A stretch of DNA of 64,000 nt from Bradyrhizobium sp. CB1717 (lineage in GTDB: Bacteria; Pseudomonadota; Alphaproteobacteria; Rhizobiales; Xanthobacteraceae). The notes under the pieces are model-generated. The model saw only the letters and a list, made by a program, of their open reading frames with translations. It was not told the origin of the DNA and searched no databases. The stretch is from positions 1,178,001 through 1,242,000 of the forward strand of contig NZ_CP121666.1 of assembly GCF_029714325.1 (NCBI RefSeq), read 5' to 3'. Below, one piece after another: positions 1 to 64,000 of this stretch; within the stretch, counting starts at the first letter, position 1, and each line of letters opens with the position of its first letter. The translations under genes were made by a program, and so were the position numbers.

Positions 1-2
1 TG

Positions 3-299
3 CTCGGCAAGCACGATTTCACCACCTTTCGCGACACCGAGTGCCAGGCCAAATCGCCGGAGAAGACGCTCGACCAGCTCGATGTGATTCGCGACGGCCG
101 CGAGATCACCGTCATCACCTCGGCGCGCTCGTTCCTGCACAGCCAGGTGCGCTCGATGGTGGGATCGCTGGTGTGGGTCGGCGAGGGCCGCTGGACCGCG
201 GATGATCTCTCCGCAGCCCTTGCCGCCCGCAACCGCACCGCCTGCGGCATCGTCGCCCCGCCGGATGGGCTGTATCTGATGAAGGTGGATTACGAGTGA
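3..299 (+). CDS. truA: tRNA pseudouridine synthase A, C-terminal part (5' end outside window)
   Basis: TruA isomerises uridines 38-40 in the anticodon arm of tRNAs. The reading frame is open from base 3 and ends with TGA at 297-299, so only about the last 98 residues are present. The visible part has typical TruA C-terminal sequence: GKHDFTTF followed by [10 protein letters not shown] near the start, then [11 protein letters not shown] and a closing YLMKVDYE. This last segment belongs to the RNA-binding and catalytic fold. The catalytic Asp lies upstream of the window. The gene runs towards the atp operon and is separated from it by a strong two-way terminator. Confidence 0.93.
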
Positions 300-330
300 G
301 GCGGGTTACGGGAGCGCTCTCGGACAAACA

Positions 331-360
331 AAAAAGCCGGCGCTCGCGCGCCGGCTTTTT
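331..360. terminator. Bidirectional rho-independent terminator between truA and atpF
   Basis: A perfect 13-bp inverted repeat (331-343 with 348-360) has a 4-base TCGC loop. The arm starts with five A and ends with five T, so it gives a GC stem followed by a U tract in both directions. It lies between the convergent truA and atpF ends and can serve both. Confidence 0.9.
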
Positions 361-380
361 GATTGATGAAGGCGAGGCCC

Positions 381-866
381 TCAGTTCAGCTTCTGCCGAA
401 CCTCGTTGATGCCCTTGGCGAGCAGGTCGTCGGCAACCTGGCCCTTGACCGACTGCGACAGGATCGTGGAAGCGGCCTGGACGGCGGCTTCCGCCGCTGC
501 GGCGCGGACATCGGCCAGCGCCTGGGCCTCGGCGAGCGCGATCTTGCTCTCGGCGGTCTTGGTGCGGCGGGCGACGAAGTCTTCCATCTTCGCCTTGGCC
601 TCGGTCGCGATGCGCTCGGCTTCGGACTTGGCGTTGGCGATGATGTCGGCCGCCTCGCGCTCGGCGGTGGCACTGCGCGCCTTGTAGTCGGCGAGCACCT
701 TGGCCGCTTCCTGTTTGAGGCGCGTTGCGTCGTCGAGCTCGGCCTTGATGCGGGCGGCGCGATGATCCAGCGCCGTCATCGCCGACTTGAAGACCCCGAG
801 ATAGCCGAACACGACCATCAGGACCACGAAGGCGACGGCGACCCAGGTTTCAGGATCGAAGAACAT
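381..866 (-). CDS. atpF: ATP synthase Fo subunit b
   Basis: This is the 161-residue peripheral-stalk subunit b of F1Fo ATP synthase. One N-terminal membrane helix (about residues 7-27, rich in V, F and L) is followed by a long charged, Ala-rich helix that continues to the C-terminus, as expected for the stator coiled coil. It is the last gene of the minus-strand Fo operon, 5 bp after atpF'. The two tandem b-type genes (b and b') are the arrangement known from Rhizobiales and photosynthetic bacteria. The shared terminator lies just downstream. Confidence 0.95.
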
Positions 867-871
867 CTCGA

Positions 872-1438
872 CTAACCCTTCAAGGACGCATCAACGGCGG
901 CATTGACCGACGCCGCATCCGGAACGACGCCGGTGAGCTGCTGTACGATCTGGCCTGCTGCATCGGCCGCGATGCCGCGGACGTTGCTCATGGCGGTCGT
1001 GCGGGTCGAGGCGATGGTCTTCTCCGCCTCGGCGAGCTTGGCCGCCAGCTGCTCTTCCAGCGCCTTGCGCTCGGCATCCGCCTGCGCATTCGCCTTGTCG
1101 CGGGATTCGTTGCCGATCGCCTGCGCCCGCGAACGCGCCGAAGCGAGCTCGCCTTCATAGGCCTTCAGCGCCGCCTCCGACTGGTCCTTCAGCTTCTGCG
1201 CTTCGGCGAGGTCACCCTCGATCTTGTTCTGACGCGCTTCGATCGCACCGCCGACCTTCGGCAGAGCGAGCTTGGACACGATCACGTAAAGCAGGACGAA
1301 GAAGATCGCGAGCGACACCAGCTGTGAAGCAAAGGTGCTGCTCTCGAACGGCGGAAAGCCGCCGCTGTGATGACCGCCATCGGCTTCGGTGTGGGCACCC
1401 GCCGCCGGTCCTTTTGCCCCGCCATGACTCTCGGCCAT
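872..1438 (-). CDS. atpF': ATP synthase Fo subunit b'
   Basis: This is the second, diverged b-type stator subunit (188 residues; also called atpG or atpX). An N-terminal Gly/His/Glu-rich tail of about 30 residues precedes a single membrane helix (about residues 37-57). A long amphipathic charged helix follows. It pairs with b to form a heterodimeric peripheral stalk. It sits between atpE and atpF in the same minus-strand operon. The ATG is preceded by a purine-rich AGGAGT on the minus strand, which supports this start. Confidence 0.94.
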
Positions 1439-1498
1439 GGAGTACTCCTGTTGCTGTCACGCGCCGCTTCGGATGAAGCGGCGCGAAAGAAGTCGTTC

Positions 1499-1726
1499 TC
1501 AGAAAACGAACAGCAGAAGCAGCGCGATCAGCAGCGAGAAAATGCCGAGCGCTTCGGTCACGGCGAAGCCGAAGATCAGGTTGCCGAACTGGCCCTGAGC
1601 GGCCGACGGGTTGCGGACGGCTGCGGCGAGGTAGTTGCCGAAGATCACGCCCACGCCGACGCCTGCACCGCCCATGCCGATGCACGCGATGCCCGCGCCG
1701 ATAAGTTTTGCTGCTGCCGGATCCAT
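1499..1726 (-). CDS. atpE: ATP synthase Fo subunit c (proteolipid)
   Basis: The 75-residue subunit c forms the proton-driven rotor ring. Two hydrophobic helices flank a polar loop (RNPSAAQGQ, about residues 38-46). The first helix carries the Gly-rich packing motif [14 protein letters not shown]. The proton-binding carboxylate is Glu58 in [12 protein letters not shown]. The frame stays open upstream to 2620, but the ATG at 1724-1726 gives the normal length and has an AAGGAG-type ribosome site on the minus strand. The longer frame is therefore a shadow over atpB. Confidence 0.97.
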
Positions 1727-1779
1727 TTTAGACTCCTTGGAAGAAAGATTGGGTTGTGGGTGGAAATTCCCCGGACCGC

Positions 1780-2529
1780 TCAGTGTCCCGGATGAATGGC
1801 GTCGTTGAGGTAGATGCAGGTCAGGATCGCAAACACATAGGCTTGCAGGAACGCGACCAGAATCTCGAGGGCGTACAGCGCGACCGTGAGCGCCAGCGGC
1901 AGCACGCCGCCGACCCAGCCGATGGCGCCGAGCGAGAAGCCCAGCATGGCGACGAAGCCCGCGAACACCTTCAGTGCGATGTGGCCGGCCAGCATGTTGG
2001 CGAACAGACGAATGCTGTGCGAGACCGGCCGCAGGAAGAACGACAGGATCTCGATGAACATGACCAGCGGCAGGATGTAGCCGGGGACGCCGTGAGGAAC
2101 GAAAATCGAGAAGAATTTCAGGCCGTTCTTGGCGACGCCGTAGATCAGCACGGTGAAGAACACCAGCAGGGCCAAGCCTACGGTGACGATCAGGTGGCTC
2201 GAGACCGTGAAGGTGTAGGGGATGATGCCGACCAGGTTCGAGACGCAGATGAACATGAACAGCGAGAAGATCAGCGGGAAGAACTTCATGCCTTCCGCGC
2301 CGGCCGTCGAACGGATGGTCGAGGCAACGAACTCGTAGGAGATTTCGGCGACCGACTGCAGGCGCCCGGGAACCAGCTGCGTGCCGCTGGCGAGCATCAG
2401 GAGCGAGATGATCGCAACGGCCACCAGCATGTAGAGCGATGAATTGGTGAAGGCGATCGTGTGATTGCCGATATGGCCGATCGTGAAGAGAGGCTCGATG
2501 TTGAACTGGTGGATCGGATCGATTTTCAT
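1780..2529 (-). CDS. atpB: ATP synthase Fo subunit a
   Basis: Subunit a (249 residues) forms the proton half-channels against the c ring. It has several hydrophobic helices, and the essential arginine is Arg174 in [13 protein letters not shown]. The C-terminal helix contains [21 protein letters not shown], which is characteristic of the family. I chose the ATG giving MKIDPIHQF, because the 10 extra residues of the longer frame are unlike subunit a and 249 residues is a usual rhizobial length. It lies between atpI and atpE in the minus-strand operon. Confidence 0.96.
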
Positions 2530-2641
2530 CGGCGCGGCATCTCTTGGTCTGCCGGGCAATGCCGGCGGGTCTCGGTCTGCCGGCCGGGCCGGCCCGTACC
2601 GGCAAGGCCGGCACGATCATTCCTCTCCTGTGTGGATCGCC

Positions 2642-3016
2642 TTACGAACCACCGCGCCTGTTTTGACCCGCGCCCGCCGATCTCACCACATTCACCACGC
2701 CGGCCACGAAGCCCAGCAGCAGGAACACGATAAATCCGAAAGGCGACGTCGACAGCAAGCGGTCGAACCCCCAGCCAATCCCCGCCCCGACAGCGACACC
2801 GGCGACCAACTCGGAGGATAACCGAAAACCAAGCGCCATCGCCGAGGCTCTGGCCGCTCTGTCCTCACCGTCACCTGCGGGTTGCTCGGTCTTGGTGCGG
2901 CGGTCGCGAAGTTCGGACAACCGCTGATCAAGATTTCCGAGCCGTTCGGAAAGCGCAGCTTCCTCGGGCGATCTATCGCGATCTCCATTCTCGCCGTGTC
3001 CCGTGCCCTGTGTCAT
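2642..3016 (-). CDS. atpI: ATP synthase assembly protein AtpI/AtpZ type
   Basis: This 124-residue protein begins with a charged region (about residues 1-60) containing a short predicted coiled coil. Two membrane helices follow: LVAGVAVGAGIGWGFDRLL and PFGFIVFLLLGFVAGVVNVV. The Gly-rich helical hairpin is the signature of the ATPase gene 1 (AtpZ/AtpI) family, which helps insert the c ring or imports Mg2+. It is the first gene of the Fo operon, 112 bp upstream of atpB, so the operon promoter should lie in 3017-3336. Confidence 0.9.
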   Translation of the reverse strand: MTQGTGHGENGDRDRSPEEAALSERLGNLDQRLSELRDRRTKTEQPAGDGEDRAARASAMALGFRLSSELVAGVAVGAGIGWGFDRLLSTSPFGFIVFLLLGFVAGVVNVVRSAGAGQNRRGGS

Positions 3017-3375
3017 GCAACGAAGACCCGAAACGCACCGGCTGAATGGAAATTACGCCCGCCACCCTCAAAAGCCGCGCGGACCATACTGATGGCCCAT
3101 AATCAAGTCAAGCCAAGTCACGATTGCGTCGCTTTCTGCTATGTAGCTGATTTACCTGACAATATTGGCGTGCGCGGCAGCGCTGCGCACAGCGTGACGC
3201 CGCACCGCAGCAGCTCTCCTCTTGATCGGTGGATGTCGTCGCCATTTCGCCGCGCTGCCGGGATCAAACGGGCCGGCGGGATCGTTGATTTCGGGCGGGT
3301 GTTTTTGGCGGCAGATCGCTGCGCGGCGGTGTAGAATTGCGGACGTGCCACGCGCGCGCGGTGGCGGAGAGCGCG
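3017..3375. other. Intergenic region upstream of atpI and of the secreted hypothetical gene
   Basis: This is about 360 bp between divergent genes. No convincing coding frame was found. It should hold the atp operon promoter and the promoter of the 3376 gene. A short imperfect palindrome lies around 3171-3191 (GTGCGCGGCAGCGCTGCGCAC). Stretches near 3080-3170 are less GC-rich, as is usual for a promoter region. I could not identify -35/-10 boxes with confidence. Confidence 0.4.
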
Positions 3376-3909
3376 ATGAGACCAGTGACGTCATCCACAG
3401 CATCATGGCTTGCGGCCTCGTTCGCCGCTGTGATGGTCGTCAGCGGCAGCCTGGTGGCCGCGCAATCGGCGCCCGACGGCGAAAACGGCCGCTACACCAT
3501 GACGCCGATCCCGGAGGGGGTGCTGCGGCTCGACACCCGCACGGGAACGATGTCGACCTGCACCAGGAACGGCACCGGCTGGGCCTGCTACGCGGTGCCC
3601 GACGAGCGCGCCGCGTTCGATGCCGAGATCGGCCGGCTCCAGGCCGAGGTCGAGAAGCTGAAGGGACAGCTCGCGGCCGGGCCGACCGTGTCGGGCAAGA
3701 TCGAGGAGGCGCTGCCGAAATCCGATCCGCTGAAGAAGGCGGAGCCGCAAGCACGAGAACCAAAGGTCGCCGAGGGCGACCGCAAGATCGAGATCCCGCT
3801 GCCCAGCGATCAGGACCTCGATCGCGTGATGTCGTTCCTGGAAAAGGCCTGGCGCCGGCTGATCGACATGGCCAACCGGGTGCAAAAGGACGTGTCGGGG
3901 AAGATTTGA
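3376..3909 (+). CDS. Secreted or membrane-anchored hypothetical protein with coiled coil
   Basis: I do not recognise the family. The 177-residue product starts at an ATG with GGAG 7 bases upstream; an in-frame TTG at 3337 has no such site. Residues about 8-29 form a signal peptide or anchor ending near AAQSAPDG. Two cysteines lie in TRTGTMSTCTRNGTGWACYAVPD, a short segment that could form a disulfide. A coiled-coil-like stretch follows (FDAEIGRLQAEVEKLKGQL), then a Lys/Glu/Pro-rich linker and a C-terminal helix. The layout suggests a periplasmic accessory protein. It stands alone, followed by a palindromic repeat. Confidence 0.7.
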   Translation: MRPVTSSTASWLAASFAAVMVVSGSLVAAQSAPDGENGRYTMTPIPEGVLRLDTRTGTMSTCTRNGTGWACYAVPDERAAFDAEIGRLQAEVEKLKGQLAAGPTVSGKIEEALPKSDPLKKAEPQAREPKVAEGDRKIEIPLPSDQDLDRVMSFLEKAWRRLIDMANRVQKDVSGKI

Positions 3910-3941
3910 GGACCCCGTAGCACTATCCATGCGTTGAGGTG

Positions 3942-4039
3942 CCGTAGGGTGGCCAAAGGCGTTCTTACGCCGTGCCCACCATGTTTCTACAACAATGAAG
4001 ACGTGGGCAGGGCGCTTTGCGCCTTTGCCCACCCTACGG
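3942..4039. repeat. Palindromic intergenic repeat, CCGTAGGGTGG type
   Basis: Arms of 20 bases at 3942-3961 and 4020-4039 are inverted repeats matching at 19 of 20 positions. The 58 bases between include GCCCAC and GTGGGC, which pair further. It lies between two plus-strand genes and can fold as one long hairpin. Elements of this form are common between genes in Bradyrhizobium. Confidence 0.8.
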
Positions 4040-4065
4040 CAGTGTTCGATCAGTCGAGATCTTTG

Positions 4066-4548
4066 ATGATGACATCAGCCAAATCAATCACGCGCTCGGC
4101 GCCATCGTCAGCGCAAGTCACCACCATCGCGTCGTCGCTCCTGACCGTGCAGACGCCGGGCTGCGGCTTCACCGATCTCACCAGCGAGGCTGCGAAGTTC
4201 GTCGCCGAGGTCCGCGCTCGCGACGGCGCGCTGACACTGTTCATCCGTCACACCTCGGCGTCGCTGACGATCCAGGAGAATGCCGACCCTTCCGTGCTCG
4301 TCGATCTCACCACGGCGCTGGCGCGGTTCGCGCCGGACGATGAAGATGCTGGCTGGACTCACGACACCGAAGGGCCGGACGATATGCCGGCGCACGTCAA
4401 GACCATGCTGACGGAGACCTCGCTCCACGTGCCGGTGCTGGACGGCAAGCTCGCGCTCGGCACCTGGCAGGCGATCTATCTGATCGAGCATCGGACCCGT
4501 CCGCATCGCCGCGAGGTCGTGCTGCAATTCACCGGCGCGTCGCGGTGA
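4066..4548 (+). CDS. YjbQ/UPF0047 family protein (secondary thiamine-phosphate synthase-like)
   Basis: This 160-residue protein belongs to the YjbQ family. E. coli YjbQ has a weak thiamine-phosphate synthase activity, but the physiological role is unsettled. Conserved blocks are visible: FIRHTSASLTIQENADPSV (about 59-77), the acidic/His block THDTEGPDDMPAH (98-110) and LALGTWQAIYLIEHR near the C-terminus. Its length is slightly over the usual 130-140 because of about 20 N-terminal residues. A second ATG follows directly at 4069, and a far upstream start at 3934 would run through the palindromic repeat, so it was rejected. Confidence 0.85.
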   Translation: MMTSAKSITRSAPSSAQVTTIASSLLTVQTPGCGFTDLTSEAAKFVAEVRARDGALTLFIRHTSASLTIQENADPSVLVDLTTALARFAPDDEDAGWTHDTEGPDDMPAHVKTMLTETSLHVPVLDGKLALGTWQAIYLIEHRTRPHRREVVLQFTGASR

Positions 4549-4557
4549 CCAAAACAA

Positions 4558-4584
4558 AACCGGCCGCGGAGACCGCGGCCGGTT
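4558..4584 (-). terminator. Rho-independent terminator for the MHS transporter gene
   Basis: Perfect 12-bp arms (4558-4569 and 4573-4584) close a 3-base loop. On the minus strand the stem is followed by TTTTGTTTT, so it terminates the transporter gene ending at 4612. On the plus strand the T run is weak, but the hairpin still separates the convergent YjbQ gene. Confidence 0.88.
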
Positions 4585-4611
4585 GGTGTCGTTTGGGTTC
4601 GCAGCTTCCGA

Positions 4612-6276
4612 TCAGGTCGCCTTGATGTCGACGTCCTTGGTCTCGGGCAGGAACAGGAAGCCGATCACAACGGTGATGGCCGCGAACGTGACCGGGTACC
4701 AAAGGCCCGCATAGATATCGCCCGTCGAAGCCACGATGGCGAAGGCGGTCGCCGGCAGCAGGCCGCCGAACCAGCCGTTGCCGATGTGGTAGGGCAGCGA
4801 CATCGAGGTGTACCGGATGCGGGTCGGGAACAGTTCGACCAGCATTGCGGCGATCGGGCCGTAGACCATGGTGACGAAGATCACCAGGATGAACAGCAGC
4901 CCGATGACCGCGGCCACCTGCGGACGGAAGATGTCGAACGGATGGGCCATCTTCACGATGCCCGCATCGCCGGCCTTGGGATAGCCGGCCGCTTGCACGG
5001 CGGCGAGGACGGCCGGGTTGCTCTCCTTGGCGTTCGTGTACGGAACTTCCTTGCCATTGACCATCACCTTCACGCCGGAGCCGGCCGCGCCTGGCGTGGT
5101 CGAATACTTGACTGACGACTGCGACAGGTAGGCGCGCGCGGTGTCGCAAGGCGCGGTGAAGACGCGGGTGCCGACCGGGTTGAACAGGTCGCCGCAGCCT
5201 GCGGGATCCGCCACCACATCGACCTTGGTCTGCTCGATGGCCTTTTCCAGCGCCGGGTTGGCGTTGGTGGTGATCATCTTGAAGATCGGGAAGAAGGTCA
5301 GCGCCGCGATCAGGCAGCCGCCGAGGATGATCGGCTTGCGGCCGATCTTGTCGGACAGCACGCCGAACACGATGAAGAAGCCGGTGCCGAGCAGCAGCGA
5401 CCAGGCGATCAGCAGGTTGGCGGTGTAGCCGTCGACCTTCAGGATCGATTGCAGGAAGAACAGCGCATAGAACTGGCCGGTGTACCAGACCACGCCCTGG
5501 CCCATCACGCCGCCGAGCAGCGCGAGCAGCACGAGCTTGCCGTTCTGCCAGTTGCCGAAGGCTTCCGTCAGCGGCGCCTTCGAGCTCTTCCCTTCTTCCT
5601 TCATCTTCTGGAAGATCGGGGATTCATTGAGGCGGAGCCGGATCCAGACCGAGATACCGAGCAGCAGCACCGAGACCAGGAACGGGATGCGCCAGCCCCA
5701 CTTGGCGAAATCGGCTTCGCCGACTGCGGTGCGGGTGAACAGGATCACCAGCAGCGACAGGAACAGGCCGAGCGTCGCCGTGGTCTGGATGAAGGAGGTG
5801 TAGTAGCCGCGCTTGCCGTTCGGCGCGTGCTCCGCGACATAGGTCGCCGCACCGCCGTACTCGCCGCCGAGGGCAAGGCCCTGGGCGAGGCGCAGCGCGA
5901 TCAGGATGATCGGGGCCGCGATGCCGATGGTGGCCGCGTTGGGCAGCAGGCCGACGATGAAGGTCGACAGGCCCATGATCAGGATGGTGACGAGGAAGGT
6001 GTATTTGCGGCCGACGATGTCGCCGATGCGGCCGAACACGATCGCGCCGAACGGACGCACCAGGAAGCCGGCGGCGAATGCCAGCAGCGCGAAGATGTCG
6101 CGTGTGGCCGGCGGATAGTCCGAGAAGAACTGCACGCCGATGATCGAGGCGAGCGAACCGTAAAGGTAAAAATCGTACCACTCGAACACGGTACCGAGCG
6201 AGGAGGCGAGAATGACGAACCGTTCGTCCTTCGTCATCCCTCCTGCGCCAGCCTGAGACACAGCCATTGTCGACAT
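4612..6276 (-). CDS. MFS transporter, metabolite:H+ symporter (MHS) family
   Basis: This 554-residue inner-membrane permease most likely imports an organic acid by proton symport; the substrate is unknown. MHS marks include VFEWYDFYLYGS (about residues 30-41), GRIGDIVGRK (82-91), LGGEYGGAATYVAEH (136-150) and the second-half repeat GVLSDKIGRK (305-314). Between the eighth and ninth helices there is a hydrophilic insert of about 110 residues (335-445) with two cysteines (361 and 377), longer than in ProP or KgtP. The ATG used gives MSTMAVSQ and has GGGAG upstream; the open frame continues 115 residues further without membrane-protein character. It is divergent from a response regulator gene. 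Confidence 0.92.
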   Translation of the reverse strand: MSTMAVSQAGAGGMTKDERFVILASSLGTVFEWYDFYLYGSLASIIGVQFFSDYPPATRDIFALLAFAAGFLVRPFGAIVFGRIGDIVGRKYTFLVTILIMGLSTFIVGLLPNAATIGIAAPIILIALRLAQGLALGGEYGGAATYVAEHAPNGKRGYYTSFIQTTATLGLFLSLLVILFTRTAVGEADFAKWGWRIPFLVSVLLLGISVWIRLRLNESPIFQKMKEEGKSSKAPLTEAFGNWQNGKLVLLALLGGVMGQGVVWYTGQFYALFFLQSILKVDGYTANLLIAWSLLLGTGFFIVFGVLSDKIGRKPIILGGCLIAALTFFPIFKMITTNANPALEKAIEQTKVDVVADPAGCGDLFNPVGTRVFTAPCDTARAYLSQSSVKYSTTPGAAGSGVKVMVNGKEVPYTNAKESNPAVLAAVQAAGYPKAGDAGIVKMAHPFDIFRPQVAAVIGLLFILVIFVTMVYGPIAAMLVELFPTRIRYTSMSLPYHIGNGWFGGLLPATAFAIVASTGDIYAGLWYPVTFAAITVVIGFLFLPETKDVDIKAT

Positions 6277-6468
6277 ATTGAGTCGCTCCCCGAAATGCGT
6301 TTCCTCGCGCCCCGGGTGTCCGGACATGCCGGATCGACCCAGGTCTTGCCCGCAAGGTAACATCGGCGTGAAACCCGCCCCAATACGACTTTCGGCCTTG
6401 CGCACTGACGCGCACCTGACTGCCTGGTATCGGGCGCCGGTGCGCGCCGCGAAGGCTTGCGGATTAAC

Positions 6469-6485
6469 CCCTTTGCAGCAAAGGG
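6469..6485. promoter_or_regulatory. Near-perfect palindrome in the divergent MHS/response-regulator promoter region
   Basis: CCCTTTGC-A-GCAAAGGG is a 17-base dyad with 8-bp arms. It lies 95 bp before the response regulator ATG and about 190 bp before the transporter start, in the 303-bp divergent gap (6277-6579). It is a candidate operator, perhaps for the adjacent NarL-type regulator. The rest of this gap shows no gene. Confidence 0.45.
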
Positions 6486-6579
6486 ATAATGTGCACTTGC
6501 ATGCCACGGCCGGGCAGGGAAGAATTGACCTGCCGCGGCAGTGACTCGCCGGCCGGTCGCGAACGACAGCAAGAGAACG

Positions 6580-7251
6580 ATGAACGCTCCCTCGACCCAT
6601 CTCGTCATTGCCGATGATCACCCCCTGTTCCGTGATGCGCTCCGGCAGGCTGTGGCGAGCGTCCTGACCTCGGCCAGGATCGACGAGGCCGGATCGTTCG
6701 AGGATCTGACCAAGCTCCTGGAACAGACCTCCGACGTCGACCTGATCCTGCTCGACCTCTCGATGCCCGGGATCTCAGGCTTCTCCGGTCTGATCTATCT
6801 GCGCGCGCAATATCCGGCCGTCCCGGTGGTGATCGTCTCGGCCTCTGACGACAGCGCGACGATCCGCCGCTCGCTCGATTTCGGCGCCTCCGGCTTCATC
6901 CCCAAGCGGTTCGGCGTCGAGACGCTGCGCGATGCCATTCTCAAGGTGATGGAAGGCGACGTCTGGGTTCCCGCCGACACTGACCTGTCCGCCGCCGCCG
7001 ATCCCGACATGACGCGCCTGCGCGACCGCCTGGTGACGCTGACCCCGCAGCAGGTCCGGGTCCTGATGATGCTGTCCGAGGGCCTCCTCAACAAGCAGAT
7101 CGCCTACGAGCTCGGCGTCTCCGAAGCCACCATCAAGGCTCATGTCTCGGCGATCCTGCAAAAGCTCGGTGTCGAGAGCCGCACCCAGGCCGTGATCGCC
7201 GCCGCGAAGATCGCCGGCGGCCAGTGGAAGCAGGGCACGCCGACGGGGTGA
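6580..7251 (+). CDS. NarL/FixJ-type response regulator
   Basis: This 223-residue two-component response regulator has an N-terminal receiver domain (about 6-125) with acidic pocket Asp12/Asp13, phospho-acceptor Asp59 in LLDLSMPG and conserved Lys109. A LuxR-type helix-turn-helix domain follows (about 150-213; TPQQVRVLMMLSEGLLNKQIAYELGVSE). No histidine kinase gene is adjacent, so it is an orphan unless paired with the hybrid kinase at 13367-16876. The ATG at 6580 was preferred to the upstream GTG at 6541 because the receiver fold begins a few residues later. It is divergent from the MHS transporter, which it may control. Confidence 0.93.
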   Translation: MNAPSTHLVIADDHPLFRDALRQAVASVLTSARIDEAGSFEDLTKLLEQTSDVDLILLDLSMPGISGFSGLIYLRAQYPAVPVVIVSASDDSATIRRSLDFGASGFIPKRFGVETLRDAILKVMEGDVWVPADTDLSAAADPDMTRLRDRLVTLTPQQVRVLMMLSEGLLNKQIAYELGVSEATIKAHVSAILQKLGVESRTQAVIAAAKIAGGQWKQGTPTG

Positions 7252-7270
7252 GCGTTACTGCACTATCAAA

Positions 7271-7337
7271 TCCGTCATCCTTCGAGGCTCCTCATGGGAC
7301 GCGTTGCGTCCCATGCCTCGCACCGCAGGATGACGGA
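7271..7337. repeat. Palindromic intergenic repeat, TCCGTCATCCT type
   Basis: Perfect 11-bp arms at 7271-7281 and 7327-7337 enclose a second inner dyad, ATGGGACGCG TTG CGTCCCAT. It lies between the convergent response regulator and large regulator genes, so it may also terminate transcription. It resembles the element at 46147-46264 in its CCTTCGAG core. Confidence 0.8.
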
Positions 7338-7355
7338 GCTTGATACGGTACGCCT

Positions 7356-10196
7356 CTATGATGTCTGCAGCAGGCTGTTGGCCGCCGTGATATCCGCGGT
7401 CTCCGAGCCCTCGGCGAAGCCTTCGAGCGCCGATTGAAGCAATAGCCTTGCTTCCTCGTGCCGGTCGCGTTCGACGAGGAATTCGGCAAGATCGATTGCC
7501 GCGCGCAGTTCCCAGGCTTTCGCGCCCTTGCTGCGGCTGAGCTCCAGCGATTGCATGAGGCAGGCCTCTGCGTCCTCGATCTGCGGCTCTGGCAAGTGCA
7601 AGCGGACCTTGGCCTTCATCCGCAGCAGCTCGGGCATGTAGAGATGATCGCCGCTTTGCTCGACGAGGCGGATCGCATCGTCGATCACGCGCACGCTTTG
7701 CTCGACCTGACCGAGTGCCAACAAGCCTTGAACCAGCGCGATGTTGAACGTCGTGGTGAGCAGCTCGTAACCGGCGTCGTGGAGCTCGCGCAGGCAGGCT
7801 CTTATCGTCTCGACGCCGCCGGCGGCGTCGCCGCGCCGGATCGCCAGCTCGCCTTTGACGCCCCGACCGACCGCGAGATAAGGCCCCATCGAGCGCGCCT
7901 CGGCATGCGCGATGAAGCGGTCGATGTTCTCTTCGGCATCGTCGAGCTCTCCGCTCCAGAGATCGATCGAGACCGTCCAGATCAGCGCGATGCAAAGCGT
8001 GATCGGATGGTCCATCTGCGCGGCCTCGGTGACCGTCTGCCGCGCCAACCGCCGCGCATCCGCGGTACGGCCCTGCAGCCACAGCTCCCGTGCCAGCGAG
8101 ATGCCGGCGCGGTTGCGGTGATCGAAGCCGTGGACCGTGCTGATCCGCTCCGTGCCCGGCCCCCGCCAGGCAGCCTCGAGCACGTTCAGCGCATCGCGGT
8201 GCTCGCCGGCCAGATGCAAGGAGACGCCGAGGAGTGAATGGGCGAGGGCGATGGATGCGGCATCGCCCAGCGTCTCGGCGACGTTGAGGCTCTGCCGCGC
8301 ATAACCAAGCGCGGCGTCGAACTGTCCCATCCGCTCGTGGAAGATATGCATCCGGCCGAGCAGCTGAAGCTGGTTCGGCGCGTCGCCGCGCGCCTGTGCG
8401 ATCGCAAGGCTTCTGCGCAGCGCGGACAGCGCCGCCTCGCTGCCGCCGCGCGTGAACATCAAGGTCAGGCCGAGGGCGGCCTGGATGTGCATTTCCTCGG
8501 CGCTGCCGCGCGAGGTTGGATCGATCGCCAGCAGCGCCCGTTCCGACCAGCGGCGGCATTCGATCAGCAGTGACATCGCGAGAAAGATCGGAGCTGCAGC
8601 GGCAGCCAGCGCTATACCGATGTTCGCATCGCCATTCGCGCCAAAACACCAGCCCAGAGCGGCGCGCACATTGTGAAGCGCGGAGAAATGGATGGCCCGT
8701 TCGTCGGCGCTCGGCACCGTCGCCCATGTCGTGCCGGCCTGCTCCAGCCATCGCCGGTAGTAGATCGCGTGGCGCGCCGAGAGTGCCGCGTCATCAGGCT
8801 CGACCTCGAACAGATAGGCGCGCGTCGTGTCGAGCAGACGGTAGCGCATCATGGCGCCGATCGGTCGCGGTGCGACCATCGACTTGGCGACGAGGCTGTC
8901 GATGGCATCGAACAGCCGGGCGCGATCGACGTGCGCGTCGGGCACGACCTCGAGCGCGGCGTCGAGGGTGAAATGGCCGGCGAAGACCGCGAGCCTGCGC
9001 AGTACGAGGCGCTCGGTGTCGGACAGCAGCCCGTAGCTCCAGTCCAGCGTCGCTTGCAAGGTCTTCTGCCGTGGCGGCGCGGTGCGCTGACCCTGCCAGA
9101 GCAGATTGAGGCGCTCGTCGAGCAGCGCCGCCGTCTGCTCCAGGCCGTAGGCCTCGACCCGTCCTGCAGCGAGCTCGATCGCCAGGGCCACGCCGTCGAG
9201 CTTGCGGCAGATGCCGGCGACGATCGCGGCATTGCCGTCGTCGAGCGCGATCTGCGCGCCGCCGGCAGTGGCCCGTTCGAGGAAGAGCTGAAGCGCCGGA
9301 TAGGTCTGCGCGGCCGCCGCAGTCAGTCCGGCACTGTCCGGCGGAACGGCGAGCGGCGCCAATCGATAGACCTGCTCGCCCTCGACACGCAGGGCTTCAC
9401 GGCTGGTTGCGAGGATATGGACATGCGGCGCGGCGTGGAAGATCTCCGCCGCGAGTGGCGCCGCCGTGGCAATGACGTGCTCGCAATTGTCCAGGATCAG
9501 CAGCATCCGTTTGTCGCGCAGATGCGCGAGCAGCGCGGGCAGGGGATCATCCGTCTCGGCCGGCAGGCCCAGCATCAACAGGATCGACGTGATCACGAGA
9601 TAGGGATCGCTCAGAGCGGCAAGATCGACGAAGTGTGCGGCGTCGGAGAAAGTTTCGAGCAGGTCGTGAGCGATCGCCACGGCAACGGCCGTCTTGCCGA
9701 CGCCGCCCGGGCCGGCGATCGTGACGAAGCGGGCGCTGATGAGCTTGTCCGAGATGGCGGCGACGGCATCGTCGCGTCCGACCATGCGTTGCAGCCGGTT
9801 CGGCAGCTTCACCGGCGGCAGCTCCATCCGCGATGACGGGCGCGGTTTCGCCGCAATCTGCGTTTGCGAGATCGGCGCCACGAAGCAATAGCCGCGGCCC
9901 GAGAGCGTGGTGATGTAGCGGGCGCCGTCCTTGCCGTCGCCGAGGGCTTTGCGAAGCGCCGCGATGTGAAAGCGTAAGTTCGCCTCCTCGACGGCCATGC
10001 CGGGCCAGACGCGCGCCATCAGGTCCCACTTGCTGATGGCCTCGTTCGGCCGCGACATCAGTGCGATCAGCGTATCGAAGCTCTTGGCGCCCATCGGCAG
10101 CGCGACGCCGTCGCGCATCACGAGCCTCTCATGTGGCCTCACGGTGAATGGCCCGAACGACAGTGTTGTTGCAGCGGGCGCGGCCGGATCAGTCAT
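7356..10196 (-). CDS. Large winged-helix / AAA-type ATPase / TPR transcriptional regulator
   Basis: This 946-residue regulator combines an OmpR-type winged-helix DNA-binding domain (about 12-107; ends TLSGRGYCFVAPI), an NTPase of the STAND/AAA class, and a long C-terminal array of helical TPR-like repeats. The P-loop is GPGGVGKTA (about 162-170) and the Walker B region is MLLILDNCEH. Such proteins bind DNA after nucleotide- and ligand-dependent changes sensed by the repeat region. The start MTDPAAPA was chosen because the winged helix begins about ten residues later; the 47 residues upstream are not domain-like. It is divergent from the Ohr, hydrolase, P460, SDR cluster and is its obvious candidate controller. 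The ligand is unknown. Confidence 0.88.
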   Translation of the reverse strand: MTDPAAPAATTLSFGPFTVRPHERLVMRDGVALPMGAKSFDTLIALMSRPNEAISKWDLMARVWPGMAVEEANLRFHIAALRKALGDGKDGARYITTLSGRGYCFVAPISQTQIAAKPRPSSRMELPPVKLPNRLQRMVGRDDAVAAISDKLISARFVTIAGPGGVGKTAVAVAIAHDLLETFSDAAHFVDLAALSDPYLVITSILLMLGLPAETDDPLPALLAHLRDKRMLLILDNCEHVIATAAPLAAEIFHAAPHVHILATSREALRVEGEQVYRLAPLAVPPDSAGLTAAAAQTYPALQLFLERATAGGAQIALDDGNAAIVAGICRKLDGVALAIELAAGRVEAYGLEQTAALLDERLNLLWQGQRTAPPRQKTLQATLDWSYGLLSDTERLVLRRLAVFAGHFTLDAALEVVPDAHVDRARLFDAIDSLVAKSMVAPRPIGAMMRYRLLDTTRAYLFEVEPDDAALSARHAIYYRRWLEQAGTTWATVPSADERAIHFSALHNVRAALGWCFGANGDANIGIALAAAAAPIFLAMSLLIECRRWSERALLAIDPTSRGSAEEMHIQAALGLTLMFTRGGSEAALSALRRSLAIAQARGDAPNQLQLLGRMHIFHERMGQFDAALGYARQSLNVAETLGDAASIALAHSLLGVSLHLAGEHRDALNVLEAAWRGPGTERISTVHGFDHRNRAGISLARELWLQGRTADARRLARQTVTEAAQMDHPITLCIALIWTVSIDLWSGELDDAEENIDRFIAHAEARSMGPYLAVGRGVKGELAIRRGDAAGGVETIRACLRELHDAGYELLTTTFNIALVQGLLALGQVEQSVRVIDDAIRLVEQSGDHLYMPELLRMKAKVRLHLPEPQIEDAEACLMQSLELSRSKGAKAWELRAAIDLAEFLVERDRHEEARLLLQSALEGFAEGSETADITAANSLLQTS

Positions 10197-10313
10197 CGCG
10201 GAATCTTGCTCATTTGGAAAACCGGATAACCAGCGGGCGCCGATCCGGCAAGACCGGCCTTGCATCGGCATCAGACCGCGTTTGCAGGCCTCCTGATCGG
10301 GTTCCCTGCCGGC

Positions 10314-10330
10314 CTCACAACTTCTCACAA
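10314..10330. promoter_or_regulatory. Direct repeat CTCACAA, 10-bp period, candidate operator
   Basis: CTCACAA occurs at 10314-10320 and again at 10324-10330, exactly one helical turn apart. It lies in the 196-bp divergent gap between the winged-helix regulator and the ohr-like gene. OmpR-type winged helices commonly bind tandem direct repeats with this spacing, so this may be the regulator's site. That link is inference. Confidence 0.45.
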
Positions 10331-10392
10331 GTCCCAACGGGTGTCCTGCGGGGGCGGCTGATAGTCAGTTGCGCGACGGCAAGGAGACTTTC

Positions 10393-10812
10393 ATGACGCA
10401 AGCGGCAAAGCTGCTCTACACGGCCAGGACCCGCACCAGCGGCGGGCGGCAGGACGGCCTGTCCCGCAGCTCCGATGGCCGCCTGGATGTCAAATTGTCA
10501 CCGCCGGGCGGTGACGGCATCGGCACCAATCCCGAGCAATTGTTCGCGGCCGGCTGGTCGGCATGTTTCGAAGGCGCGATGGAGATCGCCGCGCGCAAGC
10601 GAAAAATCGTGCTTCCGAGAAAAAGCGCGATCGATGCGGAAATCGATCTTCTTCTCGATGAGGGCACTTACGCCCTCCGGGCGCGCCTCAATGTCAGCCT
10701 GCCGGGCCTCGATCGCGAGGTCGCCCGCGACATCGTCGATGAGGCGCACGAGACCTGCCCCTACTCAAAGGCCGTCCGCGGCAACATCGACGTCGCGGTC
10801 GCACTGATCTGA
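10393..10812 (+). CDS. Organic hydroperoxide resistance protein, OsmC/Ohr family
   Basis: This 139-residue thiol peroxidase reduces organic hydroperoxides in the cytoplasm. The two catalytic cysteines are in GWSACFEGAM (Cys56) and HETCPYSKA (about Cys121), with the Ohr-type spacing. The N-terminal YTARTRTSGGRQDG strand and the substrate-loop region LSPPGGDGIGTNPEQLFAAG match the Ohr branch rather than classical OsmC. The ATG at 10393 follows AAGGAG at a good distance; the open frame starts at 10369 without such a site. No ohrR gene is adjacent. It is the first gene of a plus-strand cluster, 36 bp before the exported hydrolase. Confidence 0.92.
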   Translation: MTQAAKLLYTARTRTSGGRQDGLSRSSDGRLDVKLSPPGGDGIGTNPEQLFAAGWSACFEGAMEIAARKRKIVLPRKSAIDAEIDLLLDEGTYALRARLNVSLPGLDREVARDIVDEAHETCPYSKAVRGNIDVAVALI

Positions 10813-10848
10813 CCCATCATCACCAATCATCAACGAGGTAGCAACATC

Positions 10849-11877
10849 ATGAAGCAGCTCATCGACCAGCACCGCCGCAAGTTTCTTGGCGTCGCCGCGG
10901 GAAGCGTCGCTGTGGGTCTCGGCGTCCTCGACCTTGCCCGCGCGGAGACGGAAGCGCCGCGCACCGCCGCGTCGAATGCATCCTTCGGCCCGATCAAGCA
11001 GATCGAGGCCGGTGTCCTCAATGTTGGCTATGCCGAGGCAGGTCCGTCGAACGGTCCGGTGGCGATCCTGCTGCACGGCTGGCCCTACGACATCCACGCC
11101 TTCGTCGATGTCGCGCCGATCCTGGCGAAGGCCGGCTATCGCGTGATCATCCCGTATTTGCGCGGCTACGGCACGACGCAGTTCCTCTCCCGCGAAACGC
11201 CGCGCAATGGCGAGCCGGCCGCGATGGCCGCCGACATCATCGCGCTGATGGACAAGCTCGACATCAAGAAGGCGGTCGTTGCCGGCTTCGACTGGGGCGC
11301 GCGCACCGCCGACATCATCGCCGCACTGTGGCCGGATCGCTGCCGCGCGCTGGTGTCGGTCAGCGGCTATCTGATCTCCAGCCAGGCCGCCGGCGCCGCC
11401 CCATTGCCGCCATCGGCCGAGCTGCAATGGTGGTACCAGTTCTATTTCGCGACCGAGCGCGGCCGCGCCGGCTACGAGAAGCACACGCACGATTTCGCAA
11501 AGCTGATCTGGAAGCTGGCCTCGCCGCAATGGAAGTTCGACGACGCCACCTTCAATCGCAGCGCGGCGGCGCTGGGCAACCGGGATCATGTCGCGATCAC
11601 GATCCACAATTACCGCTGGCGGCTTGGGCTTGCCCAGGGCGAGGCGAAGTATGAGGAGCTCGAAAAGAAGCTCGCGGCAGCTCCCGTCATCGGCGTGCCG
11701 ACGATCACGATGGAAGGCGACGCCAACGGCGCGCCGCATCCCGATCCGAGCGCCTATGCCAAGAAATTCTCCGGCCGCTACGACTTTCGCCTGATCACAG
11801 GCGGCATCGGTCACAATCTTCCGCAAGAGGCACCGCAGGCCTTTGCCAAGGCAATCATCGACGCCGACGGCGCCTGA
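10849..11877 (+). CDS. Tat-exported alpha/beta hydrolase, epoxide-hydrolase-like
   Basis: This 342-residue hydrolase has a twin-arginine signal (HRRKFLGVAA, residues 8-17, then a hydrophobic stretch to ARAE), so the mature enzyme is periplasmic and folds before export. HGWP at 76-79 forms the oxyanion hole. The nucleophile is Asp148 in AGFDWGA, which points to epoxide or halide hydrolysis rather than esterase activity. Asp291 and His322 (GGIGHN) are likely to complete the triad. Epoxide hydrolases with Asp nucleophiles usually act on hydrophobic epoxides. The gene follows the Ohr-like gene closely, and both may deal with products of lipid oxidation. Confidence 0.88.
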   Translation: MKQLIDQHRRKFLGVAAGSVAVGLGVLDLARAETEAPRTAASNASFGPIKQIEAGVLNVGYAEAGPSNGPVAILLHGWPYDIHAFVDVAPILAKAGYRVIIPYLRGYGTTQFLSRETPRNGEPAAMAADIIALMDKLDIKKAVVAGFDWGARTADIIAALWPDRCRALVSVSGYLISSQAAGAAPLPPSAELQWWYQFYFATERGRAGYEKHTHDFAKLIWKLASPQWKFDDATFNRSAAALGNRDHVAITIHNYRWRLGLAQGEAKYEELEKKLAAAPVIGVPTITMEGDANGAPHPDPSAYAKKFSGRYDFRLITGGIGHNLPQEAPQAFAKAIIDADGA

Positions 11878-11890
11878 GGATTTTTTCAGT

Positions 11891-11919
11891 TCCTCGGTCC
11901 AGCGCAGCTGGACCGAGGA
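11891..11919. terminator. Strong hairpin after the hydrolase gene
   Basis: Perfect 13-bp arms (11891-11903 and 11907-11919) close a GCA loop, starting 14 bases after the hydrolase stop codon. No T run follows on the plus strand, so it may be an mRNA stabiliser or a partial terminator between hydrolase and cytochrome P460. Confidence 0.6.
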
Positions 11920-11949
11920 TGTGTCGCGAGCCCAGCTTGAAGAAACGTC

Positions 11950-12513
11950 ATGACATCTATCGAATCTGAAAAGAAAAAGCGGACCTATGCGACGGCTATC
12001 ACGCTGGCTGTGCTGTTTCTCGTCGTTCTCCTGACTTCTATGCCCTATTTGGTCTCAATCGCTCTTGCCGAAGGACCGGCACAAGGCAACACGGCAGACG
12101 CCTCGCCGATCTTCGGCGTCACGATTCCACAGGGCTACAAGCAGTGGGAGCTGATCGCGCCGGCCGAGGAGGCGGCGCCGCTCGACGAGCTTCGCGCCGT
12201 CCTCGGCAACCAGACCGCAATCGAGGCCTATCAGGCCGGCAAGCTGCCGTTCCCGGACGGCACCATTCTGGTCAAGCGTGCCTGGAAGCGGAAACAGTCA
12301 CCGGAATTCGCATCCGCGACGATTCCCGGCGCCGCGACCACGGTCCAGGTGATGGTCAAGGATTCCAAAAAATACGCCTCGACCGGCGGCTGGGGTTTTG
12401 GCCGGTTCATCAACGGCAAGCCGGTCGACGAAGCCCAGCACCGCACCTGCTTCGCCTGCCACGAAGCCCGCGCCAAGAGCCGCGATTATGTCTTCACGCG
12501 GCTCGCGCCGTGA
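11950..12513 (+). CDS. Cytochrome P460 family protein
   Basis: The product is a 187-residue c-type heme protein. An N-terminal hydrophobic segment (about 15-40) anchors or exports it, and the mature part is periplasmic. The heme motif CFACH (Cys167, Cys170, His171) lies close to the C-terminus, as in cytochrome P460 proteins. Family features include FPDGTILVKRAW near residue 101 and GGWGFGRF at about 146. Characterised P460s oxidise hydroxylamine or bind NO, and cytochrome c'-beta members bind NO. Whether this one is catalytic depends on the Lys-heme cross-link, which cannot be seen here. It lies 72 bp after the hydrolase gene. Confidence 0.88.
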   Translation: MTSIESEKKKRTYATAITLAVLFLVVLLTSMPYLVSIALAEGPAQGNTADASPIFGVTIPQGYKQWELIAPAEEAAPLDELRAVLGNQTAIEAYQAGKLPFPDGTILVKRAWKRKQSPEFASATIPGAATTVQVMVKDSKKYASTGGWGFGRFINGKPVDEAQHRTCFACHEARAKSRDYVFTRLAP

Positions 12514-12531
12514 GACCATATGGAGGCTAGC

Positions 12532-13353
12532 TTGAAGACCTGGTTCATCAGCGGCAGCTCTCGCGGGCTTGGCCGCGCCATCACGGAAGCGGCGCTCGCC
12601 GCGGGCGACCAGGTGGTTGCCACGGCGCGGGCGCTCGAGCCGCTTGAACTGTTGCAGGCGCGTTTCGGCGAAAGGCTGCGGCTCGCGACCCTCGACGTCA
12701 CCGATGAGGCCGCGGCGCAGGCGGCCATCGGACTTGCCGTGACGACATTCGGCGGCCTCGATGTGGTCGTGAACAACGCCGGCTATAGTGACCTCGGATC
12801 GGTCGAGGACACGAGCCTGGATTCGTTCCGGCGGCAGATCGAAGCCAATTTGATGGGCACCATCATCGTCACCAAGGCGGCGATTCCGGTGCTGCGCCGG
12901 CAGCGCCGTGGTCACATCATGCAAGTCTCGTCCGTCGGCGGCCGGATCGGTGCCCCGGCGCGCGCGGCCTATTCGGCCGCGAAATGGGGAATCGAGGGCT
13001 TTTCGGAGTCGCTGGCGCGCGAGATGGCGCTGATCGGCGTGCATGTGACAGTCGTCGAGCCCGGCGGCTTCCGGACCGGTTTTGCCCAGGCCGCGCATGC
13101 GACCGGCGAAGGGCGTCCGGAGTACGATGCCGTCGTCGGCGCTGCCGTCAGGATGCAACGCGACTATGACGGCCGCCAGCCGGGTGATCCGGCCAAGGCC
13201 GCGGCCGTGGTTCTGAAGCTCGCCGACATGGATCGTCCACCCTTGCGGATTGCGCTCGGCAGCGACGCCGTCAACGCCATCGCCGCGACGGACAGGCTCC
13301 GCCTCGAAGAACTGGAGAAGTGGCGCGTGCTCGGCGTATCGACGGACTACTGA
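12532..13353 (+). CDS. Short-chain dehydrogenase/reductase, probable TTG start
   Basis: This NAD(P)-dependent SDR has the cofactor motif SGSSRGLG near its start, NNAG at about 81-84, and the catalytic Ser with Tyr147-x3-Lys151 in AYSAAKWG. The substrate is unknown. An ATG at 12520 opens the frame, but GGAGG at 12522-12526 sits 5 bases before TTG 12532. Starting there gives MKTWFISGSSRGLG, the normal SDR beginning. I therefore place the start at TTG (273 residues). It is the last gene of the ohr-to-P460 cluster and converges on the hybrid kinase gene with only a 13-bp gap. Confidence 0.88.
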   Translation: MKTWFISGSSRGLGRAITEAALAAGDQVVATARALEPLELLQARFGERLRLATLDVTDEAAAQAAIGLAVTTFGGLDVVVNNAGYSDLGSVEDTSLDSFRRQIEANLMGTIIVTKAAIPVLRRQRRGHIMQVSSVGGRIGAPARAAYSAAKWGIEGFSESLAREMALIGVHVTVVEPGGFRTGFAQAAHATGEGRPEYDAVVGAAVRMQRDYDGRQPGDPAKAAAVVLKLADMDRPPLRIALGSDAVNAIAATDRLRLEELEKWRVLGVSTDY

Positions 13354-13366
13354 CGAGCGGCGTATC

Positions 13367-16300
13367 TCACTCCGCCGCCACCATCTGCTGCGTGCGCCAC
13401 TGGCCGAGCAGGGCGCGGAGCGAAGCCGGCTTCACCGGCTTGTTGAGCACCGCGATTTTCTCCTCGCGCGCGGCCTGTTGCACGGCGGGGCTGCGGTCGG
13501 CGGTGATCAGGATCGCGGGAATGGTGTCGCCGAAGCGGCGGCGGATGTCGCGGATCGCGGCGATGCCGTTGCCGCGGTCGAGGTGATAGTCGACGAGCAG
13601 GCCGGTGACGCGCTTGCCGGCAGCCTCGATCGCGGCGATCGCGGCCTCGGGATCGGCAACCGCGATCACCTCGGCGTCCCAGGCCTTCAGCAGCGTGCGC
13701 ATGCCGTCGAGGATCGCGGCATCGTTCTCGATGCAGACGATCAGCGCGCCCGCGATCGGCGTGCGGGCCAGCGGCGTGGCGCTGGTGACGGCGGCGGTGA
13801 GGGTGATCGCTTTGGCCGTCGGCACCGTCACCGAGAAGACCGAGCCGCCGCCGACATTGGAGTCGATGGCGATGCTGTGGTTGAGCACGCGCGCCAGCCG
13901 TTCGACGATCGACAGCCCGAGACCGAGGCCGCGCGCGATCCGCGCGCCTTGCTCCAGGCGGTGGAATTCCTTGAAGATCTCGCCGCGCTTGACCGGCGGG
14001 ATGCCGACGCCGGTGTCGTAGACGCAGATCTTGAGCGAGGCGCCCTGGCGGCGGCAGCCGACCAGCACGCGGCCGCGCGGGGTGTATTTGATCGCGTTGG
14101 AAATCAGGTTCTGGAGCAGGCGCCGCAGCAAGAGTCGATCCGACTGCACCGGCAGCGAGCAGGGCACGAAGGCGAGGTCGAGGCCCTTGGCGCGCGCGAT
14201 CGGCGCGAACTCGATCTCCAGCGAGCGCATCAGGTCGGCCATCTTGAAGCTCGAGATCGAGGTCGCCATCGCGCCGGCATCCAGCCGGGAGATGTCGAGC
14301 AGCGCGCCGAGGATCTCCTCGATGGCCTGGAGCGACTCGTCGATGTTCTCGACCAGCCGCGTCTCCTCGCCATTGTGCTGGCGCTCGACCAGGCTGGTGA
14401 CGTAGAGCCGGGCCGCGTTCAGCGGCTGCAGAATGTCGTGGCTCGCAGCGGCGAGGAAGCGCGTCTTGGAGATGCTGGCATCTTCCGCCGTGCTCTTGGC
14501 CAGCGCGAGTTCCGAGTTCAGCCGGGTCAGCTCCTCGGTGCGATCGCGCACGCGCTTTTCCAGCGTCGCATTGGCGCGCTCGAGCGCTTCGGCCGCCTCG
14601 AAGGTCGGCGTGACGTCTGTGAAGGTGATGACGAAGCCGCCGCCGGGCATGCGGTTGGTGAGCACCTCGATCACCATGTGGCGTTCCGGCAGTCGCTCGA
14701 GATAGGGCTCGCTGTCGGTGGTGTAGGCCACGAGCCGCTGCTCGATCATCGCTTCCCGGTCGGCCTCATTGTCCGGATCGCTCACACCCATGAATTCCAG
14801 GATTTCCCGCAAGGGCGTGCCGAACTGAATGAAATGCGGAGGAACATTGAGGAGATCGCCGAACTGCCGGTTGGAGCAGATCAGCTGCAGGTCGGCGTCG
14901 AACACCGCGATGCCCTGCCGGACATGATTGAGCGCGGTCTGGAGGATCTCGCGGTTGAAATGCAGCGCCGCGTGGGAATCGTCGAGCAGTTTTAGCGCGG
15001 CTTTAGCGGAGACGGTGCGCTTGCGCAGCAGCAGCGACATCACGAGGCGCGAGGAGGCCGCGCCGATCGACGAGGCGATCAGGTGCTCGGCGTGCTGCAA
15101 CAGCTCGAAATCGGCGGGTGCCCCGGGCTCGAGCCGCACATTGCGCCGCGCAGAGAAGGCTTCGAAGGAATGCCGGGCGCGGTCGGGCCCGAGATACTGC
15201 GCCACCGTGGTCTGGATGTCCTGCACCGTGACGGTGGTGCGCCAGCGGCGGAAATTCGGAGCGATCGGGGCGAGCGTGTTGGGTACGAACAGATCGGCCT
15301 GCACCAGCTCGATGGAGGATGGCCGCCGCGCCAGGGAGAGCAGCACATAGGTGAGGATGTTGAGCGACAGCGACCAGATCACGCCGTGCATCAGCGGCGG
15401 CAGGTCGGCGCCGAACAGCGCCTGCGGCCGCAGCGCCTCGATTCCGAACGGACCATGCTGGAGCAGCAGGATGCCCGTCGTCGAGGAATCCATGAAGCTC
15501 GGTATGAACAGCGTGTAGAGCCACACCGCAAAACCCACCAGCATGCCGCCGATCGCGCCACGTGCGGTCGCGCGCCGCCACAACAGCCCGCCGAAGAAGC
15601 TCGGCGCGAGCTGGGCGATGGCGGCAAAGGAGAGCAGGCCGATCGCGACGAGCTGGGTGTTGCCGAGCGCGCGATAGTAGAAATAGGCCATCACCATGAT
15701 GGCGAAGATCGCGAGCCGGCGCGAGCGCAGCAGGAAGTCGCTGAAATCGGCGCCTCCGGTGCGTCCCTCCGGCCGCCGCTGCAGCACCAGCGGCACCACG
15801 AGGTCGTTCGACACCATGATCGAGAGCGCGACGCATTCGACGATCACCATCGCGGTCGCCGCCGACAGGCCGCCCACGAAGACCGCGACGCTGAGCAGAT
15901 CCGCGCCACCCTCCATCGGCAGCGCCAGCACGTACATGTCAGGGTCGGCCGCGCCGAACGGGAAGGTGACGAGGCCGGCGAGCGCGATCGGGATCACGAA
16001 CAGATTGATGGCGACGAGGTAGAGCGGGAACAGCCAGCGTGCGCGACCGACCTCGGCATCGCTGGAATTCTCCACTACGCTGACGTGGAACTGGCGCGGC
16101 AGCAGCATGACCGCGCACAGCGACAGTAGCGTCATGGTCAGGAAGTTACCGATCGACGGCGAATAGTTGATCGTGCGCACCGCCTCCGGCGTCTTCATCG
16201 CGCGCTCGATGAGTTCGTGCGGCGAGAACATCCAGAAGGTGACGAAGATGCCGGCGGCGAGGAAGGCGACCAGCTTGACGATGGATTCGGTCGCCACCGC

Positions 16301-16876
16301 CAGCATCAATCCGTGCTGGTGCTCGGTCGCGTCGGTCTGCCGGGTGCCGAACAGCACGGCGAAAGCCGCCATCGCCAGCGTCACCATCAGCGCCATGTCG
16401 CCGAGGATCGGGATATGGGAGAAGGCCTGGTCCTCGCTCAGGATCGTCTCCAGCGAGGAGGCGACGGCCTTGAGCTGGAGCGCGATGTAGGGCACCGAGC
16501 CGATGATCGCGATCAGCGCCACGGTCGCCGCCACCGCCTGGCTCTTGCCGTAGCGCGCGCCGATGAAGTCGGCGATCGAAGTGATGTTGTGGGCTTTCGC
16601 AAGCTGGATCACGCGGCGCAGCACGCCCGTGCCGAGACCGATCATCAGGACCGGCCCGACATAGATCGCGAGGAAGTCGGTCGAGGTGCGCGTGGCGAAG
16701 CCGACTGAGCCGAAGAAGGTCCAGGAGGTGCAGTAGATCGCCAGCGACAGGGGATAGATCAGCCCGGACGCGCGACCGGGTCCGGCTGGCGAGCGGCGGT
16801 CGCCATGGCTCGCCACCAGGAACAGGAAGCCGATATAGCCGAAGGCGGCGGCGATCACGCCCCAGTCGTGCAGCAT
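13367..16876 (-). CDS. Hybrid sensor histidine kinase with sodium/solute-symporter-like sensor domain
   Basis: This is a 1169-residue membrane kinase. Residues 1 to about 520 form a multi-helix SSS (PutP-like) domain that could sense or carry a solute. A linker and PAS domain follow (about 640-760), then a coiled coil (760-800). The HisKA box has His813 in AASHDILQPL. The catalytic ATPase has NLISNAIKYT (about 923), DTGVGIP (954-960) and GLGLGLSIV (983-991). A C-terminal receiver domain has phospho-acceptor Asp1096 in LLVDYHLD. The layout matches the NahK/CbrA-like group. No cognate output regulator is adjacent; the orphan NarL-type regulator at 6580 is one possible partner. Confidence 0.92.
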   Translation of the reverse strand: MLHDWGVIAAAFGYIGFLFLVASHGDRRSPAGPGRASGLIYPLSLAIYCTSWTFFGSVGFATRTSTDFLAIYVGPVLMIGLGTGVLRRVIQLAKAHNITSIADFIGARYGKSQAVAATVALIAIIGSVPYIALQLKAVASSLETILSEDQAFSHIPILGDMALMVTLAMAAFAVLFGTRQTDATEHQHGLMLAVATESIVKLVAFLAAGIFVTFWMFSPHELIERAMKTPEAVRTINYSPSIGNFLTMTLLSLCAVMLLPRQFHVSVVENSSDAEVGRARWLFPLYLVAINLFVIPIALAGLVTFPFGAADPDMYVLALPMEGGADLLSVAVFVGGLSAATAMVIVECVALSIMVSNDLVVPLVLQRRPEGRTGGADFSDFLLRSRRLAIFAIMVMAYFYYRALGNTQLVAIGLLSFAAIAQLAPSFFGGLLWRRATARGAIGGMLVGFAVWLYTLFIPSFMDSSTTGILLLQHGPFGIEALRPQALFGADLPPLMHGVIWSLSLNILTYVLLSLARRPSSIELVQADLFVPNTLAPIAPNFRRWRTTVTVQDIQTTVAQYLGPDRARHSFEAFSARRNVRLEPGAPADFELLQHAEHLIASSIGAASSRLVMSLLLRKRTVSAKAALKLLDDSHAALHFNREILQTALNHVRQGIAVFDADLQLICSNRQFGDLLNVPPHFIQFGTPLREILEFMGVSDPDNEADREAMIEQRLVAYTTDSEPYLERLPERHMVIEVLTNRMPGGGFVITFTDVTPTFEAAEALERANATLEKRVRDRTEELTRLNSELALAKSTAEDASISKTRFLAAASHDILQPLNAARLYVTSLVERQHNGEETRLVENIDESLQAIEEILGALLDISRLDAGAMATSISSFKMADLMRSLEIEFAPIARAKGLDLAFVPCSLPVQSDRLLLRRLLQNLISNAIKYTPRGRVLVGCRRQGASLKICVYDTGVGIPPVKRGEIFKEFHRLEQGARIARGLGLGLSIVERLARVLNHSIAIDSNVGGGSVFSVTVPTAKAITLTAAVTSATPLARTPIAGALIVCIENDAAILDGMRTLLKAWDAEVIAVADPEAAIAAIEAAGKRVTGLLVDYHLDRGNGIAAIRDIRRRFGDTIPAILITADRSPAVQQAAREEKIAVLNKPVKPASLRALLGQWRTQQMVAAE

Positions 16877-17015
16877 GGCGAGCGCGCTTCTCCCTGGGCG
16901 CCGACGCGCCCGGTCTCATTTTCCCTGTAAATCTAGCGCGTTGCAGGGACGCAAGCGACAGCGAAATGCCGTGCGGGGGGAGGAACTGGGGTTGTCGTTA
17001 AGGTGCCAACCCCAA

Positions 17016-17160
17016 CGTCGTCCTGGCCTAGTGCGCAATTGCGCACGGGAGCCAGGACCCATAACCACAGGATGTGGTTACGGGCACGCTGGCGGCCACA
17101 GCGAGGCGCAACTATCCGCAGTCGGGGTAATGGGTCCTGGCTTTCGCCAGGACTACGACG
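17016..17160. repeat. Compound palindromic repeat between the hybrid kinase and hemA
   Basis: Outer arms CGTCGTCCTGGC (17016-17027) and GCCAGGACTACGACG (17146-17160) enclose three further dyads. These are the perfect 16-bp palindrome GTGCGCAATTGCGCAC (17031-17046), TAACCACA-gga-TGTGGTTA (17062-17080), and the small GTCCTGG/CCAGGAC hairpin near 17134-17153. The element abuts the hemA stop codon. The rest of 16877-17015 shows no gene. Confidence 0.75.
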
Positions 17161-18390
17161 TTACTCCGCCGCCAGCGACTTCTGCTTGAGCGGCAGCCCC
17201 AGGCGATCCCACACCTGCAGCAGGGCCTCGGCGAGCTGATCGATCAGGCCGTCGTCGTGATAGGGCGAGGGCGTGATGCGCAGGCGTTCGGTGCCCTTGG
17301 GCACGGTCGGGTAGTTGATCGGCTGGATGTAGATGCCGTGCTCTTCGAGCAGGAGGTCGGAGGCCTGCTTGCACTTCTCGGGATCGCCGACGAACAGCGG
17401 CACGATGTGGGTGTCGGTCGACATCACCGGCAGGCCGGCGGCGCTGAGGATCGCCTTGACGCGGGCAGCGCGGTCCTGGTGGCGCTCGCGCTCCCAGTTC
17501 GAGGTCTTCAGATGCTTGATCGCGGCGGTCGCGGCCGAGCAGATCGCCGGCGGCAGCGCGGTGGTGAAGATGAAGCCCGGCGCATAGGAGCGCACGGCGT
17601 CGATGATCTGGCCGTTGGCGGCGATGTAGCCGCCGAGGCAGCCGAAGGCCTTGGCCAGCGTGCCTTCGAGGATGTCGATGCGATGCATGACGCCGTCACG
17701 CTCGGCGATGCCGCCGCCGCGCGGGCCGTACATGCCGACCGCGTGAACCTCGTCGACATAGGTCATCGCGCCGTATTTCTCGGCGAGATCGCAGATCTTG
17801 GCGAGCGGCGCGACGTCGCCGTCCATGGAATAGAGGCTCTCGCAGGCGATCAGCTTCGGCCGGTTCGGGCCCGCAGCCTTCAACTGCGCCTCGAGATCGG
17901 CGAGCTCGTTGTGGCGGAATACCACCCGCTCGCAGCCGGACTGGCGGATGCCCTCGATCATCGAATTGTGGTTGAGCTCGTCCGACAGGATCAGGCAGTT
18001 CGGGATCAGCTTGGCGATGGTCGCGATGCCGGTCTGGTTCGAGACATAGCCCGAGGTGAACAGCAGCGCGGCTTCCTTGCCGTGGAGGTCGGCGAGCTCG
18101 GCCTCGAGCTGCACCAGCGGATGATGCGTGCCGGCGATGTTGCGGGTGCCGCCTGCGCCGGTGCCAACGCGGGTTGCGGTCTCGACCATGGCGCCGACCA
18201 CTTTCGGATGCTGGCCCATGCCGAGGTAATCGTTGGAGCACCAGATCACGACGTCGCGCTTACCCTTGGGCGAGTGCCAGACGGCGTGCGGGAACCGGCC
18301 CGCCGTGCGCTCGAGATCGGCGAACACGCGGTAGCGCCGCTCGGAGTGGAGACGATCGAGGGCGGAATTGAAGAACTGGCTGTAATCCAT
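17161..18390 (-). CDS. hemA: 5-aminolevulinate synthase
   Basis: HemA condenses glycine and succinyl-CoA to 5-aminolevulinate, the first step of heme synthesis in alphaproteobacteria. It is a pyridoxal-phosphate enzyme. The 409 residues include the glycine-rich loop [13 protein letters not shown] (about 76-88), HNSMIEGIR, the cofactor Asp in YVDEVHAVG (about 211-219) and the PLP lysine Lys247 in EGTLAKAFG. The ATG at 18388-18390 was chosen; the frame could also start at a TTG two codons upstream. A perfect FNR/FixK-type box lies 137 bp upstream, matching the known oxygen control of hemA in Bradyrhizobium. Confidence 0.97.
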
Positions 18391-18487
18391 CGGCAAAACC
18401 TAAGACGGAACTGACCAAAAGGGCCGCATCTTCTTAGAGCTTTTCCAGCTCCAATGTCTATGCGCTATCCCACATCTGGCCCTGGAG

Positions 18488-18508
18488 GGCATTTGGGCAA
18501 AATGCCCT
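18488..18508. repeat. Small inverted repeat in the hemA/aroQ promoter region
   Basis: GGGCATTT and AAATGCCC form a perfect 8-bp dyad around a 5-base spacer. It lies 98-118 bp upstream of hemA and 19 bp from the FNR/FixK box, between the box and the hemA start. It could be an operator or a 5' leader hairpin. Confidence 0.45.
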
Positions 18509-18526
18509 ATCGTGCGAATTGAAACT

Positions 18527-18540
18527 TGATCCCGATCAAG
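18527..18540. promoter_or_regulatory. FNR/FixK-type binding site upstream of hemA
   Basis: TTGATCCCGATCAA is a perfect dyad of the form TTGAT-N4-ATCAA, the binding consensus of FNR/FixK-family activators. It lies 137 bp upstream of the hemA start, at a normal activator distance if the leader is about 95 bases. It also lies 193 bp upstream of the divergent aroQ. Published work on B. japonicum hemA describes an FNR-like site with oxygen control. Confidence 0.85.
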
Positions 18541-18732
18541 TTCGCGCGAGAGGTAATGTTGCTTTGCAGCATCAGCCGGGATGCGGGTCTGGCCAGCCCT
18601 GGTCTTTCTTCGCGGCCCGGCACACGCTTTCCTTGACCGCGGCCGCCGGCTCTACCCAATCCGATTCTCGCAGCGCATGCGCCCTTGGCCCGGAGGGCAT
18701 GCTCAAACCAGGCCTTCGAAAGGACCTTTTCC

Positions 18733-19164
18733 ATGAAGCGCGTGATGATCCTCAACGGTCCCAACCTCAACATGCTCGGCATCCGCGAGCCGCACATCTA
18801 CGGCACGACGAGGCTCGCAGAGGTCAATGCGAGCTGCGAAGAGGCCGCCGCCAAGCTCGGGCTCAAGCTCGCCTTCCACCAGTCCAACCATGAAGGCGTG
18901 CTGGTCGATCTGATCCAGTCGGCGCGGCAGGATGCCGATGCAATCGTCATCAATCCGGCGGGCCTGTCCTTCACCTCGGTCTCGATCATGGACGCGATCA
19001 AGACATTCGAGGGCCCGGTGCTGGAGGTGCATATCTCCAACATCCACGCCCGCGACGAATATCATCGCCACTCGAAGATCTCGTTCGTGGCAACGGGCGT
19101 CATCTGCGGTCTCGGGCCGTTCGGCTACATCGCGGCGCTGCACGCGATCGCGAATATGAAGTGA
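18733..19164 (+). CDS. aroQ: 3-dehydroquinate dehydratase, type II
   Basis: AroQ carries out the third step of the shikimate pathway (3-dehydroquinate to 3-dehydroshikimate). The 143-residue protein has all type II landmarks: ILNGPNLNMLGIREP (6-20), the catalytic Tyr23 in IYG, NPAG (74-77), LEVHISNIHARDEYH with catalytic His100, and ICGLGPFGY (124-132). The ATG at 18733 follows AAAGGACC. An upstream in-frame start at 18685 lacks family sequence and was rejected. It is divergent from hemA, with 342 bp between them. Confidence 0.96.
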   Translation: MKRVMILNGPNLNMLGIREPHIYGTTRLAEVNASCEEAAAKLGLKLAFHQSNHEGVLVDLIQSARQDADAIVINPAGLSFTSVSIMDAIKTFEGPVLEVHISNIHARDEYHRHSKISFVATGVICGLGPFGYIAALHAIANMK

Positions 19165-19188
19165 ATTGTCAGCCCCGACGGCGGTGCG

Positions 19189-19375
19189 CTCCTCGCCCCG
19201 TTCTTACGGGGCCGCGACGAGCTTCGCTCGCGCTGAGAGGGTTGGGGTGAGGGGCTGCTTCCACAAAGACGGTGACACTGGGACTCGTGGAGAGTCTCCC
19301 TCACCCGCCACGCGCGAGACGATGCTTCGCATCGCTCGGGCGCGACCGACCTCTCCCCGCAGGCGGGGCGAGGTG
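19189..19375. repeat. Palindromic intergenic repeat, CTCTCCCCGC type
   Basis: A CTC-rich left part (CTCCTCGCCCCG) and a right part ending with CCTCTCCCCGCAGGCGGGGCGAGG are separated by the usual middle segment with GGTGAGGGG and CCCTCACCC. It fills the gap between the convergent aroQ and MBL genes. Related copies are at 20576, 32680, 40709, 48876 and 62219. This copy is more decayed than the others. Confidence 0.75.
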
Positions 19376-19384
19376 AAGCACCAC

Positions 19385-20446
19385 TCACGTCGTCCGGAAC
19401 TGCAGCACGCCGTCCTTCGTCTCGCCCGTCAGCCGGCCTTCGACGATCATGTAGTTGACGTGGGCGACCAGCTCGCCGGCGGCAAAGCCCATCTGGTGTT
19501 CGTCCAGCACGTGCTTGTTGAACACCACGGGCACCAGCTCTCGCGAGGTCTTCGGCTGCTCGCGGCAGGCGTCCGCGATCAGGCGGCAGCGCTCCTCGTG
19601 GTGATCGGCGAGCTGCTTGATGCGGGTCTTGAGGCCGTAGAACGGCACGCCATGGCCGGGCAGCACCAGCAAGTCATAAGGCAAGGTGGTGGTGAGGCTT
19701 GCGAGCGATGCGAGGTATTCGCCGAGCGAGTTCTGGTCGGGCTCGACCGCCCACACGCTGACGTTCGGCGAGATCTTGCTCAGCACCTGGTCGGCGGAGA
19801 GGAACAGCTTGTCGTCGGCGCAATAGAGCATCACCTGGTCGAGCGCGTGCCCGCCGCCGGTGATCACCTTGAAGCGGCGCGCGCCGATCACGACCTCGTC
19901 GCCATGCGAGATGCGGCGGTAGGATGGCGGCAGCACCGAGACACGCTTGAGATAGTCCTGGCCGCGGCCGAGCAGTTTCTCGGTGAGCGACTCGTCCATG
20001 CCGTGGCGGCGGAAGAACAGCCGTTGTGCCTCCTTCCGCTCCTCGGTGCCGCGGTTCTGGTGATAGACCGATTGCAGATATTCGACCTGCGACATCACCA
20101 GCGGGCAGTTGAAGCGCTCCACGATCCAGCCGGCGAGCCCGACATGATCGGGATGCGAATGGGTGACGATCAGGCGCGTGATGTTGACGCCCTTCAGCGG
20201 GCCGTCGAACAGTTTCGTCCAGGCCTCGATCGTCTCCTCGTTGCCGAAGCCCGCGTCGACCATGGCATAGCCGTCGCCGTCGGCGAGCAGATAGATGTTC
20301 ACGTGATTGAGGCGGAACGGCAGTTTCAGCCGCGCCCACAACACGCCGGGCCGGATCTCCACGACCTCTTCGGGGCCGGGATGCTGGTCCCAGGGATAGC
20401 GCAGGGCCTCGGCCGAGGACTGCACGGTGTCGGGTTTTGCGTTCAT
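19385..20446 (-). CDS. MBL-fold metallo-hydrolase
   Basis: This 353-residue protein has a metallo-beta-lactamase fold with metal motif THSHPDH (His96, His98, Asp100, His101), a later ligand in GGGHALDQVMLY and VLPGHGVPFYG near residue 260. It is longer than glyoxalase II and has a helical C-terminal extension after the MBL core. The substrate is not evident; related proteins are annotated only as MBL-fold hydrolases. It lacks a signal peptide, so it is cytoplasmic. It is a single gene with repeats on both sides. Confidence 0.9.
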   Translation of the reverse strand: MNAKPDTVQSSAEALRYPWDQHPGPEEVVEIRPGVLWARLKLPFRLNHVNIYLLADGDGYAMVDAGFGNEETIEAWTKLFDGPLKGVNITRLIVTHSHPDHVGLAGWIVERFNCPLVMSQVEYLQSVYHQNRGTEERKEAQRLFFRRHGMDESLTEKLLGRGQDYLKRVSVLPPSYRRISHGDEVVIGARRFKVITGGGHALDQVMLYCADDKLFLSADQVLSKISPNVSVWAVEPDQNSLGEYLASLASLTTTLPYDLLVLPGHGVPFYGLKTRIKQLADHHEERCRLIADACREQPKTSRELVPVVFNKHVLDEHQMGFAAGELVAHVNYMIVEGRLTGETKDGVLQFRTT

Positions 20447-20575
20447 GCTACCGGCTTAAACCCACCGCGGGCGGGGCGCTAGCCGAAAAAGGACAGGCCG
20501 TGATCTCCGCATGGCGGTCATACCGGGGCGGTGTTTTTCCGTGATGTGGGACGCTCGTGCTCCGAACTCGGTCAT

Positions 20576-20762
20576 CTCTCCCGCTTGCGGGGGAGGCATA
20601 GGCCGCCTCTACGGCCGTCTCCTATCTTAAGAGACGCCTCGGCTGCGGCGGAGCGCCGGGTGGGGGGCTCTCTCCGAGCAGGGACAATTTCGGCGTGCCT
20701 CAAACACTCCCAATGCGGAGATACCCCCACCCCAGCCCTCCCCCGCAGGCGGGAGAGGGAGT
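20576..20762. repeat. Palindromic intergenic repeat, CTCTCCCGC type
   Basis: The left hairpin CTCTCCCGCTTGCGGGGGAG starts at 20576 and the right hairpin CTCCCCCGCAGGCGGGAG ends by 20762. The middle holds CGGGTGGGGGG and ATACCCCCACCCC, which pair. It lies upstream of the MBL gene start and downstream of the chemoreceptor gene, so it fills most of the 338-bp gap 20447-20784. The MBL promoter must lie in the remaining 130 bp. Confidence 0.8.
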
Positions 20763-20784
20763 GGAGTCCCCGTGTGGTTGCGCC

Positions 20785-22938
20785 TTACGCCGCCCGCATA
20801 TTGTTGAGGAACGCGTCGATCTCCCCGCGCAGCATGTCGGCCTCGCGGCGGAGCGCGTCGGAGGCGCCCAGCACGTCGTTTGCCGCCGCGCCGGCTTCGG
20901 CGGAGGCGGTGGAGACGCCGACGATATTGCTGGAGACCTCGCTGGTGCCGCCGGCCGCGTGCTGAATGTTGCGGGCGATCTCGCGGGTGGCCGCGCCCTG
21001 TTCCTCGACCGCGGCCGCGATCGTGGTGGTGACGTCGTTGATCTCGCCGATGATCCGGCCGATGCCCTGGATGGCGCCGACCGCCGACGTCGTGACCTGC
21101 TGCATGCTGGCGATCTGGGTGCGGATCTCTTCCGTCGCCTTGGCGGTCTGGCTGGCGAGGCTCTTCACCTCGGAGGCGACCACCGCGAAGCCGCGGCCGG
21201 CCTCGCCGGCGCGGGCCGCCTCGATGGTGGCGTTCAGCGCGAGCAGGTTGGTCTGCGAGGCGATGGTCTGGATCAGGTCGACGACGACGCTGATGCGGCT
21301 TGCGCTGTCGGCGAGGCTCTGCACCGTGGTGTCGGTGGCGCCGGCCTCGTCGACCGCCTTCTTGGCGATCGCGGCCGAGGTGACGACCTGCTTGCTGATC
21401 TCCTGGATCGAGGACGAGAGCTGCTCGGTGCCCGACGATACCGTTTGCACGTTGACCGAGGTCTCCTCTGCGGCGGAGGCGACCGCGTTCACCAGCGCGT
21501 TGGACTGATCGGCGGTGGTCGACATGCTCTGCGCGGTCGACTGCATCGAATTGGCCGATTGCGCCAGATTGTCGAGCGCGGTGCGCACCGTGCCCTCGAA
21601 ATCGGCGATCCTGGCTTCCATGCGCGCGGCACGCTCGGCCTTGGCCGCGCGATCCTTGTCCTGCTCGCTGGAGAGCGCGCGAGCCTCGACCATGCTGTCG
21701 CGGAACACGGTCAGCGTGTCGGTCATCGCGCCGATCTCGTCATTGTGCTTCGAGCGCGCGATCTCGGTGTCGAGGTCGCCGGCCGAAAGCTGCTGCATAG
21801 CGCGCTGGAGACCGGTGATCCGGCGCAGGATGTTGCGGCCGACATAGAGCCAGACGAACAGGGCCGAGCCGACCAGCATCAACGCGCCCAGCGCCAGCAT
21901 GACCGAGGTCGCGAGTGAAATCTCCTGCCGCGCCTGGAAGGTCGAGGCGTTGGTCTCCTTCTGCACGCCGTCGACGAGCTGCTGCACGCTGATGCCGAGG
22001 CCGACATTGAGCTTGCGCGTCTCGTCCAGGATGGTCTGGCCGTAGTCGATGGAGTCGAGCTCCTTCTCGCGCAGATTGAACACGCCGGTCTTGCCGCTGC
22101 CGAGCGCGAGCAGCTTTTCCGCCGTCGCGCGCAGCATCTTGTTGCCCTCATTGTCCGGCAACAGATCGAGGTTCGAGCGCAGGCGTCCCTGTGCCGTCTT
22201 GAACTCCTTCTGGATGTCGTCGAGCTTGTCGCTCGTGTTCGCCGACAGCGCCGCGCTCATGTCGGCCGCCGCGAGATTGCCGCTGGCAACGACGTTGCCG
22301 AGCTGGCCGACGGTCTGCGCCGCTTCAGTGGCATCTTCGGCCGACAGGTTTGCCGAGCCGAGAATGGCGTTGACCCGGGTCTGCGCATCGAGCATCGCCG
22401 GGCTGGCCGCGCCGACGAACGCGCCCTGCGCGTTGCGGAGCGCGTCATATTGCTTGTCATGAAGGGCTGCGACGTCCAGCCGTTCGCGGGCGGCCTTGGC
22501 CAGGCTCTGGGCCGCCTCGTTGATGCTCTTCATGGTCTCGCTGAGACCGGAGACGACGGATTTGTCACCGCCGAGCTCGATGATCTCGTTGAGTTTCTGC
22601 TGCGTCTGCTCCTGCAACTCCCTGAGCTTCTTGGTGCGCTCGTTCAGGGCTTCCTCGCTTTGAGCCGCAAGCAGGGCCGGTCCCTGTGCCGCAAGGCTCG
22701 CGCTCAGGGCCGACAATTGCAGGCTGGCGGCAAGGCGCGGAATGTCCCGCCCGCTCAGTTCTGTCATGCGTCCGCCGAGATTCTGCAGCGCGAGGCCAGC
22801 GCCGGCTGCGATCACGAGGCCCATGCCCGCGATCACCGCGAAGGCCGTGAACAGGCTCCCGCGCACGCCCCATTGTGGCTTCTTGAAACGAGGCTTGAAT
22901 CGACCAAGCAAACGGCCAGCGCCCAGACGGATCGCCAT
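20785..22938 (-). CDS. Methyl-accepting chemotaxis protein
   Basis: This 717-residue transmembrane chemoreceptor signals to CheA/CheW. A first membrane helix (about 27-52) and a second (about 341-366) flank a periplasmic, mostly helical sensor of about 290 residues. A HAMP domain follows (about 366-420), then the cytoplasmic signalling hairpin, with the conserved tip [21 protein letters not shown] followed by [11 protein letters not shown]. No che genes are nearby, so it is a dispersed receptor. The ligand is unknown. It ends with NNMRAA and has no CheR-binding pentapeptide. Confidence 0.95.
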
Positions 22939-23057
22939 CGAAATTCCCCCACGCTCTTGCTTCTGTTTTGTGGCGGGCAGTATCGGCAGGGCCGGTTAAA
23001 AAATCGCAATCGGTGCAATTGCTTGCATTGGGCTCGCGGTTCCGCAGAGCGAAAAAG

Positions 23058-23083
23058 AAGGGCCGGCGAGATCGCCGGCCCTT
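23058..23083 (-). terminator. Rho-independent terminator of the outer-membrane protein gene
   Basis: Perfect 12-bp arms (23058-23069 and 23072-23083) with a 2-base loop are followed on the minus strand by CTTTTT. This lies 27 bp after the OMP stop codon and is a classic intrinsic terminator. Confidence 0.88.
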
Positions 23084-23109
23084 CGTCGAGATAAGATCTT
23101 GCTAACCGA

Positions 23110-23835
23110 TCAGTAGCGCGCGACGGCGGGGCTTGCCCAGTTGAAGCGGTAGTTGAGGCCGGCCTTGACCGTGTGGTCGTCGGTGGTGAAGCTGCCGGTG
23201 CCCGCGAGCGGACCGCCGGTGAAGCTCGCGTCGCCGAAATTGTAGTACTGGTACTCGGCCTTGGCCGACCAGTTCGGGGCGAACATGTATTCGATACCGG
23301 CGCCCACGGTGTAGCCGTTGCGGTGATCGCCGGTGATGACGAAAGCGGTCGGCACGCCGCCGACGGTCACCTTCTCGTTGTTGTTGGAATAGGCGTAGCC
23401 GCCCTTCACGTAGACGAGGCCGGGGCCCCAGGTGTAGCCGACGCGGCCGGTGATCGAGCCGAGGCCGCGCTGATCGTTGGTATAGGCGATGCCGCCCGGG
23501 AACACCGCGCCGACGCTGCCGGACAGCCAGGAATATTGGCCTTCGACGCCGACCACGAAGTTCGGGTTGAACTGCCAGTCCGCACCGACCTGCACGCCGC
23601 CGAGGAAACGGCCGTTGCCGTTGTTGCCGGTGGAGAGGCCGTTGAAATTGTTGTCGCTGGAGAAGGCGCCGCCGAGATGGCCACCGATGTAGAAACCGGT
23701 CCAGTTGTAGATCGGCGCGGCATAGGCCGGCGCGGGCGTCTTGTAGTAGTTGCGGTTACCGAGATCGGCACCGACGGCCGGCGCGGCAGCGCCCACGACC
23801 AGCAGCGCCACGGTCGCAAACAGAATCTTCTTCAT
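23110..23835 (-). CDS. Outer-membrane beta-barrel protein (Omp25/RopB-like)
   Basis: This 241-residue precursor has a cleavable signal peptide (MKKILFATVALLVVGAAAP, cut near VGA). It then has YNWTGFYIGGHLGGAF, the usual first strand of rhizobial Omp25-type small barrels. Alternating hydrophobic strands continue to the C-terminal AGLNYRFN strand. The predicted fold is an 8-stranded barrel in the outer membrane. The start MKKIL was chosen over an ATG six codons upstream because the signal peptide begins there. A strong terminator follows. The 224-bp region upstream (23836-24059) is relatively AT-rich and must hold its promoter. Confidence 0.92.
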   Translation of the reverse strand: MKKILFATVALLVVGAAAPAVGADLGNRNYYKTPAPAYAAPIYNWTGFYIGGHLGGAFSSDNNFNGLSTGNNGNGRFLGGVQVGADWQFNPNFVVGVEGQYSWLSGSVGAVFPGGIAYTNDQRGLGSITGRVGYTWGPGLVYVKGGYAYSNNNEKVTVGGVPTAFVITGDHRNGYTVGAGIEYMFAPNWSAKAEYQYYNFGDASFTGGPLAGTGSFTTDDHTVKAGLNYRFNWASPAVARY

Positions 23836-24059
23836 CGACTTGAACTCCAACACTCATGTCCCCGGCTGGCGCGCTCTTTCGCGCCGTCGTTGGTTTTGCA
23901 GATAGCTCGCTTTTGATGAAAATGCTGTCACAACCGTGGCACAGCGGCAGCCAACCTAACTTTTTGGGCTGCAATTGATCTTCGTGCTTAATGGCAGCTT
24001 AAGAAATGCTGAAGGAAGGCTTAATTTTGCGCTGCCGGCAAGCTTGCGCGCGCCTTTCG

Positions 24060-24380
24060 TTAGCCGAGACGCCGCAGCACCTCGTCGCGCATCTGCGCGC
24101 GGAACGCTGCGCGCTTGGCCGGCCGATCCTCCTCGCGCACGTCGTGGCGATCGAAGATGTCGAACTTCTCCAGGATCGGATAGCGCTCGCTCGCCATCGC
24201 GAGCACGCGCAGCACCTTGGTCGCCGACGGCGTCGGGCCGCTCACCTCCCAGCGCCGTATGGTGTCGGCCCCGCCCTTCTCCGGCAATCCGCAGAGTCTC
24301 GCCATATCGGCGGCCGTCAGCTTGCGCTCGATCACGTCGGACAGGTCGCTGCGAAGCTGCTTCAGTTCAGGGCCGGTCAT
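24060..24380 (-). CDS. Small helix-turn-helix (XRE-like) regulator, hypothetical
   Basis: This 106-residue protein contains a helix-turn-helix-like region, LTAADMARLCGLPEKGGADTIRRWEVSGPTP, similar to XRE/Cro DNA-binding folds where the RRWE segment forms the recognition part. The C-terminal half is charged (RHDVREEDRPAKRAAFRAQ). I placed the start at MTGPELKQL; a GTG 28 codons upstream (24464) is an alternative. Its targets are unknown. It lies upstream of the divergent small secreted gene at 24563. Confidence 0.7.
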   Translation of the reverse strand: MTGPELKQLRSDLSDVIERKLTAADMARLCGLPEKGGADTIRRWEVSGPTPSATKVLRVLAMASERYPILEKFDIFDRHDVREEDRPAKRAAFRAQMRDEVLRRLG

Positions 24381-24562
24381 GTCACTCGCGTCCAGGAAGT
24401 CGTTCAGGCAATGCACTAGCGCTGATTCGGGTCCATCCGAAGGCCGCGCGCCCCGCTGCGGCACCTTCGCTTGCGCACGGAGTTATGAACGAGAGGCCTA
24501 TGGAAATTGTCCGATGAATGATCAGATGACCAAAGGGGCACCCCAGCGAGGAGGGATCAGCA

Positions 24563-24850
24563 ATGACCAGCATCAAGCTCGCCATCGCCGCACTCATCAC
24601 GACCGGACTGCTTGTTGCGCCCTTCGCGGCCGAAGCCAAGAAGGCCCGCTCGAGCAGACATTATTACAACACAACCGTGGTGAGTCCGACCTATAGCGGC
24701 GCCGGGGCGCCGGCAGCGCAGCCCAGGGCCGCTTACGGCTCGTCGGGACAGACGGTCGGCACCGTCACGGCGCCGTCGATCGGAACGTATAGCTGGCCCT
24801 CGGTCGGCGTGACCAACTCGGTTCCGACCTGGAGCAATACCACGAGATAA
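24563..24850 (+). CDS. Small secreted hypothetical protein
   Basis: This 95-residue protein has a clear signal peptide (ALITTGLLVAPFAAEA, cut near AEA-KK). The mature part is short and rich in Ser, Thr, Tyr and Gly (GTYSWPSVGVTNSVPTWSN), with no cysteines and no known domain. GAGGAGGGATC precedes the ATG and supports the start. I do not recognise the family. It lies just before the end of the convergent AEC gene. Confidence 0.7.
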   Translation: MTSIKLAIAALITTGLLVAPFAAEAKKARSSRHYYNTTVVSPTYSGAGAPAAQPRAAYGSSGQTVGTVTAPSIGTYSWPSVGVTNSVPTWSNTTR

Positions 24851-24865
24851 GCGCGCCCGTGCGGG

Positions 24866-25804
24866 TCAGCGCGTCCCGGTCGCGAGGCCGGAGAGCAGGT
24901 ACAGCGCGACCAGCAATGTCGCGACCGACAGCATTGTCGTGACCGAGACCGTGGCTGCGACCAGCTTCTCCTCGACCTTGTGCTCGTGCGCCAGCACGTA
25001 CACCGTCTTCGCCGTCGGCACGGCGGCGCATATCACGGCGGCGACGGTGTAGAGCGCGTTGAGGCCGATGATCACACAAAGTCCGTAGACGATCAGCGGC
25101 ATGATCACGAGCTTCACGGCGGCAAGCGCGAACGAGGCCTTCAGGTTGGACCGCAGGCCTTCGACCGACAGGCCAAGCCCGATGGCAAACAGTGCGCAGG
25201 GCGTCAGCGCGGCCGCAATCATGTTGAGATAGGCCGCGACCGGCGCCGGAATCGGCAGGCCCGTGATCGCCCAGACGAGGCCGACAAGTGTCGACAGGAC
25301 CATCGGATTGAGCAGGATCTGCTTGGCGAGGCCCGCGAACTGCGCCGACGACCCGCGCGCGTCCCGTTCCAGCAGGATGACCGTGATCGGAAACATCACG
25401 GCGGCGACGAACACCGTTGCCACCGCAGCGGGCAGGACGGCGGGCTGGCCGTAGATCGCGTGCAGGATCGGCAGCGCCACGAAGCCGGTGTTGGTCATCG
25501 CCGCCGCCATGCCATGGATGGTGCTGCTGGCGAGATCGTGCCTGCCACCCGCGCGGACCGCCAGGAACACCAGCGCGAAGCAGATCAGGGAGCCGCCGCC
25601 GAAGGCGAGCAGGAAGCGCCATTCCAGCAGGTTGCGGGCCGGCTCCTGGGCGATGGTGACGACCAGCAGCGCCGGCATCGCGACGTTGTAGGCGAAATGC
25701 ACCAGGGCATCGGCCAGCGATCGTGAGAGATAGCCGAGCTCGCCGGCGAGCCAGCCGGTGACGATGATCGCGAATACGGGAAGAACGAGGCTGGCGACTT
25801 CCAT
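24866..25804 (-). CDS. AEC family transporter (auxin efflux carrier type)
   Basis: This 312-residue permease has about ten membrane helices in two halves, as in AEC (mem_trans) proteins such as MdcF. Marks include AYNVAMPALLVVTIAQEP near residue 37 and NTGFVALPILHAIYG at about 110, a typical AEC motif around the first half crossover. Bacterial members export or import malonate, malate or similar anions. No enzyme gene is adjacent to suggest the substrate. The ATG gives a direct hydrophobic start (MEVASLVLPVFAIIVTG). Confidence 0.9.
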   Translation of the reverse strand: MEVASLVLPVFAIIVTGWLAGELGYLSRSLADALVHFAYNVAMPALLVVTIAQEPARNLLEWRFLLAFGGGSLICFALVFLAVRAGGRHDLASSTIHGMAAAMTNTGFVALPILHAIYGQPAVLPAAVATVFVAAVMFPITVILLERDARGSSAQFAGLAKQILLNPMVLSTLVGLVWAITGLPIPAPVAAYLNMIAAALTPCALFAIGLGLSVEGLRSNLKASFALAAVKLVIMPLIVYGLCVIIGLNALYTVAAVICAAVPTAKTVYVLAHEHKVEEKLVAATVSVTTMLSVATLLVALYLLSGLATGTR

Positions 25805-25924
25805 CCGGCTTCCCCCTAGCTGCCAATGGCCGCAACGAGAGGTTACCCCGGCGATGGATCGTCGTCACTGCCTTGCGTGCGCTGCTTCCGGCTCGAAAGT
25901 CCTTGGGGCAGCGGGCCGCCGGCG

Positions 25925-26134
25925 CTAGATGCCCCGGCCGGTCTGCTGGCCGATCACGCAGCGCCACGCCGCCAGGCGTTCGGCCGGATGCTGGTTCATC
26001 CATTCGGCGAGCTGCGGCGCGCCCATCAGGCAGGACTGCACCGAGACCTGCGCGAAGTCCGAGGTCGTGACGATCTGCTCGTGGCAATTGGTGGGAGAGG
26101 CGAGGCTGCAGAGCACGGCGATGATCTTGATCAC
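25925..26134 (-). CDS. Small exported hypothetical protein, Cys-rich
   Basis: This 69-residue protein has a short hydrophobic start (MIKIIAVLCSLAS) that may be a signal sequence. Three further cysteines occur in the mature part (NCHEQ, QSCLMG, WRCVIG). The sequence MGAPQLAEWMNQHPAERLAAWRC looks like a conserved small rhizobial protein, though I cannot name it. Its ATG overlaps the stop of the upstream 26131-26307 gene by 4 bases, which indicates translational coupling. Confidence 0.65.
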   Translation of the reverse strand: MIKIIAVLCSLASPTNCHEQIVTTSDFAQVSVQSCLMGAPQLAEWMNQHPAERLAAWRCVIGQQTGRGI

Positions 26135-26307
26135 GCGAAGTTGCCCCCGTCATTACCGCTGACCGAGCGAGCGATCGTTGCGTTGTCCTGCTGCACGCTC
26201 GCCGGATCATCCGGCGGGAAGATGCTGTCGTAGATCGCCCGTGCCTCCTTGATAAGGCGCAGTCGCTCGCGCTCGGACCTCGAGACAAACTGAATAACTT
26301 CGCCCAT
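26131..26307 (-). CDS. Small hypothetical cytoplasmic protein
   Basis: This 58-residue, charged protein begins MGEVIQFVSRSERERLRLIKEARAIY and looks helical throughout. It has no signal peptide. An in-frame ATG five codons upstream (26322) exists, but MGEVIQF is the more natural start. It overlaps the next small gene by ATGA and is probably co-transcribed with it. A perfect palindrome lies 26-42 bp upstream and may be its operator. The function is unknown. Confidence 0.65.
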   Translation of the reverse strand: MGEVIQFVSRSERERLRLIKEARAIYDSIFPPDDPASVQQDNATIARSVSGNDGGNFA

Positions 26308-26332
26308 GTCGACTCCAAACATTAACTGGCGT

Positions 26333-26349
26333 CCATCATCAGATGATGG
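26333..26349. promoter_or_regulatory. Perfect palindrome upstream of the two small genes
   Basis: CCATCATC-A-GATGATGG is a perfect 17-base dyad. It lies immediately upstream of the coupled small genes, where a repressor would cover the promoter. The regulator is unknown. The rest of 26350-26503 is open, AT-richer DNA without a gene. Confidence 0.5.
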
Positions 26350-26503
26350 ATATCATTCGATGTTGAAGTAGGGTGTCGTGCGTGGCTTTGAAGCTATGCG
26401 GCGGTCACGAGGAATAAAAAGCGCGTGATTGCGTCGACGCGCTCGGTCCGATTCGGTCCCATATCGGCTGCGGGTTAAAAGCGCCCCGTCGCAAGGCCTG
26501 TGT

Positions 26504-27391
26504 CTAAACGCAGGTCTCTGCTCCTCCCTTCAGCGTCACGGGAATAGTGAGATAGCGTACTCCGTTGGCTTCGGCCGGTGGAAATTTGCCGGCGCGGATG
26601 TTGACCTGGATGGAGGGTAGCAGCAACCGCGGCGCGGATAGCCCGGCGTCGCGCGCCTGGCGCATGGCCACGAATTCGTCCTCCGTGACGCCGTCCTTCA
26701 CCTGAACGTTCTTCTCGCGCTCCTCGCGCACCGTCGTTTCCCAGGCGTAGGTGTCGCGGCCGGGAGCCTTATAGTCGTGACACATGAACAGCTGCGTCTC
26801 GGGCGGCAGCGCCAGGAGCCGCTGTATCGACCTATAAAGCTTGTGCGCGTCGCCGCCGGGGAAGTCGGTGCGCGCCGTGCCGTAGTCCGGCATGAACAGG
26901 GTGTCGCCGACGAACACGGCATCCTCGATCTTGTAGGAGATGTCGGCCGGTGTGTGTCCAGGCGTGTGGATCACCTCCACGTCGAGTTCACCGATCCTGA
27001 AGCGCTCGCCGTCCCGGAAGAGCCGGTCGAAGTCGCTGCCGTCGGTCTTCAGGTCGGTGGCGTTGAATATTGGCCGAAAGATGCGCTGCACATCCTTGAT
27101 ATGCTCGCCGATGCCGATCTTGGCGCGGGTCTTCGCCTTGATGAAAGGGGCGCCAGAGAGGTGGTCGGCATGGGCATGCGTCTCGAGTACCCATTCGATC
27201 GCGTAGCCCGCCGCTTCCGCGGCCTTCAACATCGCCTCGACCGAACGCGTGTCCACCTCACCCGAGTTGTGATCGTAGTCAAACACCGGATCGATGATGG
27301 CAGTCTTCTTGGTCGTCGGATCTGCGACCAGATAGCTCACCGTGTTGGTCGGCTCGTCGAAGAACGCTCGGATGATGGGTTGTCCTGACAT
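26504..27391 (-). CDS. blh: MBL-fold persulfide dioxygenase (Blh/ETHE1-like)
   Basis: The 295-residue enzyme probably oxidises glutathione persulfide to sulfite using Fe(II) and O2. The MBL metal motif is THAHADH (His72, His74, Asp76, His77), with HTPGHTPADISY and a ligand Asp in FVGDTLFMPDYGTARTDFPGG. This last block is typical of the Blh/ETHE1 branch. It is divergent from the bigR-like gene, as in Xylella and Agrobacterium bigR operons. The intergenic dyad there should control both directions. Confidence in the activity rests on family and context. Confidence 0.9.
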   Translation of the reverse strand: MSGQPIIRAFFDEPTNTVSYLVADPTTKKTAIIDPVFDYDHNSGEVDTRSVEAMLKAAEAAGYAIEWVLETHAHADHLSGAPFIKAKTRAKIGIGEHIKDVQRIFRPIFNATDLKTDGSDFDRLFRDGERFRIGELDVEVIHTPGHTPADISYKIEDAVFVGDTLFMPDYGTARTDFPGGDAHKLYRSIQRLLALPPETQLFMCHDYKAPGRDTYAWETTVREEREKNVQVKDGVTEDEFVAMRQARDAGLSAPRLLLPSIQVNIRAGKFPPAEANGVRYLTIPVTLKGGAETCV

Positions 27392-27439
27392 GGCTTGAAT
27401 CTCCTGATGTGACCGGTTCGGTTGGTCTTGACGGATATA

Positions 27440-27468
27440 TTAGCGAGTGCTAAATAAGCAATAGCTAA
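27440..27468. promoter_or_regulatory. Candidate BigR operator
   Basis: The dyad TTAGC-gagt-GCTAA (27440-27453) is followed by AATAGCTAA (27460-27468), a further half site one turn downstream. The stretch is markedly AT-rich for this genome. It lies between the divergent blh and bigR starts, where BigR/SqrR proteins bind AT-rich dyads overlapping the promoter. Confidence 0.75.
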
Positions 27469-27483
27469 AATAAGGAGTGGCCA

Positions 27484-27813
27484 ATGGCCTCCCGAGCCTT
27501 CGATCTGGAGACTTTCGAAAAGCAGGCGGTTGAGGTTGCAGGCATTCTGCGCGCGCTCGCCAATGAGCGTCGGCTGATGATCCTGTGCCAACTCGTCGAA
27601 TGCGGCGAGAGCAACGTGAATGCGCTGGCGGAAGCCGTGGGTCTGTCGCAATCGGCACTGTCGCAGCACCTCGCAAGGATGCGCGAGGAGGGCCTCGTCA
27701 CCTTTCGGCGCGAAAGCCAGACGCTCTGGTATCGCATCGCCGATCCGCGCATCGAGCAACTCTTTGCCACGCTGCACAGGCTCTTTTGCAAGCCCACCAG
27801 GGCGAAGAACTAA
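27484..27813 (+). CDS. bigR: ArsR-family persulfide-responsive repressor (BigR/SqrR type)
   Basis: This 109-residue winged-helix repressor has two cysteines, Cys35 (RLMILCQLV) and Cys102 (HRLFCKP). Their spacing of 67 matches the sulfur-sensing pair of BigR and SqrR, which form a per-sulfide bridge and release DNA. A third cysteine (Cys40) is extra. The recognition helix is LSQSALSQHLARMREEGLV. AAGGAG precedes the ATG. It leads a plus-strand operon with rhodanese and TauE genes and is divergent from blh. Confidence 0.92.
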   Translation: MASRAFDLETFEKQAVEVAGILRALANERRLMILCQLVECGESNVNALAEAVGLSQSALSQHLARMREEGLVTFRRESQTLWYRIADPRIEQLFATLHRLFCKPTRAKN

Positions 27814-27837
27814 TTCAGGAAAGTTGAGGAGCTAATC

Positions 27838-28386
27838 ATGTCACTGCCCACCATCAAGCCAGCCGAGGCGCGCCGCCTTCTCGACAACGGTGCCCTCCTG
27901 GTCGACATCCGCGAAGCCGATGAGCACGCCCGCGAGAAGATCCCCGGCGCGCGGCACCTGCCCCTGTCGAAGCTCGACGAGATCGACCTTGCCGTGCATC
28001 AGGGCAAGCCGGTCATCTTCCACTGCAAAAGCGGCGCGCGCACTCAGGCCAACGCGCCGCGGCTCGCGGCGAAGCTCGGCGAAACCTGCGAAGCCTTTAT
28101 CGTCGAAGGCGGGCTCGATGCGTGGCGCAAGGCGGGCCTGCCGGTCGTGACTGACCGGCGTCAACCGCTGGAGCTTCAGCGCCAGGTGCAGATCGGGGCC
28201 GGCAGTCTTGCCGTCGTGGGCACGCTGCTCGGCCTCTTCGCGTCGCCGTGGTTCTTCGGCGTGCCGGCCTTCGTTGGCGCCGGCCTGATCACGGCCGGCC
28301 TCACCGGCTTTTGCGGCATGGCCCGTATTCTCATGCGCGCGCCCTGGAACCGCGGTGTCTACGGCTCGCCAGCGCGAGCCGGGTGA
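27838..28386 (+). CDS. Membrane-anchored rhodanese (YgaP-like)
   Basis: This 182-residue protein has an N-terminal rhodanese domain (about 1-105) with the active cysteine Cys63 in FHCKSGART. A DUF2892-type membrane hairpin follows (about 120-170; IGAGSLAVVGTLLGLF and FGVPAFVGAGLITAGLTGF). It transfers sulfane sulfur at the inner face of the membrane, probably between persulfide and the adjacent exporter or dioxygenase. GAGGAG precedes the ATG. It lies 24 bp after bigR. Confidence 0.92.
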   Translation: MSLPTIKPAEARRLLDNGALLVDIREADEHAREKIPGARHLPLSKLDEIDLAVHQGKPVIFHCKSGARTQANAPRLAAKLGETCEAFIVEGGLDAWRKAGLPVVTDRRQPLELQRQVQIGAGSLAVVGTLLGLFASPWFFGVPAFVGAGLITAGLTGFCGMARILMRAPWNRGVYGSPARAG

Positions 28387-28415
28387 TGGCGGTTTGACAT
28401 GAGGAATAGTCCACA

Positions 28416-29198
28416 ATGCTGCTGTCGCTGACCCAAGGCACGCTCGGCCTCGCTTCCGGCTCGTTGGTCGGATTCTCGTTGGGGCTGGTTGGGGGCGGCG
28501 GCTCAATTCTGGCCGTGCCGCTCCTCGTCTATCTGGTCGGGGTGTCGGATCCGCACGTCGCGATCGGCACCAGTGCGATCGCCGTCGCGGCGAATGCCGC
28601 CGCGAACCTCGCCAACCACGCCCGTGCCGGCAACGTAAAGTGGCGCTGCGCCTCCGTATTCGCACTCGCGGGCGTGGCTGGCGCCTTCCTCGGCTCCACC
28701 CTCGGCAAGATCGTCGAGGGCCAGAAGCTGCTGGCGTTGTTCGCCATCGTCATGATGGTCGTGGGCGCGCTGATGCTGAAGGGCCGCTCCGGCGTCGGCG
28801 AGCCGTCGGTCCGGCTCAACCGGGGGAACCTGCCGAAGCTCCTCGCCTTGGGGCTTGTCACGGGAGCCTTGTCCGGCTTCTTCGGGATCGGTGGCGGCTT
28901 TCTGATTGTGCCGGCACTCATCGCTGCCACCGGCATGCCGATCCTTTACGCGGTCGGCTCCTCTCTCGTGGCGGTGACCGCCTTTGGGCTGACGACGGCG
29001 GCCAACTACGCCCTGTCCGGCCTCGTCGATTGGTATCTTGCCGCGTTGTTTATCACCGGCGGCGTTCTCGGCGGGCTCTTTGGCGCCCGCTCGGCCAGCT
29101 CGCTCGCCGAGCGCAAAGGTGCGTTGAACACTGTGTTCGCGGCGCTCATATTCGCGGTGGCGATCTATACGCTGGCCCGCAATCTCTGCCTCGCGTGA
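28416..29198 (+). CDS. Sulfite/anion exporter, TauE/SafE family
   Basis: This 260-residue inner-membrane transporter has about eight helices in two repeats. Each repeat starts with the family motif: FSLGLVGGGGSILAVPLLVY (about 15-34) and SGFFGIGGGFLIVPALI in the second half. In bigR operons this protein is thought to expel the sulfite made by the persulfide dioxygenase. It is the last gene of the locus and ends exactly against the dpp ATPase stop codon on the other strand, with no terminator between. Confidence 0.92.
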   Translation: MLLSLTQGTLGLASGSLVGFSLGLVGGGGSILAVPLLVYLVGVSDPHVAIGTSAIAVAANAAANLANHARAGNVKWRCASVFALAGVAGAFLGSTLGKIVEGQKLLALFAIVMMVVGALMLKGRSGVGEPSVRLNRGNLPKLLALGLVTGALSGFFGIGGGFLIVPALIAATGMPILYAVGSSLVAVTAFGLTTAANYALSGLVDWYLAALFITGGVLGGLFGARSASSLAERKGALNTVFAALIFAVAIYTLARNLCLA

Positions 29199-30818
<1,620 letters not shown>

Positions 30819-30820
30819 CG

Positions 30821-31660
30821 TCAGCGCCCCTCCCGCGACAGGCGCGGATTGAGCGCATCGTTGAGGCCTTCGCCGATCAGGTTCAGGCCGAGCACCGAGA
30901 TCAGGATGGCGACGCCGGGAAATACGGTGATCCACCAGGCCTGGCGGATCACGGTGCGGCCGGCGCCGACCATGTAGCCCCAGGAGATCAGGTTGGGATC
31001 GCCCAGCCCAAGGAACGCCAGCGAGGATTCCAGCAGGATCGCGGTCGCGACCATCAGCGAGGCCAGCACGATCACCGGCGACAGCGCGTTGGGCAGGATC
31101 TCGCGCAGGATGATCCAGCTGTGCGACTGCCCGGTCACGACGGCGGCCTGGACATATTCGCGCGTGCGCAGCGACAGCACTTCGCCGCGGACGAGGCGGG
31201 CGACCGGCGGCCAGCTCACCACCGCGATCGAGGCCACGATCGAATAGATCGAAGGCTGCAGGATCGCGACCAGCACGATGGCGAGCGCAAAACTCGGAAT
31301 GGTCTGGAAGAATTCGGTGAAGCGCATCAGGGCGTCGTCGACCTTTCCGCCGAAATAGCCGGCCATGGCGCCGATCGGCACCCCGACGAGCAGCGCAACC
31401 AGGGTGGAGACGAGACCGACCAGTAGCGAGACGCGGGCGCCGAAGATCATGCCGGCGAACACGTCGCGGCCGAGTGCGTCGGTGCCGAGCGGCACAGCCG
31501 AGAGCGTGAAAGGCGGCAGGAACGGCCGCTGCACCATGCGCCAGGGCGAGTTCGGGAACAGCATCGGCCCGAACACCGCGACCGAGATCGCGAGCAGAAG
31601 GATGATGAGGCCGATGACGCCGCTGGGGCTCCTCAGCATCGATTTCCAGAACTGTTTCAT
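30821..31660 (-). CDS. Peptide-type ABC transporter permease (DppC-like)
   Basis: The 279-residue inner-membrane permease has six helices and the binding-protein-dependent EAA loop region around VLSLRTREYVQAAVVTGQSHSWIILREILPN. The N-terminal segment PLGTDALGRDVFAGMIFGARVSL is a clear DppC mark. It pairs with the next permease, whose stop codon overlaps its ATG by 4 bases. The start MKQFWKSM was chosen because DppC proteins begin this way; the open frame extends far upstream as a shadow. Confidence 0.94.
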   Translation of the reverse strand: MKQFWKSMLRSPSGVIGLIILLLAISVAVFGPMLFPNSPWRMVQRPFLPPFTLSAVPLGTDALGRDVFAGMIFGARVSLLVGLVSTLVALLVGVPIGAMAGYFGGKVDDALMRFTEFFQTIPSFALAIVLVAILQPSIYSIVASIAVVSWPPVARLVRGEVLSLRTREYVQAAVVTGQSHSWIILREILPNALSPVIVLASLMVATAILLESSLAFLGLGDPNLISWGYMVGAGRTVIRQAWWITVFPGVAILISVLGLNLIGEGLNDALNPRLSREGR

Positions 31661-32628
31661 GTGGCGTATTCGATGCGCGGATCGACCAGGCGATAGACGA
31701 GGTCGGTGATGAGGTTGAAGATGAGGACCATGGCCGAGCAGATCACGAAGACGCCAAGCAGCAAATTGTAGTCCCGCTGCAGCAGCGCGTCGTACATCAG
31801 CCGCCCGATGCCGGGCCAGGCGAACACGGTCTCGGTGATGACGGCACCGCCGATCAGCGTGCCGGAATGCACGCCGGCAAGCGTCACGACCGGCAGCAGC
31901 GCATTGCGCAGCACGTGGCGGCGCTGGATCACGGCGTCGGAGAGGCCCTTGGCGCGCGCCGTCTTGACGAAGTCGAGCCGCTTCACCTCCAGCATCGAGG
32001 CGCGGGTCATGCGGGTGTAGGTCGCCATGAAGAACAGGCCGAGCGTCATCGCCGGCATGATCAGGTGCTTTGCGACGTCGACCGCGTGGGCAAGACCGGT
32101 CAGGTTGGCGCCGACCGTCTCGTAACCGAAGCTCGGCAGCCAATCCATGGTGACGGAGAACAGCAGGATGCCCATCAGCGCCACCCAGAAGATCGGCATG
32201 GCATAGAAGATCAGCGCGAAGACGGTGATGGCGGTGTCGAGGAACGTTCCGGCAAAGCGCGCCGCGAATGTGCCGAACAGGATGCCGAGCGTCAGCGAGA
32301 TCGCGAAGGCGGTCAGCGTCAGCAGCAGCGTCGCCGGCAGCCGCTCGCCGATCAGCTTGGCGACCGGCGCCTGCTGGCGGAAGGAGAAGCCGAGGTCGAG
32401 GGTGGCGACGCCCTTGACGTAGATGAAGAGCTGCTCGGGCAGCGGCTTGTCGAGGCCGAACTTCTCCCGGAGCTGCTTGACGAAGACCTGGTCGCTGGCG
32501 CCGGCCTCGCCCGCCATCACGATCGCGGGGTCGCCGGGCGCAAGCCGGATCAGGAAGAAATTGAGGACGACGATCGCGAGCAGGACGATCACGCCCTTCA
32601 CGACACGCTGAGCAACGAAGGAGAGCAT
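31657..32628 (-). CDS. Peptide-type ABC transporter permease (DppB-like)
   Basis: This 323-residue permease has the DppB N-terminus (an RVVKGVIVLLAIVVLNFFLIRLAPGDP pattern) and the EAA-type cytoplasmic loop LSDAVIQRRHVLRNALLPV. Together with the DppC-like protein it forms the translocation channel for a peptide, nickel or similar substrate. It lies about 200 bp after the binding-protein gene on the minus strand; a palindromic element lies in that gap. Confidence 0.94.
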   Translation of the reverse strand: MLSFVAQRVVKGVIVLLAIVVLNFFLIRLAPGDPAIVMAGEAGASDQVFVKQLREKFGLDKPLPEQLFIYVKGVATLDLGFSFRQQAPVAKLIGERLPATLLLTLTAFAISLTLGILFGTFAARFAGTFLDTAITVFALIFYAMPIFWVALMGILLFSVTMDWLPSFGYETVGANLTGLAHAVDVAKHLIMPAMTLGLFFMATYTRMTRASMLEVKRLDFVKTARAKGLSDAVIQRRHVLRNALLPVVTLAGVHSGTLIGGAVITETVFAWPGIGRLMYDALLQRDYNLLLGVFVICSAMVLIFNLITDLVYRLVDPRIEYAT

Positions 32629-32679
32629 CTAGTGAGTCATATTGGTGATGTGACCTGGCGCCACGGAGACGGAGTGACT

Positions 32680-32820
32680 CCCTCGCCCCGCTTGCGGGGA
32701 GAGGGTTGAGGTGAGGGGGACTCTCCGCGAGCGTATCAGCAGTTGGACTCGTGGAGACTCCCCCTCACCCGAATGTGCGCTATGCGCACATTCGACCTCT
32801 CCCCGCAGGCGGGGAGAGGT
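32680..32820. repeat. Palindromic intergenic repeat inside the dpp-like operon
   Basis: Hairpin CCCTCGCCCC-gcttgc-GGGGAGAGGG near 32680-32705 and ACCTCTCCCCGCAGGCGGGGAGAGGT at 32795-32820 are the ends. The middle pairs GTGAGGGGGA with TCCCCCTCAC, and ATGTGCGC with GCGCACAT. It sits between the binding-protein and permease genes, the place where mRNA of the abundant binding protein is often trimmed and stabilised. Confidence 0.85.
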
Positions 32821-32834
32821 GAAGAAGGAAGGGC

Positions 32835-34385
32835 TCACTTGTCGAGCCATGCGTCCTTGAAGCCGTCATTAACCCCGATCCCCGTGGTGATCAGGTTCTT
32901 GACCTTGCAGCGCGTGATGGTCGGGAATTGCAGCTCCAGCATCCAGGCCACCGGCACGTCCTCGACCAGGATCTTCTGCGCCTTGTCGTAGATCTCCTTG
33001 CGCTTGGAATCCGGGGTCGCCGTCGCGCCGTCGGCGAACAGCTTGTCGATCTCCGGGTTGGAGTAGCCCTCGACGTTGTTGAAGACCTGCCCCTTGGCGA
33101 TGTTGCTGGAGATATAATTGCGGCCGACGCCGAGCGCGGGATCGCCATACTGGTAGAGATAGGTGAAGGCGATGTCGTAGTCCCAATCGCCGATCTTCTG
33201 GTTGCCGCCGGCAACGTCGGTGGCGATGGTCTCGATGTTCATGCCGACGTCCTGGAGGTTCTGCTTCACCGCTTCACCCCAGCGCTGCCAGGTCTCGCCA
33301 TAGGCGAGCGGCAACAGGCGGATCTTCTCGCCCTTGTAGCCGGCTTCCTTCAGCAGCGCCTTGGCCTTGGCCGGATCGTACGGATATTTCTTCACGTCGT
33401 CGGTGTAGAACCTGATGGTCGAGGCGGACGGGCCGGTCGCCACCTTGCCGAGTCCGTTCCAGATCACGTCCTTGGCGAAATCGCGGTCGATCGCGTACAT
33501 GACTGCCTGCCGCACCCGCTTGTCGGCGAGCGGACCCTGGCGGTTGTTCAGCCACAGCCAGGCCAGCGGCGAGAAGAACTCCCAGCCGGCGCCGGTGACG
33601 CAGGTGTCCTTCAGCTTGGACAGCCGCGGCACGTCGAAATTCTCGACCGAGCCGCCGGGCAGGACGTCGATCTTGCCGGTCTCATACGCCACCGAGCGCG
33701 CGGCGGCGTCGGGAATGATCTGCCAGTAGATCTCGTCGAGATAGGGCTTGCCCTTTTCGTGGTAGTTCGGGTTCTTGACCAGGCGAATGAACGAGCCCTT
33801 CTGCCACTCCTTGAACATGAAGGGGCCGGTGCCGACGGGTGCGTTGTTGTAGGGGTTGGTCTTCCAGTCGGTGCCTTCGTAGAGATGTTTCGGCACCATC
33901 GGCATCGAGCCGACCTCGAAGATGCCGAGGAACGGGCCGAACGGCTGCTTCAGCGTGAAGACCACCGTATAGTCGTCCGGCGTCTCGATCTTGTCGACCT
34001 GCGCCAGATTGGTGCGGGCACGCGCATGCGTCTGCTTCAGCATCTCCATTGAGAACAGGACGTCGGCGGCGGTGAAGGGCTTGCCGTCATGCCAGGTCAC
34101 GCCCTTCTTGAGCTTGAAGGTGTAGGTCTTGGCGTCCTCGCTGACGCTCCAGCTTTCGGCGAGCTCCGGCAGCGGCTCGAGCTTGGGGCTGTAACGCAGC
34201 AGGCCCTCGAAGATGTTGCCCGAGACCATCTGGGTCGGGCCGTTCTGGACCTGCGCAAGCATCAGGCCGGGCGGCTCGGGCTGGATCACGGCATTGATCA
34301 CGCCTCCCGTTTTCGGCTCTTGCGCCAGCGCCGGAGCCGTGAGGCCGCAAGCGAGGAGGAGACCAAGCAACACGCGTTTTGGCAT
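32835..34385 (-). CDS. Peptide-type ABC transporter substrate-binding protein
   Basis: This 516-residue periplasmic binding protein of the SBP_bac_5 (DppA/OppA) family has a signal peptide (MPKRVLLGLLLACGLTAPALA, cut before QEP). Family sequence includes SEDAKTYTFKLKKGVTWHDGKPF and FTAADVLFSMEML, then VRQAVMYAIDRD. The ligand could be a peptide, opine or metal complex. It is the first gene of the minus-strand importer operon and is divergent from a TetR regulator, which may control it. Confidence 0.93.
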   Translation of the reverse strand: MPKRVLLGLLLACGLTAPALAQEPKTGGVINAVIQPEPPGLMLAQVQNGPTQMVSGNIFEGLLRYSPKLEPLPELAESWSVSEDAKTYTFKLKKGVTWHDGKPFTAADVLFSMEMLKQTHARARTNLAQVDKIETPDDYTVVFTLKQPFGPFLGIFEVGSMPMVPKHLYEGTDWKTNPYNNAPVGTGPFMFKEWQKGSFIRLVKNPNYHEKGKPYLDEIYWQIIPDAAARSVAYETGKIDVLPGGSVENFDVPRLSKLKDTCVTGAGWEFFSPLAWLWLNNRQGPLADKRVRQAVMYAIDRDFAKDVIWNGLGKVATGPSASTIRFYTDDVKKYPYDPAKAKALLKEAGYKGEKIRLLPLAYGETWQRWGEAVKQNLQDVGMNIETIATDVAGGNQKIGDWDYDIAFTYLYQYGDPALGVGRNYISSNIAKGQVFNNVEGYSNPEIDKLFADGATATPDSKRKEIYDKAQKILVEDVPVAWMLELQFPTITRCKVKNLITTGIGVNDGFKDAWLDK

Positions 34386-34601
34386 ATCGTATCTTTCTCA
34401 AGCGCGGCCGGCCGCAAACGCTTCGCGACGTCCTCGCGCGCAAAGCGACGGCCGGCCCATCCCAGTCCCCATCCGATATCGAGGCTCACACAGTCTCATT
34501 CGGCGCCGCAAGATGAAAGTCTCGACAGGGTTCGCACAAAAAATGTACAGCGCGTCCTGTTTTCACTTGATTCATTCTCGTGTCACGGAGACAAGTCCGC
34601 C

Positions 34602-35240
34602 ATGGACAATGCCACGCGCTCCGAACGGTCCCGCAACGCTGCGCTCGAAGCGGCCATCGCGATCATCGCGCGTGACGGGCCGGGCCGGCTGACGCTCGAT
34701 GCGATCGCGCGCGAGAGCGGCCTCAGCAAGGGCGGGGTGATGCACCAGTTCCGCACCAAGGAGGCGGTGCTGAAGGCATTGCTCGAGCGGCAGATGGCGC
34801 ATTTCGAGGAGTTCTCGACCCGCTACATGGCCAAGGTGAGCGCGACCTCGGCAAATCCCAATCTGGCGACCCAGCTCGCCACGATCAGGGAAGCGGCGAG
34901 CTCGCCGAATTCCGCCGCGCTGGCCCTGGTTGCGGCCATGGTTGAAAATCCCAGCCTGATGGCGCTGCCGCGCGAACTCGAGACGAAGCGGATGACGGCG
35001 ATCAAGGAAGAGGCTGCCGACCCTGATCTCGCGATGCTGCGCTGGGCCGGAGCGCTCGGACTGCTGCTGAGCTCGCTGTTCGGCATGTCGCCACTCAGCA
35101 AGGACGAGCACCAGCGGCTGTTCACGCGGCTGCTCGACGACGGGCAGTGGACCGGCCTCGAGCAGCCGGCCACGAAGCGTGTCGCAAAATCCGGAGCGGC
35201 ATCGACCGCAAAGGCTGCAACCCCGCGCAAGCGCGCCTGA
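34602..35240 (+). CDS. TetR-family transcriptional regulator
   Basis: This 212-residue repressor has an N-terminal helix-turn-helix, GRLTLDAIARESGLSKGGVMHQFRTKEAVLKALLE (about 29-63). The C-terminal ligand/dimer domain resembles the DUF-type C-terminus seen in AcrR-like rhizobial regulators. A Lys/Ala-rich tail ends the protein (KSGAASTAKAATPRKRA). The ATG at 34602 follows GGAGAC-type purines; an upstream frame to 34089 overlaps the binding-protein gene and was rejected. It is divergent from the peptide importer. A TetR-like dyad lies 85 bp after its stop codon. Confidence 0.92.
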   Translation: MDNATRSERSRNAALEAAIAIIARDGPGRLTLDAIARESGLSKGGVMHQFRTKEAVLKALLERQMAHFEEFSTRYMAKVSATSANPNLATQLATIREAASSPNSAALALVAAMVENPSLMALPRELETKRMTAIKEEAADPDLAMLRWAGALGLLLSSLFGMSPLSKDEHQRLFTRLLDDGQWTGLEQPATKRVAKSGAASTAKAATPRKRA

Positions 35241-35324
35241 TTCACCGTTAACCAATCCCAACCGGTCGCTGCCCAAATCCGCGCCTGCGGCCAAATGCGT
35301 CAGATCGCCGTTTTGCGACTTTAC

Positions 35325-35342
35325 AAACCAACTGGTCGGTTT
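35325..35342. promoter_or_regulatory. TetR-type dyad, candidate operator
   Basis: AAACCAACTGGTCGGTTT is an imperfect 18-base dyad with AAACC and GGTTT ends and ACTGGT in the centre, typical of TetR-family operators. It lies in the 253-bp gap between the TetR gene and the DUF3313 gene, about 150 bp before the latter. Confidence 0.5.
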
Positions 35343-35493
35343 TATAAGCGGACGCGCTGAGACGGCCCAGGGCATCCGAAAAGGCCCCGGACGATGCCTT
35401 GGGCCGGCGATGGTGAGCGCCGCAGCCGTGTCTGGTCCCAAGCGCGGCTGCGGTCGTCATTGCCCTCAAAAGAAGCCGCAAGAGGAGTCTGGA

Positions 35494-36156
35494 ATGGATC
35501 GCTCGATCGCCCTGCGCGGTCTGCGAACGCTGGTGCTTTGCGTCACCTCGGCCGGCTGCGCCTCGGTCGCGCCCGTGCCCTATTCGGAGATGGCGTCCTC
35601 GGCCTACATGGCCCCGGACAAGTCGGACACCTCCGGCCGCGTGCCCTACCGCTATTCCACGCCGGTCGATTGGCGCTCATATAATAAAGTGATCCTCGAT
35701 CCCGTCGTGGTCTATCGCGGCAGGGATCACCAGTTCGGCGACATGTCCGACAAGGACAAGGCGACGCTCGCCGCCTACATGCAGAACTGTTTCGCCGACC
35801 GGCTGCGCAGCCGCTTCGCGCTGGTGCGCGAGCGCGGGCCGAATACGCTGCGCATCAGGCTGACGCTGACCGGCGCCGTCACCAACACGCCGGTGCTTGG
35901 TACGCTCTCCCGCTTCGACATGGCCGGCGCGGTCTACAACGGCGTGCAGGCGGCACGCGACGGCGAAGGCCTGTTGACCGGCTCGGTCATCTACGGCGTC
36001 GAGATCTTCGATGCTTCGACCTCGCGCCTGCTCTCGGCCTACGTCACCAAGCAATACCCCGGCGCCTACGACATCAAGGCCAGCGTCGGCGCGCTCGCGG
36101 CCGCCACCGCCGGCCTCGACAAGGGCGCCGCCGCGCTGATGGCGCAACTGAACTGA
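35494..36156 (+). CDS. DUF3313 family putative lipoprotein
   Basis: This 220-residue protein has a short signal ending LCVTSAGCAS, a weak lipobox with Cys22 as possible acylated residue. The DUF3313 body has YNKVILDPVVVYRG near 64-77, the central block NTLRIRLTLTGAVTNTP and a C-terminal QYPGAYDIKASVGALAAATAG. Family members are envelope lipoproteins of unknown role. RBS AGAGGAG precedes the ATG. A longer open frame from 35179 runs across the dyad and TetR end, so it was rejected. Confidence 0.85.
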   Translation: MDRSIALRGLRTLVLCVTSAGCASVAPVPYSEMASSAYMAPDKSDTSGRVPYRYSTPVDWRSYNKVILDPVVVYRGRDHQFGDMSDKDKATLAAYMQNCFADRLRSRFALVRERGPNTLRIRLTLTGAVTNTPVLGTLSRFDMAGAVYNGVQAARDGEGLLTGSVIYGVEIFDASTSRLLSAYVTKQYPGAYDIKASVGALAAATAGLDKGAAALMAQLN

Positions 36157-36190
36157 CGCGCGCCACCCCCGCTCAACGAAAGGCATGCAG

Positions 36191-36760
36191 ATGAACCTTC
36201 TCCTTCGCTTCGTGTTGCGCGTCGCGATCACCGTCGTCATGATGATCATCGGCGGTCGCGCCGGCGCCGCCGCCCCGACCGATCCCAGCGGGACATGGCT
36301 CGTCGAGGATGGCCGCGCCCGCATCCGCCTCGAGCGCTGCGGTCCGGCGCGTGACCGCATCTGCGGCTTCATCGTCTGGATGAAAGAGCCGGCCGACAAG
36401 CGCGGCCAGCCCTATCGCGACAAGGAAAACCCCGACCCCGACAAGCGCGCCCGCACGCTGCTCGGCCATCAGCTCATCATGGGCCTGCAGGCGACGCCCG
36501 AGGGACGGTTTGCCGGCGACATCTACAATGCCGAGGACGGCAAGTTCTACTCGGTCTCGCTCTGGCGCGAATCCGTCGATCGTTTGAAGCTGAAAGGCTG
36601 TCTCATCAAATTCCTGTGCCAGACCCAGACCTGGCAGCAGACCCTCGACGTGCTGCCTGGCCAGCTCGTCGGCCTGACCGGCGATCTCAACGGCCCGCGC
36701 GCCGACAAGGAATGGGCGGCGGTGCCGGCCCCGAAGCCGATCCAGGTGAAAGCGAAGTAG
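36191..36760 (+). CDS. DUF2147 family secreted protein
   Basis: This 189-residue protein has a signal peptide (about 1-27, ending GGRAGAAA) and the DUF2147 fold. Typical features are GTWLVEDGRARIRLERC near the start, CGFIVWMKEP, then GDIYNAEDGKFYSVSLW and LKGCLIKFLCQTQTW. The domain is a periplasmic beta-barrel-like fold of unknown function. AAAGG 7 bases before ATG 36191 supports this start rather than ATG 36185. It is 34 bp after the DUF3313 gene. Confidence 0.88.
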   Translation: MNLLLRFVLRVAITVVMMIIGGRAGAAAPTDPSGTWLVEDGRARIRLERCGPARDRICGFIVWMKEPADKRGQPYRDKENPDPDKRARTLLGHQLIMGLQATPEGRFAGDIYNAEDGKFYSVSLWRESVDRLKLKGCLIKFLCQTQTWQQTLDVLPGQLVGLTGDLNGPRADKEWAAVPAPKPIQVKAK

Positions 36761-36823
36761 TGGGGAAGCGACACTACGGCAGCACCGCGGCCGATGACAG
36801 GGCAGGAGCTGCTCCCCCAAACT

Positions 36824-36912
36824 CCGTCATTGCGAGCACAGCGAAGCAATCCAGAATCTTTCCGCGGGAAGATTCTGGATTGCTTCGTCGCAAGGGCTCC
36901 TCGCAATGACGG
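36824..36912. repeat. Palindromic intergenic repeat, CCGTCATTGCGAG type
   Basis: Perfect 13-bp outer arms (36824-36836 and 36900-36912) enclose an inner dyad whose arms read GAAGCAATCCAGAATCTT and its complement (36843-36860 and 36869-36886). The whole unit can fold as one long cruciform. A close relative with the same outer arms is at 43162-43250. Confidence 0.9.
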
Positions 36913-36935
36913 TGTGGAGGCAGCCGGAGCCAAAT

Positions 36936-36949
36936 TTGATCCGGATCAA
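36936..36949. promoter_or_regulatory. FNR/FixK-type binding site upstream of the Irr-like gene
   Basis: TTGATCCGGATCAA is a perfect TTGAT-N4-ATCAA dyad with a symmetric core. It lies 82 bp upstream of the Irr-like ATG, a normal position for an FNR/FixK activator. It is nearly the same as the hemA site (CCGG for CCCG in the spacer). Confidence 0.82.
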
Positions 36950-37031
36950 AGCCAAATCGCCGCTTCTGCGATCCAATAGCAACTGGGATCGCGTGTTGCG
37001 CGTCCTGGTTCTTGCAGACGTGAGACGATCG

Positions 37032-37511
37032 ATGGACATTCAGGCCACGAATATTCCTGCGTGCGACGACAGCGGCCCCGATGTCGCCGGACCGGAGGTC
37101 GATGAGGGCCTGCAGCACTGTCTGCAATTGCTCGTCGATGCCGGTCTGCGGCCGACCCGCCAGCGCCTTGCGCTCGGCCAGTTGCTGTTCCTGCGCGGCC
37201 ACCGTCACGTCACCGCGGAGAGCCTTTATGAAGAGGCGATGGCGGCGAACACCTATCTGTCGCTCGCGACCGTCTACAACACCCTGAACCAGTTCACGGA
37301 AGCCGGCCTGTTGCGCCGGATCGCGGCCGACGGCATCAAGTCGTTCTTCGATACCGATACATCGGTGCATCCGCACTTCTATCTCGAAGGCGAGGATGTG
37401 CTGGTCGATGTCGCCGACGGCCTCGCCTTCACCAGGATGCCCGAGGCGCTTCCCGGCCACGAGATCGCGCGGCTCGACGTCATCGTCCATCTGCGCCGGA
37501 AGAGCGTGTAG
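37032..37511 (+). CDS. Fur-superfamily regulator, Irr-like paralogue
   Basis: This 159-residue protein is close to rhizobial Irr in the DNA-binding half: GLRPTRQRLALG (39-50) and SLATVYNTLNQFTEAGLLR (77-95). It differs in two heme features. The N-terminal heme-regulatory GCPWHD-type motif of Bradyrhizobium Irr is missing, and the His cluster seen as HHH in Irr reads HPH (His113-Pro-His115). It may therefore sense heme or iron differently or not at all. An upstream frame from 36906 overlaps the FNR/FixK box and was rejected. I infer low-oxygen induction from the box. Confidence 0.85.
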   Translation: MDIQATNIPACDDSGPDVAGPEVDEGLQHCLQLLVDAGLRPTRQRLALGQLLFLRGHRHVTAESLYEEAMAANTYLSLATVYNTLNQFTEAGLLRRIAADGIKSFFDTDTSVHPHFYLEGEDVLVDVADGLAFTRMPEALPGHEIARLDVIVHLRRKSV

Positions 37512-37532
37512 CGCCGCCGCGCTCTTACCTCC

Positions 37533-37705
37533 GCTCTTACCCTCCCCTGGAGGGGGAGGGTCGATCGCGCGCAGCGCGAGCGGGGTGGGGTGATCTCTCA
37601 ACACGGGCAGCAGTCGATGTGGAGAGACCGTCACCCCACCCCGTCTCTCATCTTCGCTCCGCTCAGATGTGAGCCGACCCTCCCCCTCCAGGGGAGGGTA
37701 AGAGC
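37533..37705. repeat. Palindromic intergenic repeat with perfect 31-bp outer arms
   Basis: Arms 37533-37563 and 37675-37705 are exact inverted repeats of 31 bases, each itself containing the small hairpin CCTCCCCTGGAGGGGGAGG. The middle pairs GTGGGGTGA with TCACCCCAC. It fills the gap between the convergent Irr-like and winged-helix genes and must make a very stable hairpin in either mRNA. Confidence 0.92.
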
Positions 37706-37716
37706 CGCGTCGCGCC

Positions 37717-39264
37717 TCACCGCAACCCCGCTCGTCTGAATCCCTCCAGATAGTGCTCGCGATCGGCGTCGCTGGCCCACGGCAGTTTCGTCGCGATCCA
37801 GTGCAGCGAGATGCCCGGCTGGGTGCGGCGGAGCTCGTCGAGTGCCATCTCTGCGAGCGCGCTGTCGCCGGTCATGCCGGCCGAAACGGCGAGAACGCGG
37901 TAGGCGCCGGTGAGGTCGCCGCGGTGGCGGATCGCTTCGCGCGCAAGCGCGATGGCTTCGTCATATTGCCGCTCGGTGAAACGCGCATAGCCCGCGATGC
38001 CGTGATAGATCGCCAGCGACGGATCGCGCGGTGAGAGCCGGATCGCCGTCTGCGCCGCCGCAAAGGCGTCCTTGGACCGTCCGGCATAGGACAGCGCCAG
38101 CGCGTGGTAGCCTTGTGCCAGCGAGAAGTTCGGATTGAGCGCGAGGGCCTGCTCGAACTCGGACAGCGCGTCCGCAAGCCTGCGGGTGGAGAAGTAGACG
38201 CTGCCGAGCGCGGCGTGCGCCCAGGCATCCTCATGGTCGCAGCGCACCGCTTTGAGCGCGGCGGTTTCCGCGGCCGGGGCAACCGCGGTCAGCTCGGCCC
38301 AGCCGAGATGCACGCCGAACATGTCATTCACGGCCAGCACCGACAGCGCCTGGCCGTAGTTCGGATCGATCGCGATCGCGCGCTCGAGCAGCGTCTTCGC
38401 GGCCTCGTGATCCTGCCGGGTCACGCGCCAGTAATGCGACAGCGCGCGCATCAACAGGTCCCAGGCGTCCAGGCTCGCGGGCGGCTTGCGATGGCTGCGA
38501 AAATTCTCCGCGGCGTGGATCTGCGGCTCGATCGCCGCGACGATCGCGTTGGTGATCTCGTCCTGCACGGCGAAGACGTCGACGAGCTCGCGGTCGTAGC
38601 GCTCGGCCCAGAGATGGCTGCCTGACGTGGCGTCGTTGAGCTGCGCGGTGATGCGCACCCGGTTGTCTGCCTTGCGCACGCTGCCCTCGACGATGTAGCG
38701 GACACCGAGCTCCTCGGCGATCTGCCTGATGTGGACCGCGCGACCCTTGTAGGTGAAGGACGAGTTGCGCGCGATCACCATGAACCAGCGCTGCCTCGAC
38801 AGCGCCGTGAGAATGTCCTCGCTGATTCCGTCGCCAAAATAGTCCTGTGCGGGATCGCCGCTCATGTTCTCGAAGGCAAGCACCGCGATCGCCGGGCGGT
38901 CCGTCACGGCGCGCCGGGCTGTGCCGGGTTCAGCTGGCACCGGCGCGGCCGCCACGTCTTCCCTGACGTCGCCGACGAAACGAAAGCCCTTGCGCGGAAT
39001 GGTCTTGATCAGCCGCTGGGTCGCGCCGTCGTCGCCCAGCGCCTTGCGCGCGGCGTTGATACGGCTGTTCAGGGCGGAATCCGAGACGATGCGGTCGCTC
39101 CAGATCTGGCTGATCAGGTCATCCTTGCTGACCACCCGGGCGCGCTCCGCGACCAGGTAAAGCAGGAGATCGAATACCTGCGGCTGCAACGGCACGGCCG
39201 CCCCGCCGCAGGTGAGCTCCCGCAGATCGCCGTCCAGCACGTTGTTTTCAAAGCAAAATCGCAC
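37717..39264 (-). CDS. Winged-helix / TolB-like / TPR regulator, copy 1
   Basis: This 515-residue protein is a CadC-like regulator without a membrane helix. An OmpR-type winged helix (1-98, ending TIPRKGFRFVGDV) is followed by a TolB N-terminus-like domain (about 118-250; IAVLAFENMSGDPAQDYFGDGI) and then TPR repeats (about 260-515). Such proteins are often mislabelled adenylate cyclase; no cyclase domain is present here. A paralogue with the same layout is at 40880-42439, on the other side of mddA and the GFA gene. A 22-bp tandem repeat lies just upstream of the start, suggesting autoregulation. Confidence 0.88.
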   Translation of the reverse strand: MRFCFENNVLDGDLRELTCGGAAVPLQPQVFDLLLYLVAERARVVSKDDLISQIWSDRIVSDSALNSRINAARKALGDDGATQRLIKTIPRKGFRFVGDVREDVAAAPVPAEPGTARRAVTDRPAIAVLAFENMSGDPAQDYFGDGISEDILTALSRQRWFMVIARNSSFTYKGRAVHIRQIAEELGVRYIVEGSVRKADNRVRITAQLNDATSGSHLWAERYDRELVDVFAVQDEITNAIVAAIEPQIHAAENFRSHRKPPASLDAWDLLMRALSHYWRVTRQDHEAAKTLLERAIAIDPNYGQALSVLAVNDMFGVHLGWAELTAVAPAAETAALKAVRCDHEDAWAHAALGSVYFSTRRLADALSEFEQALALNPNFSLAQGYHALALSYAGRSKDAFAAAQTAIRLSPRDPSLAIYHGIAGYARFTERQYDEAIALAREAIRHRGDLTGAYRVLAVSAGMTGDSALAEMALDELRRTQPGISLHWIATKLPWASDADREHYLEGFRRAGLR

Positions 39265-39270
39265 GTTTCT

Positions 39271-39314
39271 GTCGTCTCAAGCAAAAATCAAAGTCGTCTC
39301 AGGCGAAAATCAAC
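39271..39314. promoter_or_regulatory. Tandem 22-bp direct repeat upstream of the winged-helix gene
   Basis: Two copies of a 22-base unit (39271-39292 and 39293-39314; core GTCGTCTCA-x-GC-x-AAAATCAA) match at 19 of 22 positions. The period equals about two helical turns. It lies 7-50 bp upstream of the regulator ATG and 84-127 bp upstream of mddA. Winged-helix proteins of this class often bind such repeats. Confidence 0.6.
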
Positions 39315-39397
39315 CCCTCGCGAAAGTCGAGGGACGTCCGATCCGGCATGGTGCGAAGACCAAACAGTGCCGATGCCTCGGCACAACGGAGCGTTCT

Positions 39398-40186
39398 ATG
39401 ACCCAACTTGATCACCAGGTTCATTCCATCGGCCCGGAGGTTGCGGGCTCGCGCATTTTCAGGTTCATCATCTTTCTGTACGGAATTGCGGCATATCTCG
39501 TCTTTTTCGTCACCGTTCTCTACGCCATCGGCTTCGTCATGGGGGTGATGGTGCCGAAGACCATCGACACCGGAGCCGAAGCGCCCGTCGTTCGCGCGGT
39601 CATCATCAATCTGCTGCTGATGTCGCTATTTGCGGTTCAACATAGCGTGATGGCGCGTCAACAATTCAAGGCGTGGTGGACGCAGTTCGTCCCCAAGCCG
39701 GTCGAGCGCTCGACCTATGTTTTGTTCGCGAGCCTGTCATTGCTCCTCCTGTTCTGGCAGTGGCGTCCGCTGCCCACGGTCATATGGGAGGTCGAGAACC
39801 CGGATCTTGCCGTGACCGTGGTCACGCTGTCCTTCGCGGGCTGGGTGCTGGTGTTCACCTCGACCTTCATCATCAACCATTTCGAGTTGTTCGGCCTGTC
39901 TCAGGTGACCGATCATCTCGTCGGCAGGGAAGCCGCGCCGCCGCGTTTCAAGACGCCGCTGCTCTACAAGTTCGTTCGCCATCCGATCTATCTCGGTTTC
40001 ATCATCGCGTTCTGGGCGGCGCCGGTCATGACTGTAGGCCATCTGCTGTTCGCGGCCGTGACCACGATCTACATCTTCGTCGGCATCGCGCTGGAGGAGC
40101 GCGACCTCGTCGCTCTCTTCGGCGACGAGTACCGGCAGTACAAACAACGGGTGTCGATGCTTATTCCCTGGCGCAGATCAGTATAG
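39398..40186 (+). CDS. mddA: Methanethiol S-methyltransferase
   Basis: MddA methylates methanethiol to dimethylsulfide using S-adenosylmethionine. The 262-residue membrane protein has five to six helices and the NnrU/isoprenylcysteine-methyltransferase-like C-terminal core, with FVRHPIYLGFIIAFWAAP and EERDLVALFGDEYRQYK. MddA was characterised in Pseudomonas and Bradyrhizobium; I recall blr1218 as one Bradyrhizobium copy. The ATG at 39398 (MTQLDHQV) was chosen over an upstream frame that crosses the 22-bp repeats. A strong hairpin follows the stop codon. It is divergent from regulator copy 1. Confidence 0.9.
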   Translation: MTQLDHQVHSIGPEVAGSRIFRFIIFLYGIAAYLVFFVTVLYAIGFVMGVMVPKTIDTGAEAPVVRAVIINLLLMSLFAVQHSVMARQQFKAWWTQFVPKPVERSTYVLFASLSLLLLFWQWRPLPTVIWEVENPDLAVTVVTLSFAGWVLVFTSTFIINHFELFGLSQVTDHLVGREAAPPRFKTPLLYKFVRHPIYLGFIIAFWAAPVMTVGHLLFAAVTTIYIFVGIALEERDLVALFGDEYRQYKQRVSMLIPWRRSV

Positions 40187-40196
40187 TCTCTGCCTC

Positions 40197-40232
40197 GCGC
40201 CATGCGTCCACCGAAAGGAGGACGCATGGCGC
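40197..40232. terminator. Hairpin after mddA
   Basis: Perfect 13-bp arms (40197-40209 and 40220-40232) with a 10-base purine-rich loop lie 10 bp after the mddA stop. There is no T run, so it may be a partial terminator or mRNA 3' stabiliser between mddA and the GFA gene. Confidence 0.65.
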
Positions 40233-40273
40233 CCCGACACGCGATATCGATCCCTCATCATGGAGACGACCAA

Positions 40274-40696
40274 ATGAAACATGTCGGAAACTGCTTCTGT
40301 GGCGCGGTCACGGTCGAGGTCACGGGCGCGCCCGAGGCGATGGGCTATTGCCATTGCCGCTCCTGCCGGTCCTGGTCCGGCGGGCCGGTGAACGCCTTCA
40401 GCCTGTGGAAGCCCGAAGCCGTGCGCATCACCGAGGGCGCCCAGCATGTCGAGACCTTCGCCAAGACGCCGCTCAGCCAGCGCAAATATTGCCGGAAGTG
40501 CGGCGGCCATCTGATGACCAATCACCCGCCGCTCGACCTCGTCGACGTCTTCACCGCCACCATTCCCACGCTCGCCTTCACGCCCGGCGTCCACGTCAAT
40601 TACGCCGAGACCGTGCTGCCGATGCGCGACGGCCTGCCCAAGCTGAAGGATTTCCCGGCCGAGTTCGGCGGCAGCGGCGAGATGATGCAGGAGTAG
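40274..40696 (+). CDS. GFA (CENP-V/GFA) family zinc protein
   Basis: This 140-residue protein carries the GFA zinc-binding pattern: Cys7 and Cys9 in NCFCGAV, Cys26, Cys28 and Cys31 in YCHCRSC, and Cys73 and Cys76 in KYCRKCGGHL. Family members include glutathione-dependent formaldehyde-activating enzyme, but most are of unknown function. The ATG at 40274 opens directly into the domain. It is 87 bp after mddA and separated from it by a hairpin; it may share mddA's transcript and handle a C1 by-product, which is inference. Confidence 0.88.
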   Translation: MKHVGNCFCGAVTVEVTGAPEAMGYCHCRSCRSWSGGPVNAFSLWKPEAVRITEGAQHVETFAKTPLSQRKYCRKCGGHLMTNHPPLDLVDVFTATIPTLAFTPGVHVNYAETVLPMRDGLPKLKDFPAEFGGSGEMMQE

Positions 40697-40708
40697 GCTC
40701 TTCTTCCC

Positions 40709-40857
40709 TTCTCCCCTTGTTGTGGGAGAAGGTGGCGCGAAGCGCCGGATGAGGGGTTCTCTCCACTCGTCGGACCGCTCGTGAGGATAGAGACCCCTCA
40801 CCCGGCTTCGATGCTTCGCATCGAATCCACCCTCTCCCACAACAAGGGGAGAGGGTG
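40709..40857. repeat. Palindromic intergenic repeat, TTCTCCCC-type
   Basis: Left hairpin TTCTCCCCTTGTTGTGGGAGAA (from 40709) and right hairpin CCCTCTCCCACAACAAGGGGAGAGGG (to 40857) form long inverted ends. The middle has GATGAGGGGTTCTC pairing with GAGACCCCTCACC, and a small GATGCTTCGCATC hairpin. It separates the convergent GFA and regulator genes. The copy at 62219, split by an IS, is the same subtype. Confidence 0.88.
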
Positions 40858-40879
40858 CAGCGTCACTGTGGTGAACGCT

Positions 40880-42439
40880 TCACTTCATCCCCGCGCGCCG
40901 CAATCCTTCCAGGTAATGCGCGCGATCTTCCTCCCGCAGCATCGGCAGTTCGCGCGTGATCCAGGCGAGCGAGATGCCGGGCTGGGTGCGGCGCAGGCCT
41001 TCCAGCGCGGACGCAGCGAGCCCGGGATCTCCCGACATGCCGGCGGCGGCGGTCAGCACGCGATGGGCGCCGACGAAATCGGCGCGCTGCCGCATCGATT
41101 CCCGTGCCATCTGCATGGACTGCTCGTAGTTGCGGCCGATGAACTGGGCATAGGCGGCAACGCCGCAATAGATCGCGGCGAGCGGATCGCGCGGGCTCAG
41201 CCGCAGCGCGCGCCGCGCGGCGGCATCGCCGTCCTGCCATCGACCCGCGTAGCACAGCGTCACGCCATAGAAGGCGTGCGCCATCGCGCAGTTCGGATTG
41301 AGCCGCAAGGCCAGCTCGAACTCGGCCAGCGCGTCATCGAAGCGGCGGCGGAACAGATAGGTATAGGCGAGGCCGAGATGGGCGAAGGCGTCCTCGCGAT
41401 CGGCCTCCACCGCCGCGAGCGCCGCGCGTTCGGCGACCGGCACGGTCGCAGCCATGTCGGCCCAGCCCATATGCGCGCCGAAGATGTGACTTGTCGCGAG
41501 CAGGCCCAGCGCTTTGCCATAGGCCGGGTCGATCGCGACGGCCTTCTCGAGCAGCCCCTGCGCCGTCGCATTGTCCTCGCGGGTGATGCGCCAGTAATGC
41601 GACAGCCCGCGCATCAGGAGACCCCAGGCGTCGAGGCTGCCGGGCGGCTTCTGCTGGGCGCGAAAGCTCTCGGCGGCATAGAGCTGCGGCTCGATCGCGG
41701 CGACGATCGCCTCGGTGATCTCGTCCTGCACGGCGAAGATGTCGGCAAGCTCGCGGTCGTAGCGCTCGGCCCAGAGATGGCTGCCGGTCGAGACGTCGTT
41801 GAGCTGGGCCGAGACGCGCAGCCGGTCGCCGCTCCGTCGCACACTGCCTTCGACCACATAGCGCACGCCGAGCTCGCGCGCGACCTCGTGGATGTGCACG
41901 GCGCGGCCCTTGTAGACGAAGGAGGAGTTGCGCGCGATGACGAAGAACCAGCGCAGCTTCGACAGCGCGGTGATGATGTCCTCGCTGATGCCGTCGGAGA
42001 AATAATCCTGCTCGCGGTCGCCGCTCATGTTGGTGAACGGCAGCACGGCGATCGCGGGCCGGTCGGGCAGCGCGAGCACGGCCTGCGGCGCCTGGACGAA
42101 ACGGCCGATCTCCGGTGCGACCGCGCCGAGCTTGGTCTCGACGTCGCCGACGAAGCGAAATCCCTTGCGCGCGATGGTACGGATCAGCGCCTGATTCGCG
42201 CCATTGTCGCCGATCGCCTTGCGGGCCGCGTTGATCCGGCTGGTCAGGGTGGATTCGGAGACGCTGCGCCCGTGCCAGATCTTGTCGATCAGCTCGTCCT
42301 TGCTGACCACCCGGTCGCGATTTTCCATGAGATGGACGACGAGATCGAAAACCTGCGGTTCCACGGCAACGGGAACCTGCTCGCGGCTCAGCTCGCGCAG
42401 GTCAGTATCGAGAAGATGATCCCGGAATAAAAACTGCAC
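40880..42439 (-). CDS. Winged-helix / TolB-like / TPR regulator, copy 2
   Basis: This 519-residue paralogue of the 37717-39264 protein has the same domain order: winged helix (1-98, ending TIARKGFRFVGDV), TolB-like segment (IAVLPFTNMSGDREQDYFSDGISEDI) and TPR repeats. The two proteins are alike along their full length, including HLWAERYDREL and FAVQDEIT. This suggests duplication with mddA and the GFA gene between. No kinase or cyclase domain is present. The upstream region (42440-42648) has GTCGAAA and TTTCGAC 45 bp apart but no clear tandem repeat like that of copy 1. Confidence 0.88.
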   Translation of the reverse strand: MQFLFRDHLLDTDLRELSREQVPVAVEPQVFDLVVHLMENRDRVVSKDELIDKIWHGRSVSESTLTSRINAARKAIGDNGANQALIRTIARKGFRFVGDVETKLGAVAPEIGRFVQAPQAVLALPDRPAIAVLPFTNMSGDREQDYFSDGISEDIITALSKLRWFFVIARNSSFVYKGRAVHIHEVARELGVRYVVEGSVRRSGDRLRVSAQLNDVSTGSHLWAERYDRELADIFAVQDEITEAIVAAIEPQLYAAESFRAQQKPPGSLDAWGLLMRGLSHYWRITREDNATAQGLLEKAVAIDPAYGKALGLLATSHIFGAHMGWADMAATVPVAERAALAAVEADREDAFAHLGLAYTYLFRRRFDDALAEFELALRLNPNCAMAHAFYGVTLCYAGRWQDGDAAARRALRLSPRDPLAAIYCGVAAYAQFIGRNYEQSMQMARESMRQRADFVGAHRVLTAAAGMSGDPGLAASALEGLRRTQPGISLAWITRELPMLREEDRAHYLEGLRRAGMK

Positions 42440-42648
42440 GTCGAAACTCAGATCTCACAGCGGTATCGGCAATAAAAAAATCAAAAGGGATTTCGACTTG
42501 AAGTCTGTGAGTCCGCCGAACGGTCTCTCCGGTTCACCACGATCGCGTGATGGCAGCCATGCGATTTTCGAGGAGGAATACAGCCTGAAATGACAATCCG
42601 GCCGTTCCGGCCAGATTGTCGGGCTACGAGACTACGAGATCAGAATCA

Positions 42649-43056
42649 TTACGGGCAGGGATGGTGCCTTCCGTCATTGCCGAGATAGGTCCCGGTGCTC
42701 GGATTGTAGGATTTGTAGCGCTGCATGCAGTACTGCACGTCGCCTTCCGGCGGCGGTCCATAGGCGGCGGGCGGGGGCGGATAGCCCGGCTCATAATAAT
42801 AAGGTGAGCCGTAATATTGGGGTGCGGCCACCGCGCCGCCGATGATCGCGCCGGCCGCGAGGCCGCCGACGAACGCGCCGCCGCCCCAACCCCAGCCGCG
42901 ACGGCCATACCAGCGCACCTGTTCGACCTGCCCCTGGTCCGCGTGCGTCATCGCCAGCGGTTGCCCGATCGGCGCCGCCGACGCGCTCGTCAGTGTCGCC
43001 GTCGACAGGCCTGCAAGCAGACAAGCTCCAGCAACGAAGCGAAACGATTTCAACAT
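42649..43056 (-). CDS. BA14K family secreted protein
   Basis: This 135-residue protein has a signal peptide (LLAGLSTATLTSASA, cut near ASA-AP) and a Gly-rich membrane-like segment (GGGAFVGGLAAGAIIGGAVAA, about 58-78). A Tyr/Pro-rich stretch follows, then the BA14K motif VQYCMQRYKSYNPSTGTYL at the C-terminus with a final HHPCP. Brucella BA14K is an immunoreactive lectin-like envelope protein. The ATG giving MLKSFRFVAGA was preferred to an upstream start because the signal peptide begins there. Confidence 0.88.
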   Translation of the reverse strand: MLKSFRFVAGACLLAGLSTATLTSASAAPIGQPLAMTHADQGQVEQVRWYGRRGWGWGGGAFVGGLAAGAIIGGAVAAPQYYGSPYYYEPGYPPPPAAYGPPPEGDVQYCMQRYKSYNPSTGTYLGNDGRHHPCP

Positions 43057-43161
43057 TGAGGTCTCCTCGTCAGGCGGCGCGAGAGCCGCCGCATGACGAG
43101 TGATAGTGCAACTGGGCAAGCGCGCTGAATTAAAGTTTTGACAGGAAGGTGACTCGCGCCG

Positions 43162-43250
43162 CCGTCATTGCGAGCGCAGCGAAGCAATCCAGAATCTTTC
43201 CACGGAGGCAGTCTGGATTGTTTCGTTGCAAGAGCTCCTCGCAATGACGG
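43162..43250. repeat. Palindromic intergenic repeat, CCGTCATTGCGAG type, second copy
   Basis: Outer 13-bp arms (43162-43174 and 43238-43250) are identical to those at 36824-36912. The inner dyad has diverged (GCAATCCAGAATC against GTCTGGATTG with changes), so this copy is older or less constrained. It lies upstream of the lyase gene. Confidence 0.9.
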
Positions 43251-43402
43251 GGCCGGGACAGCGCGCGACGTAGCTCCGGCGTCGCACCGCATTCCGCTCA
43301 GGTGAAGCCGAGAACGTGTGACGAACTGCGAATGTCCATTGCCGAACACTACGACCCGCGTAAGCTACCCACAGACAAAACGAGAGCCACGAAGAAACGC
43401 CC

Positions 43403-44764
43403 ATGCCCGCTTTTCACGCCTCGACCACTGTGCTCGATTCCATGTTGTTCCGCGACGCCTTCGGCACGCCCGAGATGCGCGAGGTATTTTCCGACGTCGC
43501 GCTGGTCGGCCGTTATGCCGAAGTCGAGGTGGCGCTGGCGAAGGCGGAGGCGGCATGCGGCGTGATCCCGCGGGATGCTGCCGATCAGATCGCGGCGAGG
43601 ACCAACGTCGCGGCGCTGGACTTCGACCTGCTCAGGCAGGAGACCGACATCGTCGGCTATCCGATCCTTCCCCTGGTGCATCAGATGGTGAAACAGTGCG
43701 GCGAGGCCGGGCGCTACGTGCATTGGGGCGCGACTACGCAGGACATCATGGACACCGCCGTGGTGCTGCAACTGCGCGCCGCGCTCGAGATCGTCGAGCG
43801 CGACATCGCGGAGCTGCGCAAGATCCTCGCAGACCTCTCGAAGCGCTATCGCGACACGCCGATGGCGGGCCGCACCCATCTGCAGCAGGCGCTGCCGGTC
43901 ACCTTCGGCTACAAGACCGCGATCTGGCTCGCGATGTTCGACCGCCACGCCGAGCGTCTCGCCCAACTGAAGCCGCGCGTCCTGGTCGGGCAGTTCGCCG
44001 GCGCCGCCGGCACGCTGGCCTCGCTCGGCGACAAGGGTTTTGCGGTGCAGGAGGCGCTCTGCGCCGAGCTGAAGCTCGACATTCCCGCCTCGACCTGGCA
44101 CGTCGCGCGCGACGGCTTTGCCGAGGCCGTCAATTTCCTGGCGCTCGTCACCGGCTCGCTCGGCAAGATCGCGCTCGACATCATGATCATGGCCTCGACC
44201 GAGTTCGCCGAGGTCTACGAGCCCTTCGTCAAGGGCCGCGGCGCCTCCTCGACCATGCCGCAGAAGCGCAACCCGATCTCTTCGGAGCTGATGCTTGCGG
44301 CGTCCAAGGCGGTGCGCCAGCACGCCGGCCTGATGCTGGACGCGATGGTGCAGGATTTCGAGCGCGCCACCGGTCCCTGGCACGCCGAATGGATGGCGAT
44401 CCCGGAAAGCTTCGTGCTGACCGCCGGCGCGCTGCACCAGGCCAAGTTCGCGCTCGCAGGCCTCATCGTGGACGAAAGGAAGATGAACGACAATCTCGCC
44501 GTCAGCCGCGGCCTGATTGTGGCCGAAGCGGTCATGATGGGCCTCGCGCCGCAAATCGGGCGGCAGGAGGCGCATGACGTGGTCTATGACGCCTGCCGCG
44601 AGGCCAACGACAAGGGAATCAGCCTCGCCGACGCGCTATCCGCAGATTCACGGATATCGCGCCGCATCGACCGTGCCACAATCGAGGCGCTCACCTCACC
44701 GAAAAATTACCTCGGGCTTGCGCCTGCCATGGTCGATCGGGTGCTGAAATCTTCAACACGTTGA
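43403..44764 (+). CDS. Adenylosuccinate lyase / PcaB-type superfamily lyase
   Basis: This 453-residue enzyme belongs to the fumarase/aspartase superfamily. The signature loop SSTMPQKRNP is at 282-291, general-acid region GRTHLQQALP at 156-165 and WGATTQDIMDT at 108-118. The sequence is closer to PcaB-like 3-carboxymuconate cycloisomerases than to purine-pathway PurB, which in alphaproteobacteria normally lies with other pur genes. No pca gene is near, so the substrate is uncertain. It is followed 113 bp downstream by an aminopeptidase gene on the same strand. Confidence 0.88.
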   Translation: MPAFHASTTVLDSMLFRDAFGTPEMREVFSDVALVGRYAEVEVALAKAEAACGVIPRDAADQIAARTNVAALDFDLLRQETDIVGYPILPLVHQMVKQCGEAGRYVHWGATTQDIMDTAVVLQLRAALEIVERDIAELRKILADLSKRYRDTPMAGRTHLQQALPVTFGYKTAIWLAMFDRHAERLAQLKPRVLVGQFAGAAGTLASLGDKGFAVQEALCAELKLDIPASTWHVARDGFAEAVNFLALVTGSLGKIALDIMIMASTEFAEVYEPFVKGRGASSTMPQKRNPISSELMLAASKAVRQHAGLMLDAMVQDFERATGPWHAEWMAIPESFVLTAGALHQAKFALAGLIVDERKMNDNLAVSRGLIVAEAVMMGLAPQIGRQEAHDVVYDACREANDKGISLADALSADSRISRRIDRATIEALTSPKNYLGLAPAMVDRVLKSSTR

Positions 44765-44877
44765 AAACCAAGATGCGTGAAACTGCGTATCTTTCATCTG
44801 TCGCAAGGCGCTCGCATACTTGTGTCTCGCGATGCTAGACTTAGATTGAACGAGAGACTTTCGGCAGAGGACCCGGC

Positions 44878-46134
44878 ATGACCGATCAACGCATCACCGC
44901 CACTCCCATCGATCCCGCGAAACTCGACCGGCTGGCCGAGGTGGCGGTGAAGGTGGGCCTGGGCTTGCGGCCGGGACAGGATCTGCTGCTGACGGCGCCG
45001 GCGATCGCGCTGCCGCTGGTGCGGCGGATCGCCGTGCACGCCTACAAGGCCGGCGCCGGCATCGTCACGCCGATCCTGTCGGACGAGGAGATGACGCTGG
45101 CGCGCTACCGCCACGGTCACGACAACAGCTTCGATCGCGCCGCGAGCTGGCTCTACGAGGGCATGGCCAAGGCATTCTCCGACAACACCGCGCGGCTTGC
45201 CATCGTCGGCGACAATCCGATGCTGCTGTCGGGCGAGGATCCTTCCAAGGTCGCACGCGCCAGCAAGGCCAATTCGATGGCCTATCAGCCGGCGCTGGAA
45301 AAGATCGTCAATTTCGACACCAACTGGAACATCATTGCCTATCCGAGCCCGTCCTGGGCCAGGCAGGTCTTCCCCGGTGATACCGAGGACGTCGCCGTCG
45401 GCAAGCTCGCGGATGCGATCTTCGCCGCGTCCCGCGTCGACCGCGAGGACGCCATGGGCAATTGGGCGAGCCACAACGCGGTGCTGCGCGAGCGCACCAA
45501 CTGGCTCAACGGCCAGCGTTTTCGCGCGCTGCAATATTCGGGGCCGGGCGTCGACCTCACCATCGGGCTCGCCGACGGCCATGAATGGGAAGGCGGCGCC
45601 TCGCTGTCCAAGAACGGCATCAGCTGCAATGCCAACATTCCGACCGAAGAGGTCTTCACCACGCCGCATTGCCGCCGCGTCTACGGCCATGTCGTGAGCT
45701 CGAAGCCGCTGTCCTACCAGGGCACGCTGATCGACAACATCGCGGTGCGCTTCGAGGACGGCAGGATCGTCGACGCCAAGGCCTCGCGCGGCGCTGAGGT
45801 GCTCAACAAGGTGCTCGACACCGACGAGGGCGCGCGCCGGCTCGGCGAAGTCGCGCTGGTGCCGCATTCCTCGCCGATCTCGCAGAGTGGATTGTTGTTC
45901 TACAACACGCTGTTCGACGAGAACGCCGCCTCGCACATCGCGCTCGGCCAGTGCTACTCCAAGTGCTTCGTCAACGGCGCCCAGCTCACGCCGCAGCAGA
46001 TCGCCGCGCAGGGCGGCAACCAGAGCCTGATCCATATCGACTGGATGATCGGCTCGGCCGAGACCGATATCGACGGCATTCTGGCCGACGGCAGCAAGGT
46101 CCCGGTGTTCCGCAAGGGCGAGTGGGCGAAGTAG
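44878..46134 (+). CDS. M29 family aminopeptidase
   Basis: This 418-residue metallo-aminopeptidase (AmpS/AmpT-type) is cytoplasmic and uses two metal ions. Likely ligands, placed by the constant offset from AmpS, are Glu258 (NIPTEEVFTTP), Glu324 (LGEVALVPHSSP), His353 (ASHIALG), His386 and Asp388 (LIHIDWMIGS). All are present, so it should be active. The M29 family is unspecific towards hydrophobic N-terminal residues. It may be co-transcribed with the upstream lyase gene. Confidence 0.92.
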   Translation: MTDQRITATPIDPAKLDRLAEVAVKVGLGLRPGQDLLLTAPAIALPLVRRIAVHAYKAGAGIVTPILSDEEMTLARYRHGHDNSFDRAASWLYEGMAKAFSDNTARLAIVGDNPMLLSGEDPSKVARASKANSMAYQPALEKIVNFDTNWNIIAYPSPSWARQVFPGDTEDVAVGKLADAIFAASRVDREDAMGNWASHNAVLRERTNWLNGQRFRALQYSGPGVDLTIGLADGHEWEGGASLSKNGISCNANIPTEEVFTTPHCRRVYGHVVSSKPLSYQGTLIDNIAVRFEDGRIVDAKASRGAEVLNKVLDTDEGARRLGEVALVPHSSPISQSGLLFYNTLFDENAASHIALGQCYSKCFVNGAQLTPQQIAAQGGNQSLIHIDWMIGSAETDIDGILADGSKVPVFRKGEWAK

Positions 46135-46146
46135 AGCGTCTTGCGG

Positions 46147-46264
46147 CCATCCTTCGAGACGCCCGCCGCTGGCGGGCTCCTCAGGATGAGGTCTCGTTTC
46201 GCGGCGAGCGAGATATTAGACCCTCATGGTGAGGAGCGCCGCCTTACGGCGCGTCTCGAACCAT
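46147..46264. repeat. Palindromic intergenic repeat, CCATCCTTCGAGACG type
   Basis: Left CCTTCGAGACGCC and right GGCGCGTCTCGAA are complementary over about ten bases. The middle has CTCCTCAGGATGAGG and CCTCATGGTGAGGAG. It fills the gap between the convergent aminopeptidase and hypothetical genes. A shorter relative is at 7271-7337. Confidence 0.75.
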
Positions 46265-46286
46265 GCAGGCCGAGCACGTCCCCGTC

Positions 46287-46841
46287 TCACGCCGCCGCGT
46301 TGCGCAGCATCGGGTGGTTGTCGATACTGAAACGGTTGAACAGCGTCGTGAACGGGCTGCCGTCGGTGGCCCGCACGATGGCGTCGGAGGCAGCCACCGC
46401 CTCGTAGAGCGCGCCGACCGGATCGTCCACTTTAGGCAGGTCGAGACCCTTGCGGATGTCCTCGCGGGCCTCGTTGATCTCGTCCTCGTCGTCCAGTGTC
46501 GCCTCCAGCGCATCCGCCGCGCGCCGCATCTCCAGGAGGTCGCCGCCGGCCGAAAATTTCAGGATGTCGAGCCAGTAGGGGCGGGCGACGACGAGCTGGA
46601 CCAACGCCTCGAAGCTCTCCGCGATGATTCCCGCGCGGCCCTCGGATGACACGTAGAGCACATTCTGCGACGGCAGCAGCACGAACGCGCCGCCGGCGCC
46701 GTCACTGCCGATCTGCCGCGGGCTTTCGATGCCGTCGATGGTGAACCAGGGCTCTTCGTCCGGCTTAAGGGAAATATCGAAGTCGCCGATCCGGGCGACC
46801 ACGTCGCCTTTGGCTGTCAGAACCTCCGGGCTGAGGCGCAT
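46287..46841 (-). CDS. Hypothetical cytoplasmic protein
   Basis: This 184-residue protein has no signal or membrane segment and no domain that I recognise. The N-terminal half appears beta-rich (DVVARIGDFDISLKPDEEPWFTI), the C-terminal half helical and acidic (DEDEINEAREDIRKGLDL). The ATG giving MRLSPEVL was chosen; an upstream frame to 47090 crosses an AT-rich promoter-like stretch. The 236-bp region before it (46842-47077) also serves the divergent cupin gene. Confidence 0.65.
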   Translation of the reverse strand: MRLSPEVLTAKGDVVARIGDFDISLKPDEEPWFTIDGIESPRQIGSDGAGGAFVLLPSQNVLYVSSEGRAGIIAESFEALVQLVVARPYWLDILKFSAGGDLLEMRRAADALEATLDDEDEINEAREDIRKGLDLPKVDDPVGALYEAVAASDAIVRATDGSPFTTLFNRFSIDNHPMLRNAAA

Positions 46842-47077
46842 CGCGTGGCTCCTTCCTGATACTTCGCGCACTTTGTCGCACCCCGGAAAAGTTGGGTTCA
46901 TCTGCGCGGATTCGCAGGGAAATTCTGACGTTAACCGTCTCGCAGCTGCAACTTGCAGCTGATTGTCGGGGCCTGCGTAAGAAAGAATTAAAAACCGGCT
47001 ACTAGCGTTCCAAAATCTTTCGAAACAATCCGGGCCCGAGACCCGGCCATACATATTCATATTTCCTGGGGAAGTAG

Positions 47078-47533
47078 ATGTCGCGCGCATTGATTGAAAT
47101 CGGTAGTAGCAATGTGGAGCTCGAGCTGCGGCCGATCGAGCCGTCCTGGATCATCGAAGGCAATCCGGTGTCGCGCTCGCGCGTGCTGTCGACCAGCGCC
47201 GACGGCACCGCCCAGACGATCATCTGGGCCTGCACCGAAGGGCGCTTCAATTGGTACTACGATATCGATGAGACGATCATGATCATGGAAGGATCGATCG
47301 TGCTCGAGAGCGACGGCATGCCGCCGAAGCGCTACGGCCCCGGCGACGTCATCTTCTTCCGCGACGGCGCGCACGCGAAATGGCATGTCGAAGGCCACGT
47401 CAGGAAGATCGCCTTCTGCCGCAAGACCAATCCGGTGATGATCGGTTTCCTGATCCGTGTCGTCAACAAGCTCAAGAAGATGCTCGCCTTCAGCGGCGAG
47501 CGCCGTCCGGCCTCGTTGATGGGCGCCGGCTAG
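47078..47533 (+). CDS. Cupin-domain protein (Cupin_3 type)
   Basis: This 151-residue protein has one cupin beta-barrel. Cupin_3-like segments are RFNWYYDIDETIMIMEGSIVLES and RYGPGDVIFFRDGAHAKWHV, where usual metal ligands are partly replaced (Tyr, Asp and Glu instead of the His triad), so metal binding is uncertain. A C-terminal helical basic tail (RVVNKLKKMLAFSG) follows the barrel. Function unknown. The stop codon overlaps the first base of a palindromic element. Confidence 0.85.
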   Translation: MSRALIEIGSSNVELELRPIEPSWIIEGNPVSRSRVLSTSADGTAQTIIWACTEGRFNWYYDIDETIMIMEGSIVLESDGMPPKRYGPGDVIFFRDGAHAKWHVEGHVRKIAFCRKTNPVMIGFLIRVVNKLKKMLAFSGERRPASLMGAG

Positions 47534-47581
47534 AGCATGATCCGGAAAAGTGTGCAGCGGTTTTCCGAAAAGATCATGCTC
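47533..47581. repeat. Palindromic repeat, GAGCATGATC type
   Basis: GAGCATGATC (47533-47542) pairs with GATCATGCTC (47572-47581); between them CGGAAAAG and CTTTTCCG also nearly pair. This is a frequent Bradyrhizobium intergenic element. A diverged relative with the same CCGGAAAAGTG core is at 60863-60910. Confidence 0.9.
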
Positions 47582-47677
47582 AAACAATAACCTAAAGCGC
47601 GATGGCCATTCATCCTGATCCCATCGCGCTTTAGTCATCCGATAACGCTTTCAAGGACGCTTCCCAGCGGCCACGAC

Positions 47678-47713
47678 GAAGAGGGGTCGGGATCAACATC
47701 CCGGCCCCTCTTC
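47678..47713. terminator. Long hairpin between the cupin and amidohydrolase genes
   Basis: 16-bp arms (47678-47693 and 47698-47713), one G-T wobble, close a CAAC loop. It lies just after the amidohydrolase stop codon and at the end of the cupin transcript. No strong T run follows, but a stem of this stability probably stops or protects both mRNAs. Confidence 0.75.
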
Positions 47714-47716
47714 TCG

Positions 47717-48769
47717 TCACGATGGCAGATCGAGCCGGTAGAATTCGGTCGCGGTTCGCGAGAACAGTGCCGTCTTCTCGGCCTCGCTCAAGGGTTCGGC
47801 GATGCGCTTGAAGGCATTGAAGATCACCTGGTAGCTGCACTGGCCCTTGTCCGGCGGAAAGTTGCTCTCGAACATAGCGCGCTTCACGCCGAACGCCTCG
47901 ATGCAGGTCTCGACATAGGGCCGCCATGCCGCGGCGAGTTCCTCGGACGACGGCGGCTTCTCACGCAGATGGAAGTCGTAGCCCAGCAGGCACATTGCGA
48001 GCCCGCCTAGCTTCACCACCACGTTCTCGCATGTCGCGATCTCTCGGATCGATGCGCGCCATTGCGGAAGCACCTCCTCGCGCCGTCCGGCAAAGCGGCC
48101 GATGCCGGCCGGCCCGCCGCAATGGTCGAGCACGATCCTGGTGTCGGGGAAGGCGCGCGCCAGCTCGGTCAGCTCGCCGATCTGCGGATGAAACAGCCAG
48201 GCATCGAAGCTGAGGTTCAGCGGGGCAAGGCAGGCAAAGCCCTTGCGGAAGGCCGGGTCCTGCAACAAGCCCCTCGGCCGGTTGGCGTACATGCCGGCGA
48301 CGACGGGGTCTTCGTCCCACGCCGAGGAATGCCGGATGCCGCGGAAGCGGCCGTTGCCGGCGGCGATCTCGGCTTCCAGCACCGGTTTTGCGGCGTCACC
48401 CAGCAGCAGGTTGGCGTGGCTGACGATGCCGGCGCAGATCGCGGCCCTGCCGTAACCACCGCTCGCACTCATCGCCGCGACGCCGTTGGCGAACTCGACT
48501 TCGCCGACGGGGCGGAACGCCTCGGGCCCATGTGCGCGATACATCGAGCGGCAGTCGACATAGACCGTGGCGATGACGTTGTGGCCGGAGGCGATGTCGG
48601 CGGCCATCTCCTCGATCAGATAGCGGTGCCCGCGATTCCAGAGGTGGTGGTGCGGATCGACGATCGGCCGCAAGGGGTCGATGATCTCTTCGTGATGCAG
48701 CGCGAGCCACTCCTCGCGCGGCTCGACGAATAGCCCGCTCGTGTTGGCGGGTACACCGCTAGCGGTCAT
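47717..48769 (-). CDS. Amidohydrolase family (TIM-barrel) hydrolase
   Basis: This 350-residue amidohydrolase_2-type enzyme has the N-terminal metal motif VDPHHHLW (about 36-43), a central FRGIRHSSAW and TRIVLDHCGGPAG with a later catalytic His and Asp, and RAMFESNFPPDKGQCSY near the C-terminus. Relatives act on lactones, decarboxylate aromatic acids or hydrolyse 2-pyrone-type rings. The substrate is not indicated by neighbours. It is cytoplasmic. Confidence 0.9.
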   Translation of the reverse strand: MTASGVPANTSGLFVEPREEWLALHHEEIIDPLRPIVDPHHHLWNRGHRYLIEEMAADIASGHNVIATVYVDCRSMYRAHGPEAFRPVGEVEFANGVAAMSASGGYGRAAICAGIVSHANLLLGDAAKPVLEAEIAAGNGRFRGIRHSSAWDEDPVVAGMYANRPRGLLQDPAFRKGFACLAPLNLSFDAWLFHPQIGELTELARAFPDTRIVLDHCGGPAGIGRFAGRREEVLPQWRASIREIATCENVVVKLGGLAMCLLGYDFHLREKPPSSEELAAAWRPYVETCIEAFGVKRAMFESNFPPDKGQCSYQVIFNAFKRIAEPLSEAEKTALFSRTATEFYRLDLPS

Positions 48770-48875
48770 CGGCGTTCGCTCCCTTTGTATTGTTGTGGCG
48801 GGAGCCTAGCAGCTCGTCCCTGCATGCAGCAGCGCGCTTTGCTCAGAACACCATAGCTGCAGCGGAGGAGGTGCG

Positions 48876-48990
48876 CTCCCTCTCCCGCTTGCGGGGAGGG
48901 CCGGGTGGGGGTGTCTCCGCAGAGAGATTCCCAGTGTGGAGAGAGCCCCCACCCGCGCCTTCGGCGCGACCTCCCCGCAAGCGGGAGAGG
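48876..48990. repeat. Palindromic intergenic repeat, CTCTCCCGC type
   Basis: Left CCCTCTCCCGCTTGCGGGGAGG and right CCTCCCCGCAAGCGGGAGAGG form perfect ends. The middle pairs GGGTGGGGG with CCCCCACCC, and GCGCCTTCGGCGC makes a small hairpin. GCTGCAGC and TTGCAGC extend the symmetry outside. It lies in the 269-bp gap upstream of the amidohydrolase and downstream of the 49039 gene. Confidence 0.88.
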
Positions 48991-49038
48991 TTGCAGCAAG
49001 TTCGCGGCCCGATCGATTCAATCAATATCCATTTGGCC

Positions 49039-49560
49039 TTAAGCCCTGCGCCGTTTCGCCTTCACGTCGACCACAAGCCGCCAATCGGTTGCGGTCGCAG
49101 GCTTGACCTCGCCGAGCCAGTGGAAGGAATCGTCAGTGATCTCGGTAAAGCTCCAGCGCGTCTTCTCGCCTGCGTCGGTCGTGCCTTCCTGCACGATGTC
49201 GTTGCCGCGCGGACGACCGATCTGCTGGCGGAACACGCTGCGGCCGGGATCGAACCAGGAAATCCGCCACGCGGATATGGAGGGGTCGTAGACCCGCAGC
49301 GTCGTGCCGTACCAATTGCCGGCGATCGGAAAAGCCGCGCTGCCGACGGGGCGGGGAATGATCCAGACGTCCTGCACTGCGCGGCCCTCCAGAATCCAGC
49401 CGAAATGAATTTCGCCGGGCGCGACGTGTTTGGTTCCATCAGGGCCATGGGCCGTGATCTCGGCATCCCAGTCGCCGACGAAGCGGCCGTAAAGCTGGAG
49501 CGCAGCGGCGTGCTCCGGGTTCGGTCCATCGGCGTGTAACAGTCGCGCAAAGTCGGTCAT
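49039..49560 (-). CDS. Hypothetical protein, DUF1579-like
   Basis: This 173-residue protein has no signal peptide. The segment GRFVGDWDAEITAHGPDG followed by WILEGRAVQDVWI and WRISWFDPG resembles lipocalin-like DUF1579-type proteins of unknown function. A beta-rich fold is likely. The ATG gives MTDFARLL. It lies upstream of the DMT transporter end and shares its strand, but with a 74-bp gap. Confidence 0.65.
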   Translation of the reverse strand: MTDFARLLHADGPNPEHAAALQLYGRFVGDWDAEITAHGPDGTKHVAPGEIHFGWILEGRAVQDVWIIPRPVGSAAFPIAGNWYGTTLRVYDPSISAWRISWFDPGRSVFRQQIGRPRGNDIVQEGTTDAGEKTRWSFTEITDDSFHWLGEVKPATATDWRLVVDVKAKRRRA

Positions 49561-49634
49561 GGCAATCTCCTGTCATGGCGAGACCAGCACGGTCGGACCG
49601 TCGAGGACTTGGAGAAAATTGCCGTCGGCGATCG

Positions 49635-50579
49635 TCAGGTCTTGCGCGGGGACAGACGCGCCATGCTCCTGTCGCTCCTCGCGTTCGTCCGCCTGCTCCC
49701 AGAGCGTTCCGCCCACCAAATGACGATGACGGAGACAATGACGAAGCTCGCGCCCAGCAGCATCATGCGCGAGAACGGCTCGCCGAGCACGACGGTTCCG
49801 AGCATCACTGCGATCACCGGGTTGACGAACGTATAGGTCGATACCAGCGAGGTCGAGACGTTCTCCAACAGCCAGTTGTAGGCGACGAATCCGACCACGC
49901 TGCCAGCGATGATTAGCCAAAGCACCGCTGCAAGCGAAGTCGGCGAGACGTCGCCCGGCCTGAAGTTCTCGACCTCGCCCGTCAGCCAGCTGATCGCGAA
50001 CAGGACGATACCGCCGATCGACAGCTGCATGCCCGACAGCAGGACGGCGGACGTCTCGCCTGACGTGTGTCGGGACAGGACGGTTCCGGCGGACCATGAC
50101 AAGGCCGCAAGCAACAGCCAGACGACGGGAAGAATGCTGATGCCGGCCTGCTCCACATTTTGCCAGGCCACGAGTCCGACGCCGAAGAAACCCGGCACCA
50201 GCGCGAGCAGGGCAAGGGGCCTCGGCCGCTGATCGCCGGGGAACAAGGTATCGATCAGCAGGATCCAGAACGGGATCGTGGCGAGCACGATGGCTGCCAC
50301 GCCCGAGGGAACCGATTGCTGCGCGAAGGCGAGCACGCCGTGGCAGCCGACAAAGAACAGCAGCCCGCACAGGCACGCCGCCGCCCACGCCTGCAACGAC
50401 ACGTTCGCGACCTGCCGGCCGCTGATCGCCAGCAGAACGATGCCGCCACAGAACGAGCGCAGCGCCATCAGCAGAAACGGCGGGATCGATTTCAGGCCCA
50501 ATGTGATGGCGAAGTAGGTGGAACCCCATAGCAGATAGATGGCGGCGAACGCGCCGATGACCAGGAACCTTCTGCTCAT
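49635..50579 (-). CDS. EamA/DMT family transporter
   Basis: This 314-residue permease has ten membrane helices in two EamA repeats. The first begins AIYLLWGSTYFAITLGLKSIPP (about 10-31) and the second contains YTFVNPVIAVMLGTVVLGEPF with the conserved NP and GE. Family members export amino acids or other small metabolites. The start MSRRFLVIG fits the first helix; a longer in-frame start at 50615 adds 12 residues. A short Arg/Ser-rich tail ends the protein. Confidence 0.93.
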   Translation of the reverse strand: MSRRFLVIGAFAAIYLLWGSTYFAITLGLKSIPPFLLMALRSFCGGIVLLAISGRQVANVSLQAWAAACLCGLLFFVGCHGVLAFAQQSVPSGVAAIVLATIPFWILLIDTLFPGDQRPRPLALLALVPGFFGVGLVAWQNVEQAGISILPVVWLLLAALSWSAGTVLSRHTSGETSAVLLSGMQLSIGGIVLFAISWLTGEVENFRPGDVSPTSLAAVLWLIIAGSVVGFVAYNWLLENVSTSLVSTYTFVNPVIAVMLGTVVLGEPFSRMMLLGASFVIVSVIVIWWAERSGSRRTNARSDRSMARLSPRKT

Positions 50580-50649
50580 GATTGCTCCGATCGAAGACGA
50601 TCTCGAAGCAACCAAGTCGGAGAAGGTTGATGCGTTCCTGCTTCGCGCG

Positions 50650-51462
50650 TCAGACGCCGTCGAGGATGATCACCGTCGGCGCCGACGGCAGGGCGTCCCG
50701 CGACATTCGGAACGAGCGGTCGATGCGCCGGTCGATCTCGAACTGCTGGCCGATCCGGCGCATGAAGTCGTCGAGCGGGGTGGCGAAGCGGTGCATCGGC
50801 AGCACCACGGAAGCACGCAGCCGCTTGGTGATCTCGGAGATGCCGTCGAGCGACATGGTGTAGGTGCCGTCGATCGGCACCATCACGATGTCGAGCCGCC
50901 CGATCTGGGCGAAATGGCTGTCGTCGAGCTTGTGGTGGAGGTGGCCGAGATGGCCGATGCAGAGGCCGGCGACCTCGAAGATGAAGATCGAGTTGCCGTC
51001 GCGGATCATGTCGGTGCCTGCATCGTCGCCGAAATAGCGGCGGATGTCGGTGGTGACGTTGCGGATGAAGGTGTCACCGATGCGCTCGGAGACGATCGCT
51101 GGCTTGCCGTCCTCGCCCCAGCCATGCAGCACATGGGGAATGCGCTTGTCCGGAAATAAAGAGTAGTGCGTGCTGTGCGCCCGGTTCATGGTGACGACGT
51201 CAGGCAGCCGCCCCACCTGATACGCGCCGCTATAGTCGGTGGCGATGCGCAAGCCGCCGGGCGTGTCGATGAAATAGGTGGAATGGCCGGCATAGGTGAT
51301 CTGGACTTCGGCGGCCGCCGCCGCCTGCCTGAAGGCGACCGGCATGATCCGCGGCGCGGCATTGGCCATCGCCAGGCATTCGCTGCGCTGGGGCTGCTGG
51401 GCGAGGGCGGGTGCCAGCAGCCATCCGAAGAACGCCAAAGCCGTCAGCAATAGTCGAGACAT
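50650..51462 (-). CDS. Exported MBL-fold (UlaG-like) metallo-hydrolase
   Basis: This 270-residue protein has a signal peptide (MSRLLLTALAFFGWLLAPALA, cut before QQP) and a Lactamase_B_2 (UlaG-like) core. VQITYAGHSTYFIDTPGGLRI holds the first metal-side His, and CIGHLGHLHH a His-rich site; the classical HxHxDH is altered, since RAHSTHYS replaces it. The export of a UlaG-type enzyme is unusual but seen in related rhizobia. Substrate unknown. The start follows from the signal peptide. Confidence 0.85.
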   Translation of the reverse strand: MSRLLLTALAFFGWLLAPALAQQPQRSECLAMANAAPRIMPVAFRQAAAAAEVQITYAGHSTYFIDTPGGLRIATDYSGAYQVGRLPDVVTMNRAHSTHYSLFPDKRIPHVLHGWGEDGKPAIVSERIGDTFIRNVTTDIRRYFGDDAGTDMIRDGNSIFIFEVAGLCIGHLGHLHHKLDDSHFAQIGRLDIVMVPIDGTYTMSLDGISEITKRLRASVVLPMHRFATPLDDFMRRIGQQFEIDRRIDRSFRMSRDALPSAPTVIILDGV

Positions 51463-51607
51463 CACCAGTCTGCCCGCCATCCACTCGATCCGGTCAGTTT
51501 AGCTTCGAATCGTTCCGGCGTCATGCCGATGCCGCGACCGCATTCTGCATTAAGTATGCAGTCAACCTCTGCTTGTTCCGGCGCGTGGCCTCGCCTACCC
51601 GTTTTCG

Positions 51608-52774
51608 ATGGCCTCGGCTGAAACCATCACCCGATATCATGCGCTCGACAGCTGGCGTGGCATTTGTGCCTGCATGGTCGCGCTGTTTCACTTCGACGTG
51701 ATCAGCCATCTGTCCTTCATGCCGCTCACCAGACATGGCTATTTGTTCGTCGATTTCTTCTTCGTCCTGAGCGGCTTCGTCATCGCGTCGAATTACCGGT
51801 CGCGGCTCGCCGAGGGTTTTGGCGCGGGCCGCTTCATCGCCCTGCGGCTTGGGCGGATCTATCCGCTGCATCTCGTGACGTTGCTGCTGTTCATTCCCAT
51901 TGACGCCGCAAAGGACGGCATCGGCCCGAACCTGCTGCAGGCCGTCGTCACCAACGTTCTTCTTTTGCAGGGCCTCGGCGTCAATCCGCAGAACTGGCTG
52001 AACTTCGCGAGCTGGAGCATCAGCGCCGAATTCGCCGCCTACGTGATCTTCGCCGCCGTTGTAGGCCGGATCGGGACGGGGGTCTGGCCCTGGCTGCTCC
52101 CGATCGTTGCCGGCCCGGTCGTGCTCGCCACCATCAGCCCCGACGGGATGAACGCGACCTATGACTACGGCATCGTGCGCTGCCTCTATGGCTTCGCACT
52201 CGGCGTTGTCTGCTTCGATTTGCGAGAGCGCTTCCCAGTGTTGCGCAGACGCCTGGCGCCGTCCGTCGAGACATGGCTCGAGGCGGGGAGCTTCATGCTC
52301 GTCGTGTTCTATGTTTCGGTCGCCGGAAGCAGCGTCATCCTTCAGGTGGCCTCGCCGCTGGTGTTCTCGCTGGTCGTTCTGGTGTTCGCGCGCGAGGCCG
52401 GGGCGGTCAGCCGTCGGCTGACTGTGCCATCCATGCTCCTGATCGGGACGCTGACCTATTCGATCTATATGCTGCATCCGCTCGTCAGGGCCGTTGTGCG
52501 GGCGATCCTCATGGTCATCGAGCGTCTCAGCCACACGGAGCTGTTCGTCTCCTATGCGTTGAGCGCGGGCCACGAACCGACGAAAGTGGTCTCCGTGAGC
52601 GGATCGCTCTGGCTGGGTGATCTCCTGCAAATTGCGATGCTGCTGCTGACCGTGCTGCTGTCGGTCGCAACATATCGCTTCGTGGAAGAGCCAGGGCGCA
52701 ACTGGGTCAGGCGCCTGACGGATCGGCGGAAGGCCGGCGCGGTACGCAGCGCACAACCGGCCTTCGACACGTGA
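51608..52774 (+). CDS. Acyltransferase 3 family membrane protein (OafA-like)
   Basis: This 388-residue integral membrane acyltransferase has about ten helices. Features are YHALDSWRGICACMVALFHF at 10-29, which contains the R-x10-H variant of the active site, GYLFVDFFFVLSGFVIA, RLGRIYPLHL and WSISAEFAAY. Such enzymes acetylate or acylate O-antigen, exopolysaccharide, Nod factor or peptidoglycan. No polysaccharide genes are adjacent, so the target is unknown. It starts 145 bp from the divergent exported MBL gene. Confidence 0.92.
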   Translation: MASAETITRYHALDSWRGICACMVALFHFDVISHLSFMPLTRHGYLFVDFFFVLSGFVIASNYRSRLAEGFGAGRFIALRLGRIYPLHLVTLLLFIPIDAAKDGIGPNLLQAVVTNVLLLQGLGVNPQNWLNFASWSISAEFAAYVIFAAVVGRIGTGVWPWLLPIVAGPVVLATISPDGMNATYDYGIVRCLYGFALGVVCFDLRERFPVLRRRLAPSVETWLEAGSFMLVVFYVSVAGSSVILQVASPLVFSLVVLVFAREAGAVSRRLTVPSMLLIGTLTYSIYMLHPLVRAVVRAILMVIERLSHTELFVSYALSAGHEPTKVVSVSGSLWLGDLLQIAMLLLTVLLSVATYRFVEEPGRNWVRRLTDRRKAGAVRSAQPAFDT

Positions 52775-52812
52775 CGCGGCAGTGCCCTCGCGGGCGACCG
52801 CACTCCCGCCTT

Positions 52813-54339
52813 CTAGTTGCGCCTTGGGCTGAACTTCCAGGTGATGGCGACAAGGCCCGCTGTGATCAATCCGCTGATCAGGCCGGCCAGCGGCAGGGCC
52901 AGCAGCAGCGCGGCGCTCGCCGCCCAGCCTATCGAGGAGAAGGCTTCGGCAAAGGTCGCAAGCCGCGACGAGGTCTGGCGGCGGCGAAACTGGCTGCGCC
53001 GGGCCTGGACGCGGAACCAGAGCTGGATCGCGGTCGCGGACGCCGCGCTGACGATGATCGCTCCGGCACTCACCGCGGCCTGGAACGGCGCGGCGAAGGC
53101 CAACGCTGCCACCAGCGGGCAGAAGATGGCGGCGATCGCGATCAGCACCACCTCGATCTTGGCGCGGATGACGCTCGACGGCGTCAGCGGCGCTGTTGCG
53201 ACGAGGTCAGGCGCGTCCTCGCCTGAGATCGTCAGCCAGGCGAGCCCGCCGGCGAGCTGTCCTGCCGCCATCACGATCACGGGCGTGATCAGTGTCAGCG
53301 CCGCCGAGCTCTCGGCAAAATTGCGCCAGAGCAGCAGTGCCGGGGGCACCAGATAGAGCAGCTGCATCAGGGTCTGCGAGATCAGCCAGGGGTCGCGCCA
53401 GAGCAGCGAGAATTCCTTGCGCCGCAGCGCCTGTTGCCGCGATCCGCCGCGGAACGCGCGCTGCTTCGCGTTGCGGCGGCCGGACCTGCCGTAAGCGGCG
53501 GCGTCGATCGCGGTGTCGGCGAAGCGGCCCGAGAAGATCGCCATGACGCTTCCGAGCAGCACGAGCGCGAGCGCGAGAAGCAGCAGCAGCGCCTCGTTGT
53601 CGCCCATCGTCGCGCGCGCCGGCCACCACCAGATGCTGTCGATCTCGGGGGCGTGGGCGGCCATGCTGCCGGAGGTCAGGATGGTGAAGCGTGACAGCGT
53701 GCCATAGGACATGATCGCGGCGACCTGAAGCGCGATCACGAAGCCGGCGCCGATGATGGCGGCGAGGATCTGCGCCACGAGGCGCGTCCGCGCCGGGCCG
53801 ATCAGGCGGAACAACAGGATGGTGACGGCGATCGCGATCGCCGCGGCCGACAGGCCCATGGCGATGACGACGCCGAACGCCGCGAGCCAGCGCGGGCCGC
53901 CGCCGATCACGAGAACGTCGATGAAAGGCGTCGAGAACAGCAGCGCCATCGCGGTGACGGTGAGCGCGATCGCGGCGATGCGGACCGAGAACAGATTGGC
54001 CAGTGTCGCGGGCGAGGACATGATCAGGTCGAGATCGGCGCGGGCGTAGAACACCCGCGTCACCGACTCGATCGCCTGCGACAGCATCAAGGTCCAGGCG
54101 AGAAAGATCGTCGCCGTGATCACGATCAGCGAGGATTTGTCGAGCGGCAGCTGCAGATCGGCGAAGCGGCCGATCACCGCCCAGGCCGGCACGTGCAGCA
54201 GTGCCGCAAAGAACAGCAGGCCGATCATTGCGGCGCGCGCCCGCGTGCGCCTTCCGCCGGTCATCATGGCGAACCATTCGCGCCAGGCGAGCCGCAGCTC
54301 GTGCCGGGCGAACCAGGACAATGCGGTCGCCGAGCTCAT
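52813..54339 (-). CDS. Large ABC-type exporter membrane protein
   Basis: This 508-residue protein has about 10-12 membrane helices. It begins with a charged segment SWFARHELRLAWREWFAMMTGG, which resembles ABC-2 type subunits. The two halves are separated by a basic loop (RSGRRNAKQRAFRGGSRQQALRRKEFSLLWRDPWL, about 283-320). It overlaps the upstream ATPase gene by 4 bases (ATGA), so the two form one exporter. Substrate unknown. Its stop lies 38 bp from the convergent acyltransferase stop. Confidence 0.85.
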   Translation of the reverse strand: MSSATALSWFARHELRLAWREWFAMMTGGRRTRARAAMIGLLFFAALLHVPAWAVIGRFADLQLPLDKSSLIVITATIFLAWTLMLSQAIESVTRVFYARADLDLIMSSPATLANLFSVRIAAIALTVTAMALLFSTPFIDVLVIGGGPRWLAAFGVVIAMGLSAAAIAIAVTILLFRLIGPARTRLVAQILAAIIGAGFVIALQVAAIMSYGTLSRFTILTSGSMAAHAPEIDSIWWWPARATMGDNEALLLLLALALVLLGSVMAIFSGRFADTAIDAAAYGRSGRRNAKQRAFRGGSRQQALRRKEFSLLWRDPWLISQTLMQLLYLVPPALLLWRNFAESSAALTLITPVIVMAAGQLAGGLAWLTISGEDAPDLVATAPLTPSSVIRAKIEVVLIAIAAIFCPLVAALAFAAPFQAAVSAGAIIVSAASATAIQLWFRVQARRSQFRRRQTSSRLATFAEAFSSIGWAASAALLLALPLAGLISGLITAGLVAITWKFSPRRN

Positions 54340-55094
54340 GCTGCTTCCTGCAGCGTCACCAGCGCGATGAAGAGGTCTTCCAGGCTGGTGTCGGCGTGGC
54401 CGTTCTGTTGGCGCAGCTCGCCGAGCGTGCCTTCGGCGACGAGACGCCCCGAGGCGATCACGCCGATGCGGTCGGCCATGCGTTCGGCGACCTCGAGGAT
54501 GTGCGTGGTCATGATGACGGTGCAGCCGGCGCGGACGCGCTCGCCGAGCAGGCCTTTCACATGGCGGGCGGAGACGGCATCCAGCCCCGTCAGCGGCTCG
54601 TCGAGAATGATGAGACGGGGATCGTGCACCAGTGCGCCGGCCAACGCCACCTTCTGGCGCATGCCCTTGGAAAAGCCCTCGCAGCGCTCGTACCGGTGCG
54701 GCTCGAGCCCGAGCGAGCTGAGCAGCTCCTCGGCGACCGGTTCCGAGATCGACGGTGCGATGCCCCAGAGCCCGGCGACGAATTCGAGATATTCGAGCGG
54801 GGTCAGCTTGTCATAGATCATGGGCTCGTCCGAGACCCACGCCATCACCTGCTTGGCGGCGACGGGGTTTTGGAGCGCATCGATGCCGAAGATCGAGACC
54901 GCGCCGGCATCGGGCCTGAGCAGGCCGGCAACCATGCGCAAAGTGGTGGTCTTGCCGGCCCCGTTGGGGCCGACCAGGGCGTAGAATTCCCCGGCGTGAA
55001 TGGTGAGATCGAGGCTGTCGACCGCCAAACGGTCAAAACGCTTCGTTAACCCTCGGACTTCCAGCGCCGAGTTGTCCCGCTTCATGACGGCCAT
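54336..55094 (-). CDS. ABC transporter ATP-binding protein
   Basis: This ATPase (252 residues from ATG 55094) has Walker A GPNGAGKTTT, signature FSKGMRQKVALAGALVHDP with the exporter-type SKGMRQK variant, Walker B LIILDEPLTGLD and the switch His in IMTTHILEVAE. It is coupled by a 4-bp overlap to the exporter membrane protein. The start is uncertain: ATG 55094 and 55085 precede the fold directly, while the frame opens at 55175 (279 residues) without family-like sequence. It is divergent from the liv operon. Confidence 0.88.
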   Translation of the reverse strand: MAVMKRDNSALEVRGLTKRFDRLAVDSLDLTIHAGEFYALVGPNGAGKTTTLRMVAGLLRPDAGAVSIFGIDALQNPVAAKQVMAWVSDEPMIYDKLTPLEYLEFVAGLWGIAPSISEPVAEELLSSLGLEPHRYERCEGFSKGMRQKVALAGALVHDPRLIILDEPLTGLDAVSARHVKGLLGERVRAGCTVIMTTHILEVAERMADRIGVIASGRLVAEGTLGELRQQNGHADTSLEDLFIALVTLQEAA

Positions 55095-55360
55095 ACCATC
55101 CGGTTTTGCATCGCGCGCGACCTTGACTTGAAGATGTTTCGGCACCGTGAATCTACGGCCGACAAATTCCGTCATCCGGATTGGACTAAAGGCAAGTCAC
55201 CTTAACAAGTCACCGTTTGTTGACAGCGCGCGGGCGTTCAGGCTGAATTGGCGCCGGGACAAATGGAGCTAACGCAGCGATACGACTGCGTAGCGACTGG
55301 ACACAAGATGCGGCGAGGCGGCCGAAAGATCCGCCGGTTGCATCGGGAGGAAGCGCGGCG

Positions 55361-56236
55361 ATGCTGGATTTCGTTCAGCAGCTGGTCAGCGGTGTTGCGC
55401 TCGGCTGCGTCTACGGCCTGATCGCGCTCGGCTTCGTGCTCGTCTACAAGGCCACCGAGGTCGTCAATTTCGCCCAGGGCGATCTGATGATGCTGGGCGG
55501 CTTCTTCGCCTTCACCTTCATCGGCATGATGGGCCTGAACTACTGGATCGGCTTTGCCGGTGCGGTGGCCGCCATGGCGCTGTTCGGCATGCTGGCCGAG
55601 CGCGTGGTGGTGCGGCCGATCCTCGGCTATCCGCAATTCTCCATCATCATGGCCACGATCGGCCTCGGCTATTTCCTGCGCTCGATCGCCGGCATGATCT
55701 GGGGCACCGACGATCTGAAGATCGAGACGCCGTTCAGCCAGGGCGTGCTGCGGATCGGGTCGCTGGTGCTCGCCTACGACAAGTTGTCGGTGATCGCGGC
55801 GACGATGATCCTGTGCACGCTGCTCTATCTGTTCTTCAACAAGACCACGCTCGGCACCGCAATGCGCGCCAGCTCCGAGAACATGCTCGCGGCCTATTAC
55901 ATGGGCATTCCGGTCAAGCGGGTGGTGTCGATCGTCTGGGCGATCAGCGCGGCGGTGGCGACCTGCGCCGGCGTGCTGCTGGCGCCGATCACCTTCATCC
56001 ATTCCAATGTCGGTCTCGTGCTCGGTCTCAAGGCCTTTCCGGCCGCGGTGCTCGGCGGCTTCGGCTCGATCCCGGGTGCCGTGGTCGGCGGCGTCCTGAT
56101 CGGCGTGATCGAGAGCATGGCAGGGTTCTATCTGGCCGAAGGCTGGAAGGACGTCGCGCCCTATATCGTGCTGCTTACCGTGCTGCTCTTGAAGCCCGAA
56201 GGCCTGTTCGGCCTTCACGTCCGCAAGAAGGTCTGA
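55361..56236 (+). CDS. livH: Branched-chain-type ABC transporter permease (LivH-like)
   Basis: This 291-residue permease has about eight helices; VVNFAQGDLMMLGGFFA (about 43-59) is the LivH mark and AVLGGFGSIPGAVVGGVLIGVIES (about 226-249) the coupling region. It forms the channel with LivM in a HAAT-family importer. GGGAGGAAG precedes the ATG. It is the first gene of a plus-strand operon livH-livM-livG-livF-ligase-binding protein. A TTGACA-like -35 lies at 55220-55225 without a clear -10. Confidence 0.95.
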   Translation: MLDFVQQLVSGVALGCVYGLIALGFVLVYKATEVVNFAQGDLMMLGGFFAFTFIGMMGLNYWIGFAGAVAAMALFGMLAERVVVRPILGYPQFSIIMATIGLGYFLRSIAGMIWGTDDLKIETPFSQGVLRIGSLVLAYDKLSVIAATMILCTLLYLFFNKTTLGTAMRASSENMLAAYYMGIPVKRVVSIVWAISAAVATCAGVLLAPITFIHSNVGLVLGLKAFPAAVLGGFGSIPGAVVGGVLIGVIESMAGFYLAEGWKDVAPYIVLLTVLLLKPEGLFGLHVRKKV

Positions 56237-56240
56237 ACGC

Positions 56241-57392
56241 ATGCGCTTCCTGTTCAAGACCGACTACGAGGACGACATCAAGCTGTTTCCGCATTCGGGC
56301 TATTTCGTCTCCTACGGCATTCTGCTCGCGCTGCTGCTGATCGCGCCCTATTTGCTTTCCAGCTATCTGATGAGCCAGCTCGTCTTCGTCTGCATCTATG
56401 CAACCGTCGGCGTGGCGCTGCTGATCCTGACCGGCTTCACCGGGCAGGCCTCGCTCGGTCATGCTGCGTTTCTTGCTATCGGAGCCTACACTGCGGCGTA
56501 TTTGCAGAAATACAACGTGCCGTTTCCGGTCTACTTCCTGGCCGCCGGCGCCTTGACCGGCCTCATCGGCGCGATGGTCGGATTTCCCGCGCTGCGCCTC
56601 ACCGGCATCTACCTCGTCATCGCCACCATCTCCTTTGCCCTGATCGTCGAGGAGATCCTGGCGCGGTGGGAGAGCGTCACCAACGGCAACGAGGGCATGC
56701 GGGTCAAGACGCTGTCGCTGCTCGGCGTCACCGTGCCGCGCGACAGCCCGACCTTCTATTATCTCTGCCTTGCCGTGCTGGTGCTGACCATCGTCGGCAC
56801 GCTCAACCTGCTGCGCTCGCCGACGGGGCGCGCCTTCGTCGCGATCCGCGACAGCGAGACGGCAGCGCGCAGCATGGGTGTCAATGTCGCGCTCTACAAG
56901 GTGAAGTCCTTTGCGATCTCGGCCGCGATCACCGGCTTTGCCGGCGTGCTGTTCGCGCACAAGCTCTCCTTCATCTCGCCGGAGATGTTCACGCTCCAGC
57001 TTTCGATCGAGTTCATCATCGTGATCCTGATCGGCGGCACCTTCAGCCTGCACGGCGCCGTGCTGGGCGCGATCTTCATCGTGATGATCGATCCGTTCCT
57101 CACTTATCTGAAGGACGACATGCCCGGCATCATCGCCGGCATCGCCGCGACCTTCGGTGCCGGCACGGCGACGGCGGGCAATATCCAGTCCAAGGTCGCG
57201 GCCTTCGCCTCGCTCAACGGCCTGAAGGGCGCGATCTACGGCATCATCATTGTCTTGTTCGTGCTGTTCGAGCCGCTCGGGCTCTACGGCCGTTGGCTCA
57301 AGATAAAACTCTTCTTCCAGCTGTTCCCGCTCTACAAGCGCGCCACCTTCAAGCGGCAGAAGATCTACGTGAAGTCGGAGCGCAACCGATGA
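56241..57392 (+). CDS. livM: Branched-chain-type ABC transporter permease (LivM-like)
   Basis: This 383-residue permease has the LivM marks ILTGFTGQASLGHAAFLAIGAYTAAY (about 64-89) and RDSETAARSMGVNVALYKV (about 204-222), plus GGTFSLHGAVLGAIFI near 272. It begins 4 bp after livH, and its stop codon overlaps livG by ATGA. A long basic C-terminal tail (YKRATFKRQKIYVKSERNR) is unusual and cytoplasmic. Confidence 0.95.
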   Translation: MRFLFKTDYEDDIKLFPHSGYFVSYGILLALLLIAPYLLSSYLMSQLVFVCIYATVGVALLILTGFTGQASLGHAAFLAIGAYTAAYLQKYNVPFPVYFLAAGALTGLIGAMVGFPALRLTGIYLVIATISFALIVEEILARWESVTNGNEGMRVKTLSLLGVTVPRDSPTFYYLCLAVLVLTIVGTLNLLRSPTGRAFVAIRDSETAARSMGVNVALYKVKSFAISAAITGFAGVLFAHKLSFISPEMFTLQLSIEFIIVILIGGTFSLHGAVLGAIFIVMIDPFLTYLKDDMPGIIAGIAATFGAGTATAGNIQSKVAAFASLNGLKGAIYGIIIVLFVLFEPLGLYGRWLKIKLFFQLFPLYKRATFKRQKIYVKSERNR

Positions 57393-58147
57393 GCTATTTC
57401 CGCGCCGAGAACCTGTCGCTGCATTTCGGAGGGCTCAAGGCGGTCGATGCGGTGTCGTTTGCGGTCGAGAAGGGCGAGATCCTCTCGATCATCGGGCCGA
57501 ACGGCGCCGGCAAGAGCTCGATCTTCAACCTGATCTCGCGCATCTACCGGCCGACCTCGGGCCGCATCTTCTTCGAGGATCAGGACATCACCGAGCAGCC
57601 GCCCTACGACATCGCCAAGCTCGGCATCGCCCGTACCTTCCAGAACATCGAGCTGTTCGAGAATGCGACCGTGCTGTCGAACCTCCTGGTTGGCCGCCAC
57701 CGCCATTCCACCACGCAGCTCTGGCAGGAGCTGCTGTTCCTGCCGAGCGTGCGGGCCAGCGAGAAGGTGCACCGCCGCCGGGTCGAGCAGGTCATCGAGC
57801 TCCTCGACCTCGAACCCTATCGCGACAAGCTGATCTCGGGCCTGCCCTACGGCGTGCGCAAGGTGATCGAGCTGGCGCGCGCGCTGTGCTCGGAGCCGAA
57901 GCTGATCCTGCTCGACGAGCCGTCCTCCGGCCTCAATGTCGAGGAGACCGACGACATGTCGTTCTGGATCCGCGACATGAAGAGCGAGCTCGGCGTCACC
58001 GTGCTGATGGTCGAGCACGACATGTCGCTGGTCAACCGCGTCTCCGACCGCGTCATCGCGCTGAACTACGGCCGCGTGCTGGCGATGGGCTCGCCCGCCG
58101 AGGTGCAGCAGCATCCCGACGTCGTCGCCGCGTATCTGGGAGCCTGA
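57389..58147 (+). CDS. livG: Branched-chain-type ABC transporter ATPase (LivG-like)
   Basis: This 252-residue ATPase has Walker A GPNGAGKSSIFN (about 36-47), GIARTFQNIELF, signature region LPYGVRKVIELARAL where LSGG is replaced by LPYG, as is frequent in LivG, and Walker B ILLDEPSSGLN. The ATG overlaps the livM stop by 4 bases, fixing the start. It works with LivF on the LivHM channel. Confidence 0.95.
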   Translation: MSYFRAENLSLHFGGLKAVDAVSFAVEKGEILSIIGPNGAGKSSIFNLISRIYRPTSGRIFFEDQDITEQPPYDIAKLGIARTFQNIELFENATVLSNLLVGRHRHSTTQLWQELLFLPSVRASEKVHRRRVEQVIELLDLEPYRDKLISGLPYGVRKVIELARALCSEPKLILLDEPSSGLNVEETDDMSFWIRDMKSELGVTVLMVEHDMSLVNRVSDRVIALNYGRVLAMGSPAEVQQHPDVVAAYLGA

Positions 58148-58151
58148 CGCG

Positions 58152-58940
58152 ATGGACGCAGCCGTTTCGCCCGACATCATCCTAAAACTCTCCAACGTCG
58201 AGAGCTATTACGGGCCGATCATGGCGATCCGCGGCATCTCGCTGGAGGTGCCGCGCGGCCGCATCGTCACGCTGCTCGGGGCCAACGGCGCCGGCAAGAC
58301 CACGGTGCTGAAGACGATCTCCGGCATCCTCGATCCGCAGAAAGGCGCGATCGAGTTCATGGGCAAGCCGATCCAGCGCATGGAGGCAGACCGGATCGTC
58401 CGGCTGGGCCTCAGCCACGTGCCGGAGGGGCGCGAGGTGTTCCCGTTCCTCTCCGTGCGCGAGAACCTGATGATGGGCGCCTATCCGCGCAAGGACCGCG
58501 ACGGCGTCGCGGAGGACATGGAGCGCGTCTACGGCTATTTCCCGCGGCTCAAGGAGCGCATCAACCAGCCGGCCGGCCAGCTCTCCGGCGGCGAGCAGCA
58601 GATGCTCGCGATCGGCCGGGCGCTGATGAACCGGCCGACGCTGCTCTTGCTCGACGAGCCCTCGCTCGGCCTGTCGCCGCTGCTGGTGAAAGAGATCTTC
58701 ACCATCATCCGGCGCGTCAACGAGGAGCAGGGCATGTCGATCCTGCTGGTCGAGCAGAACGCCAAGGTGGCGCTGGAGACCGCGCATTACGGCTATGTGC
58801 TCGAGATCGGCCGCATCGTCATGAACGACAACTGCGACCGCTTGATGCATTCCCAGGACATCCAGGAGTTTTACCTTGGCGCCAAGGAAGCCGGCGCGCG
58901 AGGCGAACGGCGCTGGAAGAAAAAGAAAACTTGGCGTTAG
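58152..58940 (+). CDS. livF: Branched-chain-type ABC transporter ATPase (LivF-like)
   Basis: This 262-residue ATPase has Walker A GANGAGKTTVLK, SHVPEGREVFPFLSVRENL (a LivF mark), signature LSGGEQQMLAIGRALM and Walker B LLLLDEPSLGLSPLL. The start lies 4 bp after livG. A Lys/Arg tail (RGERRWKKKKTWR) extends past the usual LivF end. It is followed 77 bp later by the acyl-CoA ligase gene. Confidence 0.95.
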   Translation: MDAAVSPDIILKLSNVESYYGPIMAIRGISLEVPRGRIVTLLGANGAGKTTVLKTISGILDPQKGAIEFMGKPIQRMEADRIVRLGLSHVPEGREVFPFLSVRENLMMGAYPRKDRDGVAEDMERVYGYFPRLKERINQPAGQLSGGEQQMLAIGRALMNRPTLLLLDEPSLGLSPLLVKEIFTIIRRVNEEQGMSILLVEQNAKVALETAHYGYVLEIGRIVMNDNCDRLMHSQDIQEFYLGAKEAGARGERRWKKKKTWR

Positions 58941-59017
58941 ATGGACGAGCCCATCCGCAAGACAAAGACCGCCGGTAAGGCAGGCAGCGGAGGGGGAAGG
59001 CGAAGGAGGAGACGCGC

Positions 59018-60856
59018 ATGGCCCGACCGGCGGTGCTGACGGTCGCTGATACGATCGCAAGGAGCTTTTTGCTTGCCGCGGAGATGCGGGGCGACCGGCC
59101 GGCAATCCGCGAGAAGAAGTTCGGCATCTGGCAGCCGACCAGCTGGCGGGAATGGCTGGAGATCTCGAAGGAGATCACCTACGCGCTTCGCGCCATCGGC
59201 TTCATGCCCGGCGAGGTCGCCTCCATCATCGCCAATGCCGTGCCCGAATGGGTCTACGCCGACATGGGCATCCTGTGCGCCGGCGGCGTCTCCTCCGGAA
59301 TCTATCCGACCGATTCGTCGTCCCAGGTCGAGTATCTCGTCAACGATTCCGCGACCCGCGTGATCTTCGCCGAGGACGAGGAGCAGCTCGACAAGATCCT
59401 CACCTGCCGCGCGCGCTGCCTGTCCCTGCAGAAGATCGTCGTGTTCGACATGGAGGGCCTCGGCGGCTTCTCCGACGACATGGTGATGTCGTTCGACGAG
59501 TTCCGCGCGCTCGGGCGCAACCACATGGTCGGCCGCGAAGCGCTGTGGCAGGAGATGATCGACAGCCGCAGCGCCGGCGATCTCGCGGTGCTGGTCTATA
59601 CCTCCGGCACGACAGGCCCGCCCAAGGGCGCGATGCACGCCAACCGCAGCGTCACGCACCAGATGCGGCACGCCAACGACTTCATCCCGGCGCGCGAGGA
59701 CGAGGACCGGCTGATCTTCCTGCCGCTCTGCCATGTCGCCGAGCGCATCGGCGGCTATTACATCTCGGTCGCGCTCGGCTCGGTGATGAACTTCGCCGAA
59801 AGCCCGGAGACCGTGCCGGACAATCTGCGCGAAGTGCAGCCGACCGTCTTCCTCGCGGTACCCAGGATCTGGGAAAAATTCTATTCCGCCATCACCATCG
59901 CGCTGAAGGATGCGACGCCGCTGCAGCAATGGGTCTACCGTCGCGCCATCGACATCGGCTATCGCATGGTCGACTGCCGGATCGAGGGCAAGGCGCCGCC
60001 GCTGTCGCTGCGCATCGCCAACCGATTTGCCTACCAGTTCGCCTTCCGCAACATCCGCCGCATGATCGGGCTCGACCGCTGCCGCATCGCCTTCACGGGC
60101 GCAGCGCCCATCGCGCCGGAATTGATCCGCTGGTATCTCGCACTCGGCATCGACATGCACGAGCTCTACGGCCAGACCGAGAATTGCGGCGTCGCCACCA
60201 TGATGCCGGCGGACCGGATCAAGCTCGGCTCGGTCGGCACCGCCGTGCCCTGGGGCGAGGTCACGCTGTCGCCCGACGGCGAGATCCTGATCAAGGGCGA
60301 CTTCCTGTTCATGGGTTACCTCAACCAGCCGGAGAAGACCGCGGAGACGATCGATCAGCGCGGCTGGCTGCACACCGGCGACGTCGGCACCATCGACAAT
60401 GAGGGTTTCGTCCGCATCACCGACCGGATGAAGGACATCATCATCACCTCCGGCGGCAAGAACATCACCCCGTCCGAGATCGAGAACCAGCTCAAATTCT
60501 CGCCCTACATCTCCGATGCCGTGGTGATCGGCGACAAGCGGCCGTATCTCACCTGCCTCGTGATGATCGACCAGGAGAATGTCGAGAAGTTCGCGCAGGA
60601 TCACGACATCCCCTTCACCAATTACGCCAGCCTGTGCCGGGCGACGGAGATCCAGGACCTGATCTGGCGCGAGATCGAGGGCGTCAACGCCAATTTCGCC
60701 CGCGTCGAGACCATCAAGCGGTTCTATCTGATCGAGCGCCAGCTCACGCCGGAGGACGAGGAGCTGACGCCGACCATGAAGCTGAAGCGCAGCTTCGTGA
60801 ACAAGCGCTACGCCGCCGAGATCGACGCGATGTATCGCGAGCGCGCGGTGGCGTGA
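59018..60856 (+). CDS. AMP-dependent acyl-CoA ligase
   Basis: This 612-residue adenylate-forming enzyme makes an acyl-AMP, then an acyl-CoA. P-loop YTSGTTGPPKGAM is at about 194-206, ELYGQTENCG near 384, GWLHTGD around 448 and DRMKDIIITSGGKNITPSEIEN with the hinge Asp and Lys. The C-terminal part is of the long-chain fatty-acyl-CoA synthetase type (FadD15-like). GGAGGAG precedes the ATG. It lies within the liv operon, which suggests that the imported compound is a carboxylic acid to be activated. Confidence 0.93.
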   Translation: MARPAVLTVADTIARSFLLAAEMRGDRPAIREKKFGIWQPTSWREWLEISKEITYALRAIGFMPGEVASIIANAVPEWVYADMGILCAGGVSSGIYPTDSSSQVEYLVNDSATRVIFAEDEEQLDKILTCRARCLSLQKIVVFDMEGLGGFSDDMVMSFDEFRALGRNHMVGREALWQEMIDSRSAGDLAVLVYTSGTTGPPKGAMHANRSVTHQMRHANDFIPAREDEDRLIFLPLCHVAERIGGYYISVALGSVMNFAESPETVPDNLREVQPTVFLAVPRIWEKFYSAITIALKDATPLQQWVYRRAIDIGYRMVDCRIEGKAPPLSLRIANRFAYQFAFRNIRRMIGLDRCRIAFTGAAPIAPELIRWYLALGIDMHELYGQTENCGVATMMPADRIKLGSVGTAVPWGEVTLSPDGEILIKGDFLFMGYLNQPEKTAETIDQRGWLHTGDVGTIDNEGFVRITDRMKDIIITSGGKNITPSEIENQLKFSPYISDAVVIGDKRPYLTCLVMIDQENVEKFAQDHDIPFTNYASLCRATEIQDLIWREIEGVNANFARVETIKRFYLIERQLTPEDEELTPTMKLKRSFVNKRYAAEIDAMYRERAVA

Positions 60857-60862
60857 CGCGCG

Positions 60863-60910
60863 CGCATGCCCCGGAAAAGTGGGAACCGGTTTCCCGTGAA
60901 GGGGCATGCG
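60863..60910. repeat. Palindromic repeat, CGCATGCCCC type
   Basis: CGCATGCCCC (60863-60872) and GGGGCATGCG (60901-60910) form perfect 10-bp arms. The middle GGAAAAGTGGGAACCGGTTTCCC is also nearly symmetric. It is a relative of the element at 47533 and lies between the ligase and the binding-protein gene, where it could act on relative mRNA levels. Confidence 0.88.
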
Positions 60911-60997
60911 CAAAAAAGAAAAGTCGCGTTTGAGAAAGCGAAGGAGCGACGGCCCCCGCCCTTCGCACAATACGGGCCCAAAGGAGAGGAGACGTCA

Positions 60998-62197
60998 ATG
61001 TCGAGATCGTTCAACGCGTTCGGCCTTGCTATGGGCGCTATCGCGCTCGGTTGTCTGCCGGCCGTCGCGCAAACCAAGGTCACCAATGAAGGCATCTCGG
61101 CATCCGAGATCGTCATCGGCACCCATCAGGATCTGTCGGGTCCGATCAAGGGCTGGGGCGTGCCCGTCTCCAACGGCATGAAGATGGCCGTCGAGGAGGT
61201 CAACGCCGCCGGCGGCGTCAACGGCCGCAAGATCCGCCTGGTGGTCGAGGACAGCGGCTACGATCCGAAGAAAGCCGTGCTGGCCTCGCAGAAGCTGATC
61301 GAGCGCGACAAGATTTTTGCGATGGTGGGGCCGATGGGATCGCCCACCGTGCTCGCCGCGCAGGATATCCTGCTCGACGCCGGCGTGCTCCAGCTCTTCC
61401 CGCTGACGGCGGCCGAGTTCACCTTCAAGTTCGATCCGGCCAAGCCGCAGGAGCGGCTGAAGTTCAACAACCTCCTGCCCTATGTCGAGAGCACGCGCGC
61501 CGCGCTCAAATACATGATTGAGGCAAAGAATTTCAAGAAACCGTGCATCATGCATCAGGACGACGAGTACGGAAAAAACGTGCTCGATGGTTTTAACCAG
61601 CAGCTCGCCGCCATGAAGGTGCAGCCGGCCTCGATCACGAGCTACAAGCGCGGCGCCTCCGACTTCTCGGCGCAGGTCGCCAAGATGAAGTCCGACGGTT
61701 GCGACCTCGTCGTGCTCGGCGCGGTGCTCCGTGAGCCGATCGGCACGATGACCGAAGCGAAGAAGCTCGGATGGGACGTCACCTTCCTCGGCGCCACGCC
61801 CGTTAACGTGCTCGAAGTGCCGGCGCTCGGCAAGGACGTGGTGGAAGGCTTGTATGCTGCTTCGAACTTCGAAATTCCCTATGAAGACACCGCGAAAGGA
61901 AAGGTGAAGGACTGGCTCGTCAACTACAAGAAGATGTTTAACGCCGACGCCAACACCCAGGCGATCATTGGCTACAATGCGGTGATGACGTTCGCGCATT
62001 ATGCCAACAAGGCTGGCAAGGATCTCAGTGGCCAGAAGATGCTCGACGCGCTGGAGTCCGGCGACAAGTTCCAGGACATCTTCAATTCGCCGCCGACGGT
62101 GTTCTCGAAGACCAACCATCTCGCCACCACCATCACACAGGTCCAGCAGGTCAAGAACGGCCGCTGGGTTCTGGTGAAGGACAATCTGATGTTTTGA
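60998..62197 (+). CDS. livK: Branched-chain-type ABC transporter substrate-binding protein
   Basis: This 399-residue periplasmic binding protein (peripla_BP_6, LivJ/K type) has a signal peptide (GLAMGAIALGCLPAVAQ, cut near AVA). EIVIGTHQDLSGPIKGWG and MKMAVEEVNAAGGVNGRKI are the family blocks. The AAGGAGAGGAG site fits ATG 60998; the frame from 60866 would read through the palindromic element. Its place at the end of the liv-ligase operon, rather than first, is common in Bradyrhizobium. The ligand need not be an amino acid. The gene symbol marks the family only. Confidence 0.93.
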   Translation: MSRSFNAFGLAMGAIALGCLPAVAQTKVTNEGISASEIVIGTHQDLSGPIKGWGVPVSNGMKMAVEEVNAAGGVNGRKIRLVVEDSGYDPKKAVLASQKLIERDKIFAMVGPMGSPTVLAAQDILLDAGVLQLFPLTAAEFTFKFDPAKPQERLKFNNLLPYVESTRAALKYMIEAKNFKKPCIMHQDDEYGKNVLDGFNQQLAAMKVQPASITSYKRGASDFSAQVAKMKSDGCDLVVLGAVLREPIGTMTEAKKLGWDVTFLGATPVNVLEVPALGKDVVEGLYAASNFEIPYEDTAKGKVKDWLVNYKKMFNADANTQAIIGYNAVMTFAHYANKAGKDLSGQKMLDALESGDKFQDIFNSPPTVFSKTNHLATTITQVQQVKNGRWVLVKDNLMF

Positions 62198-62218
62198 TGT
62201 TTCGGCGGCGTGACGCTG

Positions 62219-62351
62219 CACCCTCTCCCCTTGTGGGAGAGGGTGGATCGCCGCGAAGTGGCGAGCCGGGTGAGGGGTTCTATCCTCACGAACGGTCTTG
62301 CGTGGTGAGAACCCCTCATCCGGCGCTTCACGCCACCTTCTCCCACAAGGG
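62219..62351. repeat. Palindromic intergenic repeat, left part, split by the IS
   Basis: The left hairpin CACCCTCTCCCCTTGTGGGAGAGGGTG is at 62219-62245, and the middle pairs GGTGAGGGGTTC with GAACCCCTCATCC. The right hairpin begins CACCTTCTCCCACAAGGG at 62334 and is cut here. It resumes after the IS at 63475 (CCACAAGGGGAGAAGG). The intact element would be about 150 bp, like the copy at 40709-40857. Confidence 0.9.
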
Positions 62352-63474
62352 GCCTGTTGCGCTACGGCCTTTTGAGGCAGGAGACGTAGGGAGAGAGGGC
62401 TGTGTTGACGCCGATTGTCAGGCCGAGATCTGTACTTGGTGCCCTTGGCGGGCGTCTCAGGCGGCGAGCGCGGCCCAGCGCCTCATGTTGAACGCGATGG
62501 AGGCAAGCAGGACCTGCCCGCTTGCCTTCATGAGACCGACATAGCGGATGCAGGTCAGCCGCATGCGGCGTTTGAGAGTGGCGAAGGTGGTCTCGACCTG
62601 GGCTCGTCGGCGCGCGATGAGGAGGTTGTAGCGTTTGAGCCGAGGCGGTAGCTCCGGGTGATGTCGGTTGGGACGACGGGCGATGCGGGGCTTCTTGCCT
62701 TCCGCTTTCAGCCGAGCCCGTCGGGCATGGGTGTCGTAGGCTGCATCGGCCCACACCACGGCTTCATCGCCACGGATCAGTTCGTCGGCCGGCGTTGTGT
62801 CGTTGACATTGGCGGGCGTGGTCAGGACTGCGCGGATCAGGCCGGATCCCTCGTCGACACCCATGTGAGCCTTGTAGCCGAAGGTCGAACCACCCTTGCC
62901 CTGCCGCTTGGTAAACCGGGCATCTGGGTCGTTTGAGGGACGATCCTGCTTCGGAGGGGTTGACACCGCCTGGATCAAGGTCGCATCCAGCATCGTGCCG
63001 CGCTTGAGGATGACCCCGGCATTCTCGAGCTGGCGATCCAGCTCGCCAAACAGCTTCTCCAACAGCCCTTGTTCGACGAGCTGGTTCCGGAAGCGGTTCA
63101 GAACCGTGTGGTCGGGCGTCGCATCTTCGAGGCTCAAACCGACGAAGCGCTTGAACGACAACCGGTCGCCCAACGCTTCCTCGAGTTCGCGTTCCGAAAG
63201 ACCATAGAGCGACTGCAACAGCACCGCACGAAACAGCACCAGCACCGGATAGCCTGGACGACCGGGGCTCCCTTCATCCCGCAGATGGCCGATCAGCTTC
63301 TCGAACCGGTACCACTTGACCAGGCCAGCCAGCCGATCCAGCGCTGCATTGGCGCCGGCCCCCTTCGGCATCAGTGCTTCCACAAAGCTCGGCTGTCCCG
63401 TCCGCTTAACCGCCATCGTCATCCCCTCAAGGCTTTGCCCTAGGGAATCACAACTGGCGAATTACGCAACAGGC
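62352..63474 (-). mobile_element. IS5-family insertion sequence inserted in a palindromic repeat
   Basis: The element of about 1123 bp has terminal inverted repeats GCCTGTTGCG (62352-62361) and CGCAACAGGC (63465-63474). The duplicated target is CCACAAGGG at 62343-62351 and 63475-63483, which gives a 9-bp duplication. The flanking identity extends to CCCACAAGGGG, so 7, 9 or 11 bp are all formally possible. It carries one intact transposase gene on the minus strand. The clean duplication and intact gene point to a recent insertion. Confidence 0.92.
62457..63422 (-). CDS. IS5-family DDE transposase
   Basis: This 321-residue transposase has an N-terminal DUF772-type domain (PGYPVLVLFRAVLLQSLYGLSERELEEAL, about 56-84) and a DDE catalytic domain. 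The likely catalytic residues are Asp146 (TMLDATLIQA), Asp226 (VWADAAYDT) and Glu277 (AQVETTFATLKRR). A basic C-terminal region precedes the stop. The first ATG is directly adjacent to GAGGGG; the second ATG, two codons on (63416), is better spaced and may be the true start. No frameshift or stop interrupts it. Confidence 0.94.
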   Translation of the reverse strand: MTMAVKRTGQPSFVEALMPKGAGANAALDRLAGLVKWYRFEKLIGHLRDEGSPGRPGYPVLVLFRAVLLQSLYGLSERELEEALGDRLSFKRFVGLSLEDATPDHTVLNRFRNQLVEQGLLEKLFGELDRQLENAGVILKRGTMLDATLIQAVSTPPKQDRPSNDPDARFTKRQGKGGSTFGYKAHMGVDEGSGLIRAVLTTPANVNDTTPADELIRGDEAVVWADAAYDTHARRARLKAEGKKPRIARRPNRHHPELPPRLKRYNLLIARRRAQVETTFATLKRRMRLTCIRYVGLMKASGQVLLASIAFNMRRWAALAA

Positions 63475-63514
63475 CCACAAGGGGAGAAGGAAGAAAGCGC
63501 GCGCGGAGAGAGTC

Positions 63515-64000
63515 CTACGATCCCCCGCCCGCCGTCCCCGAGTTCACCGGCGCCAGCTCGTCTTCCCGGCAGCGCCAGCCGTCGGCGGCTTTGACGAAGG
63601 CGAAGGTTCGCTGGATCCTCAGCCGGCGCGTGACGTTGAAGGCCTCGCCGGAGCGCTCCCTCGTGCCGGCGCCCGGCTGCGGAAGACCCGTCCGGGGGTC
63701 CCAGCAGGTGCCGGTGCAGCCGGAGGCGACCTTGCTGCAGGTGGTGAAGGGCGCCAGCACCACCATCTCGATCTCGCCCGTGACCTGCGCCTCCTGGTCG
63801 GTCACCTGGCTGTCGACGGCGTAGACGCGATTGATGCGCAGGAAATTGCCGCAGGAATTGGCCGCGTGGATCCGCGCGGCGCAGAAATCGACGGCATCGG
63901 TGTCGGGCGAGTGAGCCGCGACCTGCCGGCCGAACACCTTTTTCGGATCGCCCTTGGCAGCGCGGATCTCGTCGGCCTTGCGCGTGAGGTAGTCGGCGAG
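63515..64000 (-). CDS. Hypothetical protein, N-terminal part outside the window
   Basis: The frame is open from the window end to the stop at 63515, so at least 161 residues are seen and the start lies beyond base 64000. The visible part contains six cysteines (VDFCAARIHA, NSCGNFL, TTCSKVASGCTGTCWDP, GWRCRED), which suggests disulfides and export. FAFVKAADGWRCREDEL near the C-terminus looks like a small SnoaL/DUF-type beta sheet end. I do not recognise the family. It is the first gene past the IS. Confidence 0.7.
   Translation of the reverse strand, partial: LADYLTRKADEIRAAKGDPKKVFGRQVAAHSPDTDAVDFCAARIHAANSCGNFLRINRVYAVDSQVTDQEAQVTGEIEMVVLAPFTTCSKVASGCTGTCWDPRTGLPQPGAGTRERSGEAFNVTRRLRIQRTFAFVKAADGWRCREDELAPVNSGTAGGGS

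Follow-up and report, generated by a model that had tools for sequence, protein, structure and literature searches.

The cluster at positions 7356–13353 of the window (the whole stretch of DNA analysed, 64,000 nucleotides) is probably an operon for organic-hydroperoxide/electrophile stress, made up of ohr, abh and p460 with sdr as an occasional addition, under the control of a divergent STAND transcription factor. This interpretation is built on gene content, a conserved neighbourhood, catalytic residues and a conserved repeat, all of which were directly observed. The combination of parts is new and each part is of a known kind. The locus had been put forward as an uncharacterised stress cluster, and this was borne out. 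Its neighbourhood recurs among soil and root-nodule bacteria well outside close strains, contrary to the refuting condition of a set confined to close strains.

Gene products of the cluster

At this locus, which represents the Bradyrhizobium type, the regulator gene (REG) is divergent from ohr, abh, p460 and sdr, and all five open reading frames of the original prediction were confirmed. The four downstream genes are separated by 36, 72 and 6 bp, a spacing that would suit a single transcript. No sigma-70 promoter-like site was found in a sequence scan, and terminator-like sites occurred at chance level (3 versus 2.3 in shuffled sequence).

REG (7356–10196, reverse strand; 946 aa counted from ATG) was characterised using Pfam, an AlphaFold model, Foldseek and a tree. 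It has an OmpR-type winged-helix domain (Trans_reg_C, residues 34–105), an AAA_22/NB-ARC ATPase domain (residues 142–244) and TPRs, and its matches to NB-ARC/AAA_22, TPR_12 and Trans_reg_C all exceed the Pfam cut-offs, identifying it as a STAND transcription regulator. Its AlphaFold (AF2) model (pLDDT 78.6) had as its top Foldseek match the STAND-TPR protein 6mfv, with Apaf-1 and domain III of MalT also being matched. A score of 65.2 bits against the NCBIfam AfsR model, for which the cut-off is 1430, places REG outside the SARP/AfsR group, a MalT model was not among the NCBIfam matches listed, and the lack of any MarR family match (Pfam) among seven scanned proteins, the regulator of the window included, argues against OhrR-type control. 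Three cysteines (C238, C330 and C547) are invariant in REG; the segments holding them were taken to be structural, and the failure to find a sensing site in REG was counted against the stress reading.

The first gene of the putative operon, ohr (10393–10812, forward strand), encodes an Ohr-family thiol peroxidase of 139 aa counted from ATG, as indicated by a match to 4mh4 and by a TIGR03561 score of 154.8 bits (NCBIfam cut-off 88.85). Across 62 aligned rows, R19, E48 and C122 are present in all and C58 in 60, these being the catalytic Arg, Glu and two Cys of the family.

ABH (10849–11877, forward strand) is an Abhydrolase_1 protein of the epoxide-hydrolase type with a predicted Tat signal, based on the RR-x-F-L motif of its leader. 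Residues 44–340 of its 342 align with 5bov, a "putative epoxide hydrolase" (E 2.9e-137), the motifs GFDWG, WWYQFYF and NYRW being common to both. Its loci were gathered from genome contigs using the patterns ILLHGWPY or AELQWWY (80 loci) and, without these patterns, from a draw across the phylum (39 loci). D148, H322, P79, Y196 and Y199 are conserved in 121 of 121 rows, and H76 and Y255 in 120. D148 is the Asp nucleophile and H322 the His base, H76 and P79 belong to the HGxP oxyanion motif, and the cap tyrosine pair is among Y196, Y199 and Y255. By its residues, ABH would qualify as an alpha/beta epoxide hydrolase, though it may instead have esterase or dehalogenase activity.

The product of p460 (11950–12513, forward strand) is a c-type cytochrome of the P460/c'-beta superfamily (PF16694, E 9.5e-40), having both the fold and the CXXCH haem motif. 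The last gene, sdr (12520–13353, forward strand), encodes a short-chain dehydrogenase (adh_short; S138, Y151, K155). It had been counted as a core member, a status it loses here, being seen at 11 of the 31 closest loci and missing from the nearest relative (L023); it is better described as optional. A role as a defence system was rejected, PADLOC having yielded just one marginal TPR match.

Conservation of the neighbourhood and of the direct repeat

The co-occurrence search proposed with the original prediction found most of the set in Mesorhizobium, Rhizobium, Phyllobacterium and Gluconacetobacter, as well as in two genomes of another class. REG is divergent from an operon holding Ohr, ABH and P460 in Gluconacetobacter, Mesorhizobium, Rhizobium CB3090 and Phyllobacterium. 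At the 39 ABH loci from a draw of 398 genomes, Ohr was nearby at 16 and P460 at 14, compared to 0 of 20 control stretches, numbers that come from an ABH-anchored sampling biased toward ABH neighbours. Outside the own genome, 14 of 21 P460 matches (0.065 expected) and 16 of 31 Ohr matches (0.085 expected) lie within 10 kb of an ABH orthologue. An even draw gave 28 ABH loci outside the genus, of which 4 carry REG, Ohr and P460 jointly. Two samples overlap, L042/L104 and L052/L107 probably being the same genomes.

A tandem direct repeat of the form CTCACAA-N3-CTCACAA, or TTGTGAG-N3-TTGTGAG when read on the strand of the regulator, occurs as an exact match at 10314–10330 and is the proposed operator. 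This repeat, already noted in the original prediction, proved to be real, conserved and locus-specific: all 29 close rows (the window counted) carry it exactly or with a single base changed, and 18 of the 21 exact copies in 60 genomes of the genus are at this locus (control 0). A degenerate form was absent at 2 of 9 held-out REGs (about 50% identity or more) and at 4 of 10 REGs in the set used to write it, the p-values for the latter being optimistic because the form was written after some of the loci had been seen. The sites of L002 and L204 are identical and are not independent.

The repeat is also kept upstream of ABH in six of eight reduced loci from which both the regulator and Ohr are absent, which leaves room for readers other than the neighbouring regulator. 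Nor is REG required for its retention, since none of the five searchable reduced-locus genomes has a full-length regulator more than 46% identical. This strengthens the case for the repeat and weakens an exclusive link between it and REG. It remains likely that REG reads the repeat, though REG is not necessarily the sole reader.

Proposed function and alternative explanations

In the proposed mechanism REG would act as a MalT/AfsR-like ATP switch. A signal received by its TPR superhelix would load it, it would then assemble, and its winged helices would occupy the pair of 7-bp half-sites, spaced by one helical turn, to turn on the divergent operon; at loci that have lost REG, the repeat may be read by a STAND paralogue instead. 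Cytoplasmic Ohr would turn organic (lipid) hydroperoxides into alcohols and SDR, where present, would reduce carbonyl by-products. On the periplasmic side, ABH, exported by Tat, would open epoxides or cleave oxidised esters, with the P460 haem protein binding or consuming peroxide or NO.

The surroundings of REG vary. Its paralogues in the own genome have OsmC, MsrA, VOC, Dps and a catalase-like protein with cytochrome b561 nearby, and on pRL9 of R. johnstonii 3841 REG adjoins an EHN-VOC-Ohr set; both observations were counted for the stress reading. Distant REGs (≤40% identity) adjoin other sets, either ADH-tautomerase-hydrolase-MBL-DsrE or malonate decarboxylase, and for this reason a stress-only role for the entire REG family was rejected. 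The distant REGs were counted against the stress reading of the cluster, as were the ABH loci without any sought partner (9/39), the closest loci with neither Ohr nor P460 (7/31, two of the seven being cut off upstream), the reduced loci that keep the repeat without REG and the REGs at which its degenerate form is absent.

Such metabolic neighbours of distant REGs would also suit a catabolic or xenobiotic island, in which the hydrolases, SDR and a quinone oxidoreductase degrade one plant or soil epoxide or ester, REG senses the compound and Ohr and P460 give accessory protection. The content is rich in hydrolases, and elsewhere the cluster combines ABH with a quinone oxidoreductase, an epoxide hydrolase of the EHN type and one more alpha/beta hydrolase; reduced Bradyrhizobium loci keep ABH and not Ohr; and in rhizobia the REG clusters are often plasmid-borne (43 regulator-bearing plasmid records, of which ten, picked for annotation, were read besides others inspected earlier). 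By analogy, the 17-fold rise of the Ohr gene blr3428 of B. japonicum under 1 mM IAA (PMC3788728) may point the same way. However, neither a transporter nor a ring-cleavage gene was found in the gene set of the window (ORF list and Pfam), Ohr is the commonest sought partner of ABH outside the genus (11/28), and DipZ, MsrA and an OhrR-like gene also adjoin ABH; such an island is considered unlikely. H2O2 is described in the cited part of PMC3420878, where 144 genes are upregulated by it, as inducing the Bradyrhizobium Ohr genes bll4012 and bll0735 and bll3418, a "putative epoxide hydrolase 1"; IAA induces bll4012 as well as blr3428 (PMC3788728). The published induction of these four genes was not accepted as proof for those of the window, as neither locus-tag searches nor the protein names listed (the top 120 of 229) connected the two sets.

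ABH is also found under other stress-type regulators, an observation counted for the stress reading. In L090 (Rhizobiaceae) an OhrR-like gene is divergent from ohr-P460-ABH-dipZ, and in L075 ABH occurs with a two-component system, DipZ, MsrA and Ohr; a MarR-family regulator lies beside ohr only in L090 and, on MarR homology, in L075 and L083. DipZ at 11 and a two-component kinase at 13 of the 39 ABH loci (controls 0/20), the adjoining DipZ and MsrA of L075 and a STAND-type stretch (L170) with a piece of DipZ, Ohr and ABH would all agree with periplasmic repair of oxidative or chlorine stress, ABH and P460 serving the quality control of proteins or lipids during exposure to HOCl or singlet oxygen with Ohr as one of several co-induced proteins. 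The NaOCl and H2O2 induction of BCAL1763-1766 (three exported proteins and Ohr), as given in the section of PMC2830190 cited, offers a possible analogy, but the remaining REG clusters with Ohr and ABH among those listed gave no DipZ or MsrA match and this explanation is very doubtful.

Reactive-nitrogen defence, with P460 oxidising hydroxylamine or binding NO and the other genes countering peroxynitrite-type damage, is highly improbable: the top match of P460 in sequence and fold is McP460 (6hiu/9hrk), a hydroxylamine oxidase, and the cap Arg (R82) and K109 are present, but Gln133 occupies the distal-carboxylate position, as Gln does in all 53 relatives that could be read there. K109 aligns with the cross-linking Lys78 of McP460 (K in 49, R in 4 and A in 1 of 54 rows). 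With a pLDDT of 67 the structural model of P460 is of no more than moderate quality, so the claim for Gln133 relies on an ungapped alignment to 6hiu, by which the pocket does not appear to fit a hydroxylamine oxidase. A distal carboxylate is typical of NH2OH-oxidising P460s (Asp102 in Methylococcus capsulatus McP460, Glu96 in NeP460), introducing Ala131Gln into an inactive P460 did not confer activity, and "halfway house" members of the superfamily have functions yet to be resolved, as stated in the excerpt of PMC11928373 drawn upon. A hydroxylamine/NO pathway was consequently downgraded as the main function; of the detoxification first proposed, the peroxide, epoxide and carbonyl enzymes are supported and the reactive-nitrogen route through P460 is not, though P460 may still bind NO.

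Within the organic-hydroperoxide/electrophile reading, a broader and tentative, somewhat unlikely picture is that a family of apoptosome-like STAND ATPase factors in proteobacteria senses lipid-oxidation products on a TPR superhelix instead of through Cys oxidation, that paralogues can share one tandem-repeat operator, and that the family drives a two-compartment clean-up with a third functional class of P460 (Lys cross-linked, peroxide-matured, with Gln for the carboxylate, its substrate being peroxide or NO and not hydroxylamine). The cluster also places a P460 subclass whose pocket is atypical in a genomic context. Its STAND-type form, present in rhizobia and in one acetic acid bacterium, would bear on rhizobial survival of plant defence chemistry.

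Comparison with known systems

Open-licence full-text literature gave no description of a set combining P460, epoxide hydrolase and organic hydroperoxide, nor, likewise, of a STAND winged-helix/TPR regulator with Ohr and epoxide hydrolase. Broader literature searches did not bring up the set either, judged by the titles and abstracts shown. REG has the NB-ARC switch and TPRs in common with AfsR, MalT and 6mfv. AfsR carries a BTAD and MalT a LuxR domain; REG differs in its N-terminal OmpR-type winged helix, with neither of those domains among its Pfam matches.

EstR-EstC of Agrobacterium tumefaciens is similar by description, having an alpha/beta hydrolase divergent from its regulator, induction by cumene hydroperoxide and a short-chain dehydrogenase gene nearby; it differs in its MarR-family regulator and palindromic operators, and the set described in the cited part of PMC5201249 is without Ohr or P460. 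In BCAS0084-0086 of Burkholderia cenocepacia, ohr and an exported lipase (BCAS0085-0086) are co-induced by H2O2 and NaOCl, a published analogy counted for the stress reading, although the regulator is of the TetR type and the hydrolase, likened to ABH by description, is annotated as a lipase in the portion of PMC2830190 considered. The OhrR-Ohr system shares with this cluster an Ohr-family peroxidase divergent from its regulator, and the L090 arrangement comes close to it. OhrR, the organic-hydroperoxide regulator of the cited papers, is a MarR-family Cys sensor working as a thiol switch, whereas the cluster described here has a 946-aa STAND ATPase together with an exported hydrolase and P460; STAND control, if true, would represent a second sensing principle for stress of the lipid-peroxide type.

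Gene layout of the cluster

The divergent regulator REG (7356–10196, minus strand, 946 amino acids from ATG) and the four genes facing away from it were found as ORFs where they had been predicted. REG possesses an OmpR-type winged helix (residues 34–105) and an NB-ARC/AAA P-loop domain (142–244), followed by TPRs. Its AlphaFold model (pLDDT 78.6) was best matched by Foldseek to 6mfv, a solved STAND-TPR protein (E 1.7e-9); the structure matches also included Apaf-1 and MalT domain III. The divergent genes are ohr, for an organic-hydroperoxide thiol peroxidase (ATG at 10393; TIGR03561 above cut-off), the gene of the alpha/beta hydrolase ABH, which has a twin-arginine leader and matches the 'putative epoxide hydrolase' 5bov over residues 44–340, a cytochrome P460 gene downstream of it and, last of the four, a short-chain dehydrogenase (SDR) gene. 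Their intergenic gaps are 36, 72 and 6 bp, and a convergent kinase gene lies 13 bp beyond the SDR end. Scans of the cluster found no promoter site and terminator-like sites at a frequency not above chance, both of little weight in this type of genome (9.23 Mb, single contig). Among the matches listed, the named species with the closest ABH is B. huanghuaihaiense (97%).

The left flank (6583–7251, plus strand) encodes a LuxR response regulator that is ErdR-like but, at 245.8 bits, falls short of the 390 cut-off. The hybrid kinase on the right flank (13367–16876, minus strand) is of the NahK/ErcS family and, with 421.7 bits, passes its cut-off of 400.

Conservation and reduced forms

The cluster itself was confirmed, and the main point of the original prediction, conservation beyond close strains, holds. 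The less biased sample was an even draw of 398 genomes across the phylum with ABH as query, of which 48 (own included) gave a match with an E-value of 1e-70 or lower. Every place outside the CB1717 genome with at least 64% ABH identity was fetched, 39 in all, and these stretches contained Ohr (16), P460 (14), the further epoxide hydrolase type EHN (8), REG of at least 40% identity (11) and SDR (6). At the 28 loci from other genera the counts were 11, 9, 7, 4 and 3, and 20 control stretches from the same genomes gave 0 for every partner. None of the sought partners was present at nine of the 39. In genome-wide searches outside the own genome, ABH was no more than 10 kb from 14 of 21 P460 matches (0.065 expected) and from 16 of 31 Ohr matches (0.085 expected). 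Two loci from another class (L123, L132) hold Ohr, REG, EHN, ABH, P460 and SDR; a few kilobases separate REG and Ohr from the rest.

In the ABH-anchored sample (the best 80 of at least 595 confirmed relatives), REG is divergent from EHN-Ohr-ABH-P460-SDR-hydrolase-oxidoreductase in Gluconacetobacter sacchari (L054) and from Ohr-ABH-P460-hydrolase-oxidoreductase at two Mesorhizobium loci. A plasmid DNA search found REG divergent from EHN-Ohr-ABH-P460-second hydrolase in Rhizobium sp. CB3090 and from Ohr-ABH-P460-hydrolase-quinone oxidoreductase in Phyllobacterium, with partial sets on plasmids of Ensifer (Ohr, EHN), Rhizobium TH2 (Ohr), Bradyrhizobium 195 (ABH, EHN) and Variovorax (EHN).

Several side observations were made on these loci. 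Rhizobium CB3090 (L001, 12374–13248) retains two pieces of a degraded SDR gene, neither of them annotated. Four cyanobacterial loci (L084, L095, L096, L099) have an ABH-type hydrolase (67–68%) with EHN downstream. A record titled Frankia sp. RB7 (L043) holds a Bradyrhizobium-type cluster (REG 82%, ABH 88%) and is probably a misnamed or contaminated assembly. In Phyllobacterium, R. gallicum and one Bradyrhizobium (L002 5859–8720, L204, L048), REG is split across several ORFs.

Among the 31 closest loci (L023–L053, ABH at least 85%), Ohr was found at 23, P460 at 24, REG at 23 and SDR at 11, and the nearest relative, L023, is without SDR. Ohr and P460 are both missing at seven, including L045 and L052, where, as in L038, the sequence ends shortly upstream of ABH. 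In L039, L041, L044 and L051, ABH sits between ORFs resembling the window's response regulator and hybrid kinase, and thus in the same place as the window cluster. From the partner counts, the reduced loci and L023, the core of the cluster is Ohr-ABH-P460 with REG, with pieces gained and lost; of the five genes first proposed as a set, these four stand and SDR is optional.

The tandem repeat between REG and ohr

The proposed operator CTCACAA-N3-CTCACAA (10314–10330) reads TTGTGAG-N3-TTGTGAG toward REG. Of the 27 rows with REG of at least 76% identity (window included), 25 have an exact copy and two a copy with a single mismatch; L048 and L050, which were missed in that set through ORF shape, have exact copies too. 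In an alignment of 26 rows its 17 bp have a mean identity of 0.977, which ranks 13th among 403 alignment windows; the listed ones scoring higher fall within ohr. The own genome has a single exact copy, and one place with one mismatch, the same as the backwards control (1). Across the genus, exact copies occur in 19 of 60 genomes at 21 places (control 0 of 60): 16 between REG and ohr, the REG ORF being a short piece in two of these, two immediately before ABH at loci lacking both REG and Ohr, and three elsewhere. In L225 and L227, repeat and ohr are intact and REG is present as short pieces only. The three off-locus Bradyrhizobium copies (L220, L234, L237) are either chance or further targets; at L220 another winged-helix ORF starts ~1 kb from the copy.

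Six of the eight reduced loci (L038, L039, L041, L045, L052, L053) retain the repeat upstream of ABH, four exactly and two one base off; L044 and L051 do not. REG homologues were sought in the genomes of seven of the eight, and no full-length REG above 46% was found in any, one having a 371-residue piece at 48%. The repeat, kept where the window-type REG is gone, therefore belongs to the operon. A REG paralogue could possibly read it, as full-length REGs of 45–46% occur in four of the five genomes with the repeat (40% in the fifth) and REG of 40% or none in the two without, seven genomes being no proof.

Most cluster-type REGs have a degenerate form, TTRTKAK-N3-TTRTKAG, upstream of them on the same strand. 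Scored on the very 20-row set from which it was written, it reached p<=0.05 against shuffles in seven rows (six of 10 with REG above 50%), with 2.85 mean mismatches vs 4.21. Of nine REGs held out of that set, each about 50% identical or higher, seven were positive (L148, L149, L161, L002, L204, L206, L207), L002 and L204 having one common site sequence and L206 a perfect tandem TTGTTAG-N3-TTGTTAG; L152 and L153 were negative, as were L208 (48%), L004 and L007. None of the remaining REG paralogues tested reached p 0.05, and one paralogue clade retains a similar 10-bp-spaced pair, TYGTTAGACGTTGCAAG. The 10-bp period puts both half-sites on one DNA face, and OmpR-type winged helices use tandem repeats in this same-face manner.

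Regulator relatives and proposed function

Five more full-length REG paralogues (33–45% identical) occur in the own genome, near Dps-like ferritin, alpha/beta hydrolase, VOC, OsmC, MsrA and a catalase-like protein with cytochrome b561. STAND paralogues are interleaved with VOC, EHN, OsmC, MsrA, catalase-like protein, cytochrome b561 and Dps in L018 (C1:3260000–3279900) and L019 (2516000–2535900) of the own genome and in L171, L175, L177, L180 and L181, L175 having three STAND regulators within ~18 kb.

A tree of 46 REGs placed the window REG in an 18-row clade (support 100/99) that also includes Gluconacetobacter, Mesorhizobium, Inquilinus and Rhizobium REGs of the same cluster type; for two rows (L157, L161) the stretches examined (L173, L169) contained neither Ohr nor EHN. 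Horizontal movement is suggested by the Gluconacetobacter row, which nests within Rhizobiales, and by the plasmid copies, 43 records of which score 1e-150 or better. Anchoring on REG found it divergent from EHN-VOC-Ohr on pRL9 of R. johnstonii 3841 and from EHN, ABH and Ohr in R. grahamii. Ten further plasmid copies, of at most 48%, have Ohr near one (L209) and catalase near one (L208), while three lie beside ADH-tautomerase-hydrolase-MBL-DsrE and two beside malonate decarboxylase. The ADH-to-DsrE set is conserved behind a distant STAND regulator in L210, L211 and L214 (Rhizobium, Bosea). An order-wide REG search, counting 15 stretches (L183, chosen for its already-known cluster, was left out), found EHN, Ohr, OsmC, MsrA or a catalase-like gene in seven, four of which (L171, L175, L180, L181) are one orthologous Bradyrhizobium cluster. 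Judging from the neighbours of distant REGs, the family is not confined to stress, and the window clade is the part tied to Ohr/EHN.

ABH also occurs with other regulators. A two-component kinase was found at 13 and a DipZ-type membrane protein at 11 of the 39 ABH loci (controls 0 of 20), and this non-REG setting often has Ohr in the same stretch, and MsrA in L075. The two-component system, DipZ and Ohr were seen together in L075, L083, L089, L117, L118, L131 and L141, with MsrA in some. In L090 (Rhizobiaceae CPCC 101076), a MarR-family gene is divergent from ohr-P460-ABH-dipZ, and the N-terminal segment of its product, LADFLCFAVYSANLAYG, presumably resembles the OhrR N-terminus. Because OhrR responds to organic hydroperoxides, according to PMC5201249, ohr-P460-ABH under an OhrR-like gene gives the strongest clue to the inducer that the sequences offer.

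Most likely, organic hydroperoxides or their products would reach REG, which would turn on the divergent operon via the tandem repeat. Ohr would reduce hydroperoxides in the cytoplasm; outside the inner membrane, exported ABH, plus EHN in many relatives, may act on epoxides or oxidised esters, and P460 would add a haem function; carbonyls may be cleared by SDR or quinone oxidoreductase where present. Literature searches found no prior description of this combination with this type of regulator. Analogies are provided by ohr with an exported lipase, reported as co-induced by H2O2 and NaOCl (PMC2830190), and by the esterase EstC, reported as inducible by cumene hydroperoxide (PMC5201249). Every part of the cluster belongs to a known family, and in kind the cluster is probably one of the peroxide-stress operons.
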